A stretch of DNA of 64,000 nucleotides, taken from NCBI RefSeq assembly GCF_003576345.1, contig NZ_QWGB01000005.1, forward strand, positions 1,178,001 to 1,242,000, given 5' to 3'. Made by a program: the position numbers and the translations under genes. How positions within the stretch are numbered: the first letter of the stretch is position 1; every line of letters starts with the position of its first letter. This DNA is from Henriciella barbarensis (lineage in GTDB: Bacteria; Pseudomonadota; Alphaproteobacteria; Caulobacterales; Hyphomonadaceae). Shown piece after piece: positions 1 to 64,000 of this stretch. Below the pieces are notes generated by a model. That model saw only the letters and a list, made by a program, of their open reading frames with translations, made no database searches and was not told the DNA's origin.

Positions 1-524
1 AGGGCATTTCGCTTGGCCCAGCAGACCTCGCCGCAGACCGCAAGATGAAGACCACCCGCGTCGGTGGCGGCCACCCTTATTACCGGGTCGTAGATGACCC
101 GAATGAGGACGGCTCAAAGCGTGAAAGCGCGCAGCAGGACCCGTGGCACTATACGATTGCGCGCATGGTCGATGCCTGCCGCATGGCCGGTATCAATGCG
201 TTCTATGGCCCGTTCGGCGACATCGCCGATAGCGAGGCGTGTGAGCAGCAGTTCCGCAACGCCTTCCTTCTGGGCTGTTCGGGCACGTGGAGCCTGCACC
301 CAAGCCAGATCGAGATCGCCAAGCGCGTCTTCAGCCCGGCACCGGACGAAGTGAAGTTTGCGCGCCGGATTCTCGAGGCCATGCCGGACGGCACGGGCGT
401 CGCGATGCTGGACGGCAAGATGCAGGATGACGCGACCTGGAAACAGGCCAAGGTCATCTCTGATCTGGCTGATCTGGTGTCGGAAAAGGACCCGGAATTG
501 GCCAAAGCCTACGCAGCGGACTAG
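1..524 (+). CDS. CoA ester lyase (HpcH/HpaI aldolase / malyl-CoA lyase-like), 3' part
   Basis: The gene enters from upstream of the window: the frame is open from base 3 and reads [16 protein letters not shown] before the first internal ATG at 45. This motif and the following TTRVGGGHP are typical of the malyl-CoA/citramalyl-CoA lyase branch (CitE-like). The [14 protein letters not shown] segment near the C-terminus is also a family hallmark. These enzymes are TIM-barrel, Mg-dependent lyases that cleave or condense CoA esters such as malyl-CoA in C2 or propionyl-CoA assimilation. About 174 residues are visible, so the N-terminal half with the metal-binding Glu and Asp is missing. The exact substrate cannot be decided. 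TonB-C-like gene 2 follows after 40 bp. Confidence 0.85.
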
Positions 525-564
525 GGTGGGGGGTGTATCCAAGAGCAATCAAGGAGACCACCCT

Positions 565-1113
565 TTGGCCCAACTCAGAAAAATCTTCGCATTTACAGCA
601 GCTTCCGCCGCGCTCGCCGGCACGGCAGCCGCGCAAATGGACTATCATGGCTTCGACCCGGAAACAGTCGACGCCCTGAATGAGCGTATCCTCGAGCCGC
701 TGAAGAGCGAGCAGCTGGAAATCCTCGCGCCGCACCGCGGCATCGAGGCCTGCGGCGGCACGTCCAGCGTTGATATGCTGGTACCCGACGGGTGGGACGT
801 GCGCGCGGCAGCTGCCAATCCGGTTGGAGGGGACGTTGCGATGCCTTATCCGACGACAGCGTTCGCCCCCGAATTTCCACCGCTTTACTCTACGCTCGGT
901 GTAGAGGGCGCTTGTGAGACGATCTTCAGTGTAAATGCAGACGGCAAGACGGAAGATATCCTTGCAAAGTGTACCTTGCCGAAATTCGCGCTCGCGGCGA
1001 CGAATGCGTTGGAAGCGCTGGAGTTCGAGCCTGCAGATGGGAAGGACACAGCGGAGACTCCAGACATTCTGCTGCCGATGAACTTCTGCCTGGATGAGCC
1101 GTCGGACGGTTAA
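565..1113 (+). CDS. secreted TonB C-terminal-domain-like protein, copy 1
   Basis: I chose a TTG start at 565 because AAGGAGA lies 7 nt upstream (551-557) and the resulting 182-residue protein begins with a clean signal peptide (MAQLRKIFAFTAASAALAGTAAAQ region, cleavage near AAAQ). Starting further upstream would run through the previous gene in another frame. The C-terminal half has the TonB-C-like pattern of a pseudo-repeat ending in LEALEFEP. Four cysteines (EACGG, GACET, AKCTLP, NFCLD) match those of the next gene. It is probably periplasmic. No TonB transmembrane anchor or proline-rich stalk is seen, so it is not a classical TonB. Function unknown. Confidence 0.7.
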   Translation: MAQLRKIFAFTAASAALAGTAAAQMDYHGFDPETVDALNERILEPLKSEQLEILAPHRGIEACGGTSSVDMLVPDGWDVRAAAANPVGGDVAMPYPTTAFAPEFPPLYSTLGVEGACETIFSVNADGKTEDILAKCTLPKFALAATNALEALEFEPADGKDTAETPDILLPMNFCLDEPSDG

Positions 1114-1181
1114 GCGCGTTACACAGGGGCCGGTGCTGCCGCCGGCTCCAGACTTTTTGTAGCTGAAGGAACATTGATCCG

Positions 1182-1745
1182 ATGCGATTTTCCCACGTCC
1201 TGCCGGGCGCCCTGATGCTTGCCGGACTTTCTGCCTGCGCCGTTGATCCCTACGCGCCAGCGCCCATTGAGCGACGCGCCGGGCCTGTATCCGGGTCGCA
1301 GGCGATGGGTGTCCGGCCCGGACAGATCGCGGCCTGCGGGCATACGGGCGCGCCCGTTGCAGACCTGCGCTATCCGGATGGCTGGCAGGCGCGGCTTTCG
1401 CAGGTACCTGCTGCCGGGTCTGGCGGTGGCGGCGATGAGCTTCTGGGCGGCGTCGCTGAGCCGGATGCTGTGGCCGCGCCCGACGCCTCGCCGACTGTGC
1501 AGCCGCAACCGGTCTATCCATCAAGTGCGCTCGATGCGGGCCAGGAAGGGCGCTGCGAGATCCTGATGGATGTGAGCCCGGCAGGGGCGCCGCAGAATAT
1601 TCTGACAGCGTGCTCTGCGCCCCAGTTCAATGCGCCGACGTATCAGGCTGCGACGGGTCTTCGGTTTGACCCGCCGCGCGAGAGCGGGCGCTCTGTGCGG
1701 CTGGTTAATGTCGTCTATCCGATCTCATATTGCATGGATCAATAG
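1182..1745 (+). CDS. TonB C-terminal-domain-like lipoprotein, copy 2
   Basis: This 187-residue protein starts with a lipoprotein signal (MRFSHVLPGALMLAGLSAC, lipobox LSAC). It carries a C-terminal TonB-C-like domain: YPSSALDAGQEGRCEILMDV, then LTACSAPQFN and GLRFDPP. It is a diverged tandem paralogue of the gene at 565: ACG, GRCE, TACS.P.F and SYCMD cysteines occupy equivalent places. A GAAGGA ribosome site precedes the ATG. It is likely attached to the inner leaflet of the outer membrane or the outer leaflet of the inner membrane. Both copies lack the membrane helix of energy-transducing TonB, so a structural or envelope role is inferred only. Confidence 0.72.
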   Translation: MRFSHVLPGALMLAGLSACAVDPYAPAPIERRAGPVSGSQAMGVRPGQIAACGHTGAPVADLRYPDGWQARLSQVPAAGSGGGGDELLGGVAEPDAVAAPDASPTVQPQPVYPSSALDAGQEGRCEILMDVSPAGAPQNILTACSAPQFNAPTYQAATGLRFDPPRESGRSVRLVNVVYPISYCMDQ

Positions 1746-1781
1746 AGGCGGCGCTAATTACGGGCCGCCCGGGAGCAGAAC

Positions 1782-2219
1782 ATGAAATTTTCCGCGGTGG
1801 CCGCGCTGGCGATGTTTTTCCTTGCTGGCGGAATGGCCGATGCCCAGCAGCGCGAAGTCTGGCAAACCGAAATCGGAACTGTGGTCTATGACCATGAGAC
1901 CGCGCGGGGTGAGGCGGTGCTGACATTCCCGATCGCAAACAGCGACCAGCGCGGGGTGGCCTTCATCCCGCAGCTGGCTGGCAACCGTACCAATCGCGGT
2001 ATCTTTTATGGCCTCTGGATCGAGCCGGATGGTTCTGGCGCGCCAGCGTGTGATTTCGCGATCACCGATCCTGAGACCAATACACCCCGCCAGACCTGGG
2101 GGCGCATCCAGATCACCTTTGTCGATCCGGGTATTCCCTCAAGCTGGGTCTTGCGCCGGGGCTATTGTTTCGACGACTATTCGGAATTCCTGATCGGAAG
2201 ACCGGTCGGGGGCCAGTAG
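1782..2219 (+). CDS. small secreted protein of unknown function
   Basis: A 145-residue protein with an N-terminal signal peptide (MKFSAVAALAMFFLAGGMADAQ) and a GGGAG-like ribosome site just upstream. The mature part is about 120 residues, rich in beta-forming segments (VVYDHET, AVLTFPIAN, ITFVDPG) with two cysteines (APACDF and RGYCFDD) that could form a disulfide. It follows the two TonB-C-like genes by 36 bp in the same direction and may be co-transcribed with them. I do not recognise a family. Confidence 0.6.
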   Translation: MKFSAVAALAMFFLAGGMADAQQREVWQTEIGTVVYDHETARGEAVLTFPIANSDQRGVAFIPQLAGNRTNRGIFYGLWIEPDGSGAPACDFAITDPETNTPRQTWGRIQITFVDPGIPSSWVLRRGYCFDDYSEFLIGRPVGGQ

Positions 2220-2242
2220 ACAGGACATAACAGGGGGCGTGC

Positions 2243-2662
2243 ATGGTCGCGACAACGGGGTATTCAGAGAATCTGCAGCGCTGGATGGATTATTTTCATG
2301 GGGCTCATGATGCCGGGGCGCTGGACGCCATCCTGCACGATGACGTCGTGTTCCAGAGCCCGATCGTCCACACGCCCCAGCGCGGCAAGCCGATCACCAT
2401 GATGTATCTCGGCGCCGCCGGTGAGACGCTTGGCAATGACAGCTTTCGCTATGTCCGCATCTTCGACTGCGGCGACAAGGCGGTGCTGGAATTCGAGACC
2501 GAAATGGACGGCGTGCAGGTCAACGGGATCGACATGATCGAGTGGGATGAGGCGGGACTTATCATCGACTTCAAGGTCATGGTGCGCCCATTGAAGGCGA
2601 TTGAGACGGTTCATGCGTCGATGAAGGCCATGCTGGAAGCCATGAAAGCCAAACGCGCATGA
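2243..2662 (+). CDS. SnoaL/NTF2-like nuclear-transport-factor-2 fold protein
   Basis: 139 residues with the NTF2/SnoaL cone-fold pattern: an early helix (LQRWMDYFHGAHDAGALDAIL), then HDDVVFQSPIVHTPQRGK and a C-terminal sheet with VNGIDMIEWDEAGLIIDFKVMVRP. Such proteins are isomerases, hydrolases or ligand carriers of very varied substrate, so function cannot be assigned. The preceding GGGGGCGTGC supplies the ribosome site. Its end overlaps the start of the acetyltransferase gene by 4 bp (ATGA), suggesting translational coupling. Confidence 0.8.
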   Translation: MVATTGYSENLQRWMDYFHGAHDAGALDAILHDDVVFQSPIVHTPQRGKPITMMYLGAAGETLGNDSFRYVRIFDCGDKAVLEFETEMDGVQVNGIDMIEWDEAGLIIDFKVMVRPLKAIETVHASMKAMLEAMKAKRA

Positions 2663-3207
2663 GCGGACGGCCTGTGCCTGTCATCCTGACCGAGCGGCTG
2701 AAACTGCGCGCGCATGAGGTATCAGATTTCGACGCGCTGGCGGCCCATTGGAGCCACCCGGAGACGATCCGCTTCATTGGCGGGACCGCCCGCTCGCCGC
2801 ATGATGTCTGGAACCGGAATGTCCTGCGCAATCGGGGCCTGTGGGAAGTGCTGGGCTATGGCTACTGGCTGGTCGAGGAGCGCAGGGGCGGCGGTTTCGT
2901 AGGTGAAGTTGGGTTCGCAGACTTTCACCGCGACACCGAGCCAAGCTTCTGGGGCGTGCCGGAATGTGGCTGGGTCATTGCACCAGACCGGTTCGGGAAG
3001 GGCTATGCGAGCGAGGCCGTCAAAGCCATCCATGACTGGCTGGATAATGAGACGGCGCACGACAAATGTTGCTGCATTATCGACGTTGAAAACGCCCCTT
3101 CGATCCGGATTGCGGAGAAAGTCGGCTATGCCCAGAAGGGGACAGTGCGCTTCAATGAGGAGGATGTGATGTATTTTGAGCGTGCCAAGGGCGGGCGGAG
3201 CGCCTAG
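2659..3207 (+). CDS. GNAT N-acetyltransferase (RimJ/RimL type)
   Basis: 182 residues of the GNAT_3 family. It starts with LTERLKLRAHEVSDFDALAAHW and has the acetyl-CoA loop around RFGKGYASEAVKAIHDW plus the C-terminal NAPSIRIAEKVGY motif that closes the fold. Family members acetylate protein N-termini or small amines. RimJ/RimL-like proteins have many acceptors, so the substrate is open. Coupled by ATGA overlap to the NTF2-like gene. Confidence 0.85.
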   Translation: MSGRPVPVILTERLKLRAHEVSDFDALAAHWSHPETIRFIGGTARSPHDVWNRNVLRNRGLWEVLGYGYWLVEERRGGGFVGEVGFADFHRDTEPSFWGVPECGWVIAPDRFGKGYASEAVKAIHDWLDNETAHDKCCCIIDVENAPSIRIAEKVGYAQKGTVRFNEEDVMYFERAKGGRSA

Positions 3208-3240
3208 GAATCGCCCGAAAGCAGCACTAGGTTCATCATT

Positions 3241-4203
3241 ATGCCAACGACCTATCTCGATTTTGAAAAGCCGATCGCAGAGCTCGAGACAAAGATTGCC
3301 GAGCTGGAAGCGGTGTCCCAGCAGGGTGAAGGCCCGTCGATTTCCGATGAGTTGAAGAAGCTCAAGGACAAGGCCGCCAAGCAGCTGAAGGATACGTATT
3401 CCTCGCTGACGCCGTGGCGCAAGACGCAGGTTGCCCGCCACCCGGAGCGCCCGCATTTCAGCGACTATATTGAGCAGCTTTTCGAAGACTTTCAGGAACT
3501 AGCCGGCGACCGCGTGTTCGGCAATGACGAGGCGGTCATTGGCGGCCTGGCGACATTCCGCGGCCAGAGCGTCGTTGTGATGGGCCACGAAAAGGGCCGC
3601 AACACCGAGAGCCGTCTTCGCCACAATTTCGGTATGGCGCACCCTGAAGGCTACCGTAAGGCGGTGCGCCTGATGGATCTGGCTGACAAGTTCAAGCTGC
3701 CGGTCCTGTCCTTCGTCGATACGGCAGGTGCGTTTCCTGGCAAAGCAGGCGAAGAGCGCGGACAGGCCGAGGCGATTGCACGCTCGACCGAGCGCTGCCT
3801 GACGCTGACCGTGCCCATGGTGTCGCTCATTATCGGTGAGGGCGGGTCTGGCGGCGCGATTGCCATCGCAGCGGCAAATCGCGTCCTCATGATGGAGCAC
3901 TCCATCTATTCGGTGATCTCGCCAGAGGGCTGCGCCTCGATCCTTTACCGCGACTCTGCGAAGGCGCGCGATGCGGCCGAAGCGATGAAGATCACGTCTG
4001 AAGACCTTCTGAAGCTGAAGGTCGTCGATGATGTCGTTAAGGAGCCGATGGGCGGCGCCCACCGCGACCCGCAGCGTGCGGTCAGTCAGGCTGGCAAGGC
4101 CATCGAAAAGGCACTCAGCGAACTGGCAGGTCTGTCGCCCGTCGAGCTGAAGCGCCAGCGCCGCGAGCGGTTCTATGCGATTGGACGCGAAGGCCTGAAC
4201 TAG
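3241..4203 (+). CDS. accA: acetyl-CoA carboxylase carboxyltransferase subunit alpha
   Basis: 320 residues, normal AccA length. It opens with the standard helical N-terminus (YLDFEKPIAELETKIAELE) and contains ARHPERPHFSDYIEQLFEDF, DTAGAFPGKAGEERGQAEAI and the GEGGSGGAIAIA carboxybiotin/acyl-CoA crotonase-fold segment at about 197-210. AccA pairs with AccD to transfer CO2 from carboxybiotin to acetyl-CoA, giving malonyl-CoA for fatty acid synthesis. accD is not in the window. The ribosome site is weak (AGG) and the ATG was taken because the family N-terminus begins there. Confidence 0.97.
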   Translation: MPTTYLDFEKPIAELETKIAELEAVSQQGEGPSISDELKKLKDKAAKQLKDTYSSLTPWRKTQVARHPERPHFSDYIEQLFEDFQELAGDRVFGNDEAVIGGLATFRGQSVVVMGHEKGRNTESRLRHNFGMAHPEGYRKAVRLMDLADKFKLPVLSFVDTAGAFPGKAGEERGQAEAIARSTERCLTLTVPMVSLIIGEGGSGGAIAIAAANRVLMMEHSIYSVISPEGCASILYRDSAKARDAAEAMKITSEDLLKLKVVDDVVKEPMGGAHRDPQRAVSQAGKAIEKALSELAGLSPVELKRQRRERFYAIGREGLN

Positions 4204-4230
4204 GCTCAACGCCTCTGAAATCTGGATAAA

Positions 4231-4300
4231 GGCAGGCCACGTCCTCGCCCCTATGGGAGAAAAGTCCGGGACGGCCCGGCGCTTTTCTGATGGGGGGCAT
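4231..4300 (+). promoter_or_regulatory. candidate guanidine-II (mini-ykkC) riboswitch ahead of gdx
   Basis: Two hairpins precede the exporter gene. The downstream one pairs AGAAAAG (4258-4264) plus CCGGG (4266-4270) with CCCGG (4275-4279) plus CTTTTCT (4282-4288), closing a tetraloop ACGG. Guanidine-II aptamers consist of two stems with ACGR loops, the second close to the Shine-Dalgarno; here GGGGGG follows at 4292-4297. The upstream hairpin (4231-4249) pairs GGCAGG with CCTCGCC, with one bulge and a CCACGT loop. Its loop holds ACGT rather than ACGR, a departure from consensus. The linker is 8 nt. The gene context (Gdx/SugE) is the usual one for this RNA. Confidence 0.5.
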
Positions 4301-4303
4301 GCC

Positions 4304-4624
4304 ATGGCGTGGATCATTCTTTTCGTGGCCGGACTGCTTGAAGTTGTCTGGGCCTATTTCATGAAACAGTCGGCCGGATTCACCCGGCTCTGGCCGAGCG
4401 TGATTACGCTAACGGCGATGACTGGCAGCTTTGCGCTTCTGTCATGGTCCATGCGCGTCCTGCCGCTCGGCACGGCCTATACGGTGTGGACGGGGATCGG
4501 CGCGGTCGGGGCGTTTTTGCTGGGCATCATGTTCCTGGGCGAAAGCGTAAACCCGATGCGTATCGCGGCAGCCGTCCTCATCCTGTCTGGACTTGTGCTG
4601 ATGCGCTTCTCAGCCGCGAGCTAA
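4304..4624 (+). CDS. gdx: SMR-family guanidinium exporter (Gdx/SugE)
   Basis: 106 residues with four membrane helices. The N-terminus MAWIILFVAGLLEVVWAYFM carries the essential Glu13, and GTAYTVWTGIGAVGA is the SugE/Gdx-subclass signature rather than EmrE. The protein aligns closely with E. coli SugE over its whole length. Gdx proteins work as antiparallel dimers exchanging guanidinium for protons. I placed the start at the second ATG (4304), preceded by GGGGGG, because the 17 residues encoded upstream (4253-4303) overlap the regulatory hairpin and are not conserved in SMR proteins. Confidence 0.93.
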   Translation: MAWIILFVAGLLEVVWAYFMKQSAGFTRLWPSVITLTAMTGSFALLSWSMRVLPLGTAYTVWTGIGAVGAFLLGIMFLGESVNPMRIAAAVLILSGLVLMRFSAAS

Positions 4625-4646
4625 AACGGGTAAGCGAACGCCGCGT

Positions 4647-5741
4647 TTAGCGGGGTGCTCGCTCTTCAGCGCCGCTCAGCAAGAGTGCGATGATGTCAGA
4701 ACGCGTAAGAATGCCGAGGGCTTTTGCATCCTCCGTGATTACGACGCTTTGCACGCCATTGCTGGTGAAGCGGTTCAACAGCGAACCGACGGGCGCAGTG
4801 GCGAGCGCCGTCGAAACTTCGCGTTTCATGAATTGCCCGGCGGTAAGCGGTGCGGCCGTAGTATCGGGCGCTAGCGCATTTATGATTTCATCCTGCTGGA
4901 CGGCCCCTAAGAGCGCGCCCTCGCTCGTCAGGACCGGCAGGCTTTTGAGTGAATGTGCACGGAAAAGGTCTATGATCTCTGTCAGTAGGGTTTCTGGGCG
5001 GCACGAAATAAGAGGCTGGCTCATCACATCGGCACAGGAAATGCCATCGAAACGATGCTGGGCGGCCTCTTCTTCTGCGGCGGCAAGCAGTCGGCCGAGA
5101 TCGGCGACGCCAAGATTTGGCGACTGGTTGAAGCGCTTCAGAAGTTTGGTGAGCTCTTCATTTGTAAGGCCTAGACGCTGGCGTTCGGGGCTTGGGGGCT
5201 TGGGCTGACGGAATGGATAGACGCGGCCCGTCAGGCGATTGAATGCGATGCCTGCCGCGACCAGCGTAATGGTCATCAGCGCAACAGGGCTGAAAGCGAA
5301 AACAAAGCCGGTTTCGAGAACTCCGTCTCGCTCAATTGCCGCAAGTAGCGCGACGGCCCCGCCCGGCGGGTGCAGCGATCTCGTCAGGAGCATGAGGAGG
5401 ATTGCGAAGCCTACGGCGAGGGCGGGGGCTAGCCAAGGCGGTGCGACGAGAAGAACGGCAATTGCGACCAGGCCTGAAACCGTATTGCCGACGATAGCGG
5501 ACCAGGGTTGCGCAAGAGGCGAATTTGGAACTGCGAAGACGAGCACGGCTGACGCCCCGAGCGGGGCGATGAGATAGAGCGGCAGGCCCCACAACAAGGG
5601 AAGAAGAAGCCCGAGAAGCGTGCAGCAGCCAATTCCCACGGCGGCGCCCAGAGAGGCCCTCGCTGCTTCCTTTCGATCGGCTGTAGGCAGTGCCGGCAGT
5701 AGATGTTTCAGCCGGAGCCACTGCGATCGTTTATTCGCCAT
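4647..5741 (-). CDS. HPP-family membrane protein with two C-terminal CBS domains
   Basis: 364 residues. The N-terminal part (about 25-185) has four or more hydrophobic helices and the HPP-family signatures APLGASAVLVFAVPNSPLAQ and SLHPPGGAVALLA. Residues about 230-355 hold a CBS pair (ADVMSQPLISCRPETLL and the VSTALATAPVGSLLNRF repeat, each ending in a D-E-I or S-D-I motif). HPP proteins include a chloroplast nitrite transporter. CBS pairs bind adenine nucleotides, so nucleotide-gated transport is plausible, but the substrate is not known. Convergent with gdx. Confidence 0.88.
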   Translation of the reverse strand: MANKRSQWLRLKHLLPALPTADRKEAARASLGAAVGIGCCTLLGLLLPLLWGLPLYLIAPLGASAVLVFAVPNSPLAQPWSAIVGNTVSGLVAIAVLLVAPPWLAPALAVGFAILLMLLTRSLHPPGGAVALLAAIERDGVLETGFVFAFSPVALMTITLVAAGIAFNRLTGRVYPFRQPKPPSPERQRLGLTNEELTKLLKRFNQSPNLGVADLGRLLAAAEEEAAQHRFDGISCADVMSQPLISCRPETLLTEIIDLFRAHSLKSLPVLTSEGALLGAVQQDEIINALAPDTTAAPLTAGQFMKREVSTALATAPVGSLLNRFTSNGVQSVVITEDAKALGILTRSDIIALLLSGAEERAPR

Positions 5742-5834
5742 GCGCTGCGCTCCAAGAGGTCTTGAAGTCAGCGCGCCCTTTCTGGCGACGGACTTCCCTG
5801 AATGGTTTGTTGAAGAGGCCGGACAGTCGAAGAC

Positions 5835-6254
5835 TTACCAGCGTGCGTCCACGCCAATGGTGAGGCCTTCACGCCTGAAATCGAACGCACCTTCGCCCAT
5901 CCAATTCTTGCCGTCGGGAAACTGGACAGGGACACCGTCCAGCTGGTCGGGGTCAAAGAGGCGCATATTGACGCCGACCATGTCATTGACCTGATGCTGG
6001 TTCCTGAACTCGTCTGTGCGGACCCAGTGCGTGGTTGCCCCGCAGGCCGTGCAGGAGTGGACGTCCACGGCAGCGAGTGCCTTGTCGCTGCGTGCATAGC
6101 CGATAGTCTCGCCTTTTGCGCTGACGGATTCTGGTTTGAAGTAACCCCAGGCAGCGCCGGTCTTGCGGCAAAGGCTGCAATTACAATCGAAAATAAAGTC
6201 CGGCTTGGCGGCGATGGTGATGTGAACTGCACCGCAGAGGCAGTTGGCTGTCAT
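5835..6254 (-). CDS. GFA-family (glutathione-dependent formaldehyde-activating-like) zinc protein
   Basis: 139 residues with the Gfa/CENP-V zinc ligands in order: CLCGAV at 5-10, CNCSLCRK near 24-31 and CTACGATTHW near 68. The Gfa name derives from Paracoccus, where the protein was proposed to catalyse S-hydroxymethylglutathione formation, but most members lack a proven activity. This is a short, single-domain member. It is transcribed toward the HPP-CBS gene with about 90 bp between. Confidence 0.88.
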   Translation of the reverse strand: MTANCLCGAVHITIAAKPDFIFDCNCSLCRKTGAAWGYFKPESVSAKGETIGYARSDKALAAVDVHSCTACGATTHWVRTDEFRNQHQVNDMVGVNMRLFDPDQLDGVPVQFPDGKNWMGEGAFDFRREGLTIGVDARW

Positions 6255-6293
6255 GATTTTCTATCCTGGCTGAAGGGCGCTGAGACCACGAGA

Positions 6294-6548
6294 CTAGTCT
6301 TCTTCGCACATGTCGCAGCTTTCTACTGCCGGGTCATGTTGTAATCGTTCGAGGTCGATACGATCACCGCAATAGAGACAATGCCCGAATTGCCCGCGCT
6401 CAAGACGCTTCAACGCAGCTTCGACGCGCTGAAGTTCCTCGTCTCGGTCGATGCTGGTTGCGCCGATTATATGGGTCTCGCCCATATCGGTGTCAGCGCT
6501 GTGAGGCGTTGTTGCACGTCCCAATCCCTGACCCATACGAGGCTTCAT
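6294..6548 (-). CDS. DksA/TraR-type C4 zinc-finger protein
   Basis: 84 residues. The C-terminal half is the DksA/TraR finger: FGHCLYCGDRI and VESCDMCEED provide four cysteines. Upstream, residues 33-50 form a helix (RDEELQRVEAALKRLERG). It is shorter than DksA (about 150), lacking most of the coiled-coil that enters the RNA polymerase secondary channel, and resembles TraR-sized members. A role in modulating RNA polymerase is an inference. The short length makes a solo zinc-finger function equally possible. Confidence 0.8.
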   Translation of the reverse strand: MKPRMGQGLGRATTPHSADTDMGETHIIGATSIDRDEELQRVEAALKRLERGQFGHCLYCGDRIDLERLQHDPAVESCDMCEED

Positions 6549-6650
6549 GGGTTGAGCCTGCGCGCTGTTTTAAGTCTTGGCAAGGGCTAGCCAGGAAAGC
6601 ACGGTTTGGTTTATCGATAGTCGAGAAGTTTTAGCCTTCCCGGAGGGATT

Positions 6651-7613
6651 ATGGGGCCTGCGCCACTCGAACTGGACGCCGTGACGAAACGCTTTGGCAG
6701 TTTCACGGCGGTCCGCGATCTGACCATGAGTGTGCCCAAGGGCAGCATTGTCGGCTTTCTTGGTCCAAACGGGGCGGGCAAGTCGACCAGCCTGCGCATG
6801 GCGCTCGGCGTACTGAGCCCCGATGAGGGGAAGGTGAATCTGTTTGGCGCGTCGCCGAACATTGAAAGCCTGCGCCATGTCGGCTTCCTTCCAGAGGAGC
6901 GCGGCCTCTACAAAAAGATGACGGCGCGGGCGACCATTTCCTATTTCGCCCGATTGAAAGGCATGAGTGCGGGCGAGAGTCGCAAGCGTGCTGACGAGTT
7001 GCTGGAGCGTATGGGCCTTGGCGAGTTTGCGCGTGCGCGCGTGTCCAAGCTGTCAAAGGGCATGTCGCAGAAGGTCCAGATCCTGTCGTCGCTGGCCCAT
7101 CAGCCTGACTTCCTTATCCTGGATGAGCCGTTTTCGGGCCTCGACCCGGTCAACCAGCAAGGGCTGGAAGACATGATTATCGAGGAGCACAAACGCGGCG
7201 CGACGATCCTGTTCTCTACGCATGTGATGGAGCATGCCGAGCGCCTCTGCGACTCCATTGTGATGATGGCACGCGGACGAAAGGTGTTCGATGGCACACT
7301 GGATGAGGCGTTTGGGGCGCTTGGCCGCGCCGTGCTGATCGGCGTGTCTGCCGGGTTCGACCTTGATGCGGCGCTGAAGCCAAAGGGTTTTGAGATTAAT
7401 GAACGCAGCGGTGATGTCTGGCGTGTGAGGCTGCCGGCCGGTGTTGACGCACAGGACGCCCTTCGCGCGGCCATTGATGCGGGCGCACCGATTACGAGTT
7501 TCAGGCCGGAAGAAGCGCGGCTGCGCGATGTCTTTGTGTCGCTGGTGTCCGAAGCTGAAGCTGAAGACCTTCGCCAGTCGCTAGCCGCCGATACTGCGAG
7601 GAAAGTCGCATGA
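6651..7613 (+). CDS. ABC transporter ATP-binding protein (NatA type)
   Basis: 320 residues. Walker A GPNGAGKST is at 38-46, followed by the LSKGMSQKVQ signature, Walker B FLILDEPFSGLDP and the H-loop in FSTHVMEHAE. A C-terminal extension of about 90 residues follows the nucleotide-binding domain, as in NatA/DrrA-like exporters. GGAGG precedes the ATG. The stop overlaps the permease start (ATGA), so the pair forms one exporter with an ABC-2 membrane subunit. By family the pair could export Na+, drugs or lipids; nothing here decides the substrate. Confidence 0.93.
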   Translation: MGPAPLELDAVTKRFGSFTAVRDLTMSVPKGSIVGFLGPNGAGKSTSLRMALGVLSPDEGKVNLFGASPNIESLRHVGFLPEERGLYKKMTARATISYFARLKGMSAGESRKRADELLERMGLGEFARARVSKLSKGMSQKVQILSSLAHQPDFLILDEPFSGLDPVNQQGLEDMIIEEHKRGATILFSTHVMEHAERLCDSIVMMARGRKVFDGTLDEAFGALGRAVLIGVSAGFDLDAALKPKGFEINERSGDVWRVRLPAGVDAQDALRAAIDAGAPITSFRPEEARLRDVFVSLVSEAEAEDLRQSLAADTARKVA

Positions 7614-9067
7614 TCCGTTCCATCTATCTCGTCGCCCGGCGCGACTATCTTGGTTATGTGCAGGCCTGGGGCTTCTGGCTCGGTCTTCTGCTGACGCCGC
7701 TATTGCTGGCTGTTGCAATCATGGCCCCCACCTGGGCTGAGAATTCGCAACCGACGCGCTATTATGCCGTCATCGAGAGCGGGGATACGTTCTCTACCGT
7801 TCTCGATGCCGAACTGAACGAAAACCGTGTCGAGATGGCGAGACTGTCGCTCGATCCAGCCAGCGTGATGGGGGGCGCGGAACCCAATGAGGCGCTGGTT
7901 ACCTTCGATGAGACGCTCCAAAGCGGCGCATCTATTGAAGAGGCGCTGGACCGGGCGGGGGCACCCGCTTTCGAGTTGCCGCAAGCAGGGTTCGTGCAGG
8001 TCCCGGCGCCCGCCACCACGCAGGACGCGATTACGCCCTACCTGTTGGGCGACCAACTGGTCGATACACCCGAAGGGCCGCTGCCGCTCTTTGCCGCGAT
8101 CTTCGTGCCTGATGGCGATGGCGAGATTGAATACTGGAGCGAGAACGTCACAGCTGACACGCTTCTGCGGCGGGCAAAAGCTGCGGAACGGACGCTGGCA
8201 GAGCGCCGCATCTTCGAGAGTGCGGGCGTTGACCCGGCGCTTCTGAGCCGGGCAAGTCAGGAAACGCGACCCGTAACCGAACGAAGGGCCCGCCCGGCTT
8301 CTTCGGAAGGCGGCTCGCAAGTGACCATGGCGGACCGTGCGCCTTTCTATGCGTCGGTGCTTATGGCCTTCATGCTGTGGTTCCTGATCTTCTCTGTTGT
8401 GAACTATCTTCTGATGGGCACGATCGAGGAGCGGTCGAACAAGATTTTCGACAGCCTGCTGACTTCGGTAAAGCTGCCTCACATGCTGGCGGGCAAGCTG
8501 CTCGCCGTTCTGGCAGTGGCATTGACGCTGATGGGGGTCTGGGCCCTTGGTACAACGATCCTAGCAACGGCGCTCGGGGACATGATCGACCCGGGTATTC
8601 GCGGGCCAATCTTCACGGTGCTTGGCTCTGTTGGGGATTTCCAGCTTCTGCTGCCGGCACTGCTCAGCTTCGTGCTCGGCTATCTGATGTATGGCGCCAT
8701 CTTCCTCGCGCTCGGCTCGCTCTGCGACACGATCCAGGAAGCCCAGACGCTGATGACGCCGCTGATCGTGATGCTGATGGTGCCGATGTTCATGATAACG
8801 GTTGCGATCTCGGACCCTGAATCACCGTTGATTGCTGTGATGAGCTGGGTGCCGGTCTTTACGCCCTTCCTGCTCATCCTGCGCATTCCGACCGTGCTGC
8901 CGCTGTGGGAGATAGCTGGCCTGCTCGTTCTGATGATTGCCGCCTCGCTTCTGGTGCTGTGGCTGGCCTCGCGTGTCTATCGCGCGGGGGCGGTACATGG
9001 CGCGGGTGTCGGCGATGTCGGCAAATGGTTCGGCAAGCTGGTGCCGGGGAAGAAGTCGAAGGCTTAA
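7610..9067 (+). CDS. ABC-2 type transporter permease (NatB type)
   Basis: 485 residues. An N-terminal helix (about 15-40) is followed by a large extracytoplasmic domain to about 240, then five or six helices in the C-terminal half. NYLLMGTIEERSNKIFDSLLTSVKLPHMLAGKLL is the conserved ABC-2 segment linking the cytoplasmic coupling helix to the membrane; it lies at about 263-296. This is the NatB/YhaP layout of the CcmB/ABC-2 group. Translationally coupled to the upstream ATPase gene; together they make a bipartite exporter. Confidence 0.92.
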   Translation: MIRSIYLVARRDYLGYVQAWGFWLGLLLTPLLLAVAIMAPTWAENSQPTRYYAVIESGDTFSTVLDAELNENRVEMARLSLDPASVMGGAEPNEALVTFDETLQSGASIEEALDRAGAPAFELPQAGFVQVPAPATTQDAITPYLLGDQLVDTPEGPLPLFAAIFVPDGDGEIEYWSENVTADTLLRRAKAAERTLAERRIFESAGVDPALLSRASQETRPVTERRARPASSEGGSQVTMADRAPFYASVLMAFMLWFLIFSVVNYLLMGTIEERSNKIFDSLLTSVKLPHMLAGKLLAVLAVALTLMGVWALGTTILATALGDMIDPGIRGPIFTVLGSVGDFQLLLPALLSFVLGYLMYGAIFLALGSLCDTIQEAQTLMTPLIVMLMVPMFMITVAISDPESPLIAVMSWVPVFTPFLLILRIPTVLPLWEIAGLLVLMIAASLLVLWLASRVYRAGAVHGAGVGDVGKWFGKLVPGKKSKA

Positions 9068-9086
9068 GGCTCCTTGCCGCTTCATT

Positions 9087-9157
9087 CTTCGACAGGCTCA
9101 GAATGAGGTTCCGTTTGATGCTTCTTTTCAGATGACCTCACCCCGAGCCTGTCGAAG
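9087..9157. repeat. REP-like palindromic intergenic element
   Basis: Two 23-bp arms, 9087-9109 and 9135-9157, are inverted copies matching at 20 of 23 positions; the differences fall only at arm positions 14, 16 and 17. The core CTTCGACAGGCTC / GAGCCTGTCGAAG is a sequence I recall as a common dispersed palindrome in alphaproteobacterial genomes. It sits between the ABC permease stop and the rpsU terminator. I see no second copy in the window, so dispersal is not demonstrated here. Confidence 0.6.
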
Positions 9158-9204
9158 GGCGAGGTCCTTCGCGCTGCGTTCTGGCGGCCGCGCAGTTGTC
9201 AGAC

Positions 9205-9241
9205 ATGAAAAAGCCCCTCCGGCCAGGGCCGAAGGGGCTGA
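9205..9241 (-). terminator. rho-independent terminator of rpsU
   Basis: On the minus strand AGCCCCTTCGGCC pairs with GGCCGGAGGGGCT around a short loop and is followed by TTTTTC. It lies 26 bp past the rpsU stop. It may also stop the converging ABC operon transcript, although the plus-strand side lacks a T run. Confidence 0.8.
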
Positions 9242-9266
9242 TTTCACACCAGATGGCGGTCTGGTT

Positions 9267-9482
9267 CTAGGCCAGACCCTCGCGCTGGGCGCGCTTACGA
9301 GCAAGTTTGCGAGCGCGGCGCACAGCTTCTGCTTTCTGGCGGGCCTTCTTTTCGGAAGGCTTTTCGAAATGCGTGCGGGATTTCATTTCCCGGAAAAGGC
9401 CCTCACGCTGCATCTTCTTCTTCAGTGCGCGAAGGGCTTGTTCGACATTGTTGTCGCGGACGACGATCTGTACGATGTTCAA
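9267..9482 (-). CDS. rpsU: 30S ribosomal protein S21
   Basis: The body [20 protein letters not shown] with [26 protein letters not shown] is unmistakable S21, a small-subunit protein near the anti-Shine-Dalgarno end of 16S rRNA. Homologues begin two or three residues before VQI, which points to the TTG at 9482 (71 residues). A GGAG lies only 2 nt before that TTG, unusually close. The alternative is an ATG at 9524 that adds 14 residues not typical of the family. A COQ9-family gene is divergent, an arrangement seen widely in alphaproteobacteria. Confidence 0.93.
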
Positions 9483-9601
9483 ATCTCCATTTGTTTTCCC
9501 AGCCGGTAGAGCCAACTGAGACATAGTCTGGCGTGATCAGATACTTGTGAAGGCGCGCCTATAACACCAATTTTTGAGCTTGCCTACTCCCGGAGCCAGC
9601 A

Positions 9602-10237
9602 ATGACAGCACAACGCCCGTCGATACGACTACAGGATAAATGGCTGGATGCGCTGCTGCCGCATGTCGCTGACATGGGCTGGACGGATCAAGCCGCTGAA
9701 GTGTCAATGCGCGAGGCGGGAATAGGTTCCGACGAAGCTGCACTTGCGGCACCGAATGGGATCAGCGATCTGATCGAGCGCTTCTTCGGCCGGGCCGAAG
9801 AGGGCATGCTGGCGGCGCTGGACGAACAAGACACTTCCGCGCTGCGGACACATGAGAAAGTGGCAGCGGGTATAAAGGCCTGGCTCGGCGCGCTGGAGCC
9901 GCACCGCGAGGCCGTGAAGCGGGCCTCTGCGCGCGGCTTTCTGCCCTGGAACACGTCAGATGCAGCCCAGCGGACGTGGAAGACCGCTGATGCAATCTGG
10001 ACGGCGGCGGGCGATACGGCGACGGACTATAACCGCGAGACCAAGCGCGGCCTCCTGTCAGCGGTGCTGCCGCCAATCGTGCTTTACTGGCAGAATGAAC
10101 CCGACGAGGCGGACCTCGACGCGTTTATCGCGAAGCGGCTGGAGAATGCGATGACCTTTGGCAAGTGGGGTTCAAAGATCGCAAAGCCGGGTCTTGAGCT
10201 GCTGGACAGGTTGCGCGGGCGGGGAGACGACGGGTAA
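9602..10237 (+). CDS. COQ9-family protein (rpsU-divergently transcribed)
   Basis: 211 residues, all-helical. Recognisable features are LDALLPHVADMGWTDQA at the start, ISDLIERFFGRAEEGM in the middle and FGKWGSKIAKPGLE near the end. The family is TetR-like in fold. Mitochondrial COQ9 binds lipid and presents intermediates to COQ7 in ubiquinone synthesis; a role in bacterial ubiquinone synthesis is inferred from that. Divergent to rpsU, matching the family name. Confidence 0.9.
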   Translation: MTAQRPSIRLQDKWLDALLPHVADMGWTDQAAEVSMREAGIGSDEAALAAPNGISDLIERFFGRAEEGMLAALDEQDTSALRTHEKVAAGIKAWLGALEPHREAVKRASARGFLPWNTSDAAQRTWKTADAIWTAAGDTATDYNRETKRGLLSAVLPPIVLYWQNEPDEADLDAFIAKRLENAMTFGKWGSKIAKPGLELLDRLRGRGDDG

Positions 10238-10278
10238 GACGGCCCGAAACGTCCCAATCAGACCAATGGATCGAAGGC

Positions 10279-11217
10279 ATGTTCGACCTTTTCCTCGCGC
10301 CCGAAATCGCAGGCGGCGCCGCCCCCGCAATTGTCAGCTCCGAAGCTGAAGAACTGCCGCGTGCTGTTCACCGCATGATATCGGCGGCGATGAATACGCA
10401 GGACCCGGTTCAGCTGGATGCGGTGACGCGTTCTGCGAAGATAGCTTATCCTCAACATGCCGAGGAGATTGATGCGATTGTGGAGGACCTGAAGCTGCCG
10501 GTTGAGCCGCTGCGGATCCAGCCGGTCGTGGTACCGGCCCCGCAGCCGGCAAGGTTCGAGCGGGTAGATTTCTGGGAAGATCGTAACGGTGAAATCTCAC
10601 TGAGCGCAGCGGAGACCAAGGGTAATTCCGATACGCTGTTCCTCGGGCTGCAGGGAAAGCTCAACCTGAAGCGCCGCTCGCAGATCCACCGGCTGGAAAC
10701 CTATGCGAACATGGCTGAGGCCAATGGGATCGACAGCCAGAACAATTGGGGCGCATCCTACCAGCTTGATACGCTCTGGACCGATGCGTATTTCGGCTAC
10801 GTGCGCGGATCGTTCGCGCGTGATGACTTTGCCGGGTTCAAGACAGATGCATTTGCGGGCGTCGGGGCGGGCGCGTACCTGATACAGGGCGCGGCCATGA
10901 CGCTGCGCAGTGAGTTCGGTCCGGGCTATCGATTCCTTGATATCGCCAAGAAGGATGGCACGGCCGGGTCCATTGGTGTTTATGGCGCGGCTGAGTTTGA
11001 CTGGCTCATTGATGAAGACTGGACGCTGGAGCTTGATACGAAGGTCAACTTCTCGGGGCCGACCTCTACGGTACACCCAACGCTGCGCATGAATACGGAT
11101 GTCTCAGACCATGTACAGGCGGGGCTTTCCTATGATGTGCGCTATGAGTCCAATCCACCCCTGAAAAGCGAAAGCCTCGACAGGATCCTGCGGTTCAATG
11201 TGAAGTACAAATACTAG
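10279..11217 (+). CDS. DUF481 (YdiY-like) outer-membrane beta-barrel protein
   Basis: 312 residues. From about 95 the sequence shows the DUF481 pattern: GEISLSAAETKGNSDTLFLG, alternating beta strands, YFGYVRGSFARDDFAGF, FGPGYRF, and a last strand ending in KYKY, typical for barrel insertion. The N-terminal 90 residues are acidic and helical. No convincing signal peptide is seen from the first ATG (MFDLFLAPEIAGGAAPA), so the start may be misjudged, although no better in-frame start appears upstream. Probable salt-induced-type outer-membrane protein; function unknown. Confidence 0.78.
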   Translation: MFDLFLAPEIAGGAAPAIVSSEAEELPRAVHRMISAAMNTQDPVQLDAVTRSAKIAYPQHAEEIDAIVEDLKLPVEPLRIQPVVVPAPQPARFERVDFWEDRNGEISLSAAETKGNSDTLFLGLQGKLNLKRRSQIHRLETYANMAEANGIDSQNNWGASYQLDTLWTDAYFGYVRGSFARDDFAGFKTDAFAGVGAGAYLIQGAAMTLRSEFGPGYRFLDIAKKDGTAGSIGVYGAAEFDWLIDEDWTLELDTKVNFSGPTSTVHPTLRMNTDVSDHVQAGLSYDVRYESNPPLKSESLDRILRFNVKYKY

Positions 11218-11362
11218 GCCGCGGCAGCGCCTGTCTTCTGAATGGCGTCGCGCTGGCATGTCTCTGGCGGGTCGCTGGCGGCCCGGTGGCGTGGCCTGGC
11301 GGGACCTGATTTGGCTTTATTGCGGTTCAGCTTAATCACATGGAACCGTAGGGGAGAACATA

Positions 11363-11818
11363 ATGCAGTTCAGAGCCGATGCCGAGAAAATAAAGCGCTG
11401 GCGCGAGGAGCGTCACTGGTCGCAGGAGCACCTGGCTGAACTTGCCGGGATTGGTCTTCGGACTGTCCAGCGCATCGAGAAAGGCGAGCAGGCCTCTGGT
11501 GAGTCGATCAAGGCGCTTGCGGCTGCTTTCAACGTTGATGCCATGACACTGACGGTGGATGCGAAGTCCGAAGCTGCGGAGGCGGCGGTGCGAACCCACG
11601 CAGAAGGACTGGCAGCGCTCAAGCTTTCCTTCTGGATCCACCTGGGAAGCTGGGGACTTGGCATGCTGATCTTCCTTGCCATCGGGGTCACCCAGCAAAA
11701 CCTGTTTGTCATGGTCGTCCCGGCGATGTGGTGGACTGTCGGTCTGGCGGGACATGCCCTCGCCGTCCTGATCGTGGCGCTTGCCGGCCACTATGAGAGA
11801 CAGCGGGGTCGGGTTTAG
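11363..11818 (+). CDS. membrane-anchored XRE-family regulator (HTH plus two TM helices)
   Basis: 151 residues. Residues 1-60 form a Cro/C1-type helix-turn-helix (RWREERHWSQEHLAELAGIGLRTVQRIEKGE). Residues about 90-145 hold two hydrophobic helices (SFWIHLGSWGLGMLIFLAIGV and MWWTVGLAGHALAVLIVALAG), the '2TM domain' seen fused to XRE domains. The regulator is therefore predicted to bind DNA while tethered in the inner membrane. GGGGAGA precedes the ATG. No operator can be assigned. Confidence 0.82.
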   Translation: MQFRADAEKIKRWREERHWSQEHLAELAGIGLRTVQRIEKGEQASGESIKALAAAFNVDAMTLTVDAKSEAAEAAVRTHAEGLAALKLSFWIHLGSWGLGMLIFLAIGVTQQNLFVMVVPAMWWTVGLAGHALAVLIVALAGHYERQRGRV

Positions 11819-11850
11819 GGAAAGCCGTTCCGAACCGGCGCGAGGGGCTG

Positions 11851-12924
11851 CTAAACGCGCCCCGTCCGTCTGACAATATGGCCCATCTTGCGGCCGGGCT
11901 TGGGGTCTCGTTTGCCGTAGAGGGTCAGCACGGTGCCGTCCGGATAGGATTCAGGAGGGGCGAGGGCTTCTTCGCCGAGCAGGTTTTCCATTTCCGCATC
12001 GAAGTGACGGGTCACGGGGGCGAGGGGCCAGTCAGCAACGGCGCGAATGTGCTGTTCGAACTGGCCGATGGCGCAGGCTTCCGGGGTCCAGTGACCGGAA
12101 TTGTGGACGCGCGGTGCCATTTCATTGGCGAGCAGGGTGCCGTCTTCCAGAACGAAAAGCTCCAGCGCGAGGACGCCGATGTGGCCCGTTTCTGTCGCAA
12201 GTGTTTCGGCCAGTTTACGGGCGCGGGCTACGACGTCATTCGGCAGGCCGCAAGGCACGGTCGACCGCTTTAGAATTCCATTCCCATGATCGTTCTTGCT
12301 GGGCTCGAATGCCGTCATCGACCCATCAGAGGCGCGCGCAATAACGACGGAGATTTCTCGCTCGAACGGGACAAGCGCTTCAAGAATGGCAGGCGCTTGC
12401 CCGATCTCTTTATAGGCTGCTTCAAGATCGTCGCCGGGTTTCGCGCGAACCTGACCTTTGCCGTCATAGCCATCGCGGCGTGTCTTCAGAAGGCCCTCCC
12501 CGCCGAGCGTTTCAAGTGCAGTTTCCAGCTGTTCGACACTATCGACCGGTTCAAAGGCGCCCGTTTCGATACCGATGGCGTTGAGGAACTGTTTTTCGGC
12601 CAGTCGATCTTGAGAGACTTCAAGCGATTTGACGCCGGGCCGAACAATCACGCCTTTGGAAACGAGGTTTGCGACCGAAGCGACAGGGATGTTCTCGAAC
12701 TCGTAAGTGATGACATCGCAATTCTCGGCGAAGTCGCTGAGCGCAGTTTCATCGTCATACTCGGCGTCCCAGTGGCCGGCAGCGACGCGTGCGGCGGGCG
12801 GGCTGTCGCCCGGGCAGAAAATATTTACGTCAAAGCCAAGCTGGGCGGCGGCGCCCGCCAGCATGCGGCCGAGCTGGCCGCCGCCAAGGATGCCGATCAC
12901 TGATCCAGCTGGAAGCGGGCTCAT
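11851..12924 (-). CDS. purK: 5-(carboxyamino)imidazole ribonucleotide synthase
   Basis: 357 residues, ATP-grasp fold. [20 protein letters not shown] opens the protein; [21 protein letters not shown] and [14 protein letters not shown] are PurK signatures. It converts AIR, bicarbonate and ATP to N5-CAIR in purine synthesis. The start overlaps the purE stop by 4 bp (ATGA), so the two consecutive enzymes are translationally coupled. Confidence 0.96.
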
Positions 12925-13412
12925 TCCTCTGGCGCCTCGCCGACACTGTCGGTCTGTGCCTTGCGATAGGCGTCGAGCCTGGCAGCAACGTCGCTATCAT
13001 TCAGTGCAATGATGGACGCCGCGAGAAGAGCGGCATTGACGGCGCCCGCTTCGCCAATCGCCAGCGTACCCACAGGAACGCCTTTTGGCATCTGGACAAT
13101 GGAGAGAAGGCTATCCATGCCTTTCAAGGCGCGTGATTTGACCGGGACACCCAGCACGGGAAGTGGCGTCATTGCAGCGGTCATGCCGGGCAGATGAGCC
13201 GCGCCGCCTGCGCCCGCAATGATGACCTGCAAGCCGCGGCCCCTGGCAGACTTTGCATATTCAGAAAGCCGGTCAGGCGTGCGGTGCGCAGAGACGATAC
13301 GGGCCTCGTGGGCGACGCCCAATTGCTCGAGCGTTTGGCAGGCAAGCTTCATGACAGGCCAGTCTGACTGGCTGCCCATGATTACGCCGACGATCGCTTG
13401 GGATGCACTCAT
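12921..13412 (-). CDS. purE: N5-carboxyaminoimidazole ribonucleotide mutase
   Basis: 163 residues from the ATG at 13412 ([20 protein letters not shown]). A longer reading from 13448 adds 12 residues outside the family alignment, while a GAGG lies upstream of the chosen start. SAHRTPDRL and [13 protein letters not shown] are PurE class I motifs. It rearranges N5-CAIR, the PurK product, to CAIR. purE-purK form an operon. Confidence 0.95.
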
Positions 13413-13521
13413 TGTCTGGCGCCCCTCTTTCAGGAAGCGGCAGAACATAGAGGTCGGCCCTCATGCGTCAAGACGTGCTGTTCTGCTGGCCGCAAGGCGC
13501 GTTACATCCTATAATTGGCGG

Positions 13522-14223
13522 ATGGACAGATCAGGTGAGCAACTTGCCCAAGGCGGCAAGATCAGACGTGCGGCAACGCCAGCGGAAAAAATGCTGGAAG
13601 CGCTGGACCTGCCTTTGACTTCCGGCGACCTAAAAGTGGACGCAGGGCTGCGCGCGCTGGCTGAAGAGGTCTTGTACCTCCGGGGGCAGGAGGCGCGCCT
13701 CCACCGTGCCCTGTCATTCTCCGAGGCGCTTGCTGATCGCGACGCGCTCTGTCCGGTCTTCAATCGCCGCGCCTTCGTGCGTGAGATATCCCGGGAAATG
13801 GCGCTGTCACGCCGACACGGAAGCTCGCTTTGTCTTCTCTATATCGATCTTGACCGCTTCAAGCTGGTCAATGACCGCTTCGGCCATGCGACGGGCGACA
13901 AGGCGCTGAAGTCGGTCTGCAATCTCATAAACTCCAACATCCGCGAAACAGATATCGTCGGCAGGCTCGGCGGCGATGAGTTTGGCGTGATCCTGTCTCA
14001 TGCGCTGCGTAGCGACGGAGAGGCAAAAACCGCTGAGCTTACCAAGCTGATCAGCGATATGGTCATCACTGCCCCGGACGGGAGAACAGGGGAGCCGGTG
14101 TCGCTTGGGGCGTCCTGCGGGATCGTCCAGTGGGATGGCCGGATGAGTGCTGACGCCCTTATCGCAGCAGCAGATGAGGCGATGTACCGCTCAAAAACCG
14201 AGCGCCGCCAGACGCCAAAATGA
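13522..14223 (+). CDS. diguanylate cyclase (GGDEF domain), soluble
   Basis: 233 residues from the ATG at 13522. GGDEF is intact at 150-154 (RLGGDEFGVI), and RETD at 141-144 lies five residues before it, the RxxD inhibitory site that binds c-di-GMP. The N-terminal 65 residues are helical with no membrane segment or known sensor domain. The intact active site implies it can make c-di-GMP from two GTP. Upstream reading to 13219 runs antisense into purE and is not convincing. No clear ribosome site precedes the ATG. Confidence 0.85.
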   Translation: MDRSGEQLAQGGKIRRAATPAEKMLEALDLPLTSGDLKVDAGLRALAEEVLYLRGQEARLHRALSFSEALADRDALCPVFNRRAFVREISREMALSRRHGSSLCLLYIDLDRFKLVNDRFGHATGDKALKSVCNLINSNIRETDIVGRLGGDEFGVILSHALRSDGEAKTAELTKLISDMVITAPDGRTGEPVSLGASCGIVQWDGRMSADALIAAADEAMYRSKTERRQTPK

Positions 14224-14338
14224 AATCCTCTTCATGCCGACGATTTTTCGTCGAATCCACGTGACCGCCCTTTTCTGATGTGATTTACTGTGACCTCAAA
14301 AGCACAGTTTTCTCATCAGCAAGAAAGGAGCATGATAC

Positions 14339-14506
14339 ATGTCACTACAAGGACGTATCTCCGAACTCTCTAGCCGCCATCAGCGTCTTGATGAGGAGAT
14401 TGAGCAGGAGCAGAAGAGACCCGCCGCGGATGAAGCCCGGCTTCACGATCTCAAACGCCGGAAGCTCAAGATCAAGGAAGAGCTTCACCACCTTAAACCG
14501 AACTAA
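14339..14506 (+). CDS. YdcH/DUF465-family small protein
   Basis: A 55-residue ORF: begins MSLQGRISELSSRHQRLDEE, ends HHLKPN. AAGAAAGGAG lies 5-12 nt upstream of the ATG. The protein is a charged helical hairpin, with the LHDLKRRKLKIKEEL motif typical of YdcH-like proteins in alphaproteobacteria. Function is unknown. It is followed after 59 bp by the SDR gene. Confidence 0.82.
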   Translation: MSLQGRISELSSRHQRLDEEIEQEQKRPAADEARLHDLKRRKLKIKEELHHLKPN

Positions 14507-14565
14507 TCTGGCAGTCTGGCGTTACCTGATCCGGTGGGGCGCTTCCTGCTGGATCAGGAGCCCAG

Positions 14566-15336
14566 ATGGACCAGCCAGTTACCCTTATTCTCGGACTCGG
14601 CCAGATGACTGGCGAGGCTGTAGCCCGGCGCTTCGCTGAAGATGGCCACGCCGTTGTCGCTTGCGACCAGAGCCAGAAGCGGGTCGAGAAGTTCGCCGAT
14701 AGCCTGCGCGACAGAGCGATTGTCCATCAGGAAGATCTCGATACGCAAATTGGGGTGAAGAATGCGCTGGCCGCCGCATTGGAAGCCTATGGTCAGGTCG
14801 ATCACATCGTCGCTGTTCCGCCGATTCCGTCCAAGACAGCTTTCACTGAGCTGAATGTGGCGGATTTCGAAAAGGCGCACACCAAGGCGCTTCGTACCTC
14901 CATCCTCATACTGAAAATGTTTGAACGCCATGTCGCCAAACGCGTGGATGAGGCGGGTGAAACGCTTGGCCGCAAGAAGCAGCTTGGCTCTGTCACATTC
15001 GTGCTTTCGCTCTCTGCCCAGCAAGTGAGCGAGGGAGATTTTGCCGATGCGGTCATGCAGCATGCGATATTGGGTGTCGTGAGGGCGGGCGCCGTCGATC
15101 TGGCATCCAAAGGTATTCGGGTAAACGCGATCTGCGCTCTGCGGCCCCGTGCCGAGAGTGAAGACCCTTCACTGCGCAAACGTACCCCACTTGGCCGTGC
15201 CAGTCTTGCCGACGAGATTGCAGAGGCCGCGCTGTATCTCTCTTCGCCTAAATCGGCGATCATCACAGGCGAGACGCTGGTCATGGATGGCGGCCGCTCG
15301 CGCCTTAGTGGTGTTATCGACGACTTTGAAGACTAG
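14566..15336 (+). CDS. SDR-family oxidoreductase
   Basis: 256 residues of Rossmann fold. The cofactor loop is LGLGQMTGEAVARRF, a degenerate form of the TGxxxGxG motif. Later landmarks are GIRVNAICALRPR and a C-terminal TGETLVMDGGRSRLSG typical of classical SDRs. The catalytic YxxxK is not evident at its usual place (a segment QHAILGVVRAGAVDLASKG replaces it), so activity is doubtful. AGGAG precedes the ATG. A strong hairpin terminator follows. Confidence 0.75.
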   Translation: MDQPVTLILGLGQMTGEAVARRFAEDGHAVVACDQSQKRVEKFADSLRDRAIVHQEDLDTQIGVKNALAAALEAYGQVDHIVAVPPIPSKTAFTELNVADFEKAHTKALRTSILILKMFERHVAKRVDEAGETLGRKKQLGSVTFVLSLSAQQVSEGDFADAVMQHAILGVVRAGAVDLASKGIRVNAICALRPRAESEDPSLRKRTPLGRASLADEIAEAALYLSSPKSAIITGETLVMDGGRSRLSGVIDDFED

Positions 15337-15360
15337 ACGCGCTTCCCAGCATACCACGAG

Positions 15361-15400
15361 AAAAAAAGCCCCGCAGGCCTTACGGTCTGCGGGGCTTTCA
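15361..15400. terminator. bidirectional rho-independent terminator
   Basis: GCCCCGCAGGCC pairs with GGTCTGCGGGGC around TTAC, flanked by a run of A on the left and TTT on the right. It separates the converging SDR and CYP153 genes; the minus-strand side has the longer T run and so best serves CYP153. Confidence 0.85.
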
Positions 15401-15421
15401 GTTCGGGGAGGGCGTAAAGGC

Positions 15422-16753
15422 TTACTTCTTCGGGTGCAGTATGACCGGCATCCAGGTGTAACCCTTTACGAAGGAATGCGCATTGCGCTCTGGTTCTTCC
15501 AGAACTTCGACATGCTCGAAGCGCTCCAGAAGCTCTTCCCAGAGAATGCGGAGTTGAAGCTCTGCCAGGCGGTTACCAACGCAACGGTGAATGCCGAAGC
15601 CGAAAGCGATGTGGTTACGGGCCTGCTTGCGGTCGATGACCAGACGATAAGGGTCTTCGTCCCAGAACCGCCCATCGCGGTTGGCCGAGACATACCACAT
15701 GGCGACCTGCTCGCCTTTCTTGATGGTTTTGCCACGGATTTCGACATCCTCGAGTGCGGTGCGGCGCATATAGGCAAGCGGCGTCTGCCAGCGGATTACT
15801 TCTGAAACCATGTTCGGAATCAGCGATGGGTCAGCCTTCAGCTTCTCGAACTGGTCTGGCCACTTGTTGAGCGCGTGGACCGAGGCCGTCATCGAGTTGC
15901 GGGTGGTGTCATTGCCGCCAACGATGAGCAGGATCACGTTTCCGAGCAGCTCCATCGGCGTCATGTTCTTGGTCTTCTCACCATGAGCGAGAAGGCTCAT
16001 CAGGTCATTCTTGACCGGCTTGGACTGACGGTCCTGATAGATGCCCATGAAGGTGGTCAGGCATTCCATGAGTTCCTGCTTCCACTGGTCGAGGCCGCCG
16101 GGGCAGATGTCTGGATTGTGCGGGTTCGTCGCAACGTCCGACCAGTGGGTCAGCTTGCGGCGATCTTCGAACGGAAAGTCGAACAGGGTGGCGAGCATCA
16201 TGGTGGTGAGCTCGATCGAGACCGTGTCGACCCAGTCGAATGGTTCATTCACAGGCAGCGAATCCAGCAGGCCCTGAGTCCGCGAACGGATCAGCGGCTC
16301 GAATTCCTTGAGCATGTTCGGCGCGACGGCCGGCTGCACGGTCTTGCGCTGTTCGGAGTGGCGCGGCTCATCCATAGCGATGAACATCGGCAGTTCGAAA
16401 TCATCGAACGGCGCGCCGAGCGTGATGCCGCCATACTCCCATGACGATGAGAAGCGCTTATGATCGATGTCGACGTCGCGGACATCGTCATACAGCGTCA
16501 CGGACCAGTACGGACCGGCAAAGCTGTCCGGCGTGTAGTGGACCGGATCATTGTCGCGCATCCACTTGAAGAAATCCCAATGAGCATCGCGGCGCCAGAG
16601 CTCCGGGTCGAGGATGTCGAACGTCTTCATGTCGACATCTTCAGGCGACGGGATCGGAGCGTCACGGTCGAGATGGAATTCCATCAGCTTTTCGCGGCCC
16701 GTCGTCTTAGGACGCTCTACATTGTGGGGGATCTTCGTTGCTGTATCAGCCAT
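15422..16753 (-). CDS. cytochrome P450, CYP153-like alkane/fatty-acid terminal hydroxylase
   Basis: 443 residues from the ATG at 16753 preceded by AGGAGG; the upstream extension lacks family similarity. The I-helix oxygen-activation motif GGNDTTRNS is at 279-287 and the haem loop FGFGIHRCVG at 384-393, with ligand Cys391. VIRWQTPLAYMRRTA, MFIAMDEPRH and LATLFDFPFEDRRKLTHWSD match what I know of CYP153A enzymes, soluble class I P450s that hydroxylate medium-chain alkanes or fatty acids at the terminal carbon. They need ferredoxin and ferredoxin reductase, neither of which is adjacent. Confidence 0.88.
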   Translation of the reverse strand: MADTATKIPHNVERPKTTGREKLMEFHLDRDAPIPSPEDVDMKTFDILDPELWRRDAHWDFFKWMRDNDPVHYTPDSFAGPYWSVTLYDDVRDVDIDHKRFSSSWEYGGITLGAPFDDFELPMFIAMDEPRHSEQRKTVQPAVAPNMLKEFEPLIRSRTQGLLDSLPVNEPFDWVDTVSIELTTMMLATLFDFPFEDRRKLTHWSDVATNPHNPDICPGGLDQWKQELMECLTTFMGIYQDRQSKPVKNDLMSLLAHGEKTKNMTPMELLGNVILLIVGGNDTTRNSMTASVHALNKWPDQFEKLKADPSLIPNMVSEVIRWQTPLAYMRRTALEDVEIRGKTIKKGEQVAMWYVSANRDGRFWDEDPYRLVIDRKQARNHIAFGFGIHRCVGNRLAELQLRILWEELLERFEHVEVLEEPERNAHSFVKGYTWMPVILHPKK

Positions 16754-16824
16754 GTCCTTGCCTCCTGATCTCCCGGTATTCCGGTGAGTTTTCTTGAACC
16801 TCGCCGAAGGTAACACAAAGAGAA

Positions 16825-16854
16825 TGAAAAAACCATGACGCAGGCGTCATTTTT
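16825..16854 (-). terminator. terminator of the DUF2244 gene
   Basis: ATGACGC/GCGTCAT inverted repeat at 16834-16850. On the minus strand it is followed by GG and TTTTTT (16827-16832). T runs lie on both sides, so it may act in both directions. It sits immediately beyond the DUF2244 stop. Confidence 0.65.
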
Positions 16855-17340
16855 TTACGCGTAACGTTCGGCGCGGGCTTTTTCGATGGCGGATTTCAGG
16901 GCGCTGTGCAGGGATTTTCTTTCGCCCGGCGTCAGGAAACGGCCAATGACATAGGCCTGCTGGCCATGGGCAAGCTTCAGTTCGCTTGGCTTGCGTTCCG
17001 GGAAATCGAGAGAAAGGCGGGCAAAACCAGTTGGCAGCTCGACGCGGCGCGGATCTTTACCAGGGGCGGTGTGAGACAAGGCGATCCGCTCGGCCGTCAC
17101 TTCGATGCGGGTTTCCTGGCGCAGCTTGTGGAAGCTGGCCCGGAAGGCGAGCCAGATGGCCAGCGCATCGAGGCCGAACCAGGCAATGACAGGCACCGCG
17201 CCCATGGCCAGGAACATCATGCCGCCGACAAAGCTCATAAGCCCGACAAGGCCCATGACGACCAGGAAGGCCCGAGGGCTGAGCGCCGTATGCGGCGTCA
17301 GTGTCGCGTCGAAATAGACAGTGGATTGGCTCTCATTCAT
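16855..17340 (-). CDS. DUF2244 integral membrane protein
   Basis: 161 residues from the ATG at 17340 (MNESQSTVYFDATLTPHTALSP). Two adjacent hydrophobic helices at about 25-75 (AFLVVMGLVGLMSFVGGMMF and the following VIAWFGLDALAIWLAF) are followed by a soluble domain (IEVTAERIALSH, FARLSLDF, VIGRFLTPGERKSLHSAL). This is the DUF2244 layout; function unknown. It is divergent from nth, an arrangement common in alphaproteobacteria. Confidence 0.82.
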   Translation of the reverse strand: MNESQSTVYFDATLTPHTALSPRAFLVVMGLVGLMSFVGGMMFLAMGAVPVIAWFGLDALAIWLAFRASFHKLRQETRIEVTAERIALSHTAPGKDPRRVELPTGFARLSLDFPERKPSELKLAHGQQAYVIGRFLTPGERKSLHSALKSAIEKARAERYA

Positions 17341-17421
17341 GGCGCACCGGAAAATATAGTTGCGGCACATGTTGGCAAGTTGTCGCTTGATCGCAGCGCC
17401 GCGGCATTTACACCACCGCCT

Positions 17422-18141
17422 ATGGCAAAGACCCCGACGAAAACACGCAGAAAGCGCCGCTCACCGACGCTAGGACCAGAGAAGACCGCGCAGCTTTATG
17501 CGGCGCTCGCTGAAGACAGGCCCGCGCCTGAAACAGAGCTCAACTATCACAATCCCTTCACGCTTGTTGTGGCCGTGGCCTTGTCAGCGCAGGCAACCGA
17601 TGTCGGCGTGAACAAGGCGACGAAAAAGCTGTTCGAGGTCGCCGATACGCCTGAGGCGATGCTGGCGCTTGGCGAAGAGGGCGTCGCCGATCACATCAAG
17701 ACGATCGGCCTCTGGCGCAACAAGGCGAAGAATGTGATCGCGCTTTGTGAGCTTCTGATCGAGGAGTTTGGCGGCGAGGTACCGCAGACGCGCGAGGAGC
17801 TGACGAGGCTGCCCGGCGTCGGGCGCAAGACGGCCAACGTGGTGCTGAATGAGGCTTTCGGACAGCCAACCATCGCAGTCGACACGCACATCTTCCGTGT
17901 GTCCAACCGCACCGGCCTCGCGCCGGGAAAGACTCCGGATGACGTCGAGGACCAGCTGGAGCGGGTGACTCCCGATGAGTTCAAGAAGGGCGCCCATCAC
18001 TGGCTGATCCTGCACGGGCGTTACGTTTGCGTGGCGCGAAAGCCGAAATGCTGGCTGTGCACGATCAGCGACATCTGCAAGTTCAAGGACAAGACGCCTG
18101 ATCCCGGGCGGAAGGAGTCCGATCTGGGGCCGAAGGGGTAA
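17422..18141 (+). CDS. nth: endonuclease III
   Basis: 239 residues from the ATG at 17422. The helix-hairpin-helix LPGVGRKTANVVL holds the catalytic Lys and VDTHIFRV the catalytic Asp. A C-terminal [4Fe-4S] site follows the exact C-x6-C-x2-C-x5-C pattern (CVARKPKCWLCTISDIC). This DNA glycosylase/AP-lyase removes oxidised pyrimidines. The frame continues open upstream to 16906, but that stretch is antisense to DUF2244 and the family begins near here. The basic N-terminus (KTRRKRRSP) is a lineage extension. Confidence 0.95.
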   Translation: MAKTPTKTRRKRRSPTLGPEKTAQLYAALAEDRPAPETELNYHNPFTLVVAVALSAQATDVGVNKATKKLFEVADTPEAMLALGEEGVADHIKTIGLWRNKAKNVIALCELLIEEFGGEVPQTREELTRLPGVGRKTANVVLNEAFGQPTIAVDTHIFRVSNRTGLAPGKTPDDVEDQLERVTPDEFKKGAHHWLILHGRYVCVARKPKCWLCTISDICKFKDKTPDPGRKESDLGPKG

Positions 18142-18187
18142 AGGCCCTAAGTTGGGAGATGAAGCCGCATACGTAAAACTAGCTGAT

Positions 18188-18760
18188 TTAACGCGGGGCG
18201 CGTTTTGCCAGGATGCGCTGCAGGGTGCGGCGGTGCATGTTCAGGCGGCGGGCCGTTTCCGAGACATTGTGGTTACAGAGCTCATAGACGCGCTGGATAT
18301 GCTCCCAGCGGACGCGGTCTGCCGACATCGGATTCTCAGGCGGCTCCGGCAGGCTGTCGCCCTTATTGACGAGCGCGCGAATGATGTCTTCGACTTCTGC
18401 GGGCTTGGCGAGATAGTCAGCGGCGCCGGCCTTGACCGCGGCAACAGCGGTCGCGATCGCGCCATAGCCGGTGAGGATCACCGCGCGGGCATCCGGACGG
18501 TATTGCTGCAGTGTTTCGACGACGTCGAGACCTGATCCGTCCTCAAGACGAAGATCCAGCACAGCGAAAGCGGGCGGGTTCATCCGGGCGATGTCCTTGG
18601 CTTCACTGGCACTTGAGACCGCCGACACGAGAAAGCCACGCTGCGTCAGTGCGCGCGCGAGCCGCTGTAGAAATGGGCCGTCATCATCAAGTATCAGGCA
18701 AGTGCGATCCTCAACATCCTTGAGGGCCTCATGAATTTTGACGGTAACGTTATAGTCCAT
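18188..18760 (-). CDS. regA: redox response regulator RegA/PrrA/ActR
   Basis: 190 residues from the ATG at 18760, chosen because GGAGA lies 7-8 nt upstream; an ATG at 18766 overlaps the regB stop (ATGA) and is the alternative. The receiver domain has the acidic pocket LDDD near 25-27, phospho-acceptor Asp69 (FAVLDLRLEDGSG) and the K in LAKPAEVED. The C-terminus is a Fis-like HTH (NHNVSETARRLNMHRRTLQRILAKRAPR spans about 163-190). RegA-family regulators control respiration, photosynthesis, nitrogen fixation and CO2 fixation genes in response to the quinone/redox state. Confidence 0.94.
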   Translation of the reverse strand: MDYNVTVKIHEALKDVEDRTCLILDDDGPFLQRLARALTQRGFLVSAVSSASEAKDIARMNPPAFAVLDLRLEDGSGLDVVETLQQYRPDARAVILTGYGAIATAVAAVKAGAADYLAKPAEVEDIIRALVNKGDSLPEPPENPMSADRVRWEHIQRVYELCNHNVSETARRLNMHRRTLQRILAKRAPR

Positions 18761-18762
18761 GA

Positions 18763-20160
18763 TCATGTCTCCACTGTGGGACCAATTATTTGCATTCGTT
18801 CGGATTCCAAGCTTTCCAGTGCGCCTCGCGGCCAGACAGCCTGTACAATTGCGCCTTTACGCGGGGGGGTGCGATTACGCGTCGCAATTCGCCCGCCTGT
18901 TCTTTCGATCAGTGTCTTTGCAATGAAGAAACCGAGCCCCATGTCGCCGCCATGCAGATGCGCTTCTCCGCGCTGTGAAACGTAGGGCTCTCCCAGCTTC
19001 GGCATTACATCGGGGGCGAAACCCGGCCCATCATCGCTCACCGTCACCATGAATTGCTTGTCAGTCCAGCTGGCGGCGGCCTTGACGTGGCTATCTGCAA
19101 AGCTGACCGCGTTTTCAACGAAAGCCCCAAGGGCATGCAGGACTTCAGGGCTTCGACGGATCGTGGGGATGCGCGGTTCGCCATTCTCTCCAGCTGACCA
19201 GGTCACATTAAGCGTGACACCGAGCCCCCTGAAAGGTGCGGCAGCTTCTTCGACCAGGCTGGAAAGTGGCATATTGGCGTGGACGATGTCCTCTGCCTCA
19301 CGTGAACGGCTAAGCTGGCGCAGGATATCGCGGCAGCGGTCGGCCTGCTCTGCGATCAGGCGTACATCGTCGTGGTGAGGATCGTCAGGTTGCAGGTCGC
19401 CGGCAAGCTCTTTCGCGACAAGGTGAATTGTCGCGAGCGGGGTGCCGAGCTCATGGGCGGTCATCGCGGCCATTGCGCCAAGCGCTGAGAGTTTCTGTTC
19501 GCGTGCCATGACAACAGAAGCGGCATCCATTGCGCGCACAAGCCGAGCCTCGTCCTCACTGAGGCGGACGGAAGACACGGCAAAGAAAACGATAGCGAGC
19601 AGGAAGGCGGCGAAATGGCCCCATTCGAAAAGGGCGGGAAGGTTGAGACTGCTTCCCGGATACCAGGGCAGATCGAGCGCAAAGACTGGCATCATGGCCG
19701 CGAGCGCAATCGCCAACGCGGCGATGAGCGCTGAATAGCGCGGGCGAAGGCTGCTTGCGGCAACTGTAACGGGCGCAAGCAGGAAGAGAAGGAAGGGGTT
19801 TGACAGTCCGCCCGTCAAACCAAGCAGGAGCGCCAGCTGCACAGTATCGAAACAGAGCTGTAGCGCGGCTTCCCATCCCTTCAGTAGGACCTGGTCCCGC
19901 ATGGCGAAGGATAGAAAAACGTTGAGCCACGCCGACGCTGCAATAACGGTCAGACAAGGGCCAAGCGACACGTCGAAGCCCAGAACAAAATTGACGAAGA
20001 GCACGGCAGCCGTCTGGCCCCCCACGGCGAGCCAGCGCAGAGTCGTCAGCGTGCGAAGGCGAGCCCGTCCACGCGCAGCATCCACGCCGGCAAGCCCGGT
20101 TGGCAGCAGGCTGTACAGGGCCTGCTCTATTCCTTCGCGAGACGCATGGGCGTCATCCAT
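18763..20160 (-). CDS. regB: redox sensor histidine kinase RegB/PrrB/ActS
   Basis: 465 residues from the ATG at 20160, which has GGGG and AAGG just ahead. Six membrane helices occupy about 45-200 and include the quinone-sensing heptad GGLSNPF at 117-123. The H-box is MTAHELGTPLATIHL with His236. Cys276 (ADRCRDIL) lies exactly 40 residues after the His, the same spacing as the redox-active Cys265 after His225 in Rhodobacter RegB. The GFAPDVMPKLGEPY and GGDMGLGFFIAK G-boxes complete the kinase. Upstream of regA in one operon, divergent from senC, as in Rhodobacter prrBCA loci. Confidence 0.95.
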   Translation of the reverse strand: MDDAHASREGIEQALYSLLPTGLAGVDAARGRARLRTLTTLRWLAVGGQTAAVLFVNFVLGFDVSLGPCLTVIAASAWLNVFLSFAMRDQVLLKGWEAALQLCFDTVQLALLLGLTGGLSNPFLLFLLAPVTVAASSLRPRYSALIAALAIALAAMMPVFALDLPWYPGSSLNLPALFEWGHFAAFLLAIVFFAVSSVRLSEDEARLVRAMDAASVVMAREQKLSALGAMAAMTAHELGTPLATIHLVAKELAGDLQPDDPHHDDVRLIAEQADRCRDILRQLSRSREAEDIVHANMPLSSLVEEAAAPFRGLGVTLNVTWSAGENGEPRIPTIRRSPEVLHALGAFVENAVSFADSHVKAAASWTDKQFMVTVSDDGPGFAPDVMPKLGEPYVSQRGEAHLHGGDMGLGFFIAKTLIERTGGRIATRNRTPPRKGAIVQAVWPRGALESLESERMQIIGPTVET

Positions 20161-20252
20161 CCTTGCCCCTTTCGGCTGTGCCGCGAGATGCGACACTGTA
20201 GCGGCGCAACGCCGTCTTGATCGAAGCGCCTGTCCAAAGCATACGTAGCCGC

Positions 20253-20891
20253 ATGCGCATCAGATCGACAATTCTCTTAGCATCTTTCCTTCTCGCGGCA
20301 GCGTGCAGCGGCGCGAACGAGGCGAGTGAGACTGCATCGCCTGGCGAGACGGCGAGGTCAGGCGGGCCGGTCGCGGGGTGTACCTCGCGCGCCTATGAAG
20401 AGATTGGCGGTCCTTTCGAACTGACTATGCACACCGGTGAGCGGGTGACCCAAGAAGATTTCATGGGCAAACCATCCCTTATCTATTTCGGCTTTACCTA
20501 TTGTCCTGATGTCTGCCCTGGCACGCTGGTCGCGATCAATAACGCCTATAGCCGCCTGCCAGAAGAGATGGAGCGCCCGCAAACGCTGCTGATCAGCGTC
20601 GACCCCGAGCGCGATACGCCAGAGGCTCTCGCAGACTATGTCCAGAGCAATGCATTCCCGGACGGACTTGTGGGTCTGACAGGCACACCGGAAGAAATCG
20701 AAGCGGTTGCGAATGAGTTCAGCGCGGCTTTCTCTCGTGTCGAAACGCCGGAAAGCGTGGCCGAATACACCATGGACCACACATCGCTCATCTATGTGAT
20801 GGGCCCGGACTGGAAGCTCAAAACTTTCTTCTCGGAGACGATTACCAATCCGGAAGAGATGGCCACGTGCCTTGAGACAATCTTCGGCTAG
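20253..20891 (+). CDS. senC: SCO1/SenC/PrrC copper chaperone
   Basis: 212 residues from the ATG at 20253. A lipoprotein signal (ILLASFLLAAAC, Cys18) is followed by a thioredoxin fold with the copper site CPDVC (Cys84, Cys88) and the distal ligand His in MDHTSLIYVMG. SCO proteins deliver copper to, or reduce thiols of, the CuA centre of cytochrome oxidase. Located divergently from regB with a short shared promoter region (20161-20252), the classical regBA-senC grouping, which ties oxidase maturation to redox signalling. Confidence 0.93.
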   Translation: MRIRSTILLASFLLAAACSGANEASETASPGETARSGGPVAGCTSRAYEEIGGPFELTMHTGERVTQEDFMGKPSLIYFGFTYCPDVCPGTLVAINNAYSRLPEEMERPQTLLISVDPERDTPEALADYVQSNAFPDGLVGLTGTPEEIEAVANEFSAAFSRVETPESVAEYTMDHTSLIYVMGPDWKLKTFFSETITNPEEMATCLETIFG

Positions 20892-20957
20892 CACTGGCTG
20901 ATTGCCAAAGCTCGCCGGCCCGCCTATGTTGCGCTGCAGCATACGGAAGGTAACGCT

Positions 20958-22190
20958 TTGCTCTACGCTCTTGTTGAAATGAACCGCGCGGCCATGGCGC
21001 CGCTGCGCTTGCAGGCCAAGGCAACCGCATCCTTCTGGAGTTCTTCGATGAACCCGGCGCGCGATACCGACGCAGGCCGTGCCATTGCGGCGGCGGCCAA
21101 CGTGTTCGAGCGCGCGACCCGCTATTATGGCAAGCCGGAGTGGCAGATTGATTCAACCGAAATCGATGGCAGGTCCCATGCCGTCATGCCGGTCACGGCA
21201 TGGTCATCGCCCTGGTGCCAGCTTGTTCATTTCGAGACGGCAGGAGCACCGGAAAACCGGCCGGACCTGATCATCGTTGCGCCACTTTCTGGGCATTATG
21301 CGACGCTGCTGCGCGGAACGGTCGAAGCCTTCCTGCCGACCCATAATGTCTACATCACCGACTGGACGGATGCCCGGATGGCGCCGATCTGGTTCGGCCG
21401 CTTCGATCTCGACGATTATATCGACCACATTCAGGACATGCTTGGTTTCCTGGGTGCGGGAGCGCATGTGCTGGCGGTCTGCCAGCCTGGCCCGCCTGTG
21501 CTGGCTGCGATCTCAATGATGGCAGAAGACGGCTCCGACGCATTGCCTGCGACCATGACCTTCATGGGCTCGCCAATCGATGCCCGCCGCTCACCGACCG
21601 TCCCGAATGTTCTGGCGGAAGAGCGCAGCCTCGACTGGTTCCGCTCCAAGATGATCCATACTGTGCCGCTGCCATGGGCAGGGGCGGGCCGCCGGGTCTA
21701 TCCGGGTTTTATCCAGCTTAGCTCTTTCATGCATATGAACTGGGACCGGCACGTCGATGCGCAGCATCGTTTCTTCGAGCACCTTATCGAAGGTGATGAA
21801 GACGGCGCTGAAAAGCACCAGGCATTCTATGACGAATATCTGTCGGTGCTGGACCTGACCGAAGAGTTTTACATCCAGACGATTGAGCGGGTTTTCCAGA
21901 AAGCCCTGTTGGCCAAAGGTGAGTACCGCTACCGCGACCAGCGCCTCGTCAAGCCTGAGGCGATCTCATCTGTCGGCCTGATGACGGTCGAAGGTGAGCT
22001 GGACGATATTTCTGGCATCGGCCAGACACAGGCCGCGCACGACCTCTGTACCAGTATTCCTGGCGCACTGAAGGAAGACTATGTGCAGCCTGGTGTTGGC
22101 CATTACGGCGTGTTCAACGGCTCCAAATTTCGTCAGCAGATCGTGCCGCGGGTAATCAAGTTCCAGCAGCATGTGACCAAGGCGCGCTAG
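20958..22190 (+). CDS. phaZ: intracellular polyhydroxyalkanoate depolymerase
   Basis: 410 residues from a TTG at 20958 with GGAAGG about 8 nt upstream. MLYALVEMNRAAMAPLRL is the standard PhaZ opening, which supports the TTG over the ATG at 20979. The nucleophile elbow reads AVCQPGPPVLA with Cys175 in place of the usual lipase Ser, as in the intracellular amorphous-PHB depolymerases. The C-terminal PHB_depo_C part includes VEGELDDISGIGQT and PGVGHYGVFNGSKF, bearing the Asp and His of the triad. It mobilises stored PHB to hydroxybutyrate or oligomers. Confidence 0.93.
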   Translation: MLYALVEMNRAAMAPLRLQAKATASFWSSSMNPARDTDAGRAIAAAANVFERATRYYGKPEWQIDSTEIDGRSHAVMPVTAWSSPWCQLVHFETAGAPENRPDLIIVAPLSGHYATLLRGTVEAFLPTHNVYITDWTDARMAPIWFGRFDLDDYIDHIQDMLGFLGAGAHVLAVCQPGPPVLAAISMMAEDGSDALPATMTFMGSPIDARRSPTVPNVLAEERSLDWFRSKMIHTVPLPWAGAGRRVYPGFIQLSSFMHMNWDRHVDAQHRFFEHLIEGDEDGAEKHQAFYDEYLSVLDLTEEFYIQTIERVFQKALLAKGEYRYRDQRLVKPEAISSVGLMTVEGELDDISGIGQTQAAHDLCTSIPGALKEDYVQPGVGHYGVFNGSKFRQQIVPRVIKFQQHVTKAR

Positions 22191-22220
22191 CTTTCACCTG
22201 CGCGCCCGGCCGGGTCGGGC

Positions 22221-22673
22221 CTACTCGCCCTGGGCGCGAAGCTCCGCTTCTGCTTCCAGTGTAATCGTTTCGCCAGTTTCGGTTTCAAAGCTGAAAGAGA
22301 TGTTCGCTGTTTCACCGGCGGAGAGGTCTTCAACCAGGCCGAAGAACATGAGGTGGCTGCCGCCGCGCTCCAGCGTTAGCGTCTCACCGTCAGCGATTTC
22401 GAAGGTTTCGACAGGGCGCATCTGCATGGTGCCGTCATTCATCTCCATCGTGTGCATTTCGACAGTGCCGGCAATATCGGAGATGGCGCCCGTTAGCGTG
22501 ACACTGCCGCCCTCCACGGCAATCTCGATCCCGCCCATGGTCACGTCCCGTCCGGCGATGGGCGCCATGATGAAAGCGTCCTCATAGGACAGAACGGGGC
22601 CATCAGTTTCAGCAGGACCGCCGCAAGCTGCGATGAAAGCAGGCGCGATGAGCAGGGCAGAGAGACGTTTCAT
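22221..22673 (-). CDS. PCu(A)C-type periplasmic copper chaperone (DUF461)
   Basis: 150 residues from the ATG at 22673. A lipoprotein-like signal ends at AFIAAC (Cys17). The copper site fits H-x10-M-x21-H-x-M exactly: His74, Met85, His107, Met109. PCu(A)C proteins hand Cu(I) to CuA of cytochrome oxidase, often together with SCO. It lies 44 bp downstream of trpS in the same direction and about 1.3 kb from the SCO gene, with phaZ between. Confidence 0.92.
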   Translation of the reverse strand: MKRLSALLIAPAFIAACGGPAETDGPVLSYEDAFIMAPIAGRDVTMGGIEIAVEGGSVTLTGAISDIAGTVEMHTMEMNDGTMQMRPVETFEIADGETLTLERGGSHLMFFGLVEDLSAGETANISFSFETETGETITLEAEAELRAQGE

Positions 22674-22717
22674 TGAGATGTCTTTCACAAGAGGGAAAAC
22701 TTGAGTGGGGTGAATGC

Positions 22718-23758
22718 CTAGGGCCGCCAGAAACCAATGATACGCCGAACCTCTTCCATCACTGGCTCAGCAATGGCGTCAGCCCGCTCGGCGCCGCTGC
22801 GAAGGGCGGCATCGATTTCGTCTGGATTGTCCATCAGCTCCCGCATCCGCGAGGTGATGGGCGCCAGATGATCAACGGCAAGATCGGCGAGCGCAGGCTT
22901 GAATGTGCCAAACCCCTTGCCGCCATACTCAGCCAGCACCTGTTCGTCGGTCATATTTGCGAGCGCGCCATAGATGCCGACGAGATTTGCAACTTCTGGC
23001 CGGCCCTCTAGGCCGTCGATATCGGTCGGCATGTCGCCGAGCGTATCGGTCTTCGATTTCTTGATCTTGCGAGAGATCGTGTCGGCGTCGTCGATCAGGT
23101 TGATGCGCGAATTCTCCGCAGGATCGGATTTCGACATCTTCTTGGTGCCGTCTTTCAGGCTCATGATGCGGGCGCCGGGCCCTTCGGTCAGGGCTTCGGG
23201 CAGTGGGAAGAAGTCCGGCGCGCCGTATTCACGGTTGAAGCGATCAGCAATATCGCGCGAAAGCTCCAGGTGCTGGCGCTGGTCTTCGCCGACAGGCACA
23301 TGCGTTGCCTTGTAGGCCAGGATGTCGGCGGCTTGCAGCACAGGATAGTTGAACAGGCCGACCGACGAGCGCTCTGCGTCCTTGCCTGACTTTTCCTTGA
23401 ACTGGATCATTTTCTCCAGCCAGCCCATGCGGGCGACGCTGTCGAAGATCCAGGTCAGCTCCGTGTGCACGCGCACCGATGACTGGGCAAAGAGGACTGA
23501 CTTTTCCGGGTCGACGCCGCTTGCCATCATGGCGGCAGCGATCTGCCTGGTCTGATTAGCGAGCTGCGACTGGTCGAAAGGCATCGTGATCGCATGCAGG
23601 TCGACGACACAGAAGACGCAGTCCCAGCCATCATTCTGAAGTGTGGTGAATTTCTTCAGGGCACCGAGGTAATTTCCAAGGTGGAGATTGCCGGTGGGCT
23701 GAATGCCGGAAAAGACCCGTTTGGGCCCGGCATAGGTCGGGGTGTCTTGCTCGCTCAT
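22718..23758 (-). CDS. trpS: tryptophanyl-tRNA synthetase
   Basis: 346 residues of class I synthetase. The HIGH motif appears as GNLHLGNYLG near 22-31 and KMSKS as KKMSKSDPAENS near 207. It charges tRNA-Trp. It lies 23 bp downstream of murJ on the minus strand and is probably part of the glnD-murJ-trpS transcript, a conserved neighbourhood in alphaproteobacteria. Confidence 0.97.
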   Translation of the reverse strand: MSEQDTPTYAGPKRVFSGIQPTGNLHLGNYLGALKKFTTLQNDGWDCVFCVVDLHAITMPFDQSQLANQTRQIAAAMMASGVDPEKSVLFAQSSVRVHTELTWIFDSVARMGWLEKMIQFKEKSGKDAERSSVGLFNYPVLQAADILAYKATHVPVGEDQRQHLELSRDIADRFNREYGAPDFFPLPEALTEGPGARIMSLKDGTKKMSKSDPAENSRINLIDDADTISRKIKKSKTDTLGDMPTDIDGLEGRPEVANLVGIYGALANMTDEQVLAEYGGKGFGTFKPALADLAVDHLAPITSRMRELMDNPDEIDAALRSGAERADAIAEPVMEEVRRIIGFWRP

Positions 23759-23781
23759 GGCGCCGCCAATAGCGCAAGGCT

Positions 23782-25335
23782 CTAGCGGCGCAAAGCCCCC
23801 TTCATGTCACTGAGACGAATAGCGCCAAAGATGAATGCAAAAACCAGATACGCCGCAGCGCCCACGAGGGCGATCACGATCGCGCCAACGAACTTGGAAT
23901 CGAGCGCATATTCGGAAATCTGGCCGCTGATGCCGGCAAGGTACCAGAGCAGCGCGCCCAGTGCTGATGAGGCAAGCATGACTGAGACGAGACGTTTGAG
24001 AAGCTCTGGCCCTGGATTGTACCAGTCGCGGCGCTTGAGGGTCGCGAAGAGCAGGATGACGTTTATCCATGCGGCTGTACTGGTCGCGATAGCAAGACCG
24101 GGAAAGCCGTAAACGCCTTGCGACTTCAGGAAGAAGAAGAGGCCAGCGCCCAGCACCGTATTCACGACCACAGAGATCAGCGAGAAGTTCATCGGTGTAC
24201 GCGTGTCTTCGCGCGCGAAGAAGCCCGGCGCGAGCACCTTGATCAGCACAAAGGCAGGGACGCCCCAACCAAAATGGAAGAGCGCCTGAGCCGTGAGCGC
24301 AGCGTCGTCGCTGGTAAAGTCGCCGCGCGTGAAAAAGCTGTCGACGAACAGGAACGGCGCAGCCATGAGCGCAGCGGCCGCCGGGACGGTCAACGCCATG
24401 GCAAGGCCGATTCCATTGTCCATGGTGCCGCGGCTGTCGGCTTCATCGCTAGCACGGGCTGCGCGCGCGAGACGTGGTAGAATGGCGAGGCCAACAGCGA
24501 CACCGACAAGCCCGAGTGGCAACTGGTAAAGCCGGTCTGCCGAATAGAGCCAGGACTTTGCGCCTGCCTCAAAACTCGCAAGCGCCTGGCTGACGACGAT
24601 ATTGATCTGCATGCCGGAGGCAGCAATCGTGCCTGGTATGGCCAGCGCTGCGACCCGCTTCACCCGGGGCGTGATCTTCGGAAAACCGATGCGAAGGCGC
24701 ACCTTCTGACGGGAGACACCATACCAGAGCAGCGCCACCTGAAGCGCGCCTGCCACAGTGACGGCGACGGCAAGTGATTTCGAGACGTCGTAATTGTCAG
24801 ACCCAATAAAGGCTGCGCCGAGCATGCAGATGTTCAACAGCGTCGGCGCCCCGGCCGACATGCCGAACCGTCCAGCCGAATTTAAAACACCCGACAGAAG
24901 CGCCGCGAGCGCCATGAAAGCCAGGTAAGGCATGGTGATCTGCGTCAGCAGGATCGCCAGCGGAAAGTGGACCGGATCATTGCGGTAGCCGCCATGTAGC
25001 AGAAGCATGATCCAGGGCATGGCGATTTGCGCGATGATGACGAGGCCCACGGTGACAGCGAGAAGACCCCTCAACGTCTCTTCTGCAAGCTTGCGGGCCG
25101 CTTCTTCGCCCTCAGCTTCCATGGTGCGGGCGTAAGCCGGGACAAAGGCCTGCGCAAATGCTCCTTCGGCAAAGACGCGCCTGAACAGGTTAGGGAACAT
25201 CAGAGCGGTGAAGAAGGCGTCAGCTACTGGGCCTGCGCCCAGCTTGGCGAGGATCACCAGATCGCGGGCGAAGCCAAGTATGCGGCTGCCGAACGTCCAG
25301 CTCGACTGGGTCAACGTGTTGCGAAGGACACTCAT
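23782..25335 (-). CDS. murJ: lipid II flippase MurJ
   Basis: 517 residues with about 14 membrane helices of the MOP/MVF superfamily. SSWTFGSRILGFARDLVILAKLGAGPVADAF opens the protein (residues 12-42), with FRRVFAEGAFAQAFVPAY and YSADRLYQLPLGLVGVAVG as MurJ landmarks. It flips lipid II to the periplasm for peptidoglycan synthesis. Between glnD (31 bp) and trpS (23 bp). Confidence 0.96.
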   Translation of the reverse strand: MSVLRNTLTQSSWTFGSRILGFARDLVILAKLGAGPVADAFFTALMFPNLFRRVFAEGAFAQAFVPAYARTMEAEGEEAARKLAEETLRGLLAVTVGLVIIAQIAMPWIMLLLHGGYRNDPVHFPLAILLTQITMPYLAFMALAALLSGVLNSAGRFGMSAGAPTLLNICMLGAAFIGSDNYDVSKSLAVAVTVAGALQVALLWYGVSRQKVRLRIGFPKITPRVKRVAALAIPGTIAASGMQINIVVSQALASFEAGAKSWLYSADRLYQLPLGLVGVAVGLAILPRLARAARASDEADSRGTMDNGIGLAMALTVPAAAALMAAPFLFVDSFFTRGDFTSDDAALTAQALFHFGWGVPAFVLIKVLAPGFFAREDTRTPMNFSLISVVVNTVLGAGLFFFLKSQGVYGFPGLAIATSTAAWINVILLFATLKRRDWYNPGPELLKRLVSVMLASSALGALLWYLAGISGQISEYALDSKFVGAIVIALVGAAAYLVFAFIFGAIRLSDMKGALRR

Positions 25336-25366
25336 GCTGGGTGCGCTAAAGGGCCAAGGTTAACAA

Positions 25367-28192
25367 TCAGAAGCTGTCGGCGGCATTTGCCTGCTTCAGG
25401 CTGCGCGCAGGCGTACGCGGGGCATCTGGCTCTTCGCGTTGCAGCACTTCCAGCAGTTTCTCCTTTAGCGCAGCGAGCTTGATGTCGGTATAGCTGTCGG
25501 GAAGCTGCACATAGAAGGCGTCGAACACACGCTCACCATAGCTGCCAACATGGGCAGAATGGATGGAGATGTTCTCGTCCGCCAGGAGGCGCGCAACATC
25601 GTGCAGGAGGCCTGGCCTGTCGCGGCCTGCCACGTCGATTACGGTGTAGCCGTCCGACAAGGTGTCATCGATCTTGACCTGCGGAATGACCTTGAATGCA
25701 GCTTCGCGCCGGAAAGACTTGGCCGGAATATCGGCGACGGGTTCATTCGTCGCGAAGGCACGGCGAACCTCGCTTTCAAGGCGCCGCAGCCGGCCTTCAT
25801 CGCCAGCTGCAAAGATGCCGCCCTTGCCGTCCTGGAGAATGAAGACGTCGACGATAAAGCCGGATGGTGCCGTGAAAACCTGCGCGGAGACGACATTGGC
25901 GCTTTGCGACGCGATCGTCCCGGCAAGGCGGGAGAAGAGGCCGAGCCTGTCCTGTCCTGCGACCAGAAGTGATACACCGCCGCCATCTTCGCGGACATGC
26001 GCCGAGACGATGGGCGGGTCGCCGGCGCGGATCGTGCGCGCATGCTGTTCAAGCGCGTCAAGGTCAAAGCCCGTCCAGTAGGCCGGGTCCATGTCGGTCA
26101 TCACTTCAGGGATTGCGCCGACACGTTCTGTAAGCTCTTCACGGTTGAGCGCGGCGCGGCCTTCAAGCTCGCGTGAAACGCTGATGGCATCCGTCCGTCC
26201 GCCTCGCAGCGCTGCTTCCGTATTCTGGTAAAGGTCTTCCAGAAGCTGGCCTTTCCAGGCATTCCAGATGCCCGGCCCGACAGCCCTGATGTCAGCAATG
26301 GTGAGGATATAGAGAAGGCGCAGGCGCTCGATCGAGCCGACCATGGACGCAAAGCGCACAATGGTCTGCGGGTCAGCAATGTCGCGCTTCTGGGCGGTCT
26401 CGCTCATTTCGAGATGGTGGCCAACCAGCCAGGCGACGAGATCGGTTTCCGCGTCCGAAAGGCCGAGGCGTTTACCCGCAGCTGTCGCTGTTTTCGTGCC
26501 CTCGATCTGCTGGTCGCCATGGCCTTTGCCAGTGTCGTGCAACAGCATGGCAAGATAGAGGGTGTGCTTGTTATCGATCTTCTGGAATAGGCGGTGTGGC
26601 AGTTCGAAGCCTTCTCCGCCTTCCCGGTCTATCTGTGCCATATAGTCGACGGCGCGGATCGTGTGCTCATCCACCGTGAAGTGGTGATACATGTTGAACT
26701 GTGTCTGGGCGACGATGCCGCCGAACTCGGGAATGAAGCGACCAAGCACATCAGCTTCGTTCATACGGTGAAGCGCAAGCCCCGGATTCTTGCCGTCGAC
26801 GAGAAGGTCGATGAAGATCTTGCTCATTTCCGGTTTTGAGCGTGTGCGCGAATTGATGATCCGGGCATTCCTGGACGCAATCGTCATCGCATCCGGGTGT
26901 ATGTCGTGTTCTGTCTCATCGGCCAGCTGGAACAGGCGGATTAGGTTTTCAGGTGCCTTCTTGAAGACTTCCTCACCTGTAACGCTCACGCGTTCGCCAT
27001 CGAGGACGAAGCCTTCATGTGCCATGGGCTTGGGCGTGCCGGTGCGGATGAAACGGCGCCAGCCTTCAGGTTTCTTGATCTGGTCGGCTTCGAGTTTGGC
27101 GGCGATGATGCGGGTCAGATTGCCGACATCCTTTGCGACCAGGAAGTAGTGCTTCATGAAGCGCTCGACGCCGAGCTGACCGGATCGGTCGCGGTAGCCC
27201 ATGCGAGAGGCAATCTCGGGCTGAAGGTCAAAGCTCAAGCGTTCTTCGGCGCGACCTGTCAGATAGTGAAGGTGGCAGCGGACCGTCCAGAAGAAGCGCG
27301 CTGCGCGGATAAAGACGCTGTATTCGTGCTTGGTGAAGGGACCCGACTTCATGACGTCCTCAAGCGAGACGCCGTCATACAAATGCTTTGTAATCCAGTA
27401 GAGGGTCTGCAGGTCGCGAAGCCCGCCTTTTCCCTCTTTCACATTTGGTTCGACGACGTATCGCGTATTGCCCTGTTTGGCGTGACGTCCATTTCGTTCG
27501 GCCAGCTTGTCGGCAATGAATTGGGCGTCATGACCTTCAACCGCTTCATTACGAAACTTCGCTTTTGTTTCTGCGGCAAGTGCCTCGTCGCCGAAAAGAA
27601 ATCGCGCGTCCAGCAGCGACGTCTTGATGGTTACATCCTGCTTTGAAAGCCGGATACACTCTTCTGGCGTGCGGAAGGCGTGACCAACTTTTATACCGAC
27701 ATCCCAGAGGGCATAGAGCATATATTCGATGACGCTCTCTGCGTGGGCAGAGGCTTTGTAAGGCCGGATGAAGAGTAGATCGACATCGCTCGACGGCGCG
27801 AGAACATTGCGGCCATAACCGCCGGTCGCGAACACGGCGAGGCGTTCACCCTCTGTGGGGTTGCGGGCCCTGTGAACATGCACGGTAATGTAGTCGTAGA
27901 GCGCATGAAGCGTCTCATCCATGACGGCAGAAAGAAGTCGTGCCGTATCGAGGCCGCCTGCGCCCTGCTGCAGGCGTTCCTGCGCGATCATCCGGCCGCG
28001 GAAGAGGGCGCCATGCAGATGGTCCAGCACCTGTTTGCGTGCCTTTGCCTCATCGGAGAGATTGTCGAGGAAGTCCGAGGTGAGCTTCACGCGGAGCGCG
28101 CGCCCATCAATGATGTTGGATATGTTCCACTTGCTGGGCCAGCGACGTGTCGGCAGCTTGCGGTGGACGAGGGATTCACTCTGTTCGCTCAT
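25367..28192 (-). CDS. glnD: bifunctional PII uridylyltransferase/uridylyl-removing enzyme
   Basis: 941 residues from the ATG at 28192 (a GTG two codons earlier is possible). The nucleotidyltransferase motif GGYGRNVLAPSSDVDLLF is near 110-127, the HD hydrolase motif MLLHDTGKGHGDQQIEG near 550, and two C-terminal ACT domains follow (about 725-800 and 840-915, e.g. VAGQDRLGLFSRLAG and VAGRDRPGLLHDVARLL). GlnD senses glutamine and modifies or demodifies PII to set nitrogen metabolism. All domains look intact. Follows hisN by 52 bp. Confidence 0.97.
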   Translation of the reverse strand: MSEQSESLVHRKLPTRRWPSKWNISNIIDGRALRVKLTSDFLDNLSDEAKARKQVLDHLHGALFRGRMIAQERLQQGAGGLDTARLLSAVMDETLHALYDYITVHVHRARNPTEGERLAVFATGGYGRNVLAPSSDVDLLFIRPYKASAHAESVIEYMLYALWDVGIKVGHAFRTPEECIRLSKQDVTIKTSLLDARFLFGDEALAAETKAKFRNEAVEGHDAQFIADKLAERNGRHAKQGNTRYVVEPNVKEGKGGLRDLQTLYWITKHLYDGVSLEDVMKSGPFTKHEYSVFIRAARFFWTVRCHLHYLTGRAEERLSFDLQPEIASRMGYRDRSGQLGVERFMKHYFLVAKDVGNLTRIIAAKLEADQIKKPEGWRRFIRTGTPKPMAHEGFVLDGERVSVTGEEVFKKAPENLIRLFQLADETEHDIHPDAMTIASRNARIINSRTRSKPEMSKIFIDLLVDGKNPGLALHRMNEADVLGRFIPEFGGIVAQTQFNMYHHFTVDEHTIRAVDYMAQIDREGGEGFELPHRLFQKIDNKHTLYLAMLLHDTGKGHGDQQIEGTKTATAAGKRLGLSDAETDLVAWLVGHHLEMSETAQKRDIADPQTIVRFASMVGSIERLRLLYILTIADIRAVGPGIWNAWKGQLLEDLYQNTEAALRGGRTDAISVSRELEGRAALNREELTERVGAIPEVMTDMDPAYWTGFDLDALEQHARTIRAGDPPIVSAHVREDGGGVSLLVAGQDRLGLFSRLAGTIASQSANVVSAQVFTAPSGFIVDVFILQDGKGGIFAAGDEGRLRRLESEVRRAFATNEPVADIPAKSFRREAAFKVIPQVKIDDTLSDGYTVIDVAGRDRPGLLHDVARLLADENISIHSAHVGSYGERVFDAFYVQLPDSYTDIKLAALKEKLLEVLQREEPDAPRTPARSLKQANAADSF

Positions 28193-28244
28193 GCACACTA
28201 CCTAGCGCAGAAGTCGGGCAAGTGGCCAGCTTTGCTGCAATCGG

Positions 28245-29054
28245 TTAGTCGCCCGCCGAGCGCCTCAGAGACAGGAAAGCCTGTTCGAACACGGCTTCTG
28301 ACGCAGCGCAGACAATCTGGGGCCCCTGCTTGGCCTCGCGCCCACGCCAGTCCCGCGCAATGCCGCCTGCCCCTCGCACTACAGGGATAAGCGCTGCGAC
28401 ATCATGAGGCTGGAGGCCTGTCTCGCACACCAAATCGATGCTACCGGCTGCCAGACGCCCATAGGCGTAGGCGTCTAGACCATAGCGGCAGATGCGCGCG
28501 GTATGCCGAATATGCGTCCAAGCGCCCTGTTCGGCTGGGTTCATGATGAAGGGGTCGGTTGTGGCGATGATCGCCTGTCGCAGGTCGTTGCAGGATGAAA
28601 CGCGCAACGGCGTACGGCCTTTTGACGTTTCCAGCCAGGCTTCGCCTGGAGCGCCGATATAGCGTTCGCCGAGTACCGGCTGGTCTATCAGGCCAATGAC
28701 AGGGTTACCGTCAGGATCGGCGAGTGCAATCAGCGTTGTCCAGACCGGCAGGCCTGCCAAAAAGGCCCGCGTGCCGTCGATCGGGTCGAGCAGCCAGGTC
28801 CAGCCGGAGCTTCCTTCAAGCTTGCCAAATTCTTCCCCATCGATGCCATCATTCGGGCGCTCTATTGCGAGGATGGCGCGGATTGCCTCCTCGCCTGCGC
28901 GATCTGCAATGGTGACGGGGTCATACGCTGCGCCGCCCGCCTTGTTCTCGGCGTCGATGCCAGCGCGGAAATGCGGCGCAATCGCGTGCCAGGCCGCGTT
29001 CGCGAGCCGGCAGGCGAGGTCTACAAGGTCAGACTGCGATGCAGGGAGGGTCAT
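28245..29054 (-). CDS. hisN: histidinol-phosphatase / inositol-monophosphatase family
   Basis: 269 residues of the FIG superfamily. Metal ligands are visible in DGEEFG (about 72-77) and DPIDGTRAFLAGLP, with LQPHDVAALIPVV near the C-terminus. The GTRAF(L)AGLP form is typical of the HisN histidinol-phosphatase subgroup. Generic inositol monophosphatase cannot be fully excluded. A perfect 9-bp inverted repeat directly abuts the ATG (see separate entry), and no ordinary ribosome site is seen. Confidence 0.86.
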   Translation of the reverse strand: MTLPASQSDLVDLACRLANAAWHAIAPHFRAGIDAENKAGGAAYDPVTIADRAGEEAIRAILAIERPNDGIDGEEFGKLEGSSGWTWLLDPIDGTRAFLAGLPVWTTLIALADPDGNPVIGLIDQPVLGERYIGAPGEAWLETSKGRTPLRVSSCNDLRQAIIATTDPFIMNPAEQGAWTHIRHTARICRYGLDAYAYGRLAAGSIDLVCETGLQPHDVAALIPVVRGAGGIARDWRGREAKQGPQIVCAASEAVFEQAFLSLRRSAGD

Positions 29055-29079
29055 GTCTCGCGCTTATGGCGCGCGAGAC
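29055..29079. repeat. 9-bp inverted repeat covering the hisN leader
   Basis: GTCTCGCGC (29055-29063) and GCGCGAGAC (29071-29079) are perfect inverted copies with a 7-nt loop. The stem ends at the base before the hisN ATG and begins 8 nt after the upstream regulator gene's stop, so it fills the place where a Shine-Dalgarno would be expected. There is no T run, so it is unlikely to be a simple terminator. Confidence 0.6.
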
Positions 29080-29086
29080 AGGAAGG

Positions 29087-29479
29087 TCAAGCTGCGCCTG
29101 TGCCGCTTTGGTCGGACTCAAGAGCCTTTGCGAGCTCTAGCAGGCGGCGGCGAGGGCGCTCACCGAGGCGGTAATAAGCGCGCACCAGTTCCAGGGTCTC
29201 TTTCTGGCTTAAGATGTCGCCGTCCATCGTATCGGCATCATTGGCCGCTAGCAGGTCGTCCTGTTCGATCCCGTCAAAGAAGTACTGCACCGATACGTTA
29301 AGCGCTTTGGAGAGGTCGAAGAGACGCGAGGATGTCATGCGGTTGGCGCCGCACTCATACTTCTGGATTTGCTGGAAGCGGACCCCCACTTGCGAAGCCA
29401 GTTCCTGCTGGGTGAGGCCGAGCAGTCTGCGGCGGCGGCGTAGTCTTTTGCCTACGTGAAGGTCGGTAGTGTCAGTCAT
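29087..29479 (-). CDS. XRE-family regulator of the PraR/PhrR type
   Basis: 130 residues. An N-terminal Cro/C1 HTH (KRLRRRRRLLGLTQQELASQ then VRFQQIQKYECGANRMTSSRL) is followed by NVSVQYFFDGIE and a C-terminal helical tail of about 50 residues. This order is what I recall for rhizobial PraR/PhrR and related alphaproteobacterial repressors involved in biofilm, stress and quorum-linked control. It is first in the minus-strand series leading into hisN and glnD. Target genes unknown. Confidence 0.82.
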   Translation of the reverse strand: MTDTTDLHVGKRLRRRRRLLGLTQQELASQVGVRFQQIQKYECGANRMTSSRLFDLSKALNVSVQYFFDGIEQDDLLAANDADTMDGDILSQKETLELVRAYYRLGERPRRRLLELAKALESDQSGTGAA

Positions 29480-29639
29480 GCCCGGCTCCCCTTGATCATC
29501 TTTAAGCCCGGGATCGTCCCGGTTTGAGCGTCGCAGAGATGGAGAGCAAACTTCATGCCGTCCGGTTGTTTCAGTCTGACTTCATGCAAAAACGCATTGA
29601 TGCAGATTTTTGGTCTTGCATTTTGTGCGCCGCACAATA

Positions 29640-29730
29640 AGTTGGTCTCAGCACTGCGGTGCTAACGCCTTCTGGCGTTTCCTCCCTTTACCTTTTTCGG
29701 CCGCGCCAGCCTTGGCGCGGCCCTTTTTTT
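29640..29730 (+). ncRNA. candidate trans-acting small RNA (alpha-r8/suhB-like architecture)
   Basis: No plus-strand protein gene ends here, yet a textbook plus-strand terminator does: GGCCGCGCCA (29699-29708) pairs with TGGCGCGGCC (29713-29722), then C and seven T. Upstream are two small stems, AGCAC/GTGCT (29650-29663) and AACGCC/GGCGTT (29664-29679), then the unpaired anti-Shine-Dalgarno TTTCCTCCC. This two-stem, CCUCCC, terminator order recalls the alphaproteobacterial suhB/mmgR (alpha-r8) RNA; family membership is unverified. The 5' end is a guess. The T run overlaps the stop codon of the convergent amidohydrolase gene. Confidence 0.6.
29699..29730 (+). terminator. rho-independent terminator of the small-RNA candidate
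   Basis: A 10-bp perfect GC-rich stem with a GCCT loop is followed by C and seven T on the plus strand only. On the minus strand the stem is followed by CGAAAAAGG, so it does not serve the converging amidohydrolase gene. Confidence 0.85.
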
Positions 29731-30619
29731 ATGGGCGCAGACGCTCGCTCAATTCAGAGATATTTCCCATCAGCCCATCTAGCTGATGCGATAGCTCGGC
29801 CATTGCGTCAATCTTTGTGACGTGGGCTTCATCAAGGTAAAGACGCCGGTTTATCTCTATCTGCAAGGCGTGGACGTGCTGTTTGGGGCGGCCATACTTC
29901 CGCGTGGTGAAACCGCCAGCATAGGGCGCATTCCTCACGACGCTGTACCCCGCCTTGCGTAATGTTCGCTCCACAAGACTGGTCAGCTGGCCTGTGCAGC
30001 TCGATCCGAAACGATCACCAAGTACGAAATCTGGAAGATCTGGACGCCCCGGTTGCGAAGACGGCATGGAATGACAATCGATCAGGACGGCGCAGCCAAA
30101 CTTCTGACGCAGCGCAGCAATCTCAACGGATAATGTCTCATGATACGGCGTATGGACGCGGTCCAGTCGAGCCTTGCCATCGGCCGGGTCCAGCTTTTTT
30201 GCATAAATGAGTTCGCCGCGTGCGCTAATCCGGGGGAAGCATCCCAGTCCCGCTTCGACCCTCACGGTCGGTACGGCCACTGGTCCGGGCGGGTCACCAT
30301 GGAACATGGACGGGTCAATTTCGCGCGGGTCCCGATTCAGATCGACGAAGGAGCGTGCATAGGTCGCCTTGAGAAGGCGCGCGCCATGGGTTGGCGCGTT
30401 TGCGAACAGCTCATCTACATAAGCGTCCTCTGTCTGTTTGAGATCGATCAGTGGTACACGCAGGCTATTTCGAAAATAATCCGGATACTCACGGCCGCTA
30501 TGTGGGGAGGCGAAGATCAACGGGCGCTCGTCAGCCTGTGGCGCGGTCAGGCTGAAGGCTGGCCATCTAAGTCCGTTGCCCGGTACAGGGTTCTGCTCTT
30601 CTGTCGCCGTGATCGTCAT
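29729..30619 (-). CDS. N-formylglutamate amidohydrolase family protein
   Basis: 296 residues. The family metal-site motifs are visible: FASPHSGREYPDYF near 38-51, and CAVLIDCHSMPSS in the middle, with FVDLNRDPREIDPSMF before it. Members hydrolyse N-formylglutamate in histidine degradation. No hut genes surround it, so this may be one of the many family members with other acyl-amino-acid substrates. ORF start at 30619 taken as given; no strong ribosome site. Confidence 0.87.
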   Translation of the reverse strand: MTITATEEQNPVPGNGLRWPAFSLTAPQADERPLIFASPHSGREYPDYFRNSLRVPLIDLKQTEDAYVDELFANAPTHGARLLKATYARSFVDLNRDPREIDPSMFHGDPPGPVAVPTVRVEAGLGCFPRISARGELIYAKKLDPADGKARLDRVHTPYHETLSVEIAALRQKFGCAVLIDCHSMPSSQPGRPDLPDFVLGDRFGSSCTGQLTSLVERTLRKAGYSVVRNAPYAGGFTTRKYGRPKQHVHALQIEINRRLYLDEAHVTKIDAMAELSHQLDGLMGNISELSERLRP

Positions 30620-30739
30620 CGTGACATAGGTCGGTCATTGGCATTCCGGGTCAAGCATTACTCCCACGTTCACCGTCGATTTACCCGAACCATGCTTTGT
30701 GCAATCAAACGATAGTCAGAAAGCCGGAACGCAGTCCCC

Positions 30740-31099
30740 ATGAGCAAGATACTTCTCGCCGAAGACGATGAAATGATGCGCACCTTCCTGGCTGCCTCGC
30801 TGAAACGTGCAGGACACGAAGTTCAGGATTTCGAGGATGGCGAGACGGCGCTCAATGCGCTTGAGCGCGAAGTGTTCGACCTGTTGCTGACTGACATCGT
30901 CATGCCTGGCATCGATGGCATTGAACTCGCCCGGCGCGGCGCAGAGCTCGATCCAGCGATGAAGATCGTCTTCATCACCGGATTTGCGGCTGTTGCGCTC
31001 GCTTCCGGCACGCCGACCCCTGCAGGGGCCAAGATCCTCTCGAAGCCCTTTCATCTGCGCGAACTGGTAGAGGAAGTCGACCGCGTCATTGCGGCCTGA
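30740..31099 (+). CDS. cpdR: CpdR single-domain response regulator
   Basis: 119 residues, receiver domain only. The acidic pair is AEDDE (7-11), phospho-acceptor Asp in LLTDIVMPG, and the diagnostic segment VFITGFAAVALASG with LSKPFHLRELVEEVDR is CpdR-like. In Caulobacter, unphosphorylated CpdR localises ClpXP to the cell pole and primes degradation of substrates such as PdeA, upstream of CtrA control. Its presence supports a CtrA-type cell cycle in this organism. Monocistronic, followed by tRNA-Val. Confidence 0.9.
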   Translation: MSKILLAEDDEMMRTFLAASLKRAGHEVQDFEDGETALNALEREVFDLLLTDIVMPGIDGIELARRGAELDPAMKIVFITGFAAVALASGTPTPAGAKILSKPFHLRELVEEVDRVIAA

Positions 31100-31166
31100 C
31101 ATTTGCAGCTGAAACAGGCTTGACTTGGATCGCTTGACGTCCGATTAGGGCCGCTTCGAAACGGAT

Positions 31167-31241
31167 GGGCGGTTAGCTCAGCGGTAGAGCACTACATTGA
31201 CATTGTAGGGGTCACAAGTTCGATCCTTGTACCGCCCACCA
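31167..31241 (+). tRNA. tRNA-Val(GAC)
   Basis: 75 nt with an encoded CCA. The acceptor stem pairs GGGCGGT (31167-31173) with ACCGCCC (31231-31237); discriminator A and CCA follow. The D-arm is GCTC-loop-GAGC. The anticodon stem CTACA/TGTAG closes the loop TTGACAT, giving anticodon GAC. The T-arm ACAAG-TTCGATC-CTTGT is intact. Confidence 0.97.
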
Positions 31242-31687
31242 TTTCCAGATCTTTCGAATTTCCAATACCTGCGTGGCCAACCGTGAAGCCCAACCCCGGT
31301 TGGAATGCTTTCATCTGCCTATCGCTGTGGGGTCTCATAGCGAAGTTTCTAACTGCTCGCGGTGAAAATACTCGTAGGCCTGCAGTGCATTGGATTAGCG
31401 CCGGAAAATGTTCGATGTTGCTCGTGCGCACTGAACGAAATGAAATTTCTCTATAGCATAGACAATATCAAATAATGCGAAAAATTTTTCGTAGTGAAAG
31501 CTTGTGTGAACAGTAAAAATGTAATTCATACAGCGGACGGCAAGGTTAACGTATAGACGACAAAGTATAAGCCGCCAATTGTTCAAGACTGAGGAATGTT
31601 TCATTAATTACTGGTCTGCCCAATCCTCTCAAAGCGGGAAACAATGTCCACATCTCGGCCTGGGGTGTGATCCTGCAAGGAGGAAAA
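31242..31687. other. 446-bp AT-richer intergenic gap
   Basis: No convincing gene. Base composition is visibly AT-richer than the flanks, especially 31430-31620. A minus-strand ORF across the tRNA (31192-31431) is the usual artefact of translating a tRNA antisense. I see no duplicated tRNA 3' end and no integrase remnant. The last 200 bp probably holds the promoter for the TadE-like gene, but I cannot assign -35/-10 elements with confidence. Confidence 0.6.
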
Positions 31688-32125
31688 ATGTTACGTGTTG
31701 GAGTGCAGAGCCGCCGGTTCTCTAGATGTAACGAGGGTTCGTCAGCCGTTGAGTTAGCGATAGTGGCGCCCGTCCTGCTTTTCCTGTTATTCGGCATTAT
31801 CGCTTACGGGGTGTTCTTCGGGGCGGTCCACTCCGTTCAGCAATTGGCCGCTAATAGTGCGCGCGCGGCTATTGGCGGTCTCGACCTTGTTGAGCGTCGA
31901 TCACTCGTCGAGCGACACGTCGCCGCGAGCATCAATGAAGGTGGCCTTTTATCGCGCGAGGCACTTACGGTCAGCGTCGAGCCGCTAAACGAAGACCCCA
32001 GCTACCTTCGTGTGGTGGTCGACTTCGATGCCAGCCAGCTACCGGTCTGGAATCTTTATACCGGTCTTCCTCTGCCGGAGAAGAACATACGCCGGGAGGC
32101 CGTTATCAGAGCGGGAGGTTACTGA
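31688..32125 (+). CDS. TadE-like pseudopilin protein
   Basis: 145 residues from the ATG at 31688 with AAGGAGG directly placed at 31678-31684. RCNEGSSAVELAIVAPVLLF is the TadE/prepilin-like signature: a Glu five residues into a single N-terminal hydrophobic helix, processed by TadV-type peptidase in Tad/Flp systems. The remaining 110 residues form the pilin-like domain. The stop overlaps the next start by one base. No tadA, tadB, cpaA or flp genes are in the window, so this is an orphan pair. Confidence 0.82.
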   Translation: MLRVGVQSRRFSRCNEGSSAVELAIVAPVLLFLLFGIIAYGVFFGAVHSVQQLAANSARAAIGGLDLVERRSLVERHVAASINEGGLLSREALTVSVEPLNEDPSYLRVVVDFDASQLPVWNLYTGLPLPEKNIRREAVIRAGGY

Positions 32126-33831
32126 TGCCTCTCATCCCACGAAATACGTCGCGCAGGCGGTGGCTCGGCAGTGATCGCGCGGGAAACGTGGCTGTCATAA
32201 CAGCCGCCTTCGCGCCGATCGCGGCGATGATGGCAGCCCTGGCCATCGATACCGGCGCCATTGCCACGCAAAAGCGGGCATTACAGGGGCACGCAGACAT
32301 GGCTGCGCTCGTCGCCGCGTCAGACCTGCTCAACGCCGAGGGGGCAGCCCGAGCTTACTTATCGGATAACGGACGTGCGACTATCGAGATGCAATATGAC
32401 GAGGGCGCTGAAGACGTGCGCTCGACGATAGGCGTGATGATGCAGGTTGAGACCGGCCGGTACACGGCTGACAAGAGCCTCCCCGTTTCGGAGCGGTTCA
32501 TTGCGGGTCAGCAGCCGTTGAACGCGGCCCGTGTCTCGCTGTCAGAACCACAGCACAGATTGTTTGAGTTTCTTGGGCGATCGCCGAAGCCGTTGGATGT
32601 GTCTGGTGTCGCCGTCGTGTCCGCTGAAGCCGGCATATCGGTCGGATCGCGGCTCGCACGCCTTGAAGGTGGAGTCTTGAACGGTCTTCTTTCAGAGTTG
32701 CTCGGTGCAGAGATCGGCCTTTCGGCAATGTCCTACAACGCCTTGCTCGATGCAGATGTCGATATGATCGACTGTCTGGAGTGGCTCGCCGATGACCTGG
32801 AGCTGACAGCGATCACTTACGAAGATGTCGTATCTACAAATATTGGACTGGAGGACTTTCTGTCCGCCATGGCCGAGACGGTGAGTGACAACGCTCTCGC
32901 CAGTCAGGCGCTACGTTCTCTGGCTCAGGACGCAGGCAGAATTCCCAGCACTTTGCAGATTGGAGAGATAATCGAGCTCGGCCGAATTGCGCCACGTGCG
33001 ATTGGCGATCCTCCTGCCGGGACGGGGGTTCAACTGCAGGCTCTGCCGCTCCTGATGGCCAGTACGATTACGGCGAATGGAAGCAACCAGATCGATTTGG
33101 AGCTTTCGGCTCGTGCTGGGCGTCTCGTGGAAGTCGACGCTTCGCTTGTGATCGGAGAGCGGCCAGAGGGCCGATCATGGTTCGCCTTGTCTGGGCTCCC
33201 CGGCGAGACGGTTTCGACCGCGCAGATGCGTCTTTCCATCATTGCGAAGATCGGCGGTGGCCGATCATTATCCAACGCGCTGATCAGCCTTCCCATTCAC
33301 GTCGACATCGCTTCCGCTGATGCGCGGATAACAGATATTCTCTGCGAGCCAGGCGAACGCGAGCCGCAGCGAGTCAGTGTAGCTGTTCGCCCGTCCATCG
33401 CACGTCTTCGCGTTGCGGAGATTAGCGGTTCAGGGGCCTCGGCGCGTGTTCGTCCGGCTCACATTCTCAATGGCCGTTTCATTCAGATTGAGGCCTTTGC
33501 GGATGTTCAGGCCGCCAACCCAGATGATACGCAACTGCGTTACATGAATTATGAAATTGGCGGAGATCCGAAAACAGCTGGTACCGATAGAGCCTTGGAA
33601 GGGCTACTTTCGTCAGCGATTTCCGATCTGCACTACGACATTGATGTGGTCGGCTTACAGCTGCTTAGCGACGCTCACATCGCGACTATACTTTCGGGAC
33701 TGTTTAGTGAGCTTTCCGCACCGGTCGACAGGCTCGTCTTCAGCCTCACCTCTGCGCTGGGTCTAGGTCTGGGGGAGGCGGACGTCTGGGTGCACACGGC
33801 CTCATGTAATGCCCCCGTACTGGTGCAATAG
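32125..33831 (+). CDS. TadG-like Flp pilus-assembly/surface protein
   Basis: 568 residues. The N-terminus SDRAGNVAVITAAFAPIAAM followed by ALAIDTGAIATQKRALQGHADMAALVAA is the TadG (putative Flp pilus-assembly) signature: one membrane helix and a signature helix. The rest (about 70-568) is a large extracytoplasmic region with several acidic segments and only a few cysteines (IDCLEW, ILCEPG, ASCNAP). No VWA MIDAS motif, present in many TadG proteins, is evident. Co-transcribed with the TadE-like gene. Confidence 0.75.
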   Translation: MPLIPRNTSRRRWLGSDRAGNVAVITAAFAPIAAMMAALAIDTGAIATQKRALQGHADMAALVAASDLLNAEGAARAYLSDNGRATIEMQYDEGAEDVRSTIGVMMQVETGRYTADKSLPVSERFIAGQQPLNAARVSLSEPQHRLFEFLGRSPKPLDVSGVAVVSAEAGISVGSRLARLEGGVLNGLLSELLGAEIGLSAMSYNALLDADVDMIDCLEWLADDLELTAITYEDVVSTNIGLEDFLSAMAETVSDNALASQALRSLAQDAGRIPSTLQIGEIIELGRIAPRAIGDPPAGTGVQLQALPLLMASTITANGSNQIDLELSARAGRLVEVDASLVIGERPEGRSWFALSGLPGETVSTAQMRLSIIAKIGGGRSLSNALISLPIHVDIASADARITDILCEPGEREPQRVSVAVRPSIARLRVAEISGSGASARVRPAHILNGRFIQIEAFADVQAANPDDTQLRYMNYEIGGDPKTAGTDRALEGLLSSAISDLHYDIDVVGLQLLSDAHIATILSGLFSELSAPVDRLVFSLTSALGLGLGEADVWVHTASCNAPVLVQ

Positions 33832-33895
33832 TTTTTTTGACGGCAACAAGAAACAAACTACCTTCTCAATGTATTGAAAAATATAGTTTTATATA

Positions 33896-33909
33896 GGGCG
33901 CTCTATAGG
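33896..33909. promoter_or_regulatory. possible operator of the downstream TetR gene
   Basis: The imperfect palindrome ATAGGGCGCTCTAT lies 37 bp before the TetR start in an AT-rich stretch (TATAGTTTTATATAGG) that could be the promoter. TetR regulators often bind such symmetric sites in their own promoters. No experimental or comparative support. Confidence 0.25.
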
Positions 33910-33945
33910 AATCTACGCGCCTTGAAGATTGTTTGAGGAGAGGTG

Positions 33946-34584
33946 ATGGCGAGGCCAGCAGGGGTCCGAAATCAAGATTTTGAGCAGAAGAAGCAGGCGC
34001 TTACCGATAAACTTCTGGCTTTCGTGTTAAGTGATGGCGTCGAACGACCCTCTTTCAGACAATTGGCCATCGCAGCCGAGACCTCTGAACCAACCCTGCG
34101 GCATTACTTCACGGACCGGACGGGCCTGATAATCCATCTGATGGAGCAGATCACCGAACGTTCGGAGCCTTTGAGGGAAGCCCTCAGCCAGCCTCAGGAC
34201 AGTCTCGATGATGCGGTTCTGGGCTATTTCAGGCAAATGGCGGTGCTTACCAAAACGGACGCGTATGTGAGGGTTCACGCTTTTGCAATTCGTGAGGCAA
34301 TGGGTGACGAGGGCATCCAGAAGTTTTACCTCAAAAAATTCCTGTCTGCCGGAATTGACGCAGTCGCCGAGCGTATCGTGCGCTCGAAAAACGGTTTGGC
34401 AACATTTGACGAAGCGCGTCACGCCGCGACCCTCATAGTCTCAACCTCCCTTCTGCGGGTCGTGCACCAGGAAGTCCTCAAAGGCAAAGTTCACCAGCCG
34501 CTTGATGAAGAGGCCTATTTCGAAAGAGTGGGCAAATGGTTGCTCGACGGCCTGCGGCCGTCCAAGGGGCCATCAGGCAAGTAG
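33946..34584 (+). CDS. TetR-family transcriptional regulator
   Basis: 212 residues from the ATG at 33946, preceded by GAGGAG. The N-terminal HTH reads FRQLAIAAETSEPTLRHYFTDRTGLI. The opening MARPAGVRNQDFEQKKQAL is nearly identical to that of the regulator at 62196 (MARPAGVRNQDYEKKRQAL), so the two are paralogues. The C-terminal ligand domain is unremarkable. The end overlaps the converging threonine-aldolase gene by 12 bp. Confidence 0.9.
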   Translation: MARPAGVRNQDFEQKKQALTDKLLAFVLSDGVERPSFRQLAIAAETSEPTLRHYFTDRTGLIIHLMEQITERSEPLREALSQPQDSLDDAVLGYFRQMAVLTKTDAYVRVHAFAIREAMGDEGIQKFYLKKFLSAGIDAVAERIVRSKNGLATFDEARHAATLIVSTSLLRVVHQEVLKGKVHQPLDEEAYFERVGKWLLDGLRPSKGPSGK

Positions 34585-35595
34585 GTCCGAGAGTCGCTCC
34601 ACCGTCCCAGCGGGCGTGGACCAGCTCGTTACCAGCCGGTGAGAGCCGCCAATCCATGGATAGAAGGTTGCACCTGCATCTGTCAGTGCGCGAAGGTTAG
34701 ATTCGCTTAGGCGCACGAATATCTCATTGCCCTCAACCGGGTGGACGAGCTCAGTTTGTCCGTCGCGGCAGAGTAGGTTTGAGATCTCTCGCGCGCGTTG
34801 ATTGGCATTGGTTGCAAGTGCGAGCCAGCGATCATCTGCAAACATCGCGATCGCCTGAGCGGCGAGATAGCGCATCTTGGGTGGCATGTGCCCTGAGCGT
34901 TTGGCGCGGGCCTTTAACTCATTGAATTTCTGCCGGGCGCTGCCGAACAGTATGATGATCTCGCACCCCATCGCGCCTGTCTTGGTCAGGCCGAGTGTCA
35001 GGACATCGACCCTTGCCTTCCAGCTCATCTCTGCTGGCGATGCGCCTGTTGAGACCAGCGCATTGGCAAAGCGTGCGCCATCAAGGTGGACCATGAGGCC
35101 TGCATCTTTTGCGAGCGCGCTGAAATGCTTCACCCGCCCGGCTGGGTAGGCGGTGCCCGATTCGGTGAGGTTGGTAAGCGACAGGACATGGGCCGGTGTC
35201 TCGTGCACGAAATCCGGCTTGATCCCCGCGAGGGCCTCACGCAATGCCGTCTCGTCGATCTGAGCGCCTTCGCCGGGCAGGAGCTGCAGCTTGCCGCCAC
35301 CCGTAAAGAATTCCGGCGCAGAGCGTTCGTCACGCGCGATATGTGCCTCGTCATGGCAGAGGACTGCGCCCATGGGCGGGCAGAAGCATGAAAGGGCGAG
35401 TGCGTTCGCAGCGGTACCGGACGCGCACAGCCAGAAGTCAAAGTCATCTGTCTCGAGCACACGTGTCAGCTCGTTTCGAAGGCGTGCTGTCACCTCATCG
35501 GCGCCATAACTGGGCTGCATGCCGTTATTCACACCAGCAAGCGCTTCGAGAACGGCGGGATGGGCCGGTGCGGATGTATCGGAAGAAAAGTTCAT
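34573..35595 (-). CDS. ltaE: low-specificity L-threonine aldolase
   Basis: 340 residues from the ATG at 35595, which overlaps the SDR stop as TGATG; a longer reading from 35622 adds nine residues lying inside the SDR gene. Fold type I PLP enzyme: MNFSSDTSAPAHPAVLEAL opening, HLDGARFANALV, and the PLP lysine in LTLGLTKTGAMGCE. It splits L-threonine or allo-threonine to glycine and acetaldehyde. Third gene of a CaCA antiporter-SDR-aldolase operon. Confidence 0.9.
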   Translation of the reverse strand: MNFSSDTSAPAHPAVLEALAGVNNGMQPSYGADEVTARLRNELTRVLETDDFDFWLCASGTAANALALSCFCPPMGAVLCHDEAHIARDERSAPEFFTGGGKLQLLPGEGAQIDETALREALAGIKPDFVHETPAHVLSLTNLTESGTAYPAGRVKHFSALAKDAGLMVHLDGARFANALVSTGASPAEMSWKARVDVLTLGLTKTGAMGCEIIILFGSARQKFNELKARAKRSGHMPPKMRYLAAQAIAMFADDRWLALATNANQRAREISNLLCRDGQTELVHPVEGNEIFVRLSESNLRALTDAGATFYPWIGGSHRLVTSWSTPAGTVERLSDLLA

Positions 35596-36362
35596 CAGAC
35601 CTGCGTATCGGGTGTTTGCCACATGAGATGCTGGCCGCCATCGGCGGCAATCATCTGCCCGGTGACGCTGTCAGCTTCAATGAGATAACGCATCGCGCGC
35701 ACGATCTCTTCGGGACAGGAGCCTTCCCGCGTCAGCGTGGCCTGTCGCTCGGCTTCGAACTCTTCCTCGCTCTGATGAACACTGGCGAGGGTCGGGCCGG
35801 GGCCGATGCCGTTCACCCGAATATTCGGGGCGAGCGCCTGGGCCAATGTTTTGGTTGCGGTGAGAAGCGCCGCCTTGGAAAGGGTGTAGGTGAAGAACTG
35901 TGGATTGAGCTTCCAGACCCGTTGGTCGATCACATTGATGACCAGGCCCTTCTCGTCAGCGGGTAGGGCCTTGGCAAAAGCCTGCGAAAGGGCGATCGGC
36001 GCGCGGAGATTGGCGTCGAAATGCAAATCCCACCCCTGTCGGTCATGATCGAGGGCTGTGTCTTCTTCGAAAGCAGAAGCAGAATTGATAAGCAGTCGAA
36101 GCGGCCCGCCGAGCAGTTCCTGCGCCGACGGGACAAGAGACTTAAGGTCTTTTTCTTCGGTCAGATCGCCCTGGACGATTACGCCCGTGCCGCCCGCCTT
36201 GCTTATGGCATCGGCTGTTTCCTGAGCGCCGTCAGCTGAGGAGCGGTAGTGCACGGCAACGCTCCAGCCATCTTCACCAAGCGCTTCAGCGAGGGCGCGT
36301 CCAATGCGTTTGCCAGCGCCTGTAATTAGGGCGCGTTTGGGGGTCAGCTTATGATCTGCCAA
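35595..36362 (-). CDS. SDR oxidoreductase, pteridine-reductase/FolM-like
   Basis: 255 residues if begun at a TTG (36362) that overlaps the antiporter stop by 14 bp. The ATG-based reading (36464) would add 34 residues antiparallel to nothing known and inside the previous gene. TGAGKRIGRALAEAL is the cofactor loop, INVIDQRVWKLNPQFF with YTLSKAALL carries the Tyr and Lys of the active site, and TGQMIAADGGQHL closes the fold. The VIDQRVWKLNP segment is typical of the FolM/dihydromonapterin-reductase-like group. Substrate unproven. Confidence 0.83.
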   Translation of the reverse strand: MADHKLTPKRALITGAGKRIGRALAEALGEDGWSVAVHYRSSADGAQETADAISKAGGTGVIVQGDLTEEKDLKSLVPSAQELLGGPLRLLINSASAFEEDTALDHDRQGWDLHFDANLRAPIALSQAFAKALPADEKGLVINVIDQRVWKLNPQFFTYTLSKAALLTATKTLAQALAPNIRVNGIGPGPTLASVHQSEEEFEAERQATLTREGSCPEEIVRAMRYLIEADSVTGQMIAADGGQHLMWQTPDTQV

Positions 36363-37341
36363 TCCAGTTCTCCACTTCGCCTGTAATGTCCCAGCCATGA
36401 ACAAGGCCGTAGATATACGCGGCATAGGCCAACAGCATCGCAAGAGCTGCAAGGCGCGTGACACGGCTACGTGACAGGACGAACAGGCCGAGAACTATGG
36501 CGGCAGATACAAGTGCCCAGTGGTCGAACTGAAGAAAGGTCGGTGCAAGTTCTGTTGGACCGAAAAAGGCGATTATCGCGCCGGAGCCAGCCAGGTTGAA
36601 GATGTTTGAGCCAATGACGTTGCCGATGACAACCTCGCCGCGGCGACGAAGGCCGGCGGCTATGCCGGCACCAAGCTCTGGCAGGGAGGTGCCTATTGCG
36701 AGCAGTGTCAGGCCAATAACTTCTTCTGGCACGGCATAGGTTCGTGCGATCCCGACACCGCCTTCGACGATGAGGTGCGCGCCGAGCGGCAAGCCAACCA
36801 AGCCGATGACGAGGTTGACCCACATGGCCGCGTTGCTGAGAGACTCGCCTTCATCCTCCAGGCCGACGTCGATGCCCTTCCGAATGCCTTGTGATGTCCA
36901 TACGAGCATCAGGATCGAGTAGACGATCAGGCTGCCAAGCAGAATGAAGCCGAAGATCGGTGTCAGCGGCATGAAGGCTGTCCAGCCGATCCAGAGCGCG
37001 GTTACCGCGATCATGATCCAGTAGGACCGGCGAAGACCGAATTGTCGTGTTGCCAGCGGAATCAGGAATGCAGGGACGGCGAGCACCAGCCAGACATTGG
37101 CTATGTTCGAGCCTACGATATTGCCGATGGCGATGCCGGGCTGTCCCTGACTGGACGCGTCCACGGCGACAACCATTTCCGGGGCAGATGTGCCGAAGCC
37201 AACAATCAGAATGCCGGCTACGAGCGGTGACACACCTATCCGGCGTGCAAGTGCCACGGCGCCATTGACGAGAAAGTCGCCCGCTACGGCGAGAATGACG
37301 AGGCCGCCAACGAGGGCTGCGAGAAGCGTCAGATCAGGCAA
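36349..37341 (-). CDS. CaCA-family sodium/calcium antiporter (YrbG type)
   Basis: 330 residues with ten or eleven membrane helices and two inverted alpha-repeats: GFGTSAPEMVVAV near 48-60 with GNIVGSNIANVW, and AIGTSLPELGAGI with GNVIGSNIFNLAG. These are the cation-binding repeats of K-independent Na+/Ca2+ exchangers. A TTG at 37341 is the start; only 18 bp separate it from a 26-codon ORF upstream. Heads the SDR-aldolase operon. Confidence 0.92.
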   Translation of the reverse strand: MPDLTLLAALVGGLVILAVAGDFLVNGAVALARRIGVSPLVAGILIVGFGTSAPEMVVAVDASSQGQPGIAIGNIVGSNIANVWLVLAVPAFLIPLATRQFGLRRSYWIMIAVTALWIGWTAFMPLTPIFGFILLGSLIVYSILMLVWTSQGIRKGIDVGLEDEGESLSNAAMWVNLVIGLVGLPLGAHLIVEGGVGIARTYAVPEEVIGLTLLAIGTSLPELGAGIAAGLRRRGEVVIGNVIGSNIFNLAGSGAIIAFFGPTELAPTFLQFDHWALVSAAIVLGLFVLSRSRVTRLAALAMLLAYAAYIYGLVHGWDITGEVENWIGRS

Positions 37342-37359
37342 GGGTACTTTTCAGGCGAC

Positions 37360-37440
37360 CTAATCGAGACGGCGATAGTCGATCAGGTTCAGAATGCCGA
37401 AAATGGCGACAGTCGCGCCGATTGCGATGAGTGCAAACAT
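37360..37440 (-). CDS. 26-residue single-helix membrane peptide
   Basis: An ORF of 27 codons including stop: opens MFALIAIGATVAIFGILNL, ends IDYRRLD. GGAG lies 9 nt before the ATG. The peptide is one hydrophobic helix with a charged C-terminal end, the usual form of small membrane proteins. Its stop is 18 bp before the CaCA antiporter TTG, so it could be an accessory subunit or a leader controlling that gene. No homologue recognised. Confidence 0.5.
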   Translation of the reverse strand: MFALIAIGATVAIFGILNLIDYRRLD

Positions 37441-37530
37441 GGTCTTTAGCTCCGAATTCGTCGTTCGCTGCGCTAACTAGACTGTGTTAGCCCATTTGGC
37501 GAGGGGCGTTTTCATAGATTGGGTAGAGTC

Positions 37531-37989
37531 ATGACCCGCATAAGACAGCGAATCTTTCAGGCGTGGTTCCGGTTCACGCGACCGATGACGCTCGGTGTGC
37601 GAGCCCTGGTTGAGCGGTCTGATGGCAAGGTCCTGCTGGTTCGGCATACTTATACGAAGGGGCTCTACCTGCCGGGCGGCGGGGTGGAGAAGGGCGAGAT
37701 TGCCAGTCTGTCATTGCTGCGTGAGCTCAAGGAGGAGGGTGGTATTGAGCTTGCAGGTACACCGCGCCTCGTCGGCATTTATTCGAATGAAGGGGTCTTC
37801 CCGAACGATCATGTCGTCTTCTATCACTTGCGCCCCAGCGACTGGGTCGGCGGCAAGGCGACAAGTGTCGGAGAGATTTCAGAGATCGTCTGGGCAGATC
37901 CGGCCACCATGCCGGATGACGCCACGCCCGCCACTAAGCGACGGGTCGCGGAGATCTTCTCCGGTGGCCCGAATGACGGTTACTGGTGA
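37531..37989 (+). CDS. NUDIX hydrolase
   Basis: 152 residues from the ATG at 37531. The Nudix box fits GX5EX7REUXEEXGU: it runs GGVEKGE, then seven residues, then RELKEEGGI. The protein opens with a basic helix (MTRIRQRIFQAWFRFTRP). It probably hydrolyses a nucleoside diphosphate derivative; substrate unknown. The 3' end overlaps the converging pgsA gene by 10 bp. Confidence 0.87.
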   Translation: MTRIRQRIFQAWFRFTRPMTLGVRALVERSDGKVLLVRHTYTKGLYLPGGGVEKGEIASLSLLRELKEEGGIELAGTPRLVGIYSNEGVFPNDHVVFYHLRPSDWVGGKATSVGEISEIVWADPATMPDDATPATKRRVAEIFSGGPNDGYW

Positions 37990-38612
37990 AGGTCCTCTTC
38001 GGAGGCGGTAAGCCCCTTCACATAGTCGAATGCTGTCATGACAGCGAGGACCGCAGCAACCCATACCATGATGAGGCCTGCGAGATGGGTGCCCCGCGAG
38101 AGAACCCAGTTCGGCGAATAGGTATCTGCCCCAGATGTGATGGCGCTTATCGCCATACCGAGCAGCACAAGCGCAATGCCGCCCAACACCAGCGCGGTCT
38201 TCATCTTTGCGCTGTTTGAAACTTTCATCGTGCCGGGGTTTCCCATCGCTTCGCGCATGGCGGTGATGAGGACGTCGCGGCTTACGATGGCAAGCGTCGG
38301 CACGGTGATGTACCAAGCCCAGTTTTCGATAAAGGACAGGGCGAGCAGGCTTGAGGCTGACAGCAGCTTGTCGCCAATCGGGTCAAGTCGCGCCCCAAAC
38401 GCGGACTCCGCATTGAGCTTCCTTGCCAGCCAGCCATCGAGCCAGTCGGTAAGCGCCACGAATGAGAAGAGCGCAAACGGCAAGAAGGCCATGAGCGCTG
38501 CGCTATCGCCGCCGCGAACATTCCTGTTGAAATCCAGAATGGTGTAACCGACGACGATCGCCAGAATACAGCGCCCGATCGTCAGGGCATTCGGCAGCCA
38601 TTTCAAAGTCAT
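37980..38612 (-). CDS. pgsA: CDP-diacylglycerol-glycerol-3-phosphate 3-phosphatidyltransferase
   Basis: 210 residues with about six membrane helices. The CDP-alcohol phosphotransferase motif DGx2ARx8Gx3Dx3D is complete (DGWLARKLNAESAFGARLDP followed by IGD). LPNALTIGRCILA near the N-terminus is PgsA-like. It makes phosphatidylglycerophosphate, the first step toward phosphatidylglycerol and cardiolipin. Only 6 bp downstream of uvrC, the uvrC-pgsA pairing being widespread in proteobacteria. Confidence 0.94.
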   Translation of the reverse strand: MTLKWLPNALTIGRCILAIVVGYTILDFNRNVRGGDSAALMAFLPFALFSFVALTDWLDGWLARKLNAESAFGARLDPIGDKLLSASSLLALSFIENWAWYITVPTLAIVSRDVLITAMREAMGNPGTMKVSNSAKMKTALVLGGIALVLLGMAISAITSGADTYSPNWVLSRGTHLAGLIMVWVAAVLAVMTAFDYVKGLTASEEDLHQ

Positions 38613-38618
38613 GCTGTC

Positions 38619-40508
38619 CTAACCGCCATTGAAATGGCCATAGATGCGTTCGGCGAGTGAGCGACTGATTCCCTCAACGCTTTCAAGATCGACCAGCTTG
38701 GCACGTGATACGCCTTTTGCCGACCCAAAGTGATGCAGAAGTGCTTTTTTGCGCGAGGGCCCGATGCCTTCAATCTCATCCAGCGGCGAAGATTTGATGT
38801 CAGCAGAACGCTTGGCACGGTGGGCGCCAATAGCCCAGCGGTGCGCCTCGTCGCGAAGGCGCTGCAGGTAGTAGAGCACGGGCGTGTCAGGCGGCAGCTG
38901 AAAAGGCGCCTTGCCGGGCCGGAAGAATTTCTCGCGCCCCGCATTGCGGTCGGGCCCTTTCGCAATGGACACAAGCGTCACATCGTCAGTGCTGAGGCCA
39001 AGTTCCGTCAGCGTTTCGGTCACGGCGCTTAGCTGGCCGAGGCCACCGTCGATGAGGACAAGGTCTGGATAGGTTTCCAGCTCCGAAATCATGACCTTCT
39101 GCTCGTCAGCTTCCTTGAGAAGCCGTTTGAAGCGGCGGCGCATCACTTCGCGCATCATGCCATAGTCATCGCCGGGCTCCAGCGCTGTGTCCTTGATATT
39201 GAACTTGCGGTACTGGCCTTTGATGAAGCCCTCGGGTCCGGCGACCACCATGCCACCAACAGCATTCGATCCCTGAATGTGGCTGTTATCGTAGACCTCG
39301 ACCCGCCTGGGCTCACCCGATAGGTCGAACGTCTTCGCAAGATCTTTCAAAAGGCGTTGCTGGCTCGCGGTTTCGGCCAGTTTGCGCGACAGGGCTTCGG
39401 CGGCATTGCGGGTGGCTTGCGCGACGAGCTCGCGTTTGTCTCCGCGCTGGGGCGTCCGAATTTCCACCTTGCGGTTCGACTTCAGCTCAAGTGCTTCGGC
39501 GATCAGCTCGCCCTGGTCGGGTGCCTGATTGGTCAGGACCAGCTTTGGCGGTGGTCGCTTGTCATAGAACTGGACGAGGAAGGCGGAGAGAATTTCCGGC
39601 GCGGTCTCTTCCTTCTCGTGGCGGGGGAAGTGGATGGTCGCCCCCCAGTTCTGGCCGGCACGAATGAAGAAGACCTGCACGGCCGACTGGCCGCCCTCCA
39701 TGGCGATGGCGAAGATGTCTGCCTCTTCAATGCCGTCAGGATTGATGTCTTGCTGCGCCCGGACGACGGCCAATGCGCGGATACGGTCGCGCAGGCTTGC
39801 GGCACGTTCGAATTCCATATTCTCGGCGGCGGCCTCCATGTCAGAGGCAAGATCGGCCTGAAGGTCTGTCGCCTTGCCTTTCAGGAAGTCGGCGGCCTGG
39901 TTGGCGAGTTTGGTGTAGTCTTCCTCGCTGACGAGATCGACGCAAGGAGCAGAGCAGCGCTTGATTTGGTGCAGCATGCACGGGCGGGTGCGCTGCGAAA
40001 ATACGCTGTCCTCGCAGGTGCGCAGCAGGAAGGCTTTCTGCAGCGTATCAAGCGTGCGGGTGACGGCATTGGCGCTGGCAAACGGCCCGAAATAGTCGCC
40101 GCGGTCCTGCTTGGAGCCGCGATACTTCAGGATTTGCGGATAGTCGTGGTCGCGCCGGATCAAAATGTAGGGAAACGACTTGTCGTCGCGCAGCAGGATG
40201 TTGAAGCGTGGTTTCAGCGACTTGATGAGGCTAGCTTCCAGCAGCAAAGCCTCGGTTTCTGTCTCTGTGACGACAAATTCCATACGGGCGGTCAGCGCAA
40301 TCATTGCCGCGATGCGCTGCGTGTGACCGCCTAGCCGGGAATAGTTCGACACGCGCGCCTTCAGGTTCCGCGCCTTGCCGACGTACAGCACCTCGTCTTT
40401 CGTCCCGAACATGCGGTAGACGCCAGGCTTTGACGGCAGGCGTTTGATATTGTCCTTGATGACATCGACGCCGCGCCGGGCCGGTCTGTTGGAAGAAGTG
40501 TCTGACAT
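38619..40508 (-). CDS. uvrC: excinuclease ABC subunit C
   Basis: 629 residues. The GIY-YIG nuclease domain is at the start (KPGVYRMFGTKDEVLYVGKA), a UVR segment follows in the middle (DMEAAAENMEFERAASLRDRI spans about 206-226), then the RNase H-like second nuclease (VEVYDNSHIQGSNAVGGMVV) and a C-terminal helix-hairpin-helix pair (EIEGIGPSRKKALLHHFGS). UvrC makes both incisions in nucleotide-excision repair with UvrA and UvrB. All domains present. Confidence 0.97.
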   Translation of the reverse strand: MSDTSSNRPARRGVDVIKDNIKRLPSKPGVYRMFGTKDEVLYVGKARNLKARVSNYSRLGGHTQRIAAMIALTARMEFVVTETETEALLLEASLIKSLKPRFNILLRDDKSFPYILIRRDHDYPQILKYRGSKQDRGDYFGPFASANAVTRTLDTLQKAFLLRTCEDSVFSQRTRPCMLHQIKRCSAPCVDLVSEEDYTKLANQAADFLKGKATDLQADLASDMEAAAENMEFERAASLRDRIRALAVVRAQQDINPDGIEEADIFAIAMEGGQSAVQVFFIRAGQNWGATIHFPRHEKEETAPEILSAFLVQFYDKRPPPKLVLTNQAPDQGELIAEALELKSNRKVEIRTPQRGDKRELVAQATRNAAEALSRKLAETASQQRLLKDLAKTFDLSGEPRRVEVYDNSHIQGSNAVGGMVVAGPEGFIKGQYRKFNIKDTALEPGDDYGMMREVMRRRFKRLLKEADEQKVMISELETYPDLVLIDGGLGQLSAVTETLTELGLSTDDVTLVSIAKGPDRNAGREKFFRPGKAPFQLPPDTPVLYYLQRLRDEAHRWAIGAHRAKRSADIKSSPLDEIEGIGPSRKKALLHHFGSAKGVSRAKLVDLESVEGISRSLAERIYGHFNGG

Positions 40509-40524
40509 GCTGCGCCTAACCTAA

Positions 40525-41919
<1,395 letters not shown>

Positions 41920-42059
41920 GCCTATCCTGTCACGCCCCAGCTATTGGCATTCTCTATGGCTGGGGCGTCTATATCCAATTTGTTTGCTCGCCCGACCATT
42001 CCCACTTCAGTGTCATCACTAATCACTAAAGATGTCATGACGCGTCGGGAGGTATAAGA

Positions 42060-42506
42060 ATGAGCAATACGGATAGAAAAGCATCGGTCGAAGCACTTCG
42101 TAAGGTGTTGGGCGAAACCTATGCGCTGTACTTTAAAACGCATGGCTATCACTGGAACGTGACGGGGCCGCGCTTCAAATCGTTGCACGAGCTTTTCATG
42201 CAGCAATACACCGAGCTCTGGACCGCGCTTGACGAGCTTGCTGAGCGGCTAAGGTCACTTGGCCAGTTTGCGCCCGGCTCCACGGAGGAGATGCTGTCCA
42301 CCGCAACCATCAAGCCGGACAATGGCGTTCCGGACTCCGAGGACATGATCAACAATCTCGTCCGCGGACACGAAACGCTAGCCGAAGTTGCACGCGCCGG
42401 TGTCGAAGCCGCTGAAGCCAGCGGAGATATCGTCACGGTGGATCTGCTGACGCAGAGGGCTGCGATTTCCGAAAAGGCCGCGTGGATGTTGCGCGCCAGC
42501 GTCTAG
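42060..42506 (+). CDS. dps: Dps-family DNA-protecting ferritin
   Basis: 148 residues. The intersubunit ferroxidase site is visible in KTHGYHWNVTGPRFKSLHEL (His and His/Asp ligands) followed by QQYTELWTALDELAERLRSLG. Dps forms 12-mers that oxidise Fe(II) with H2O2 and protect DNA. GGGAGG lies 7 nt ahead of the ATG. There is no basic N-terminal tail, so DNA binding as in E. coli Dps is uncertain. Confidence 0.92.
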   Translation: MSNTDRKASVEALRKVLGETYALYFKTHGYHWNVTGPRFKSLHELFMQQYTELWTALDELAERLRSLGQFAPGSTEEMLSTATIKPDNGVPDSEDMINNLVRGHETLAEVARAGVEAAEASGDIVTVDLLTQRAAISEKAAWMLRASV

Positions 42507-42532
42507 CGGACGCGAAATCCAGTCCAGAACAG

Positions 42533-42567
42533 AAAAAAAGCCCGGCTGCGAGTAATCGCGCCGGGCT
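42533..42567 (-). terminator. rho-independent terminator, minus strand
   Basis: AGCCCGGC plus GCGA pair with TCGC plus GCCGGGCT around GTAA, with one bulged base, giving a 12-bp stem. On the minus strand seven T follow. It ends either the LysR transcript or the small-RNA candidate upstream of it. Confidence 0.85.
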
Positions 42568-42640
42568 CTAAGTATCGGTTCCTACTTGGAGGGAGGAAAC
42601 GCACAATCGGAGGAGATTGGCTGAAGCCGGAACCAAGGCA
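42533..42640 (-). ncRNA. candidate anti-Shine-Dalgarno small RNA
   Basis: Read on the minus strand between lysR and its terminator: an outer stem GGTTCC/GGAACC (42629-42634 with 42577-42582) encloses a small hairpin CAATC-TCCTCC-GATTG (42619-42604) whose loop is TCCTCC, followed by unpaired GCGTTTCCTCCCTCC. A 12-bp terminator with T7 follows. Exposed CCUCC loops are the seed of several alphaproteobacterial small RNAs that block ribosome binding. The 5' end is unknown; it may be an independent transcript or processed from the lysR 3' UTR. Confidence 0.5.
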
Positions 42641-42696
42641 TGCGCGTCAGCTAGATGCTGCGAGTGCGAAAGAAAACACCCGTTTCAGTATTGAAG

Positions 42697-42714
42697 ACAT
42701 GCATTCCTGCATGT
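42697..42714. repeat. 7-bp inverted repeat after the lysR stop
   Basis: ACATGCA-TTCC-TGCATGT is a perfect short hairpin located 9 bp beyond the lysR stop codon. It has no T run. It could stabilise the mRNA end or mark the 5' side of the small-RNA candidate. Confidence 0.45.
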
Positions 42715-42723
42715 GTCCTTGGG

Positions 42724-43638
42724 TTAGCTTGCGCGAAGTTGCAGGTTCTCGCGTTTTATCGCGTCCACTTCGGCGGTGAGGAAATCCCTGAACACGGCGA
42801 TTCGCTTTGATCGCTTGAGGTCGCTTGGATAGATAAAAAAGAGATCGAAGGTCGGCCCGGTATGGTCCGGCAGGACACGCACCAGCTTTGGCACCGCGCT
42901 CACCATGTAGTCTGGAAGGTCTGCGATCCCAATGCCTGCTTCCACAGCGCGAAGCATTGCCGGAACGTTTCGCACCTGCAGCGTCGCCTTGCGTGGTAAC
43001 GTGTCGTCACGTCCAACTCGTTGGGCCCAGCTCATCGCGTCTAGCGGCGTATTCTCCGTGCCATAGCCGATGATCCGGTGATTATCGAGATCTTGCGGCG
43101 TGCGGGGTGTGCCATGAGCCTTCAAATATTCCGGTGAGGCGTAAAGGTTCGTCGCGACCGTGCCAAGCTTGCGCTGGATAAGGTCGGATTTGTCGGCCGC
43201 CCAGAGGCGGATCGCGCATTCGGCTTCCAGCTTCAGAAGGTCGTAGGTCTCCCCATCGTCGAGGCGAAGGTCGATCCGCATACCGGAATTGGCCGTGAGA
43301 AAATTTCCAAGCCGTGGGACCAGCCAGGTCGATCCGAAGGCGACAGGCGCCGTCACAACCAGGTCGCCTTGGGCAACATCCTGCTGATCGCGCAGTGCTG
43401 CATTCGCAGACTGTGCGGCGGACGCCATGTCCATGGTCGAGCGATGAAGCGTGTGGCCTGCGTCCGTCAGGACCAGTCCGCGCGCATGGCGCTGGAACAG
43501 CGAAACGCCGAGTTGTTCTTCGAGCGCGGAAATTTGCCGCGAGACAGCCGACTGCGAAATGCCGAGGCGTTCACCCGCGGCGGTCAAGCTGCCGGCCTCG
43601 GCCGCCGCGTGGAAGGATTTAAGCTTGTCCCAGTCCAT
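42724..43638 (-). CDS. LysR-family transcriptional regulator
   Basis: 304 residues. The N-terminal winged HTH is classical (LKSFHAAAEAGSLTAAGERL then GISQSAVSRQISALEEQLGV). The effector domain has the GcvA-like features QGDLVVTAPVAFGSTWL and RLWAADKSDLIQRKL. It is divergent from no obvious target: the S24 repressor gene upstream lies on the same strand. Effector and targets unknown. Confidence 0.92.
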   Translation of the reverse strand: MDWDKLKSFHAAAEAGSLTAAGERLGISQSAVSRQISALEEQLGVSLFQRHARGLVLTDAGHTLHRSTMDMASAAQSANAALRDQQDVAQGDLVVTAPVAFGSTWLVPRLGNFLTANSGMRIDLRLDDGETYDLLKLEAECAIRLWAADKSDLIQRKLGTVATNLYASPEYLKAHGTPRTPQDLDNHRIIGYGTENTPLDAMSWAQRVGRDDTLPRKATLQVRNVPAMLRAVEAGIGIADLPDYMVSAVPKLVRVLPDHTGPTFDLFFIYPSDLKRSKRIAVFRDFLTAEVDAIKRENLQLRAS

Positions 43639-43714
43639 AAGGCCTTTTGGATGACACGCTCACGGACATCAGGGCAAGCGTATTGTGTGCTGCATATGCG
43701 AACGTTGCGGCAGC

Positions 43715-44332
43715 TTACTGGCTGACCCAAAGGATGCGCGCAATCCAGTTGATCTGTGATGGCCTGAAAGTGCGAATGGGGTGGTCGGGATTGAGCGAGA
43801 CGAGGTCGACCTGTGTCTCTGTCTGGCGGCCGAGCACCTTTGCCATTACCTCGCCGTCCTGCGTCTTCGCGACAACACGGTCGCCCTTTCGCACCTGTGC
43901 GCCGGGGGCCACAATGATGCGATCACCTTCACGATAGGCAGGCTCCATGCTGTCACCAGTGATTTCCAGCGCGTAAACGGGATCGCCGCCAAGGCCGGGA
44001 AAGCGTACTTCATCCCAGCCGCCGCCTGTTGGAAATCCGCTATCGTCGAAAAAACCGTCCGCGCCTGCCTGTGCGAGACCAATAAGAGGGGCCGTCGCGC
44101 CGCGGTGCCCCTCGATGAGCGCTGCAAAATCATCCATACCTGCGCCAACCGCTTCCAGTGCGCGCGCGATGCTTTCTGTCGAAGGCCAGCGCAGCCTCCC
44201 ATCCCTGGCCTGGCGTTTGGAGGGGTTGAAGCTTGTCGGATCAAGGCCCGCCTGACGGGCAAGGCCAGAGGCGCTAAGACCGTTTTTCTCTGCCAGAAGA
44301 TCTATGCCCTTCCAGACGTCCCCGTGGCGCAT
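43715..44332 (-). CDS. S24/LexA-like repressor (HTH plus latent peptidase)
   Basis: 205 residues. The N-terminal HTH (MRHGDVWKGIDLLAEKNGLS, then ASGLARQAGLDPTSFNPSKR) is followed by an S24 domain with nucleophile Ser in ITGDSMEPAYREGD and catalytic Lys in GEVMAKVLGR. The AG cleavage site used by LexA and C2-type repressors may be AQAGADG at about 92-98. The layout suits a RecA-triggered self-cleaving repressor. It is not LexA itself, which has a winged HTH. No prophage genes are nearby. Confidence 0.85.
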   Translation of the reverse strand: MRHGDVWKGIDLLAEKNGLSASGLARQAGLDPTSFNPSKRQARDGRLRWPSTESIARALEAVGAGMDDFAALIEGHRGATAPLIGLAQAGADGFFDDSGFPTGGGWDEVRFPGLGGDPVYALEITGDSMEPAYREGDRIIVAPGAQVRKGDRVVAKTQDGEVMAKVLGRQTETQVDLVSLNPDHPIRTFRPSQINWIARILWVSQ

Positions 44333-44434
44333 GATCCGTGGTCTCCGCTAGCTGGGCAATATTCCTAGCATGGGAATAAATACCTAGCAAGCCGGGTGCT
44401 TGCCGCGACTGCTTAAGCCTGTAAGACCGCTATC

Positions 44435-44785
44435 ATGATGCTCGATACACCCGTCTATAAAATCCTGAGTGCCGCGGACGATGAACGTGCCCGTGAACTT
44501 GGCCATACCGATACTGATCTCGATGCCCGCGACGGCTATGTGCACCTGTCCTCAAAGGACCAGGTCGCTGAAACGCTGAGGCTACACTATGCCGGCCAGC
44601 ATGGGGTCAGCCTCTATGAGTTCATCGCAGACCGCCTCGGCGGCGATGTGAAATGGGAAGCGTCCCGCGGCGGTGATCTCTTCCCGCACCTTTATGGCAC
44701 GCTTCGCCTGTCAGATGCACAGCGCCGCTGGACGCTCGAGACAGATGACCAAGGCAATCCCGTCCTTCCAGAAGAGGTACGCTAG
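44435..44785 (+). CDS. DUF952-family protein
   Basis: 116 residues: VYKILSAADDERARELGHTD, DGYVHLSSKDQVAETLRLHY and DLFPHLYGTLRL are DUF952 signatures (a fold related to glutathione-S-transferase-like small proteins, function unknown). The stop codon is immediately followed by the pyrD ATG (TAGATG), so the two are almost certainly co-transcribed, an association that recurs in alphaproteobacteria. Confidence 0.88.
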   Translation: MMLDTPVYKILSAADDERARELGHTDTDLDARDGYVHLSSKDQVAETLRLHYAGQHGVSLYEFIADRLGGDVKWEASRGGDLFPHLYGTLRLSDAQRRWTLETDDQGNPVLPEEVR

Positions 44786-45877
44786 ATGGCACTCTCGTCG
44801 ATTGGCGCCCGCTTTTTCCGGGCCATGCCGCCTGAGGCAGCACACACGGCTACAATCCGGGCGCTGAAGACCGGTGTCGGCGTACCGCGCATCAAGCCGA
44901 AGCGCTGGAACACGCCGGTAACCCTGCCGAAATCAGGCCTTCGCCTCGGCAATCCGGTCGGGCTGGCGGCTGGCTTCGACAAAAATGCCGAAGTCTTCAC
45001 GGCCATGTCCCGCTTCGGCTTTGGCTTTGTCGAATGCGGAACTGTGACCCCGCGCCCGCAGGAGGGCAATCCTAAGCCGCGCCTCTTCAGGCTCAGTGAG
45101 GACAAGGCAGTCATCAACCGGATGGGCTTCAACAATGAGGGTGTTGATGCGTTCATCGCGCGCTTGCGCCATGCAGACCGTGCGTGCTGCCCGGTCGGCG
45201 CGAATGTCGGGGCAAACAAGGATAGCGACGATCGCATCGCCGATTACGAAGCCGGCATCGCGGCCGTCTATCCGCTGGCGGGCTACATCACGATCAACAT
45301 CTCGTCTCCGAATACGCCGGGCCTTCGCGGGCTGCAGGACAAGGGTGCGCTAGAAGCGTTGCTGACGCGCTGCGGCGAAGCGGTCGCCATGGCGCATGCT
45401 GAATTGGATGGCACCGGTGAACCGCCGCGCAAACCGGTCTTCCTGAAACTTGCGCCAGACCTCGATGAGCAGGCCATCAGTGATATCATTGCGGTCGTCC
45501 GTGGGCCGGGAAGCTGGCTGTCCGGGCTGATCATTTCCAACACGACGCTGGAACGCCCAGATACCCTGGGAAGCGAGCACAAGGCCGAAAGTGGCGGCCT
45601 GTCCGGCGCGCCGCTATTTGCGCCCTCGACGCAGGTACTGCGCGCCTTCGCGCGTGAGCTTCTCGGGGAGTTCGATCTTATCGGCGCTGGCGGCATCTCA
45701 AGCGGCGCGGAGGCCTATCAGAAAATCCGCGCAGGTGCGCATGCAGTGCAGCTCTATTCCGCGCTGGTCTACAAGGGGCCGTCACTGGTGGCGCAGATCA
45801 ACAAGGACCTTGCCGCAAGGCTCTATGCTGACGGCTTTACGTCTGTTGAGCAGGCTGTCGGGGCTGACTTTCGCTGA
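44786..45877 (+). CDS. pyrD: dihydroorotate dehydrogenase (quinone), class 2
   Basis: 363 residues. VGLAAGFDKNAEVF and FGFVECGTVTPRPQEGNPKP are the class 2 FMN-site marks; NISSPNTPGLRGLQ, KLAPDL and GAGGISSGAEAYQKIRAGA complete the barrel. It oxidises dihydroorotate to orotate and passes electrons to ubiquinone at the inner membrane. The 3' end overlaps the converging MATE gene by 41 bp. Confidence 0.96.
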   Translation: MALSSIGARFFRAMPPEAAHTATIRALKTGVGVPRIKPKRWNTPVTLPKSGLRLGNPVGLAAGFDKNAEVFTAMSRFGFGFVECGTVTPRPQEGNPKPRLFRLSEDKAVINRMGFNNEGVDAFIARLRHADRACCPVGANVGANKDSDDRIADYEAGIAAVYPLAGYITINISSPNTPGLRGLQDKGALEALLTRCGEAVAMAHAELDGTGEPPRKPVFLKLAPDLDEQAISDIIAVVRGPGSWLSGLIISNTTLERPDTLGSEHKAESGGLSGAPLFAPSTQVLRAFARELLGEFDLIGAGGISSGAEAYQKIRAGAHAVQLYSALVYKGPSLVAQINKDLAARLYADGFTSVEQAVGADFR

Positions 45878-47165
45878 CCTTGGCAATCATTGACGGCAGG
45901 TAGACGCCAAGTGCGCCTGCCCGCCAGACATACATGGTCAGGAAGGCGATCCAGACGCCAGTATTGGCGAAGGCATCCTTCAGAAGCATGTCCGTGCCGA
46001 CATAGAGAATAGCGGCCACCACACCTGCGTTTCGCAACGCTTTGCCCTGCGTCGCGCCAAGGAAAAAGCCATCGAGCTGCCAGCAGGCAAGGCCGATCAG
46101 CGGCACGGCGGCGCAATAGGGCAGGTAGGCCAGCGCCACGGCGCGCGCGTCTGCATCCGCCACGAAATTCTCGATGATCCAGCCGCCACCAATGAAATAG
46201 GCAAGCGCAATGAAGATTGCGCAGGCGAGCGCGATCTCGCTCGTTAGGCGCATCGCACGCATCAGCCGCGCGCGGCTTCTGGCGCCATAGGCTTCGCCAA
46301 TCTCTTTCTCGGCGACGAAAGCGAAGCCATCGAGCACAAAAGCCGATACGGACACGAACTGGAGCAGGACTTCATTGCCAGCAAGCGTAGCGGTGCCGAG
46401 GCTCGCGCCTGAGTTCACGAACCAGGCAAAGCAGAAGAGTAGTGCCAGCGTCCGGATGAGAATGTCGCGGTTCGCGTTGATTAGAGCTGCCAGCCGCTCC
46501 CGGTCAAACAGCTCGCCGGAACGCGAGAAGCCCTTGCGCACGAGGACCAGCCCGAAAGCGAGCGCGACCCATTCGGCGATGGCTGTGCCTGCACCGATCC
46601 CGGCGGGTCCCCAGCCGAGCCCTGCTACGAACCAGATATCGAGCGCGGCATTTGTGCCATTCATCACGATCTGGAAGGCTAGCAACTGCCCGGTCTTTCC
46701 TGTGCCCAGCAGCCAGCCTGTAATCGCATAGCCCATAAGGACGGCAGGGGCGCCCCATACGCGCGCATCGAAATAATCCCGGGCCAGCGACTTCACCTCA
46801 GGGCTCGCCTCGAAGGGTTGAAAGACGGCGAGTTTCAGGAGTGGCGACAGGATGAGGATTGTGAGACCAAGCGCACCGCCGAGCAGGAGCGCACGCTGCA
46901 GCACCGTCTGTGCTTCCAGCCGGTCACCGCCGCCCGCTGCCTGCGCGGTCAGGCCTGTCGTCGACATGCGCAGGAAACCGAACGCCCAGTAGAGGAAGTT
47001 CATCACCACAGCGGCAACGCCAACGGCGCCGAGGTCGAACTTTGTGCCGTAGAGCCCCATCACAGCCGTGTCGACGATGCCGGTCGATGCGGTCGCCGCC
47101 TGTGCCAGCATCACCGGCACGGCAAGCGCAACGACCTTTGAGCGGGTGAGGAGGGCATCTGACAT
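45837..47165 (-). CDS. MATE-family efflux transporter (DinF-like)
   Basis: 442 residues from the ATG at 47165; a reading from 47201 adds residues antisense to the next gene. Twelve hydrophobic helices in two related halves are visible. Landmarks are LAVPVMLAQAATASTGIVDTAVMG near the start (about 13-36), GATQGKALRNAGVVAA late. MATE proteins export drugs or organic cations with Na+ or H+ antiport. The 3' end overlaps pyrD. Confidence 0.9.
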   Translation of the reverse strand: MSDALLTRSKVVALAVPVMLAQAATASTGIVDTAVMGLYGTKFDLGAVGVAAVVMNFLYWAFGFLRMSTTGLTAQAAGGGDRLEAQTVLQRALLLGGALGLTILILSPLLKLAVFQPFEASPEVKSLARDYFDARVWGAPAVLMGYAITGWLLGTGKTGQLLAFQIVMNGTNAALDIWFVAGLGWGPAGIGAGTAIAEWVALAFGLVLVRKGFSRSGELFDRERLAALINANRDILIRTLALLFCFAWFVNSGASLGTATLAGNEVLLQFVSVSAFVLDGFAFVAEKEIGEAYGARSRARLMRAMRLTSEIALACAIFIALAYFIGGGWIIENFVADADARAVALAYLPYCAAVPLIGLACWQLDGFFLGATQGKALRNAGVVAAILYVGTDMLLKDAFANTGVWIAFLTMYVWRAGALGVYLPSMIAKVSESQPRQPAQQT

Positions 47166-47229
47166 GGCAAGCGGCTTATGGCGCTGGCCTCTGCTTGACA
47201 ATCAGCCGCCTGCCGACATCTCACCCATT

Positions 47230-48159
47230 ATGGCGCTGCCGATCGTTCACCATCCTGATTATGACGCCGAGAGCGTACCGGACAGCCACCGCTTTCCGAT
47301 GCGCAAATACTCGCTTCTTGCAGACCTTCTGCGTGAACGAGGCGAGACGTTTGCCGTACCCGCTCATGCGCCAGAAAGCTGGCTGCACCTCGCGCATGAC
47401 CCGGCCTATGTGACTGCGGTGCTGACGTCTTCGGTAGACGCGAAAGCCGCCCGAAAGATTGGCTTTGAGATGACGCCAGCCATTGCGGCGAGAACGCGCG
47501 CTTCTGTTGGCGGCACCTGCCTCGCCGCGCGCCTTGCTGTCGAGCATGGGGCGGCGGTCAACCTCGCAGGCGGCAGCCACCATGCCAGCTATGAGGGCGG
47601 GGCAGGCTTCTGTGTCTTCAATGATGTGGCCGTTGCGGCGCGTGTCATGCTTGAAGACGGGCTATGCCGGAAGGTCGCGGTGATTGATTGCGATGTGCAT
47701 CACGGTGATGGGACCGCCAGCATCTTTGCGGTGGACAATCATGTCTTCACGGCGTCCTTGCATTGCGAAGACAACTGGCCGCGTACCAAGCCCCCTTCAG
47801 ACCTGGATGTCGGACTTCCTAAGGGCGCTACCGACAGTGATTACCTGCAGGCGCTGGACAGTTTCCTCAAAGGCGCTTTCGGTCGATCAGCGCCAGATCT
47901 GGTCTTTTACAATGCGGGCGTCGATCCGCATCAGAAGGACCGTCTGGGGCTTCTTTCGCTTAGCGATGAAGGCCTGCGCGAGAGAGACCGCAGAGTTGCA
48001 GAAGCCTGCGTTGGACAAGGCGTCCCCGTCGTCGGAGTGCTCGGTGGTGGCTACGAAAAGGACGCGAGCGCCGTCGCGCGAAGACACAGTTTCATGGTGG
48101 ATGCATTGGCAGCCGCAACTGCGCCTCAGGGACGAACTGCCTTTTCTTCGCCTCATTAA
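47230..48159 (+). CDS. histone-deacetylase-superfamily hydrolase
   Basis: 309 residues from the ATG at 47230. Zn-site motifs of the arginase/HDAC fold: GGSHHASYEGGAGFCVFND, VIDCDVHHGDGTASIF and NAGVDPHQKDRLGLLSLSDE. This matches class II/AcuC-like bacterial HDACs, which remove acetyl or acyl groups from amines such as acetylpolyamines or protein lysines. The substrate is not known. Head-to-head with the MATE gene. Confidence 0.88.
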   Translation: MALPIVHHPDYDAESVPDSHRFPMRKYSLLADLLRERGETFAVPAHAPESWLHLAHDPAYVTAVLTSSVDAKAARKIGFEMTPAIAARTRASVGGTCLAARLAVEHGAAVNLAGGSHHASYEGGAGFCVFNDVAVAARVMLEDGLCRKVAVIDCDVHHGDGTASIFAVDNHVFTASLHCEDNWPRTKPPSDLDVGLPKGATDSDYLQALDSFLKGAFGRSAPDLVFYNAGVDPHQKDRLGLLSLSDEGLRERDRRVAEACVGQGVPVVGVLGGGYEKDASAVARRHSFMVDALAAATAPQGRTAFSSPH

Positions 48160-48162
48160 TCC

Positions 48163-48176
48163 TTAACGACTGTTAA
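48163..48176. promoter_or_regulatory. paired TTAA half-sites (possible CtrA-type box)
   Basis: TTAA at 48163-48166 and TTAAC at 48173-48177 are separated by 6 bp, with a third TTAA at 48156-48159 inside the preceding stop. The CtrA consensus is TTAA-N7-TTAA, so the spacing is one base short. It lies about 45 bp before the membrane coiled-coil gene. Weak candidate only. Confidence 0.25.
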
Positions 48177-48218
48177 CAGGCAATACTGCCAAGCAATCAG
48201 ACTGGAGAGCCTGCAAGG

Positions 48219-49607
48219 ATGTTTGGGCTGGCATGGACTGACTGGCAACTCTGGCTGGTGGTGGCGGGTGTAATCCTGCTTCTTTATGTTGGGCGTCCCT
48301 ATCTGCACGGACTGTTTCGCGGGATATTCTTCGGTCTCGCCTATGTGTTGCGCGACGTGGCGCGACGGCTTGAGAATGCCGGTAACAACATCTACCGGCA
48401 GTATATTGAGCTTGTCGCCTCGCACACAGCTGAGACGCTGGAGCAGCGGCTCGTCAGCCAGGAAATGAAGCTGGAAAAGCGCGCCCCGGAGATTGATCGG
48501 CGGATCAGCGGTATTGTCGACAAGCTGGACACAAACCAGTCCGACCTTTCGGAAACGCTCGAAGCCTTTCGTGCAGTGGACCTTGACGAGCGCACGCTTG
48601 ACGCGGTGCGCAACCGTATCGAGGCAAACGGCACCGGGCAGAGCCGCGCCAAGCTTGCCAGCGCAGCTTCCGATGTCCGCCGCGCCGTAAAGGAGGAGCT
48701 GTCGCCACTCCGCCCGCAGATCAATGCATTGCGCTCAGAACTGAAGCCCATGGCGGAGAATATTACCCGTCTGCGTTCGATCTCGAACGAACTGAGCCGC
48801 TCTTCGAAACAGATCAACAAAGATCTCGCGACTTTCGAAGATTGCATCCACCCTGATTATGAGCGGCGCCGGGAGGCGGCCCAGCGCCAATCCATTCTGA
48901 TCCCGTGGTTGCTTTCATTACTCGTCATGACAGTGGCACTGACCGGCGTTTTCCTGAACTTCTTCTTGATCCAGCGTCCGATGGCCGAGATAGTCGGCGA
49001 TGACCTCCAGGTGATGGGCGTCGGCCTTCCAACAGCGGCGGCCCTTGTCGTCATCTTTCTCGAAGCGGTCGCTGGTATCGTTCTCATGGATGCCGCGGGC
49101 ATCACCAAGATCACGCTTATCTCGAACCTGCCGCGCATCCATAAGCGCGTGCTGCTCTATGCAGCCTTCGCTTTCCTTGCCGCATTCTCCTTCTTTGAGG
49201 CCATTCTCGCCATTCAGCGGGAAGTCCTGATCGGTATTGACCAGGAAACGACGCGCCGCGCGCTGGGAGAGTTGCCCGCCGAGGCAGGTGGAGAAACGGG
49301 CGGCATTTCGCTTACCATGATTGGACAGATGGTACTTGCCATCCTGATCCCCTGGCTTCTGGCTGTCGCAGCAATCCCGCTCGAGACCGTTGTGCAAAAT
49401 TTCATTCTCATCGTGCGCCTGGTCATGCACCAGATCACGATCTTCCTTGCATTCATTTTTGCGATCGTGGCGACCGTGTTGAAGGCGCTCGGCCTGTTCG
49501 TGCTACGAGTCTATGACTTGCTGATCTTCCTGCCGCTTACGATAGAAAGAATGTTCAGGCGGATCCGTGGCCCGTCCCGCAAGAAGCAAGCCTCTGGAGC
49601 AACATGA
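48219..49607 (+). CDS. polytopic membrane protein with long periplasmic or cytoplasmic coiled coil, unknown family
   Basis: 462 residues. One helix at 9-23, then about 190 charged helical residues with heptad-like repeats (e.g. RRISGIVDKLDTNQSDLSET, RSELKPMAENITRLRS). At least four more helices follow from about 230 (LIPWLLSLLVMTVALTGVF, ALVVIFLEAVAGIVLM, LLYAAFAFLAAFSFFEAILA, MVLAILIPWLLAVAAIPL and a last pair near 405-445). The C-terminus is strongly basic. AAGG precedes the ATG. The stop overlaps the next start (ATGA), so it is coupled to the VWA lipoprotein. I recognise no family; a scaffold or mechanosensitive role is only a guess. Confidence 0.75.
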   Translation: MFGLAWTDWQLWLVVAGVILLLYVGRPYLHGLFRGIFFGLAYVLRDVARRLENAGNNIYRQYIELVASHTAETLEQRLVSQEMKLEKRAPEIDRRISGIVDKLDTNQSDLSETLEAFRAVDLDERTLDAVRNRIEANGTGQSRAKLASAASDVRRAVKEELSPLRPQINALRSELKPMAENITRLRSISNELSRSSKQINKDLATFEDCIHPDYERRREAAQRQSILIPWLLSLLVMTVALTGVFLNFFLIQRPMAEIVGDDLQVMGVGLPTAAALVVIFLEAVAGIVLMDAAGITKITLISNLPRIHKRVLLYAAFAFLAAFSFFEAILAIQREVLIGIDQETTRRALGELPAEAGGETGGISLTMIGQMVLAILIPWLLAVAAIPLETVVQNFILIVRLVMHQITIFLAFIFAIVATVLKALGLFVLRVYDLLIFLPLTIERMFRRIRGPSRKKQASGAT

Positions 49608-50260
49608 TTACCACGATACTGAAGACGCTGAGCGCTGGATTGATCCTTGCTGGCGTGGCGGCCTGCGGCGCCGTTACGTCTAATTCAAAAGCCGTGTTCA
49701 TGTTGGTGGACGCCTCCGGCACCTATGTGCGCGAAGTGCCGGACGCTGTCGTTACGGCCAAGCTATTGACCTCTAAACTCAACTCCAACGACATGTTCGC
49801 CTTTGGCGAGATCGGCTCGTGCAGCTTCTCTGATAACAGCCTCGTCGTTCGCCGCACCTTGCCGGGCACGCCCAGCGAGGCGGCCTACGCCAAGCAAGCC
49901 GTCTTTGAAAACCTGGAAGCCTATGCAGAGACCGTACAGGCGACGGGCTGGACCGACATCAGAGGCGGCCTGCGCTATGCGGCGGCTGAACTGGAGCAAT
50001 CCGATCAGGCAAGCCGCTACATCGTTGTTGTCTCTGACCTCGTCGAGGATGTTTCCCCCGATTGCGATACCAGTGGTCTGGAGCTCGACCTCGAAGGCAT
50101 TACAGTGATCGTCACGAACGTCACCCGCTCCGACCGCGACGCATCTGATCCGAATGCCTATTTCGAGCGCCTCGAAGCCTGGGAAGCGCTGGTTAAAAAT
50201 GCTGGCGGTACATGGGTGCACGCCAATTCGCGCGACCGGTTGCTGGAATACATGTTCTAG
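49604..50260 (+). CDS. VWA-domain lipoprotein
   Basis: 218 residues. Lipoprotein signal ends at LAGVAAC (Cys21). A von Willebrand A fold follows with its metal-ion site: DASGT (D-x-S-x-T) near 38-42, Thr in GWTDIRGGL, and Asp in VVVSDLVED. Four further cysteines include EIGSCSFSD and SPDCDTSG. VWA domains bind partner proteins through the metal. It is translationally coupled to the membrane coiled-coil protein, which is the likely partner. No other gene joins this pair: recQ follows after 69 bp with its own ribosome site. Confidence 0.78.
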   Translation: MITTILKTLSAGLILAGVAACGAVTSNSKAVFMLVDASGTYVREVPDAVVTAKLLTSKLNSNDMFAFGEIGSCSFSDNSLVVRRTLPGTPSEAAYAKQAVFENLEAYAETVQATGWTDIRGGLRYAAAELEQSDQASRYIVVVSDLVEDVSPDCDTSGLELDLEGITVIVTNVTRSDRDASDPNAYFERLEAWEALVKNAGGTWVHANSRDRLLEYMF

Positions 50261-50329
50261 GCGCGCAAAGCCCCGCTGGCTGACGCTTGCATATTGATGA
50301 TTGGCCCCGACTCCCGTGAAGGATAGGCC

Positions 50330-52171
50330 ATGGCCGTCGCAAACTCCGAAGTCGCATCAGAGACGCCGCTTTCCCTGTTGAAGCGGGTCTATGGCTATGA
50401 CGCTTTCCGGGGGCTGCAGGCTGATGTCATAGCTGACGTGATGGCAGGCCGCGATACGCTCGCCGTGCTACCCACCGGCGGCGGCAAGTCCCTCTGCTAC
50501 CAGATACCCGCCATCCTGCGTGATGGGGTCGGCCTCGTCGTCTCCCCGCTGATCGCGTTGATGGCAGACCAGGTCGATGCGCTGAAGGCGCTGGGCGTGC
50601 GGGCTGAACGCCTGGATTCGTCCATGGCGCTAGAGGATAAACAGGCAGCCCTCGAAGCGGCACGCCGCGGCGAGATGGATATGCTCTACGTCTCGCCGGA
50701 GGCGCTTGGTACCGGACTCGCCGGGGTCCTGGCGCGGCTTGGCGTTTCCGTAATCGCTATTGATGAAGCTCACTGCGTCAGCCAGTGGGGCCATGACTTC
50801 CGCCCGGACTACCGCGCACTTAGCCGCCTGAAGCAGCTCTTTCCCGGCGTCCCACGTATCGCTGTCACAGCGACGGCTGATGAGCGCACGCGCGATGACA
50901 TCTTGCATGAGCTCGATCTCTCATCGTCGCAGGTCCATGTCGCAAGCTTCGACCGGCCAAATCTGACTCTTGGCGCAGAGCCGAAAGCCGGAAAACGCGC
51001 CGACCGCGTGGCGTCCCTCGTGAAAGCACATTCTGGCGAAAGCGGCATCGTCTATGCGGCAACGCGTGATGCAACCGAAACGTTGGCTGAAAGCTTGGAG
51101 CGGGCTGGCATCGCTGCGCTGGCCTATCATGCGGGGCTGGACCCGGAAGTTCGGGCTGAGCGCCAGCGCCGTTTCCTGCTGGAAGATGGCATTATGATGT
51201 GCGCCACCGTTGCCTTCGGCATGGGCGTCGACAAGCCTGATGTTCGCTTCGTTATCCATGCGGACCCGCCAAAAACTCTGGAAGCCTACTGGCAGGAGGT
51301 TGGCCGCGCGGGCCGCGATGGAAAGCCTGCCGAAGCCTTTGCCCTGTTTGGCCCAGCCGATATGCGCCGGTCGATCAGCTGGACGGTCGAAAGCGACGCG
51401 GCCGAAGAGGTTAAACGTGTCCAGCTGACCAAGACGCGTCAGCTGTTTGCATTCCTTAATGGAACGGAGTGCCGGCGCGGGGCCGTCAGGCGATACTTTG
51501 GCGAAGAAAATGTCGCGCCCTGCGGCGAATGCGATAACTGCCAACGCGAGCCGGGCGACGGGTTCAATGCGACACGCTTTGCCCAGATGGCTGTTTCCGC
51601 TGTGATCCGCTGCGGCCAGCGCATCGGACGCGGCCGCCTCATCATCCACTTGACCGGCTCGGCCCGCGACGGCTTCGATGAAGACCTTGCGCAATTGTCC
51701 ACGTATGGAATTGGAACTGACTTGTCGAAACAGGGCTGGAATGCCGTTTTCGATGAGTTACTTTTCTCCGGCCTCCTGGCTGAAACCGGTGATGCAATGC
51801 GCCCTGTCCTTGCCGTGCCGGACCAGGAAGCCGTGCGCGCCCTGTTCAAGGGCGACCGGGAAGTGTGGCTGCGTACCGATCCCAGCCAGCGAAAGACAGC
51901 ACGGAAACGATCAGGTCTCGCCGCAGCGGTCGTGCACGACCTCTCCGCACGTGATCAGTCTCTCTTCGAAGCGTTGCGTGATTGGCGGCTCGAAACGGCA
52001 AAAGCCAAGGGTGTGCCGCCTTATGTCATCTTCCATGACAGGACGCTGGCGGCGATCGCGGCGGAACGGCCTGCGTCGGGCGATGAACTTCGCAACATCA
52101 GCGGCGTTGGAGAAAAGAAGGCGGGGCGCTACGCCGACGATATCGCGAGGATCGTCGCTGAGGCGGCCTAG
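50330..52171 (+). CDS. recQ: ATP-dependent DNA helicase RecQ
   Basis: 613 residues. Walker A LPTGGGKSLCYQIPA near 47-61, DEAH box IDEAHCVSQWGHDFRPDY (the RecQ aromatic-rich loop), FGMGVDKPDVRFVIH and QEVGRAGRDG. The zinc-binding domain has EC and CGECDNC cysteines, then an RQC winged helix and a C-terminal HRDC (DRTLAAIAAERPASGDELRN and ISGVGEKKAGRY). A 3'-5' helicase for recombination and fork repair. Full length; AAGGA precedes the ATG. Confidence 0.96.
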   Translation: MAVANSEVASETPLSLLKRVYGYDAFRGLQADVIADVMAGRDTLAVLPTGGGKSLCYQIPAILRDGVGLVVSPLIALMADQVDALKALGVRAERLDSSMALEDKQAALEAARRGEMDMLYVSPEALGTGLAGVLARLGVSVIAIDEAHCVSQWGHDFRPDYRALSRLKQLFPGVPRIAVTATADERTRDDILHELDLSSSQVHVASFDRPNLTLGAEPKAGKRADRVASLVKAHSGESGIVYAATRDATETLAESLERAGIAALAYHAGLDPEVRAERQRRFLLEDGIMMCATVAFGMGVDKPDVRFVIHADPPKTLEAYWQEVGRAGRDGKPAEAFALFGPADMRRSISWTVESDAAEEVKRVQLTKTRQLFAFLNGTECRRGAVRRYFGEENVAPCGECDNCQREPGDGFNATRFAQMAVSAVIRCGQRIGRGRLIIHLTGSARDGFDEDLAQLSTYGIGTDLSKQGWNAVFDELLFSGLLAETGDAMRPVLAVPDQEAVRALFKGDREVWLRTDPSQRKTARKRSGLAAAVVHDLSARDQSLFEALRDWRLETAKAKGVPPYVIFHDRTLAAIAAERPASGDELRNISGVGEKKAGRYADDIARIVAEAA

Positions 52172-52254
52172 AACTGGCGTTAGCCGCCATACATCTCTTG
52201 CCGCTTCGCCTGCACTGCTTAGGTTTGGAGCATCCAATTCTATCAGGGGGACGA

Positions 52255-53808
52255 ATGTCCAGCGAAAGAACCAAGGCGTCTGTAGTCGTCAGGAATGCAA
52301 CGCTCGACGACGTGCCGGCCATCGCCGCGCTCGTGCTGAAAGTGTATGGACGGCCCGCTGATGGATACACGCCGGGCATGCTGCGCGGGCAGATCTCCTC
52401 CTTCCCTGAAGGTCAATTCCTCGTCGAATATGATGGCGAAGTCGTCGGCTATGCCGCAAGCTTCATCGTGTCTGCGGACCTGGCGCTCAAGCCGCATGAC
52501 TGGATTGAGATTACCGGCAATGGATATGCCGCCCGCCACGACCCGGAAGGCGACTGGCTCTACGGTATGGAGGTCTGCGTCGACCCCGAAATCCGCCGCA
52601 CCCGTATTGGCCAGCGCCTCTACAATGCGCGCCAGCAGCTTTGCGAGGACTGGGAACTGCAGGGTATCGTCTTCGGCGGGCGGATGCCCGGCTGGAAGCG
52701 GAAGCGCAAACAGTATCCGAACCCGGAAGACTATGTTGAAGCGGTCAAGGCGCAGAAGATTACCGATCCGGTGATCCGTTACCATCTGCGGGCGGGGTTC
52801 GAGCCGATTGGCGTTCTGCGTAATTACCTAGAAGAAGACACCGATAGTGGGGGTCACGCCACGCACATGGTCTGGCGCAACCCTTATGCCGTCGAAGTGA
52901 AGCCTGCCAACAAGATCTCGTACGCCGTAAAGGAGCGGGTTCGCGTTGCGACGGTGCAGGTGCAGATGCGGGCGGTCAAAAGCTTTGAAGAGTTCATGAG
53001 CAATGTAGAGTACTTCGTCGACGTCTGCTCTGACCGTCGGGCCGATTTTGTCGTGTTCCCGGAACTGTTTACGCTCCAGCTCCTGGCGTTCGAGAAACGC
53101 AAGCTGAGCCCGGCGGAATCGATCGAGGCGCTGACCCGTTACACGCCGCGTTTTATCGAGGAGATGCGAGAGCTCGCCATTTCCTACAATATCAACGTCA
53201 TTGGCGGCTCGCACCCGACCCGTACTGATGACGGCGATATTCAGAACGTGGCCTATGTCTTCCTTCGCAATGGCTCTGTCCATGCGCAGGAGAAGATCCA
53301 TCCGACGCCAGACGAGCGTCACTGGTGGAACATCAAGGGCGGCGACAGCGTGGATGTCATCCCGACCGATTGCGGACCGATCGGCGTGCTCATCTGTTAC
53401 GATTCAGAGTTTCCGGAGCTTGCCCGTCGTCTGACGGACGAAGGCGCGCGCATCCTGTTCACACCGTTCTGTACCGATAGCCGCCAGGGGTATCTGCGCG
53501 TGCGCTATTGTTGCCATGCGCGCTGCATCGAGAACCAGCTCTACGTTGTGACCTCCGGCTGTACAGGCAATCTGCCGAACGTCGAGAACATGGACATCAA
53601 CTACGCCCAATCGGCGATCCTCACGCCGTGCGACTATCCGTTCGCGCGCGAAGGTATCGCCGCTGAAATCGCGGAGAATGTCGAGGCGGTTGTCATGGCC
53701 GACCTCGACCTCAATGATCTGAATTTCGCGCGGTCTGAAGGGACTGTCCGGAACCTCCGCGACCGCCGGTTCGATCTCTACCGTGTCGCCTGGAAGGATG
53801 GCGGTTGA
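52255..53808 (+). CDS. bifunctional GNAT acetyltransferase / carbon-nitrogen hydrolase (nitrilase fold)
   Basis: 517 residues from the ATG at 52255. Residues 1-215 are a GNAT domain (VRNATLDDVPAIAALV, RRTRIGQRLYNARQ, YHLRAGFEPIGVLRNY). Residues about 225-510 are a nitrilase-family amidase with its Glu-Lys-Cys triad in VVFPELFTLQ, AQEKIHPTPDE and GVLICYDSEFPE. This fusion is known (e.g. B. subtilis YhcX) but without a settled substrate. The stop overlaps the transporter start, suggesting that the transporter handles its substrate or product. Confidence 0.9.
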   Translation: MSSERTKASVVVRNATLDDVPAIAALVLKVYGRPADGYTPGMLRGQISSFPEGQFLVEYDGEVVGYAASFIVSADLALKPHDWIEITGNGYAARHDPEGDWLYGMEVCVDPEIRRTRIGQRLYNARQQLCEDWELQGIVFGGRMPGWKRKRKQYPNPEDYVEAVKAQKITDPVIRYHLRAGFEPIGVLRNYLEEDTDSGGHATHMVWRNPYAVEVKPANKISYAVKERVRVATVQVQMRAVKSFEEFMSNVEYFVDVCSDRRADFVVFPELFTLQLLAFEKRKLSPAESIEALTRYTPRFIEEMRELAISYNINVIGGSHPTRTDDGDIQNVAYVFLRNGSVHAQEKIHPTPDERHWWNIKGGDSVDVIPTDCGPIGVLICYDSEFPELARRLTDEGARILFTPFCTDSRQGYLRVRYCCHARCIENQLYVVTSGCTGNLPNVENMDINYAQSAILTPCDYPFAREGIAAEIAENVEAVVMADLDLNDLNFARSEGTVRNLRDRRFDLYRVAWKDGG

Positions 53809-55109
53809 GACTTCCAGCGCTGAGCGAGAACAAGCCGCTCAGGCTGGGCAGCCTGATGATGCTCTATGCCGCCCAAGGGGCACCGGAAGGACTGCTTTAC
53901 ATCGCAATACCCGCATGGTTCGCCGCACAGGGCGTCGGGGCGGATAATATTGCAGGCTATATAGCTGTCATACTGCTGCCCTGGAGCTTTAAGCTCTTCA
54001 ACGGCATTCTGATGGACCGCGTCACCTGGTCACCGATGGGGCGAAAGCGGCCATGGTTGATCCTCGCCCAGCTCATCCTGATCGGCAGTCTGGTCTGGTT
54101 TGCCGGTCTGGGAGAGCCAACTGAGGCGCTGTACTGGTTTGCGGCGGCGGGCTTCGCCGTTAACTTTGCCGGCGCCTTTCAGGATGTTGCTATCGACGGG
54201 ATGGCCATCGACATACTGGGCGAAGAAGAACGCGCAACGGCCAACGGCCTGATGTGGGGTGGCAAGACGCTCGGCACGGCCGGGTTTGCGTTTCTGACCG
54301 GCCGTCTGATCAGCGATGAAGGCCACGCATTGGCGGCCATCGTCACGGCAATATTTGTCGCAATCGTCATGCTGCTTCCTCTACTCCTACGGGAACGCGC
54401 TGGCGAGAAATTGATGCCCTGGAGCGAGGGGCAGGCATCCACTCATACGCAATCTGTACAGGTTCAACGCTGGCGTCCGCTTGTGGCTGGCGTTTTTAAC
54501 GCAATGAAGCGCCCGGCAAGTCTCGCCCTCGCGGCCGGCATCCTGGTTGCTTTTCTTGCCTACGGGCTGAAGACTGCATTCTCACCAACACTGGCCGTCG
54601 AAGAGCTTGAGTGGGGTCGCGGGCTCTTCACCGATAGAGACGCCACGGCCGATCTCCTGGGCGGCCTGTTCGGTGTATTCGTATCAGGCTGGCTAGCGGA
54701 CAAGATAGGCCCACTGCGCGCTCTCGGTGGTGCTCTCATCGGTATGGCTTTTCTCAACGCAGTCGCGATTTTCTTGTGGCAGGCCGAAGGCTTCTACTTT
54801 GCTTACCTGCTCCTCTACAGCGTCCTGTTCGTGCTGATGTCCGTCTGCACATATGCTATCGCGATGGGGCAATCGCGCGGCAGCGTGGCTGCGACGCAAT
54901 TCTCGATCTTCATGGCGCTTCTGAATTTCGGCACGAGCATCGGGGCCGGACAACTCGCCTGGCTTCGTGGCGCGGGAGGTTATGAGGCAGCGTTTGCGGC
55001 GTGTGCAATGCTCAGCGCTGCTGCGCTTGGCTTCTATGTTATTTCCGTGCGGCTCAACAAAATGCTGGAAACGTCATCCATCCTCAGCGACCAGGAAATG
55101 CGCCTGTAG
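53805..55109 (+). CDS. MFS transporter (AmpG-like)
   Basis: 434 residues with about twelve helices, starting at a TTG (53805) that overlaps the upstream stop by 4 bp. LMMLYAAQGAPEGLLYIAIPAWFAA and VDGMAIDILGEEERATANGLMWGGKTLG-like segments are the AmpG/acetyl-CoA-transporter group marks (about 18-42 and 127-150). AmpG imports anhydro-muropeptides, but this subgroup is broad. Coupling to an amidase makes an amide or peptide substrate plausible, as inference. Convergent overlap of 36 bp with the hotdog gene. Confidence 0.82.
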   Translation: MRLPALSENKPLRLGSLMMLYAAQGAPEGLLYIAIPAWFAAQGVGADNIAGYIAVILLPWSFKLFNGILMDRVTWSPMGRKRPWLILAQLILIGSLVWFAGLGEPTEALYWFAAAGFAVNFAGAFQDVAIDGMAIDILGEEERATANGLMWGGKTLGTAGFAFLTGRLISDEGHALAAIVTAIFVAIVMLLPLLLRERAGEKLMPWSEGQASTHTQSVQVQRWRPLVAGVFNAMKRPASLALAAGILVAFLAYGLKTAFSPTLAVEELEWGRGLFTDRDATADLLGGLFGVFVSGWLADKIGPLRALGGALIGMAFLNAVAIFLWQAEGFYFAYLLLYSVLFVLMSVCTYAIAMGQSRGSVAATQFSIFMALLNFGTSIGAGQLAWLRGAGGYEAAFAACAMLSAAALGFYVISVRLNKMLETSSILSDQEMRL

Positions 55110-55493
55110 CGCGGTGACGATTTTTTCCGGGTGATCACCCTGCCAGGCTTCTGCACGCACGCTTGCCATGCGCCGGCCGAGTTTGTGGACGATGGCGCGG
55201 GCATAGAGATCTTCACCTTTAGCGCTCCGCAGATAGTCGATCGTCAGATTGATCGGCTTTGGTGGACGCTGAAGATCGGACTGAAGGTAGACCTGTGCCA
55301 CGGCGGTCAGTTCTAGAAAGGCACCCGTTGCGCCACCATGCAGGGCGTTGATGGCGCGGTTGCCAATAAACTTCTCTTGGAACGGAAGTCGAGCAATCAG
55401 TTTGTCGCCATCCGCCGTGAATTCCATCCCGATGAAACGGGCAAAGGGCGTGCGGTCGAGGAAAGCCTGAAGCTGTGCAGCGCGGGGGCTCAT
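55074..55493 (-). CDS. hotdog-fold thioesterase (PaaI family), 1
   Basis: 139 residues. FARFIGMEFTADGDKLIARL and NRAINALHGGATGAFLELTA (the HGG active-site helix) are PaaI-type marks, followed by TIDYLRSAKGEDLYARA. These enzymes hydrolyse acyl-CoA thioesters. The start overlaps the stop of the next hotdog gene (ATGA), so the two are a coupled pair, perhaps a heteromeric enzyme. Confidence 0.9.
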   Translation of the reverse strand: MSPRAAQLQAFLDRTPFARFIGMEFTADGDKLIARLPFQEKFIGNRAINALHGGATGAFLELTAVAQVYLQSDLQRPPKPINLTIDYLRSAKGEDLYARAIVHKLGRRMASVRAEAWQGDHPEKIVTALQAHFLVAEDG

Positions 55494-56005
55494 TTCTCGC
55501 CTCCCAGCATCTTGTTCGCAATGTCCATTGCAGCGTTCCCGCTTGCCCAGCGGCTTATATCATTAAGAGCGAATGTGCCTGCGGCCGTTGCGATGACCTT
55601 GTCGCGGCTCTCATGGTAGGCCCAGGCATGCGTAAACGCGACATTCCTTGTGATATGGTAGCATTCAGCTTCCGCTAGAATATCGCGGCCCTTGTCAGCC
55701 GGGCGCATATAGTCGATGCGAAGGTCAAGCGTCGCCATCGACATCGGCTTGTTCAGCGCCGTGTTGATGCAGACCCCGCTCAGATTATCCAGAAGCGCCG
55801 TAAGCACGCCGCCGTAGATAACACCTGTGTCGGGATCGCCGACGAGGTCCTCTCGCCAGCCGACCTTGGCGAAGGCGCGGCCTTTCTCGATCCCCGTCAG
55901 TTCAAACCCAAGCGCTTGTGCCCAAGGCACTGTCGACATGATTCGCTGGGCGTTCTGCTGCATCAGATTGAGCATCATGTCCTGACGCTCGTTCTCTTCG
56001 CTCAT
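55490..56005 (-). CDS. hotdog-fold thioesterase (PaaI family), 2
   Basis: 171 residues, a second PaaI-like domain: WAQALGFELTGIEKGRAFAK, DTGVIYGGVLTALLDNLSGV (active-site helix with YGG in place of HGG) and TLDLRIDYMRPADKGRD. The C-terminal tail is longer than in copy 1. It is first in the two-gene operon and divergent from the FMO gene with about 100 bp between. Confidence 0.88.
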   Translation of the reverse strand: MSEENERQDMMLNLMQQNAQRIMSTVPWAQALGFELTGIEKGRAFAKVGWREDLVGDPDTGVIYGGVLTALLDNLSGVCINTALNKPMSMATLDLRIDYMRPADKGRDILAEAECYHITRNVAFTHAWAYHESRDKVIATAAGTFALNDISRWASGNAAMDIANKMLGGEK

Positions 56006-56107
56006 CTCGGACCCCCGCTGTTGCCGCGACGTGAAAATTGACGCTGCATCCTAGGTCGATACCATCGTGAAAAGCGAACACAATGAGTGACGCTGCGGGA
56101 GGAAAAC

Positions 56108-57439
56108 ATGGCATTCGACGGACGCTCAAACGGCAAGGCTTGCATCATCGGCGCGGGTTGCTCGGGCTTCACGATGGCAAAGCGCCTGAAAGATTATGGC
56201 GTTGCCTATGACTGCTTCGAGATGTCGGATAATATCGGCGGTAATTGGTACTATCGTAATCCGAACGGGCTGTCCTCCTGCTATCAAAGCCTTCACATAG
56301 ACACATCCAAGTGGCGCCTTGCCTTTGAGGACTATCCTGTGCCGGAGGACTGGCCAGATTTCCCGCACCATGCCCAGTTGCTTCAGTATTTCCACGACTA
56401 TGTCGACCATTTCGGCTTGCGTGAGACGATTACCTTCAACACCGCCGTCGAGAAGGCCGAGAGGCGCTCTGATGGCGACTGGAACGTGACGCTCTCAACC
56501 GGTGAAACGCGAACCTATCAGTGGCTCTTCGTGGCAAACGGCCACCACTGGGATGCGCGCACGCCAGAATATCCGGGCGAGTTCAACGGCTACCAGGTCC
56601 ACTCTCATTACTATCGCGACCCATTCGAGCCTTACGACTTCCGCGGTAAGCGCGTCATGGTTGTTGGCGGTGGCAATTCGGCCATGGATATCTCGTCGGA
56701 GCTTTCCCAGCGCCCGATCTCTGAGAAGCTCTTCATCTCCATGCGCCGGGGGGTCTGGGTGCTGCCGAAATACATGAATGGCCAGCCTGCAGACAAAGCC
56801 GTGCTTCCTTCATGGATGCCGTCCAAGCTTGGGCGGAAACTTGCACGTGCATCTATCAAGAAGCGCGTGGGCAATATGGAAGACTATGGCCTGCCCAAGC
56901 CGGACCATGAGCCGCTGGACGGCCACCCGTCGGTGTCAGGCGAGTTCCTCACACGTGTCGGCTGCGGCGATATCACACCGAAAGGCGGCATCGAGAAACT
57001 CGATGGTGACGGTGTCATCTTCAAGGACGGCTCACGCGAGAAGATCGACGCGATCGTCTGGGCGACCGGATACAATGTCAGCTTTCCCTTCTTCGACGAC
57101 GAACGCCTGAAACCGGTCGAGAACAGGTTCCCGCTGTTCAAGCGCATGGTCCGTCCCGGAATGGATAATCTCTTCTTCCTTGGGCTCGCCCAGCCCCTGC
57201 CGACGCTGGTAAACTTCGCTGAGCAGCAATCGAAACTCTGCGCGGCGAAGATTGCTGGAGAGTATGAGTTTCCGGCGGAAGATCAGATGAAAGAGACCAT
57301 CAAGGAGGATGAGCAATTTCACCTCGGTCACTTCTACGATGCGCCGCGGCACACGATGCAGGTCGACTTTAACGCTTACGTAAAGGATCTCATGAAAGAG
57401 ATAGAGCGAGGGCGGAAGCGCGCTAAAGCCACCGCCTGA
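56108..57439 (+). CDS. flavin-containing monooxygenase (FMO-like)
   Basis: 443 residues from the ATG at 56108, with GGGAGG directly before it. FAD site GAGCSGFTMAKRL near 13-25 and NADPH site VVGGGNSAMDISSEL mid-protein; WATGYN is the usual third motif. The identifying motif FxGxxxHxxxY is present as FNGYQVHSHYY, which marks true FMOs; Baeyer-Villiger enzymes have W instead of the last aromatic. It oxygenates N or S atoms of a soft nucleophile using NADPH and O2. Substrate unknown. Confidence 0.9.
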   Translation: MAFDGRSNGKACIIGAGCSGFTMAKRLKDYGVAYDCFEMSDNIGGNWYYRNPNGLSSCYQSLHIDTSKWRLAFEDYPVPEDWPDFPHHAQLLQYFHDYVDHFGLRETITFNTAVEKAERRSDGDWNVTLSTGETRTYQWLFVANGHHWDARTPEYPGEFNGYQVHSHYYRDPFEPYDFRGKRVMVVGGGNSAMDISSELSQRPISEKLFISMRRGVWVLPKYMNGQPADKAVLPSWMPSKLGRKLARASIKKRVGNMEDYGLPKPDHEPLDGHPSVSGEFLTRVGCGDITPKGGIEKLDGDGVIFKDGSREKIDAIVWATGYNVSFPFFDDERLKPVENRFPLFKRMVRPGMDNLFFLGLAQPLPTLVNFAEQQSKLCAAKIAGEYEFPAEDQMKETIKEDEQFHLGHFYDAPRHTMQVDFNAYVKDLMKEIERGRKRAKATA

Positions 57440-57460
57440 CCTGGGTGACTGACCTGATGG

Positions 57461-58156
57461 ATGGCTCTCATGCTGCGCACCATGCTCGCATGCCTTGCAG
57501 GACTAGTGCTGACGACGGCCTGTAGCACAAGTCCTGCGCCTGTTTCATATCCGATGGATGGCCGCGTAGCGCCGCCCAGCGCGATCACCACGACGGCAAG
57601 CGTCAGCGCAGAGCAGGGGCCATTCCAGCCTGACGTGGATTTGTTTCTCTGTCCGAACAGCACAATTACAAACGCGTTCGAGTATGACGCCGACTTTCGC
57701 GTTCTGAACTTCAATCCGATTGTACTGGTGGAGGGTAAAGTCGTAATCGCATCAGTGCCGACCAATAATGCCTGCATGACGTCGGGTTTTGGTCACCGTA
57801 TGGGACGGACGCATAAGGGTCTCGATGTGCGTTCGCGCCCGGCCGGCATGGTCTATTCCGCCGCACCTGGCACCATCCGCGAAGCAAAGCGCAGCCCCAG
57901 CTTCGGAAACACCATACTGATCGATCACGGGCAGGGCGTTTTCACCCGCTACGCGCACCTTGCAAACATCGAGGCGGGTGTCGAAGCCGGGAAGGTCATC
58001 GGATTTGGTCAGCCACTCGGCATAATGGGCACGACGGGCCGCAGCACGGGTATTCATCTTCATTTCGAAGTTCTGACCGGGACCTATCCTGGCAGTTTGA
58101 CCGCGCATAACCCTCTTTCTTTCCCAGCCTATCTGACGCAAAGCGCTGCGTACTAA
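57461..58156 (+). CDS. M23 (LytM) peptidase-like lipoprotein
   Basis: 231 residues. Lipoprotein signal ends at LVLTTAC (cysteine near 21); an ATG three codons later (57470) is an alternative start. The LytM domain at about 105-215 has the first two Zn ligands in HKGLDV (His and Asp) and the HxH pair in IHLHFEVLTG, so it appears catalytically intact. It is likely a peptidoglycan endopeptidase or divisome activator at the outer membrane. Confidence 0.88.
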   Translation: MALMLRTMLACLAGLVLTTACSTSPAPVSYPMDGRVAPPSAITTTASVSAEQGPFQPDVDLFLCPNSTITNAFEYDADFRVLNFNPIVLVEGKVVIASVPTNNACMTSGFGHRMGRTHKGLDVRSRPAGMVYSAAPGTIREAKRSPSFGNTILIDHGQGVFTRYAHLANIEAGVEAGKVIGFGQPLGIMGTTGRSTGIHLHFEVLTGTYPGSLTAHNPLSFPAYLTQSAAY

Positions 58157-58177
58157 TTGAGGGACGGGGGCCCCACC

Positions 58178-58873
58178 ATGAAACGGCTGACACCTGCCGC
58201 GCTTGTGCAGGCTTATCGCGATCCAGTTTCGTGGCTCATCCTTGCCGTTGATCTCTTTCCTGTCATCGCGATCTTCCAGCTCGGCTGGGGCGCAGCCGCC
58301 CTGGTGTTCCTGTACTGGCTAGAAAATCTCGTCATAGGGTTCATAACCCTGCTTCGCATGTTCGCCGCTGCAGCGGCCACAGGGGCGTCCGCTATTGTGG
58401 GGGCGTTCGCGTTCGGCGCCTTCTTCCTTTTTCACTACGGCATGTTCTGCTTCGTGCACGGCGTATTCCTGATGGTTTTCGCCGAGATCTCCGCTGGCAC
58501 AGGTGAGAACATCTCAATCAGTCCGCTCGGTCTCGTGCGCTACGCGCTTTCGACGGGAGGCGGGATGTTCTGGTTTCTCGGGACCATTCTCGCGCTACAA
58601 CTGTTTCTGTTCTTGCGGGACTTTATCTTCCGCGGCGCGTATCGCGAGACCAACCCAATGTTGGAGATGGCCAAGCCTTATGGCCGCATTGTCGTTCTGC
58701 ACATTGCGCTTTTCGCCGGGTTTGGCCTCCTCATTTGTCTTGGGGAGCCGTTCGTCGGTGTCCTTGCGCTCATTCTGCTCAGGGCCGTATGGGGCGCGGT
58801 GCAATCTGTCAGGCGGCAGCAGGAAATCGCAGCGCCTGCTAGCCCCAAAGTTGACGAAGCGTCACCAATCTGA
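58178..58873 (+). CDS. DUF6498-like polytopic membrane protein
   Basis: 231 residues from the ATG at 58178; the sequence upstream is GGGGGCCCC-rich. About six membrane helices. LVFLYWLENLVIGFITLLRMF and FFLFHYGMFCFVHGVFLMV are marks I associate with DUF6498; function unknown. Follows the M23 gene closely and precedes the TetR gene. Confidence 0.72.
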   Translation: MKRLTPAALVQAYRDPVSWLILAVDLFPVIAIFQLGWGAAALVFLYWLENLVIGFITLLRMFAAAAATGASAIVGAFAFGAFFLFHYGMFCFVHGVFLMVFAEISAGTGENISISPLGLVRYALSTGGGMFWFLGTILALQLFLFLRDFIFRGAYRETNPMLEMAKPYGRIVVLHIALFAGFGLLICLGEPFVGVLALILLRAVWGAVQSVRRQQEIAAPASPKVDEASPI

Positions 58874-58909
58874 TCACTGCTAAAACTGTTACAGATTCAG
58901 GGGCTTTTC

Positions 58910-59542
58910 ATGGTGGCAGCGGCGCAACCGGCGCAGGGGCAGGGCAAGCGGGCAAGGACCAAGGCTGCCAATCGGCAGGCGATCCTCGAAGCAGCCCGGC
59001 AAGTGTTTGCGCGGCTTGGCGCTGAAGCGACGACTGTTCGGGATATTATTCGCGAAACGGATCTCGCGGCAGGCACGTTCTACAACTACTTCAAGTCCAA
59101 GGAAGAAGTTTTCGAGGCGCTGGCTGACGAGGGCGTTCGACGCTTTCGGCCGCGCCTTGCCTCTATCCGTGAGAACGCGTCCTCTCTACAGGCCTATCTT
59201 CTGGAAGCTTACAGCGCCTATTTCGATTTCCTGAATGAGGAAAACGAAGAGGCGATCCGGCATGGTGCTCCCCATGCTGCGATGATCGGCGTTCGGGTCG
59301 ACACGCCGGAGATGCAAGCTGTGTTCGAAGAGATCCGGACCGATCTTGAGCAGGTCGCAAAGTCGACGGGTCTTTCCCTTGCCGATTCCGGCTATCTGAC
59401 GGCCGCAGCAATCGGTATTGCCCGGGAAGTGGGGGACCATATGCTTCTGCGCCGCCCGGTCGATACACGCGGGGCAACGGAGTTTGCGACGCAGCTTTTC
59501 CTGCATGGCGCGGGGGCGCTGGCATCCAAGAACAACAGCTGA
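58910..59542 (+). CDS. TetR-family transcriptional regulator
   Basis: 210 residues. HTH: AARQVFARLGAEATTVRDII then RETDLAAGTFYNYFKSKEEV. A basic N-terminal arm (GKRARTKAANRQ) precedes it. It lies 13 bp ahead of the alpha/beta-hydrolase gene and probably regulates it. It is not related to the MARPAGVRNQD pair at the HTH level beyond the fold. Confidence 0.92.
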   Translation: MVAAAQPAQGQGKRARTKAANRQAILEAARQVFARLGAEATTVRDIIRETDLAAGTFYNYFKSKEEVFEALADEGVRRFRPRLASIRENASSLQAYLLEAYSAYFDFLNEENEEAIRHGAPHAAMIGVRVDTPEMQAVFEEIRTDLEQVAKSTGLSLADSGYLTAAAIGIAREVGDHMLLRRPVDTRGATEFATQLFLHGAGALASKNNS

Positions 59543-59555
59543 AGGTATCTCACCC

Positions 59556-60605
59556 ATGAGCTTGCAGGCAACGATCGCAAAACTCCTTCTGAAACTTCCG
59601 GACAGCTTTCTCGTCAGACTGTCGGGCGGCAAGCCGGTGGAGCTAGGCGGCCGCACGCTTGATCCGCGCTTCCAGTTCATGATGGCCGGCGCAAAGAGGC
59701 AGCCGCCGATGTCCAGCCTGTCGCCGCAGGAAGCGCGCGCCGCTTCTGCTGGCGGTCTGGCCATGTTCGCAGACGAACCAGAGCCAGGTGTCACTTGGGA
59801 AGATAACGGAATTACAAGCAGCGATGGTCACCAGATCCCGGTGCGCATCTACCGGCCAGATAATCAGGACGCCAGCGCACCGATGATGGTGTATTACCAT
59901 TTTGGCGGCGGCGTGATCGGCGACCTTGATACCTGTCATGTGTTCTGCACAATGATCGCCACGGCGGCGAAATGCCCGGTCCTGTCAGTCGACTACCGTC
60001 TGGCGCCAGAACACAAATTTCCCGCAGGTCTCGAAGACTGTATCGACGCTTATGACTGGGCCTTGCGCAATGCCCGCAAATATGGCGCGCCCGCTGGCGT
60101 TGCCACGGTTGGTGGCGACAGCATGGGCGGTAATTTCTCTGCTATTGTCGCACAGGAAATGGTACGGGAACGAAAGCCTGTGCCGCTCATGCAGCTTCTT
60201 ATCTACCCGGCAACAGATATAGATCGGGAGTTTCCGTCCTATCAGACCTATGGCGAGACGTATCCGCTAGATGCAGACACGATGCGCTGGTTCATGGAGC
60301 AATATATCCCGGAAGGGCAGGACCGCGCAGACGTGCGGCTCTCACCGGCCCGGGAACCCTATCTTGAGAATCTGCCACCCGCTGTCATTGCAACGGCTGG
60401 CTTTGATCCGCTCGTTGATGATGGGGCGGCCTACGCCAAACTCCTGCGCAAGTCAGGCGTGAAGGTCGAGTATAAGTGCTATGATAGTCTGGCGCATGGA
60501 TTTACAGCCTTCACAGGTGTTGTACCTGCTGCGCGCAAGGCATGCGAGGAGATCGCCTCGCGCGTTGCGGAGACCTACAAAACGTTTGAGATTGACGAAG
60601 ACTAG
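59556..60605 (+). CDS. alpha/beta-hydrolase, hormone-sensitive-lipase family esterase
   Basis: 349 residues from the ATG at 59556. The oxyanion-hole motif is YYHFGGGVIGD, the nucleophile elbow is VGGDSMGGNFS, the acid is in GFDPLVDDG and the His in SLAHGFTAF, all in family order. HSL-type esterases cleave short acyl esters. Directly downstream of a TetR gene. An FMO gene lies about 2 kb upstream; a link is possible but not shown. Confidence 0.9.
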   Translation: MSLQATIAKLLLKLPDSFLVRLSGGKPVELGGRTLDPRFQFMMAGAKRQPPMSSLSPQEARAASAGGLAMFADEPEPGVTWEDNGITSSDGHQIPVRIYRPDNQDASAPMMVYYHFGGGVIGDLDTCHVFCTMIATAAKCPVLSVDYRLAPEHKFPAGLEDCIDAYDWALRNARKYGAPAGVATVGGDSMGGNFSAIVAQEMVRERKPVPLMQLLIYPATDIDREFPSYQTYGETYPLDADTMRWFMEQYIPEGQDRADVRLSPAREPYLENLPPAVIATAGFDPLVDDGAAYAKLLRKSGVKVEYKCYDSLAHGFTAFTGVVPAARKACEEIASRVAETYKTFEIDED

Positions 60606-60640
60606 GCCGGAGCGCGGCGGAGCCTCATCAGTCGTTCAGC

Positions 60641-60700
60641 TCAGGCTGCGATAGCAGCAATGGCGAGCAGGCTGACAAAGATGAAATAGATTGTACGCAT
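60641..60700 (-). CDS. possible 19-residue hydrophobic peptide
   Basis: ORF of 20 codons including stop: MRTIYFIFVSLLAIAAIAA. It is entirely one hydrophobic helix with an N-terminal Arg. No good ribosome site is visible upstream. It may be a small membrane protein or a chance ORF. Confidence 0.25.
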   Translation of the reverse strand: MRTIYFIFVSLLAIAAIAA

Positions 60701-60757
60701 TGTTACGCTTGTGTCCGAAAAGCTTTAATAAACTGTCACACTGACGGTTCTAGCCGC

Positions 60758-61426
60758 CTATCGTTCCGAGAGCAAATCTGGATGATTGTTGCGTACATTT
60801 CCAACATCGGGGTGAACCGGCCAGACGGTCATGTCTTCTGAAGGGAACGGGACCATCAGGTCGTCCACCTTCTCGCGAACATCCAGCCATCTTGCGAAAT
60901 CCGACTGGTGTAAAATGACTGGCATGCGGTGATGCACGCCTGACGTTGCTTCGTTTGCTTCTGTGGTCAGCACGGTAAAACTGTGCAGTTCCGACCCCTC
61001 GATCAGGGCAACATCGTACAGTCCGGCCAGGCAGAAGTGACGCCGGTTCCGCAGGCCGATCGCGAATGGTGTTTTCGCGCCCTTCCTGCCGGTCCACTCA
61101 TAATAACCGCTAACGGGGATGAGGCAGCGATGATGGCGGTAGGCACCCCGAAAAACCGGCTTGTCTGCAACCGTCTCTGATTTGGCGTTGAACGTTGTGA
61201 AGGTTTTTTCCTTCAGCGGTTTTTTCCACCAGGACGGAACGAGGCCCCACAGGGCTGGCGCAAGCTCGACATGACCGCCATGCGCTGTCCGCAGGATCGA
61301 TTGATAGGATCCCGGCGCGGCATTGTATGTCGCTTCGGGCGGATCGACCTCATCCGGCGGGATCAGATTCAGCCAGGCGTGGAAGTCCGACCATGTAACT
61401 CCGTGTCTAAAGAATCGCCCGCACAT
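60758..61426 (-). CDS. SRAP-domain DNA-protein crosslink protein (YedK/HMCES)
   Basis: 222 residues. The family begins with Cys2 (MCGRFFRHG), which forms a thiazolidine link with abasic sites. AAPGSYQ, FNAKSETVADKPVFRGAYRHHRCLIPVSGYYEW (about 79-111) and VHHRMPVILHQ carry the other conserved Asn, Glu and His. It protects abasic sites in single-stranded DNA and is often SOS-linked. Length is normal. Confidence 0.95.
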   Translation of the reverse strand: MCGRFFRHGVTWSDFHAWLNLIPPDEVDPPEATYNAAPGSYQSILRTAHGGHVELAPALWGLVPSWWKKPLKEKTFTTFNAKSETVADKPVFRGAYRHHRCLIPVSGYYEWTGRKGAKTPFAIGLRNRRHFCLAGLYDVALIEGSELHSFTVLTTEANEATSGVHHRMPVILHQSDFARWLDVREKVDDLMVPFPSEDMTVWPVHPDVGNVRNNHPDLLSER

Positions 61427-61554
61427 GTTGTCCTGTATTCATCAAGAAACGCTACTGTCATCGAAGCGTATTGGAACGAAGTCACAAAGTGAACGTTCTC
61501 GAACAAATACCTCCTCCACACGGCAGGGGGCAACGCTTCATGAGGAGATATCAT

Positions 61555-62199
61555 ATGAACAAGATGATGATCGGCGCAGCCGCAGCAGCATTCGTCCTGA
61601 CCGCGTGCGAAGGCACCGGACTTTCGACCAACCAGGCTTATGGCGCTGGCGGCGGCGCGCTTGCAGGCGCAGCGCTCGGCACGCTCGCTGGCGGCGATGA
61701 TGGTCGTAATGCTGCGATTGGCGCGGCGGTCGGCGCGCTCGCTGGTGGCGCTGTCGGTACTTATATGGACCGCCAGGAGCGCGCCCTTCGTGAGCGTACG
61801 GCAAACTCGCAAATCCAGGTGGAGCGTCAGGGCGACCAGATCGCACTTACGATGCCATCGAACTCCAGCGTCAATTTTGCCGTCAACAGCGCCGAACTAC
61901 AGTCCAGCGCTTATGGTCCGCTGAACGAGATCGCTGGCGTCCTCCAGGAATATCCATCGACTCGCGTCGATGTTGTTGGTCACGCAAGTGCCGATGGACC
62001 GGACGATTACAATATGCGTCTGTCTGAACAGCGTGCCAATACGGTTGCGAACTACTTCGTGAGCCGCGGCGTCGAAGCGGTCCGCATCTCGGCCTATGGC
62101 CGTGGCGAAACCCAGCCCATCGCAAGTAATGATACGCAGGCAGGTCGCGCAGCGAACCGTCGCGTCGAGGTGCTGCTGACACCGGTCACGACCAGCTAA
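61555..62199 (+). CDS. OmpA-family lipoprotein with glycine zipper
   Basis: 214 residues from the ATG at 61555, which has AGGAG 8 nt upstream; starts further 5' are less well supported. Lipoprotein signal (AAAFVLTAC). Residues 25-75 are glycine-zipper repeats (GAGGGALAGAALGTLAGG and GAAVGALAGGAVGTY). The C-terminal OmpA domain has VVGHASADGPDDYNMRLSEQ and GAGETQ-type ending (YGRGETQPIASND), which binds peptidoglycan diaminopimelate. It tethers outer membrane to the wall. Its terminator lies inside the converging TetR gene. Confidence 0.93.
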   Translation: MNKMMIGAAAAAFVLTACEGTGLSTNQAYGAGGGALAGAALGTLAGGDDGRNAAIGAAVGALAGGAVGTYMDRQERALRERTANSQIQVERQGDQIALTMPSNSSVNFAVNSAELQSSAYGPLNEIAGVLQEYPSTRVDVVGHASADGPDDYNMRLSEQRANTVANYFVSRGVEAVRISAYGRGETQPIASNDTQAGRAANRRVEVLLTPVTTS

Positions 62200-62900
62200 T
62201 CGCCAGCCCGAAGAACTAGATCAAAGGCCGCAGCAGGAATGTTGCGGCCTTTTTTGCTGCGCGGCATACACGCAGCGCCGCTCAGCTCTGCTTCAAGACC
62301 CGCTGCCATCCAGCGACCGAACCGTTCGAGCTTGGCGGTGAAAGCCCTGGATTCGCTGTCCGTCGGATCCATTGCTCTCTGCATGGCGAGAAACATGGAG
62401 TTAAACACTATATGAGTACCCGCCTGCTGTGCGGCGGGCTCCGTCATCGCACCGTTGCATGAAGCGATCAGGCTTTCTGCGACCGCGGCGGCGGCAGGCT
62501 CTAGGATCTCTTTGACATAATGGACGTAGACTTCTGTGTCCGCGATTGCTTCGCGCAAGGCGAAGACATGGCGTCGAATATAAGGGGTATCAGTCCCGGC
62601 GCTGCAGGCGAGCTGGATATAGCCTTCAACCGCCTCACTGACGGTCTGCGCTGGCGTCCGCATGACTTCGCGCACACCTTCGCTCGTCTCGCGCATATGT
62701 TTGAACAGGGCGATGACGACGCCGCGCCGGTCACCGAAATAGTGTCTGAGATTGATATCGGACACGCCGGAAGAGATAGCCAGCTGACGAAGCGATGGCT
62801 GGACGACGTCTTCGCGCTCAACATAAGCGATCATGGCGTTCAGCAGAGCCTGACGTTTCTTCTCGTAGTCCTGGTTCCTGACACCAGCCGGTCTGGCCAT
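62196..62900 (-). CDS. TetR-family transcriptional regulator, paralogue of the 33.9 kb gene
   Basis: 234 residues from the ATG at 62900 (MARPAGVRNQDYEKKRQAL). HTH: RQLAISSGVSDINLRHYFGD. The same opening as the regulator at 33946 identifies a paralogous pair. The C-terminal tail (PRSKKGRNIPAAAFDLVLRAGD, last 22 residues) is encoded over the OmpA terminator hairpin and may be an extension caused by loss of an earlier stop. It overlaps the OmpA-gene stop by 4 bp, convergently. Confidence 0.88.
   Translation of the reverse strand: MARPAGVRNQDYEKKRQALLNAMIAYVEREDVVQPSLRQLAISSGVSDINLRHYFGDRRGVVIALFKHMRETSEGVREVMRTPAQTVSEAVEGYIQLACSAGTDTPYIRRHVFALREAIADTEVYVHYVKEILEPAAAAVAESLIASCNGAMTEPAAQQAGTHIVFNSMFLAMQRAMDPTDSESRAFTAKLERFGRWMAAGLEAELSGAACMPRSKKGRNIPAAAFDLVLRAGD
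62222..62256 (+). terminator. terminator of the OmpA-family gene, within the tetR 3' coding region
   Basis: AAAGGCCGCA pairs with TGCGGCCTTT around GCAGGAATGT, followed by further T (TTTTTT in total) on the plus strand. The hairpin lies in the last codons of the converging TetR gene, so part of its sequence is coding (the AAAFDL... end). Confidence 0.85.
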
Positions 62901-63024
62901 TAGAATTCCCCCATTGCGTGCGTCTCCCATGGAGCAATCGCCATTAAAGCGGAATAAGGGACAGTACTGACAAAAGGTGCCGGGCTCAGGCGACTATCTT
63001 CAAGTCGTTGTAATTTATAATCAA

Positions 63025-63050
63025 AAGGCCGAGGCGATTGCCCCGGCCTT
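63025..63050 (-). terminator. terminator of the fatty-acid oxidation gene
   Basis: AAGGCCGaGGC pairs with GCCcCGGCCTT around GATT. On the minus strand TTTTGATTAT follows. It lies 27 bp beyond the stop of the dehydrogenase gene. A longer T run is on the plus strand a few bases away (CTTTTTTC), so it may act both ways. Confidence 0.75.
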
Positions 63051-63076
63051 CTGCTTTTTTCTTCTATGGTGATCGC

Positions 63077-64000
63077 TTACGCGGCGACTTTGGCTTTGAC
63101 GCCGCCTGGCGGGAATCGATCATAAAAGCCTTCACCCTTGGCAGCCATGTCCTTGAGAAGCTCAGGCACCTTGAAGCGGTCGCCATACTTCTCTTCCATC
63201 TTCGTGGCTTCCTCGACGAAGGCCTTGATGCCCCAGATCAGGTCCACATAGGAACAACAACCGCCCGTATAGGGTGCGAAGCCCCAAGCGAGGATGGAGC
63301 CGATGTCGGCATCGCGCGCGTCTGTGATAACGCCTTCCTCAAAGCAGCGGGCAACTTCGATCGCCTGACGGATGAGGAGACGGTTGACGTAGTGCTTCTT
63401 GAGCTCTGGAGGGCACTCATCGACCGTGACATCGATGCGAGTGTTGAGGTCCGGCCAGAGACGCTCGGGCTTGCCCTTCTCATTATAGTCGTAGAAACCC
63501 TTGCCGGCTTTGCGACCGACGCGGCCATTGTCTTCGACGAGCCAGGCGAGGAACTGCGTGCGGTCATCGCTCTGAATGTCGACGCCCATCGCTTCTGCCG
63601 TGGCCCGGGTGACCTTGAGCGCTGTGTCGAGACCGACAGAGTCGGACACTTCCAGCGGGCCCATTGGCATACCGGACTGGCGCCCGACATTCTCGATAAT
63701 GGCTGGCTTGATGCCTTCGGCCAGCATTTCCATGCCTTCGCGCGTATAGGTGCCGAAGCAGCGCGACGTGTAAAAGCCGCGGCTATCATTGACAGCGATT
63801 GGCGTCTTGCGAATGGCCAGCACATAGTCGACGGCTTTGGCCAGCGTGGCTTCAGAGGTCTTCTCGCCAGAGATGATCTCGACCAGACCCATCCGCTCCA
63901 CCGGGGAGAAAAAGTGGATGCCGATGAAATTTTCCGGACGCTTGGATGCCTGGGCGAGGCCAGTGATTGGCAGGGTCGAGGTGTTGGAGCCGAAGACAGC
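63077..64000 (-). CDS. 3-hydroxyacyl-CoA dehydrogenase part of a FadB/FadJ-like multienzyme, partial
   Basis: The gene runs off the window: the frame is open to 64000 and reads NTSTLPITGLAQ and GIHFFSPVERM before the first internal ATG. The 3-hydroxyacyl-CoA dehydrogenase C-terminal domain follows (VNDSRGFYTSRCFGTY, GMPMGPLEVSDSVG, GRKAGKGFYDYNEKGKP), then a second helical domain (GWGFAPYTGGCCSYVD-like region). It fits the C-terminal half of a FadB/FadJ-type beta-oxidation protein, with an enoyl-CoA hydratase half expected upstream. Not fused to a thiolase. Consistent with alkane and fatty-acid use implied by CYP153. Confidence 0.9.
   Translation of the reverse strand, partial: AVFGSNTSTLPITGLAQASKRPENFIGIHFFSPVERMGLVEIISGEKTSEATLAKAVDYVLAIRKTPIAVNDSRGFYTSRCFGTYTREGMEMLAEGIKPAIIENVGRQSGMPMGPLEVSDSVGLDTALKVTRATAEAMGVDIQSDDRTQFLAWLVEDNGRVGRKAGKGFYDYNEKGKPERLWPDLNTRIDVTVDECPPELKKHYVNRLLIRQAIEVARCFEEGVITDARDADIGSILAWGFAPYTGGCCSYVDLIWGIKAFVEEATKMEEKYGDRFKVPELLKDMAAKGEGFYDRFPPGGVKAKVAA

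Follow-up and report, generated by a model that had tools for sequence, protein, structure and literature searches.

Two overlapping genes of Henriciella barbarensis, here called A and B, encode a membrane protein and a lipoprotein with a VWA metal site, and the locus raises the question of whether the two products work together and, if so, what an exported metal-binding domain could do for its membrane-embedded neighbour. We addressed this by comparing the pair, which lies in a 64,000-nucleotide stretch of DNA (henceforth referred to as the window), with its relatives across the proteobacteria.

Organization and distribution of the gene pair

The first-pass annotation had described two genes with a 4-bp overlap, and their coordinates, frames and overlap were exact as given (Table 1). 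The same 4-nt overlap was found in 64 of the 86 pairs measured, the others ranging from a 23-nt overlap to a 22-nt gap. Comparison with four relatives gave dN/dS values of 0.05–0.14 for A and 0.04–0.17 for B, indicative of strong purifying selection on both genes, and these low values, together with the recurrence of the pair across many genera, exclude chance open reading frames. B is 95% identical to its counterpart in H. marina and 92% identical to that in H. algicola.

Table 1. Coordinates, within the window, of the gene pair and the features that flank it
Feature	Coordinates	Strand	Description
ORF A	48219..49607	+	462 aa, ATG start; membrane protein
ORF B	49604..50260	+	218 aa, ATG start; VWA-fold lipoprotein
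ATGA overlap	49604..49607	+	B start codon on A stop codon, 4 nt
Gap between HDAC-like gene and A	48160..48218	+	left edge of inserted unit
Gap between B and recQ	50261..50329	+	right edge of inserted unit
HDAC-like deacetylase gene	47068-48159		flanks pair upstream; sequence reading
RecQ-like helicase gene	50330-52171		flanks pair downstream; sequence reading

In twelve members of the genus that lack the pair, the HDAC-like gene is directly followed by recQ, indicating that the pair fills this gap as a compact unit, which was either gained once in this Henriciella clade or lost cleanly in others. The neighbours of the pair vary: as read from sequence they are HDAC/recQ in Henriciella, the proA/nadD region in another genus, and ffh/rimM, pyrG/kdsA/eno and others elsewhere, and across about 50 loci no third gene recurs next to it. 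Searches of plasmid, phage and viral collections with the queries used returned no relatives, so the pair shows no sign of being a plasmid or phage cargo gene. The earlier statement that a MoxR-type ATPase, the usual partner of VWA proteins, is missing from the vicinity also holds, since the AAA_3 genes that exist in the genome are found only on contig C10 and the window is on contig C11.

Conservation of the pair had been named beforehand as the check on its coupling, and across the genomes examined an intact B always adjoins A, which bears out the proposed coupled two-gene unit. In the host family, B is present in 20 of 105 genomes and directly follows A in all 20, and two extra genomes contain only A, situated at contig ends. 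A class-wide sample of 385 genomes yielded one further genome with either gene, and this genome has both; in its family, five genomes have full B genes, all beside A, and one has a B fragment. The wider search used a profile that included pairs from this second family. Related pairs are present in a second class, suggested to be the Zetaproteobacteria, in which 16 of 78 genomes carry B. In a third class, probably the Gammaproteobacteria, A was found in 54 of the 369 genomes sampled and a profile-detectable B was adjacent at 48 of the 56 A loci examined. The 85 A-B pairs that were aligned represent the Alphaproteobacteria and two or more other classes of proteobacteria (the taxa being partly inferred), and the tree of A largely matches that of B, the main groups being the same in both. 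At four loci (L061 in genome G077, L141 in G497, L143 in G491 and L150 in G867) A is frame-split or A or B is present as fragments, which suggests either recent decay of the unit in single genomes or assembly errors.

Features of the two proteins

B has an N-terminal signal with a VAAC lipobox, the Cys21 of which is invariant in 86 of 86 B proteins; the relatives have a hydrophobic N terminus followed mostly by [LIV]-x-[AGS]-C. By its N-terminal signal, lipobox and invariant cysteine, B is a predicted bacterial lipoprotein. The metal site of its VWA domain had been called intact, and indeed the MIDAS is complete (D36-A-S38-G-T40, T117 and D145), with all residues present and strongly conserved over the 85 pairs: the five MIDAS positions read DSTTD in 74 and DSSTD in 7 (81 of 85 together), whereas three of the other pairs have an acidic variant (DSDSD or DSESD) and in one the site is destroyed. 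Three loci (L214, L215 and L221) have the MIDAS variants DxSGD/E or DxSSD, with Ser in place of Thr117, and Leu at the position of R253 of A; other pairs, too, often have Leu there. R253 had appeared invariant in the first 38 relatives, but overall it is kept in 55 of 85.

The predicted model of B (pLDDT 85) matches VWA and integrin I-domains, with VIA Z scores of 15–16 at about 2.5 Å over about 160 residues, and Foldseek with the same model returned the VWA fold at E about 1e-6. The B of the window itself scores 17.3 bits against PF13519 (VWA_2), below the gathering cut-off of 27, which is a curation threshold and not a biological feature, and 11 of 13 diverse B relatives match this model, the best with an E value of 3e-6. 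B is thus a member of the VWA superfamily (Pfam VWA_2 PF13519 / VWA PF00092), a membership that, given its own sub-threshold score, derives from fold, motif and relatives. C73 and C154 of B are both present in 23 proteins and both absent in 63, neither ever occurring alone. This pattern is consistent with an extracytoplasmic disulfide, and a C73-C154 disulfide in B is probable. Their presence or absence follows lineages and therefore reflects few events.

A had been described as a protein with one N-terminal helix, a coiled coil of roughly 190 residues and at least four more helices, and most of this description stands. The N-terminal hydrophobic helix covers about residues 8–25, and the charged helical stretch that comes after it is followed by a membrane domain with 4–6 further predicted transmembrane (TM) segments, thus at least four. 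The coiled coil is correct insofar as about 200 charged helical residues are present, but the model breaks the stretch into several helices (residues 26–119, 124–136, 143–161 and 165–210) and so does not portray one continuous coil; the AlphaFold model of A is only moderate in quality (pLDDT 71.5, pTM 0.43). Among relatives, the charged helical region ranges from 112 to 213 residues. In one family (f67; L146–L149) it is about 75 residues shorter and the membrane core is unchanged, indicating that the conserved part of A does not depend critically on the length of the coil.

The idea that the unit spans the envelope by means of this coil is not supported by the charge distribution. Averaged over the first 38 A proteins, K/R residues make up 1% of the N terminus and 27% of the C terminus, and the loops between the transmembrane segments contain 9% K/R and 14% D/E (TM2-3), 13% K/R and 6% D/E (TM3-4) and 8% K/R and 17% D/E (TM4-5). 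Under the positive-inside rule, this pattern would place two short acidic loops (TM2-3 and TM4-5) in the periplasm, and both the C terminus and the coil on the cytoplasmic side; the coil is thus probably cytoplasmic.

The membrane domain of A contains a set of near-invariant positions, kept over the 85 pairs as follows: N247 in 84, F248 in 83, P254 in 83, E257 in 82, E282 in 84, E327 in 84, R334 in 84, Q370 in 83, P378 in 85, E389 in 84 and D433 in 84. No match in Pfam, NCBIfam, PHROG, PADLOC, PDB sequences or PDB folds covers this domain. The Pfam and NCBIfam matches of A (Baculo_PEP_C, SMC and Prominin) are coiled-coil look-alikes that all fall below cut-off, solved structures gave only coiled-coil or chance matches by sequence, and the fold search with A returned generic helical matches and nothing with E below 0.2. 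A match of A in genome G649 is a chance match to an ion-channel-like protein. Among fourteen diverse A proteins there was no match to a functional family, whether of transporters, channels, MotA/ExbB or any other kind. By these searches, A defines a family for which the libraries used contain no model and B matches generic VWA models only; in line with the first-pass annotation, neither protein belongs to a characterised family with another partner.

Metal site of B and membrane core of A

The state of the metal site in B and that of the membrane core in A go together. All 84 pairs in which the MIDAS is usable keep E282, as against only one of nine other A proteins, these being eight A proteins without a profile-detectable B and that of L236, the sole pair with a destroyed MIDAS (DEVVD). 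In L236 the whole polar core of the membrane domain (N247, E282, E327, R334 and Q370) is lost. The eight A proteins without a profile-detectable B retain E282 in one case, E327 and Q370 in two and N247 and E257 in three. R26, G286, E389 and D433, in contrast, are mostly conserved in the outlying A proteins (8, 7, 6 and 6 of these eight, respectively). Loss of B or of its metal site is thus accompanied by loss of this core.

Two of the eight (L219 and L237) have, after A and overlapping it by 4 nt, a gene of similar length to B with an N-terminal signal-like stretch; these genes gave no significant profile match to B and look, from their sequences, like decayed VWA-like B genes without a MIDAS, and the A proteins of both loci have also lost E282. 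Some genomes have two copies of the pair from different subfamilies (G1187 with L214 and L237, G720 with L137 and L140, and also G1200 and G1009), and of the two copies in G1187 one retains a usable MIDAS, which the other seems to lack through loss. A further A protein (L142, in G591) has no B and is nested among paired relatives, and of 11 core positions E282 alone is changed. A gene for a membrane-anchored protein resembling glycerophosphodiester phosphodiesterases lies about 87 nt downstream of this A, possibly as a replacement partner or as a chance neighbour.

In the tree, a single long-branch group (support 0.95) contains seven of these nine A proteins; L142 represents an independent case and L234 stands apart. 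This clustering corresponds to about three independent events, so the Fisher p-values for core loss against MIDAS state (down to 7e-9), which are descriptive only, overstate the correlation. Overall, the link between the metal site and the buried glutamate suggests that the metal action of B is needed for the action of the membrane core of A, and A and B probably work as one envelope device.

E257, conserved and situated in a predicted periplasmic loop of A, is the natural candidate for a direct ligand of the MIDAS metal. However, L216 and L218 have Ala in its place although their MIDAS is intact, and the three MIDAS-dead pairs all retain it, so that neither E257 as the sole contact nor a general bond between E257 and the metal is upheld.

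Possible workings of the pair

We tentatively favour, at a strength just short of probable, that A and B form a dedicated inner-membrane/periplasm complex in which the metal site of B controls the membrane domain of A. B would be exported and lipid-anchored, its VWA domain would bind a divalent metal and, through the metal site, B would engage A or a third ligand and thereby control the membrane domain of A. The buried residues E282, E327, R334 and Q370, with E257 at the periplasmic mouth, would do the actual job of A, which would most likely be ion or proton passage or a conformational signal, coupled to the cytoplasmic helices of variable length. The data show that the two genes are linked, that B has the VWA fold and an intact metal site, and that the near-invariant polar core of A is lost together with B or its metal site; physical contact between the two proteins, their topology and the output of the unit are what we infer here. 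A bolder and unlikely form of this proposal is that the pair represents a new class of bacterial envelope device, present in several proteobacterial classes, in which the VWA lipoprotein gates a path for ions, protons or divalent metals through a glutamate relay (E282 and E327, with E257 at the mouth), as a counterpart of alpha2delta-CaV in design and not in descent.

In its design the pair resembles alpha2delta and its voltage-gated calcium channel (CaV). Alpha2delta is a lipid-anchored VWA protein whose MIDAS metal holds an acidic residue of CaV that lies in an extracellular loop (loop I) (PMC6231325), and B shares with it the extracytoplasmic VWA domain with a lipid anchor (predicted for B), the intact DxSxS-T-D MIDAS and the dedication to one polytopic membrane protein. 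However, no sequence relation is apparent beyond the VWA domain, B has no Cache domains and no fold or motif of voltage-gated channels is recognised in A. The MoxR AAA+/VWA pairs (for example NorQ-NorD and RavA-ViaA; PMC13036017, PMC9489729) also couple a MIDAS-containing VWA protein genetically to a dedicated partner, but no AAA+ ATPase stands beside A and B, B is a predicted exported lipoprotein and A is an integral membrane protein. The FtsZl1/vWA operons, for which a role in membrane remodelling has been predicted, likewise encode VWA proteins with an intact MIDAS, whose predicted place of action is the membrane, in company with membrane proteins of uncharacterised function (Makarova and Koonin 2010, PMC2875224). 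These operons encode an FtsZ-like GTPase, frequently accompanied by another GTPase, by a kinase or by an OmpA-like protein, and as judged by neighbour recurrence over about 50 loci no gene of this type was seen to recur beside A and B.

Several other roles have to be weighed against a metal-controlled complex. It is somewhat unlikely that the pair is a sensor or transducer, in which B binds a periplasmic or extracellular ligand or senses metal, the coil of A signals to an unlinked partner and, with no ion flux, the buried acids merely shape the helix bundle. Such a role would suit a cytoplasmic helical domain of variable length joined to a periplasmic metal-binding domain, with no catalytic domain in either protein, but conservation is strongest in the buried charged residues of the membrane domain and not in the coil, the A proteins of one family manage without about 75 coil residues and no output protein is encoded nearby. 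The best-understood bacterial VWA proteins act in cofactor insertion (PMC13036017, PMC9976466), and the pair could by analogy with NorD/NorQ or other VWA chaperones be an assembly factor or chaperone that matures, or inserts metal into, an envelope enzyme encoded elsewhere. As AAA+ candidates are confined to another contig and none of about 50 loci examined shows a conserved client gene next to A and B, we regard this as quite unlikely.

The first-pass annotation had suggested adhesion, in which case B would sit at the outer membrane or cell surface and use its MIDAS to attach to a partner cell or to matrix, while A would export or anchor it at the inner membrane. This is very unlikely: the VWA fold does resemble adhesive I-domains, and the position next to the lipidated Cys, which is Gly or Ser in 23 of 38 B proteins and Asp in 8 of 38, would be compatible with outer-membrane sorting in most of them if the E. 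coli rule applied, but B is a single small VWA domain that lacks a stalk, repeats or surface-export signals, and adhesion has no need of the long conserved membrane core of A. ZorAB combines a membrane protein that has a cytoplasmic helical extension with a partner that reaches into the periplasm. A and B share this overall outline, and their patchy distribution, their insertion as a unit between the HDAC-like gene and recQ and a weak ZorA match would agree with a Zorya-type anti-phage or anti-competitor system composed of a membrane motor, a cytoplasmic coiled tail and a periplasmic partner. The PADLOC ZorA match, however, spans the coil only (residues 48–200, E 6e-4), a MotA/ExbB domain is lacking in A (no match at E<=0.1 in 14 A proteins), B has no peptidoglycan-binding OmpA domain, no defence gene recurs beside the pair and sequence turnover is low, which together make this role highly improbable.

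A literature search of partial coverage found no paper that describes the A-B pair. In one large class of proteobacteria about one in seven of the genomes sampled carries the unit, as do several alphaproteobacterial lineages, and no function has been found for it, its membrane protein having no family model in the libraries used. The loss of the buried glutamate where the metal site is dead or missing offers a testable handle, in that a MIDAS D36A substitution in B and an E282Q substitution in A are predicted to have the same effect. If the pair does prove to be a metal-controlled channel or transducer, it would offer a simple model, in bacteria, for the control of membrane proteins by VWA subunits.
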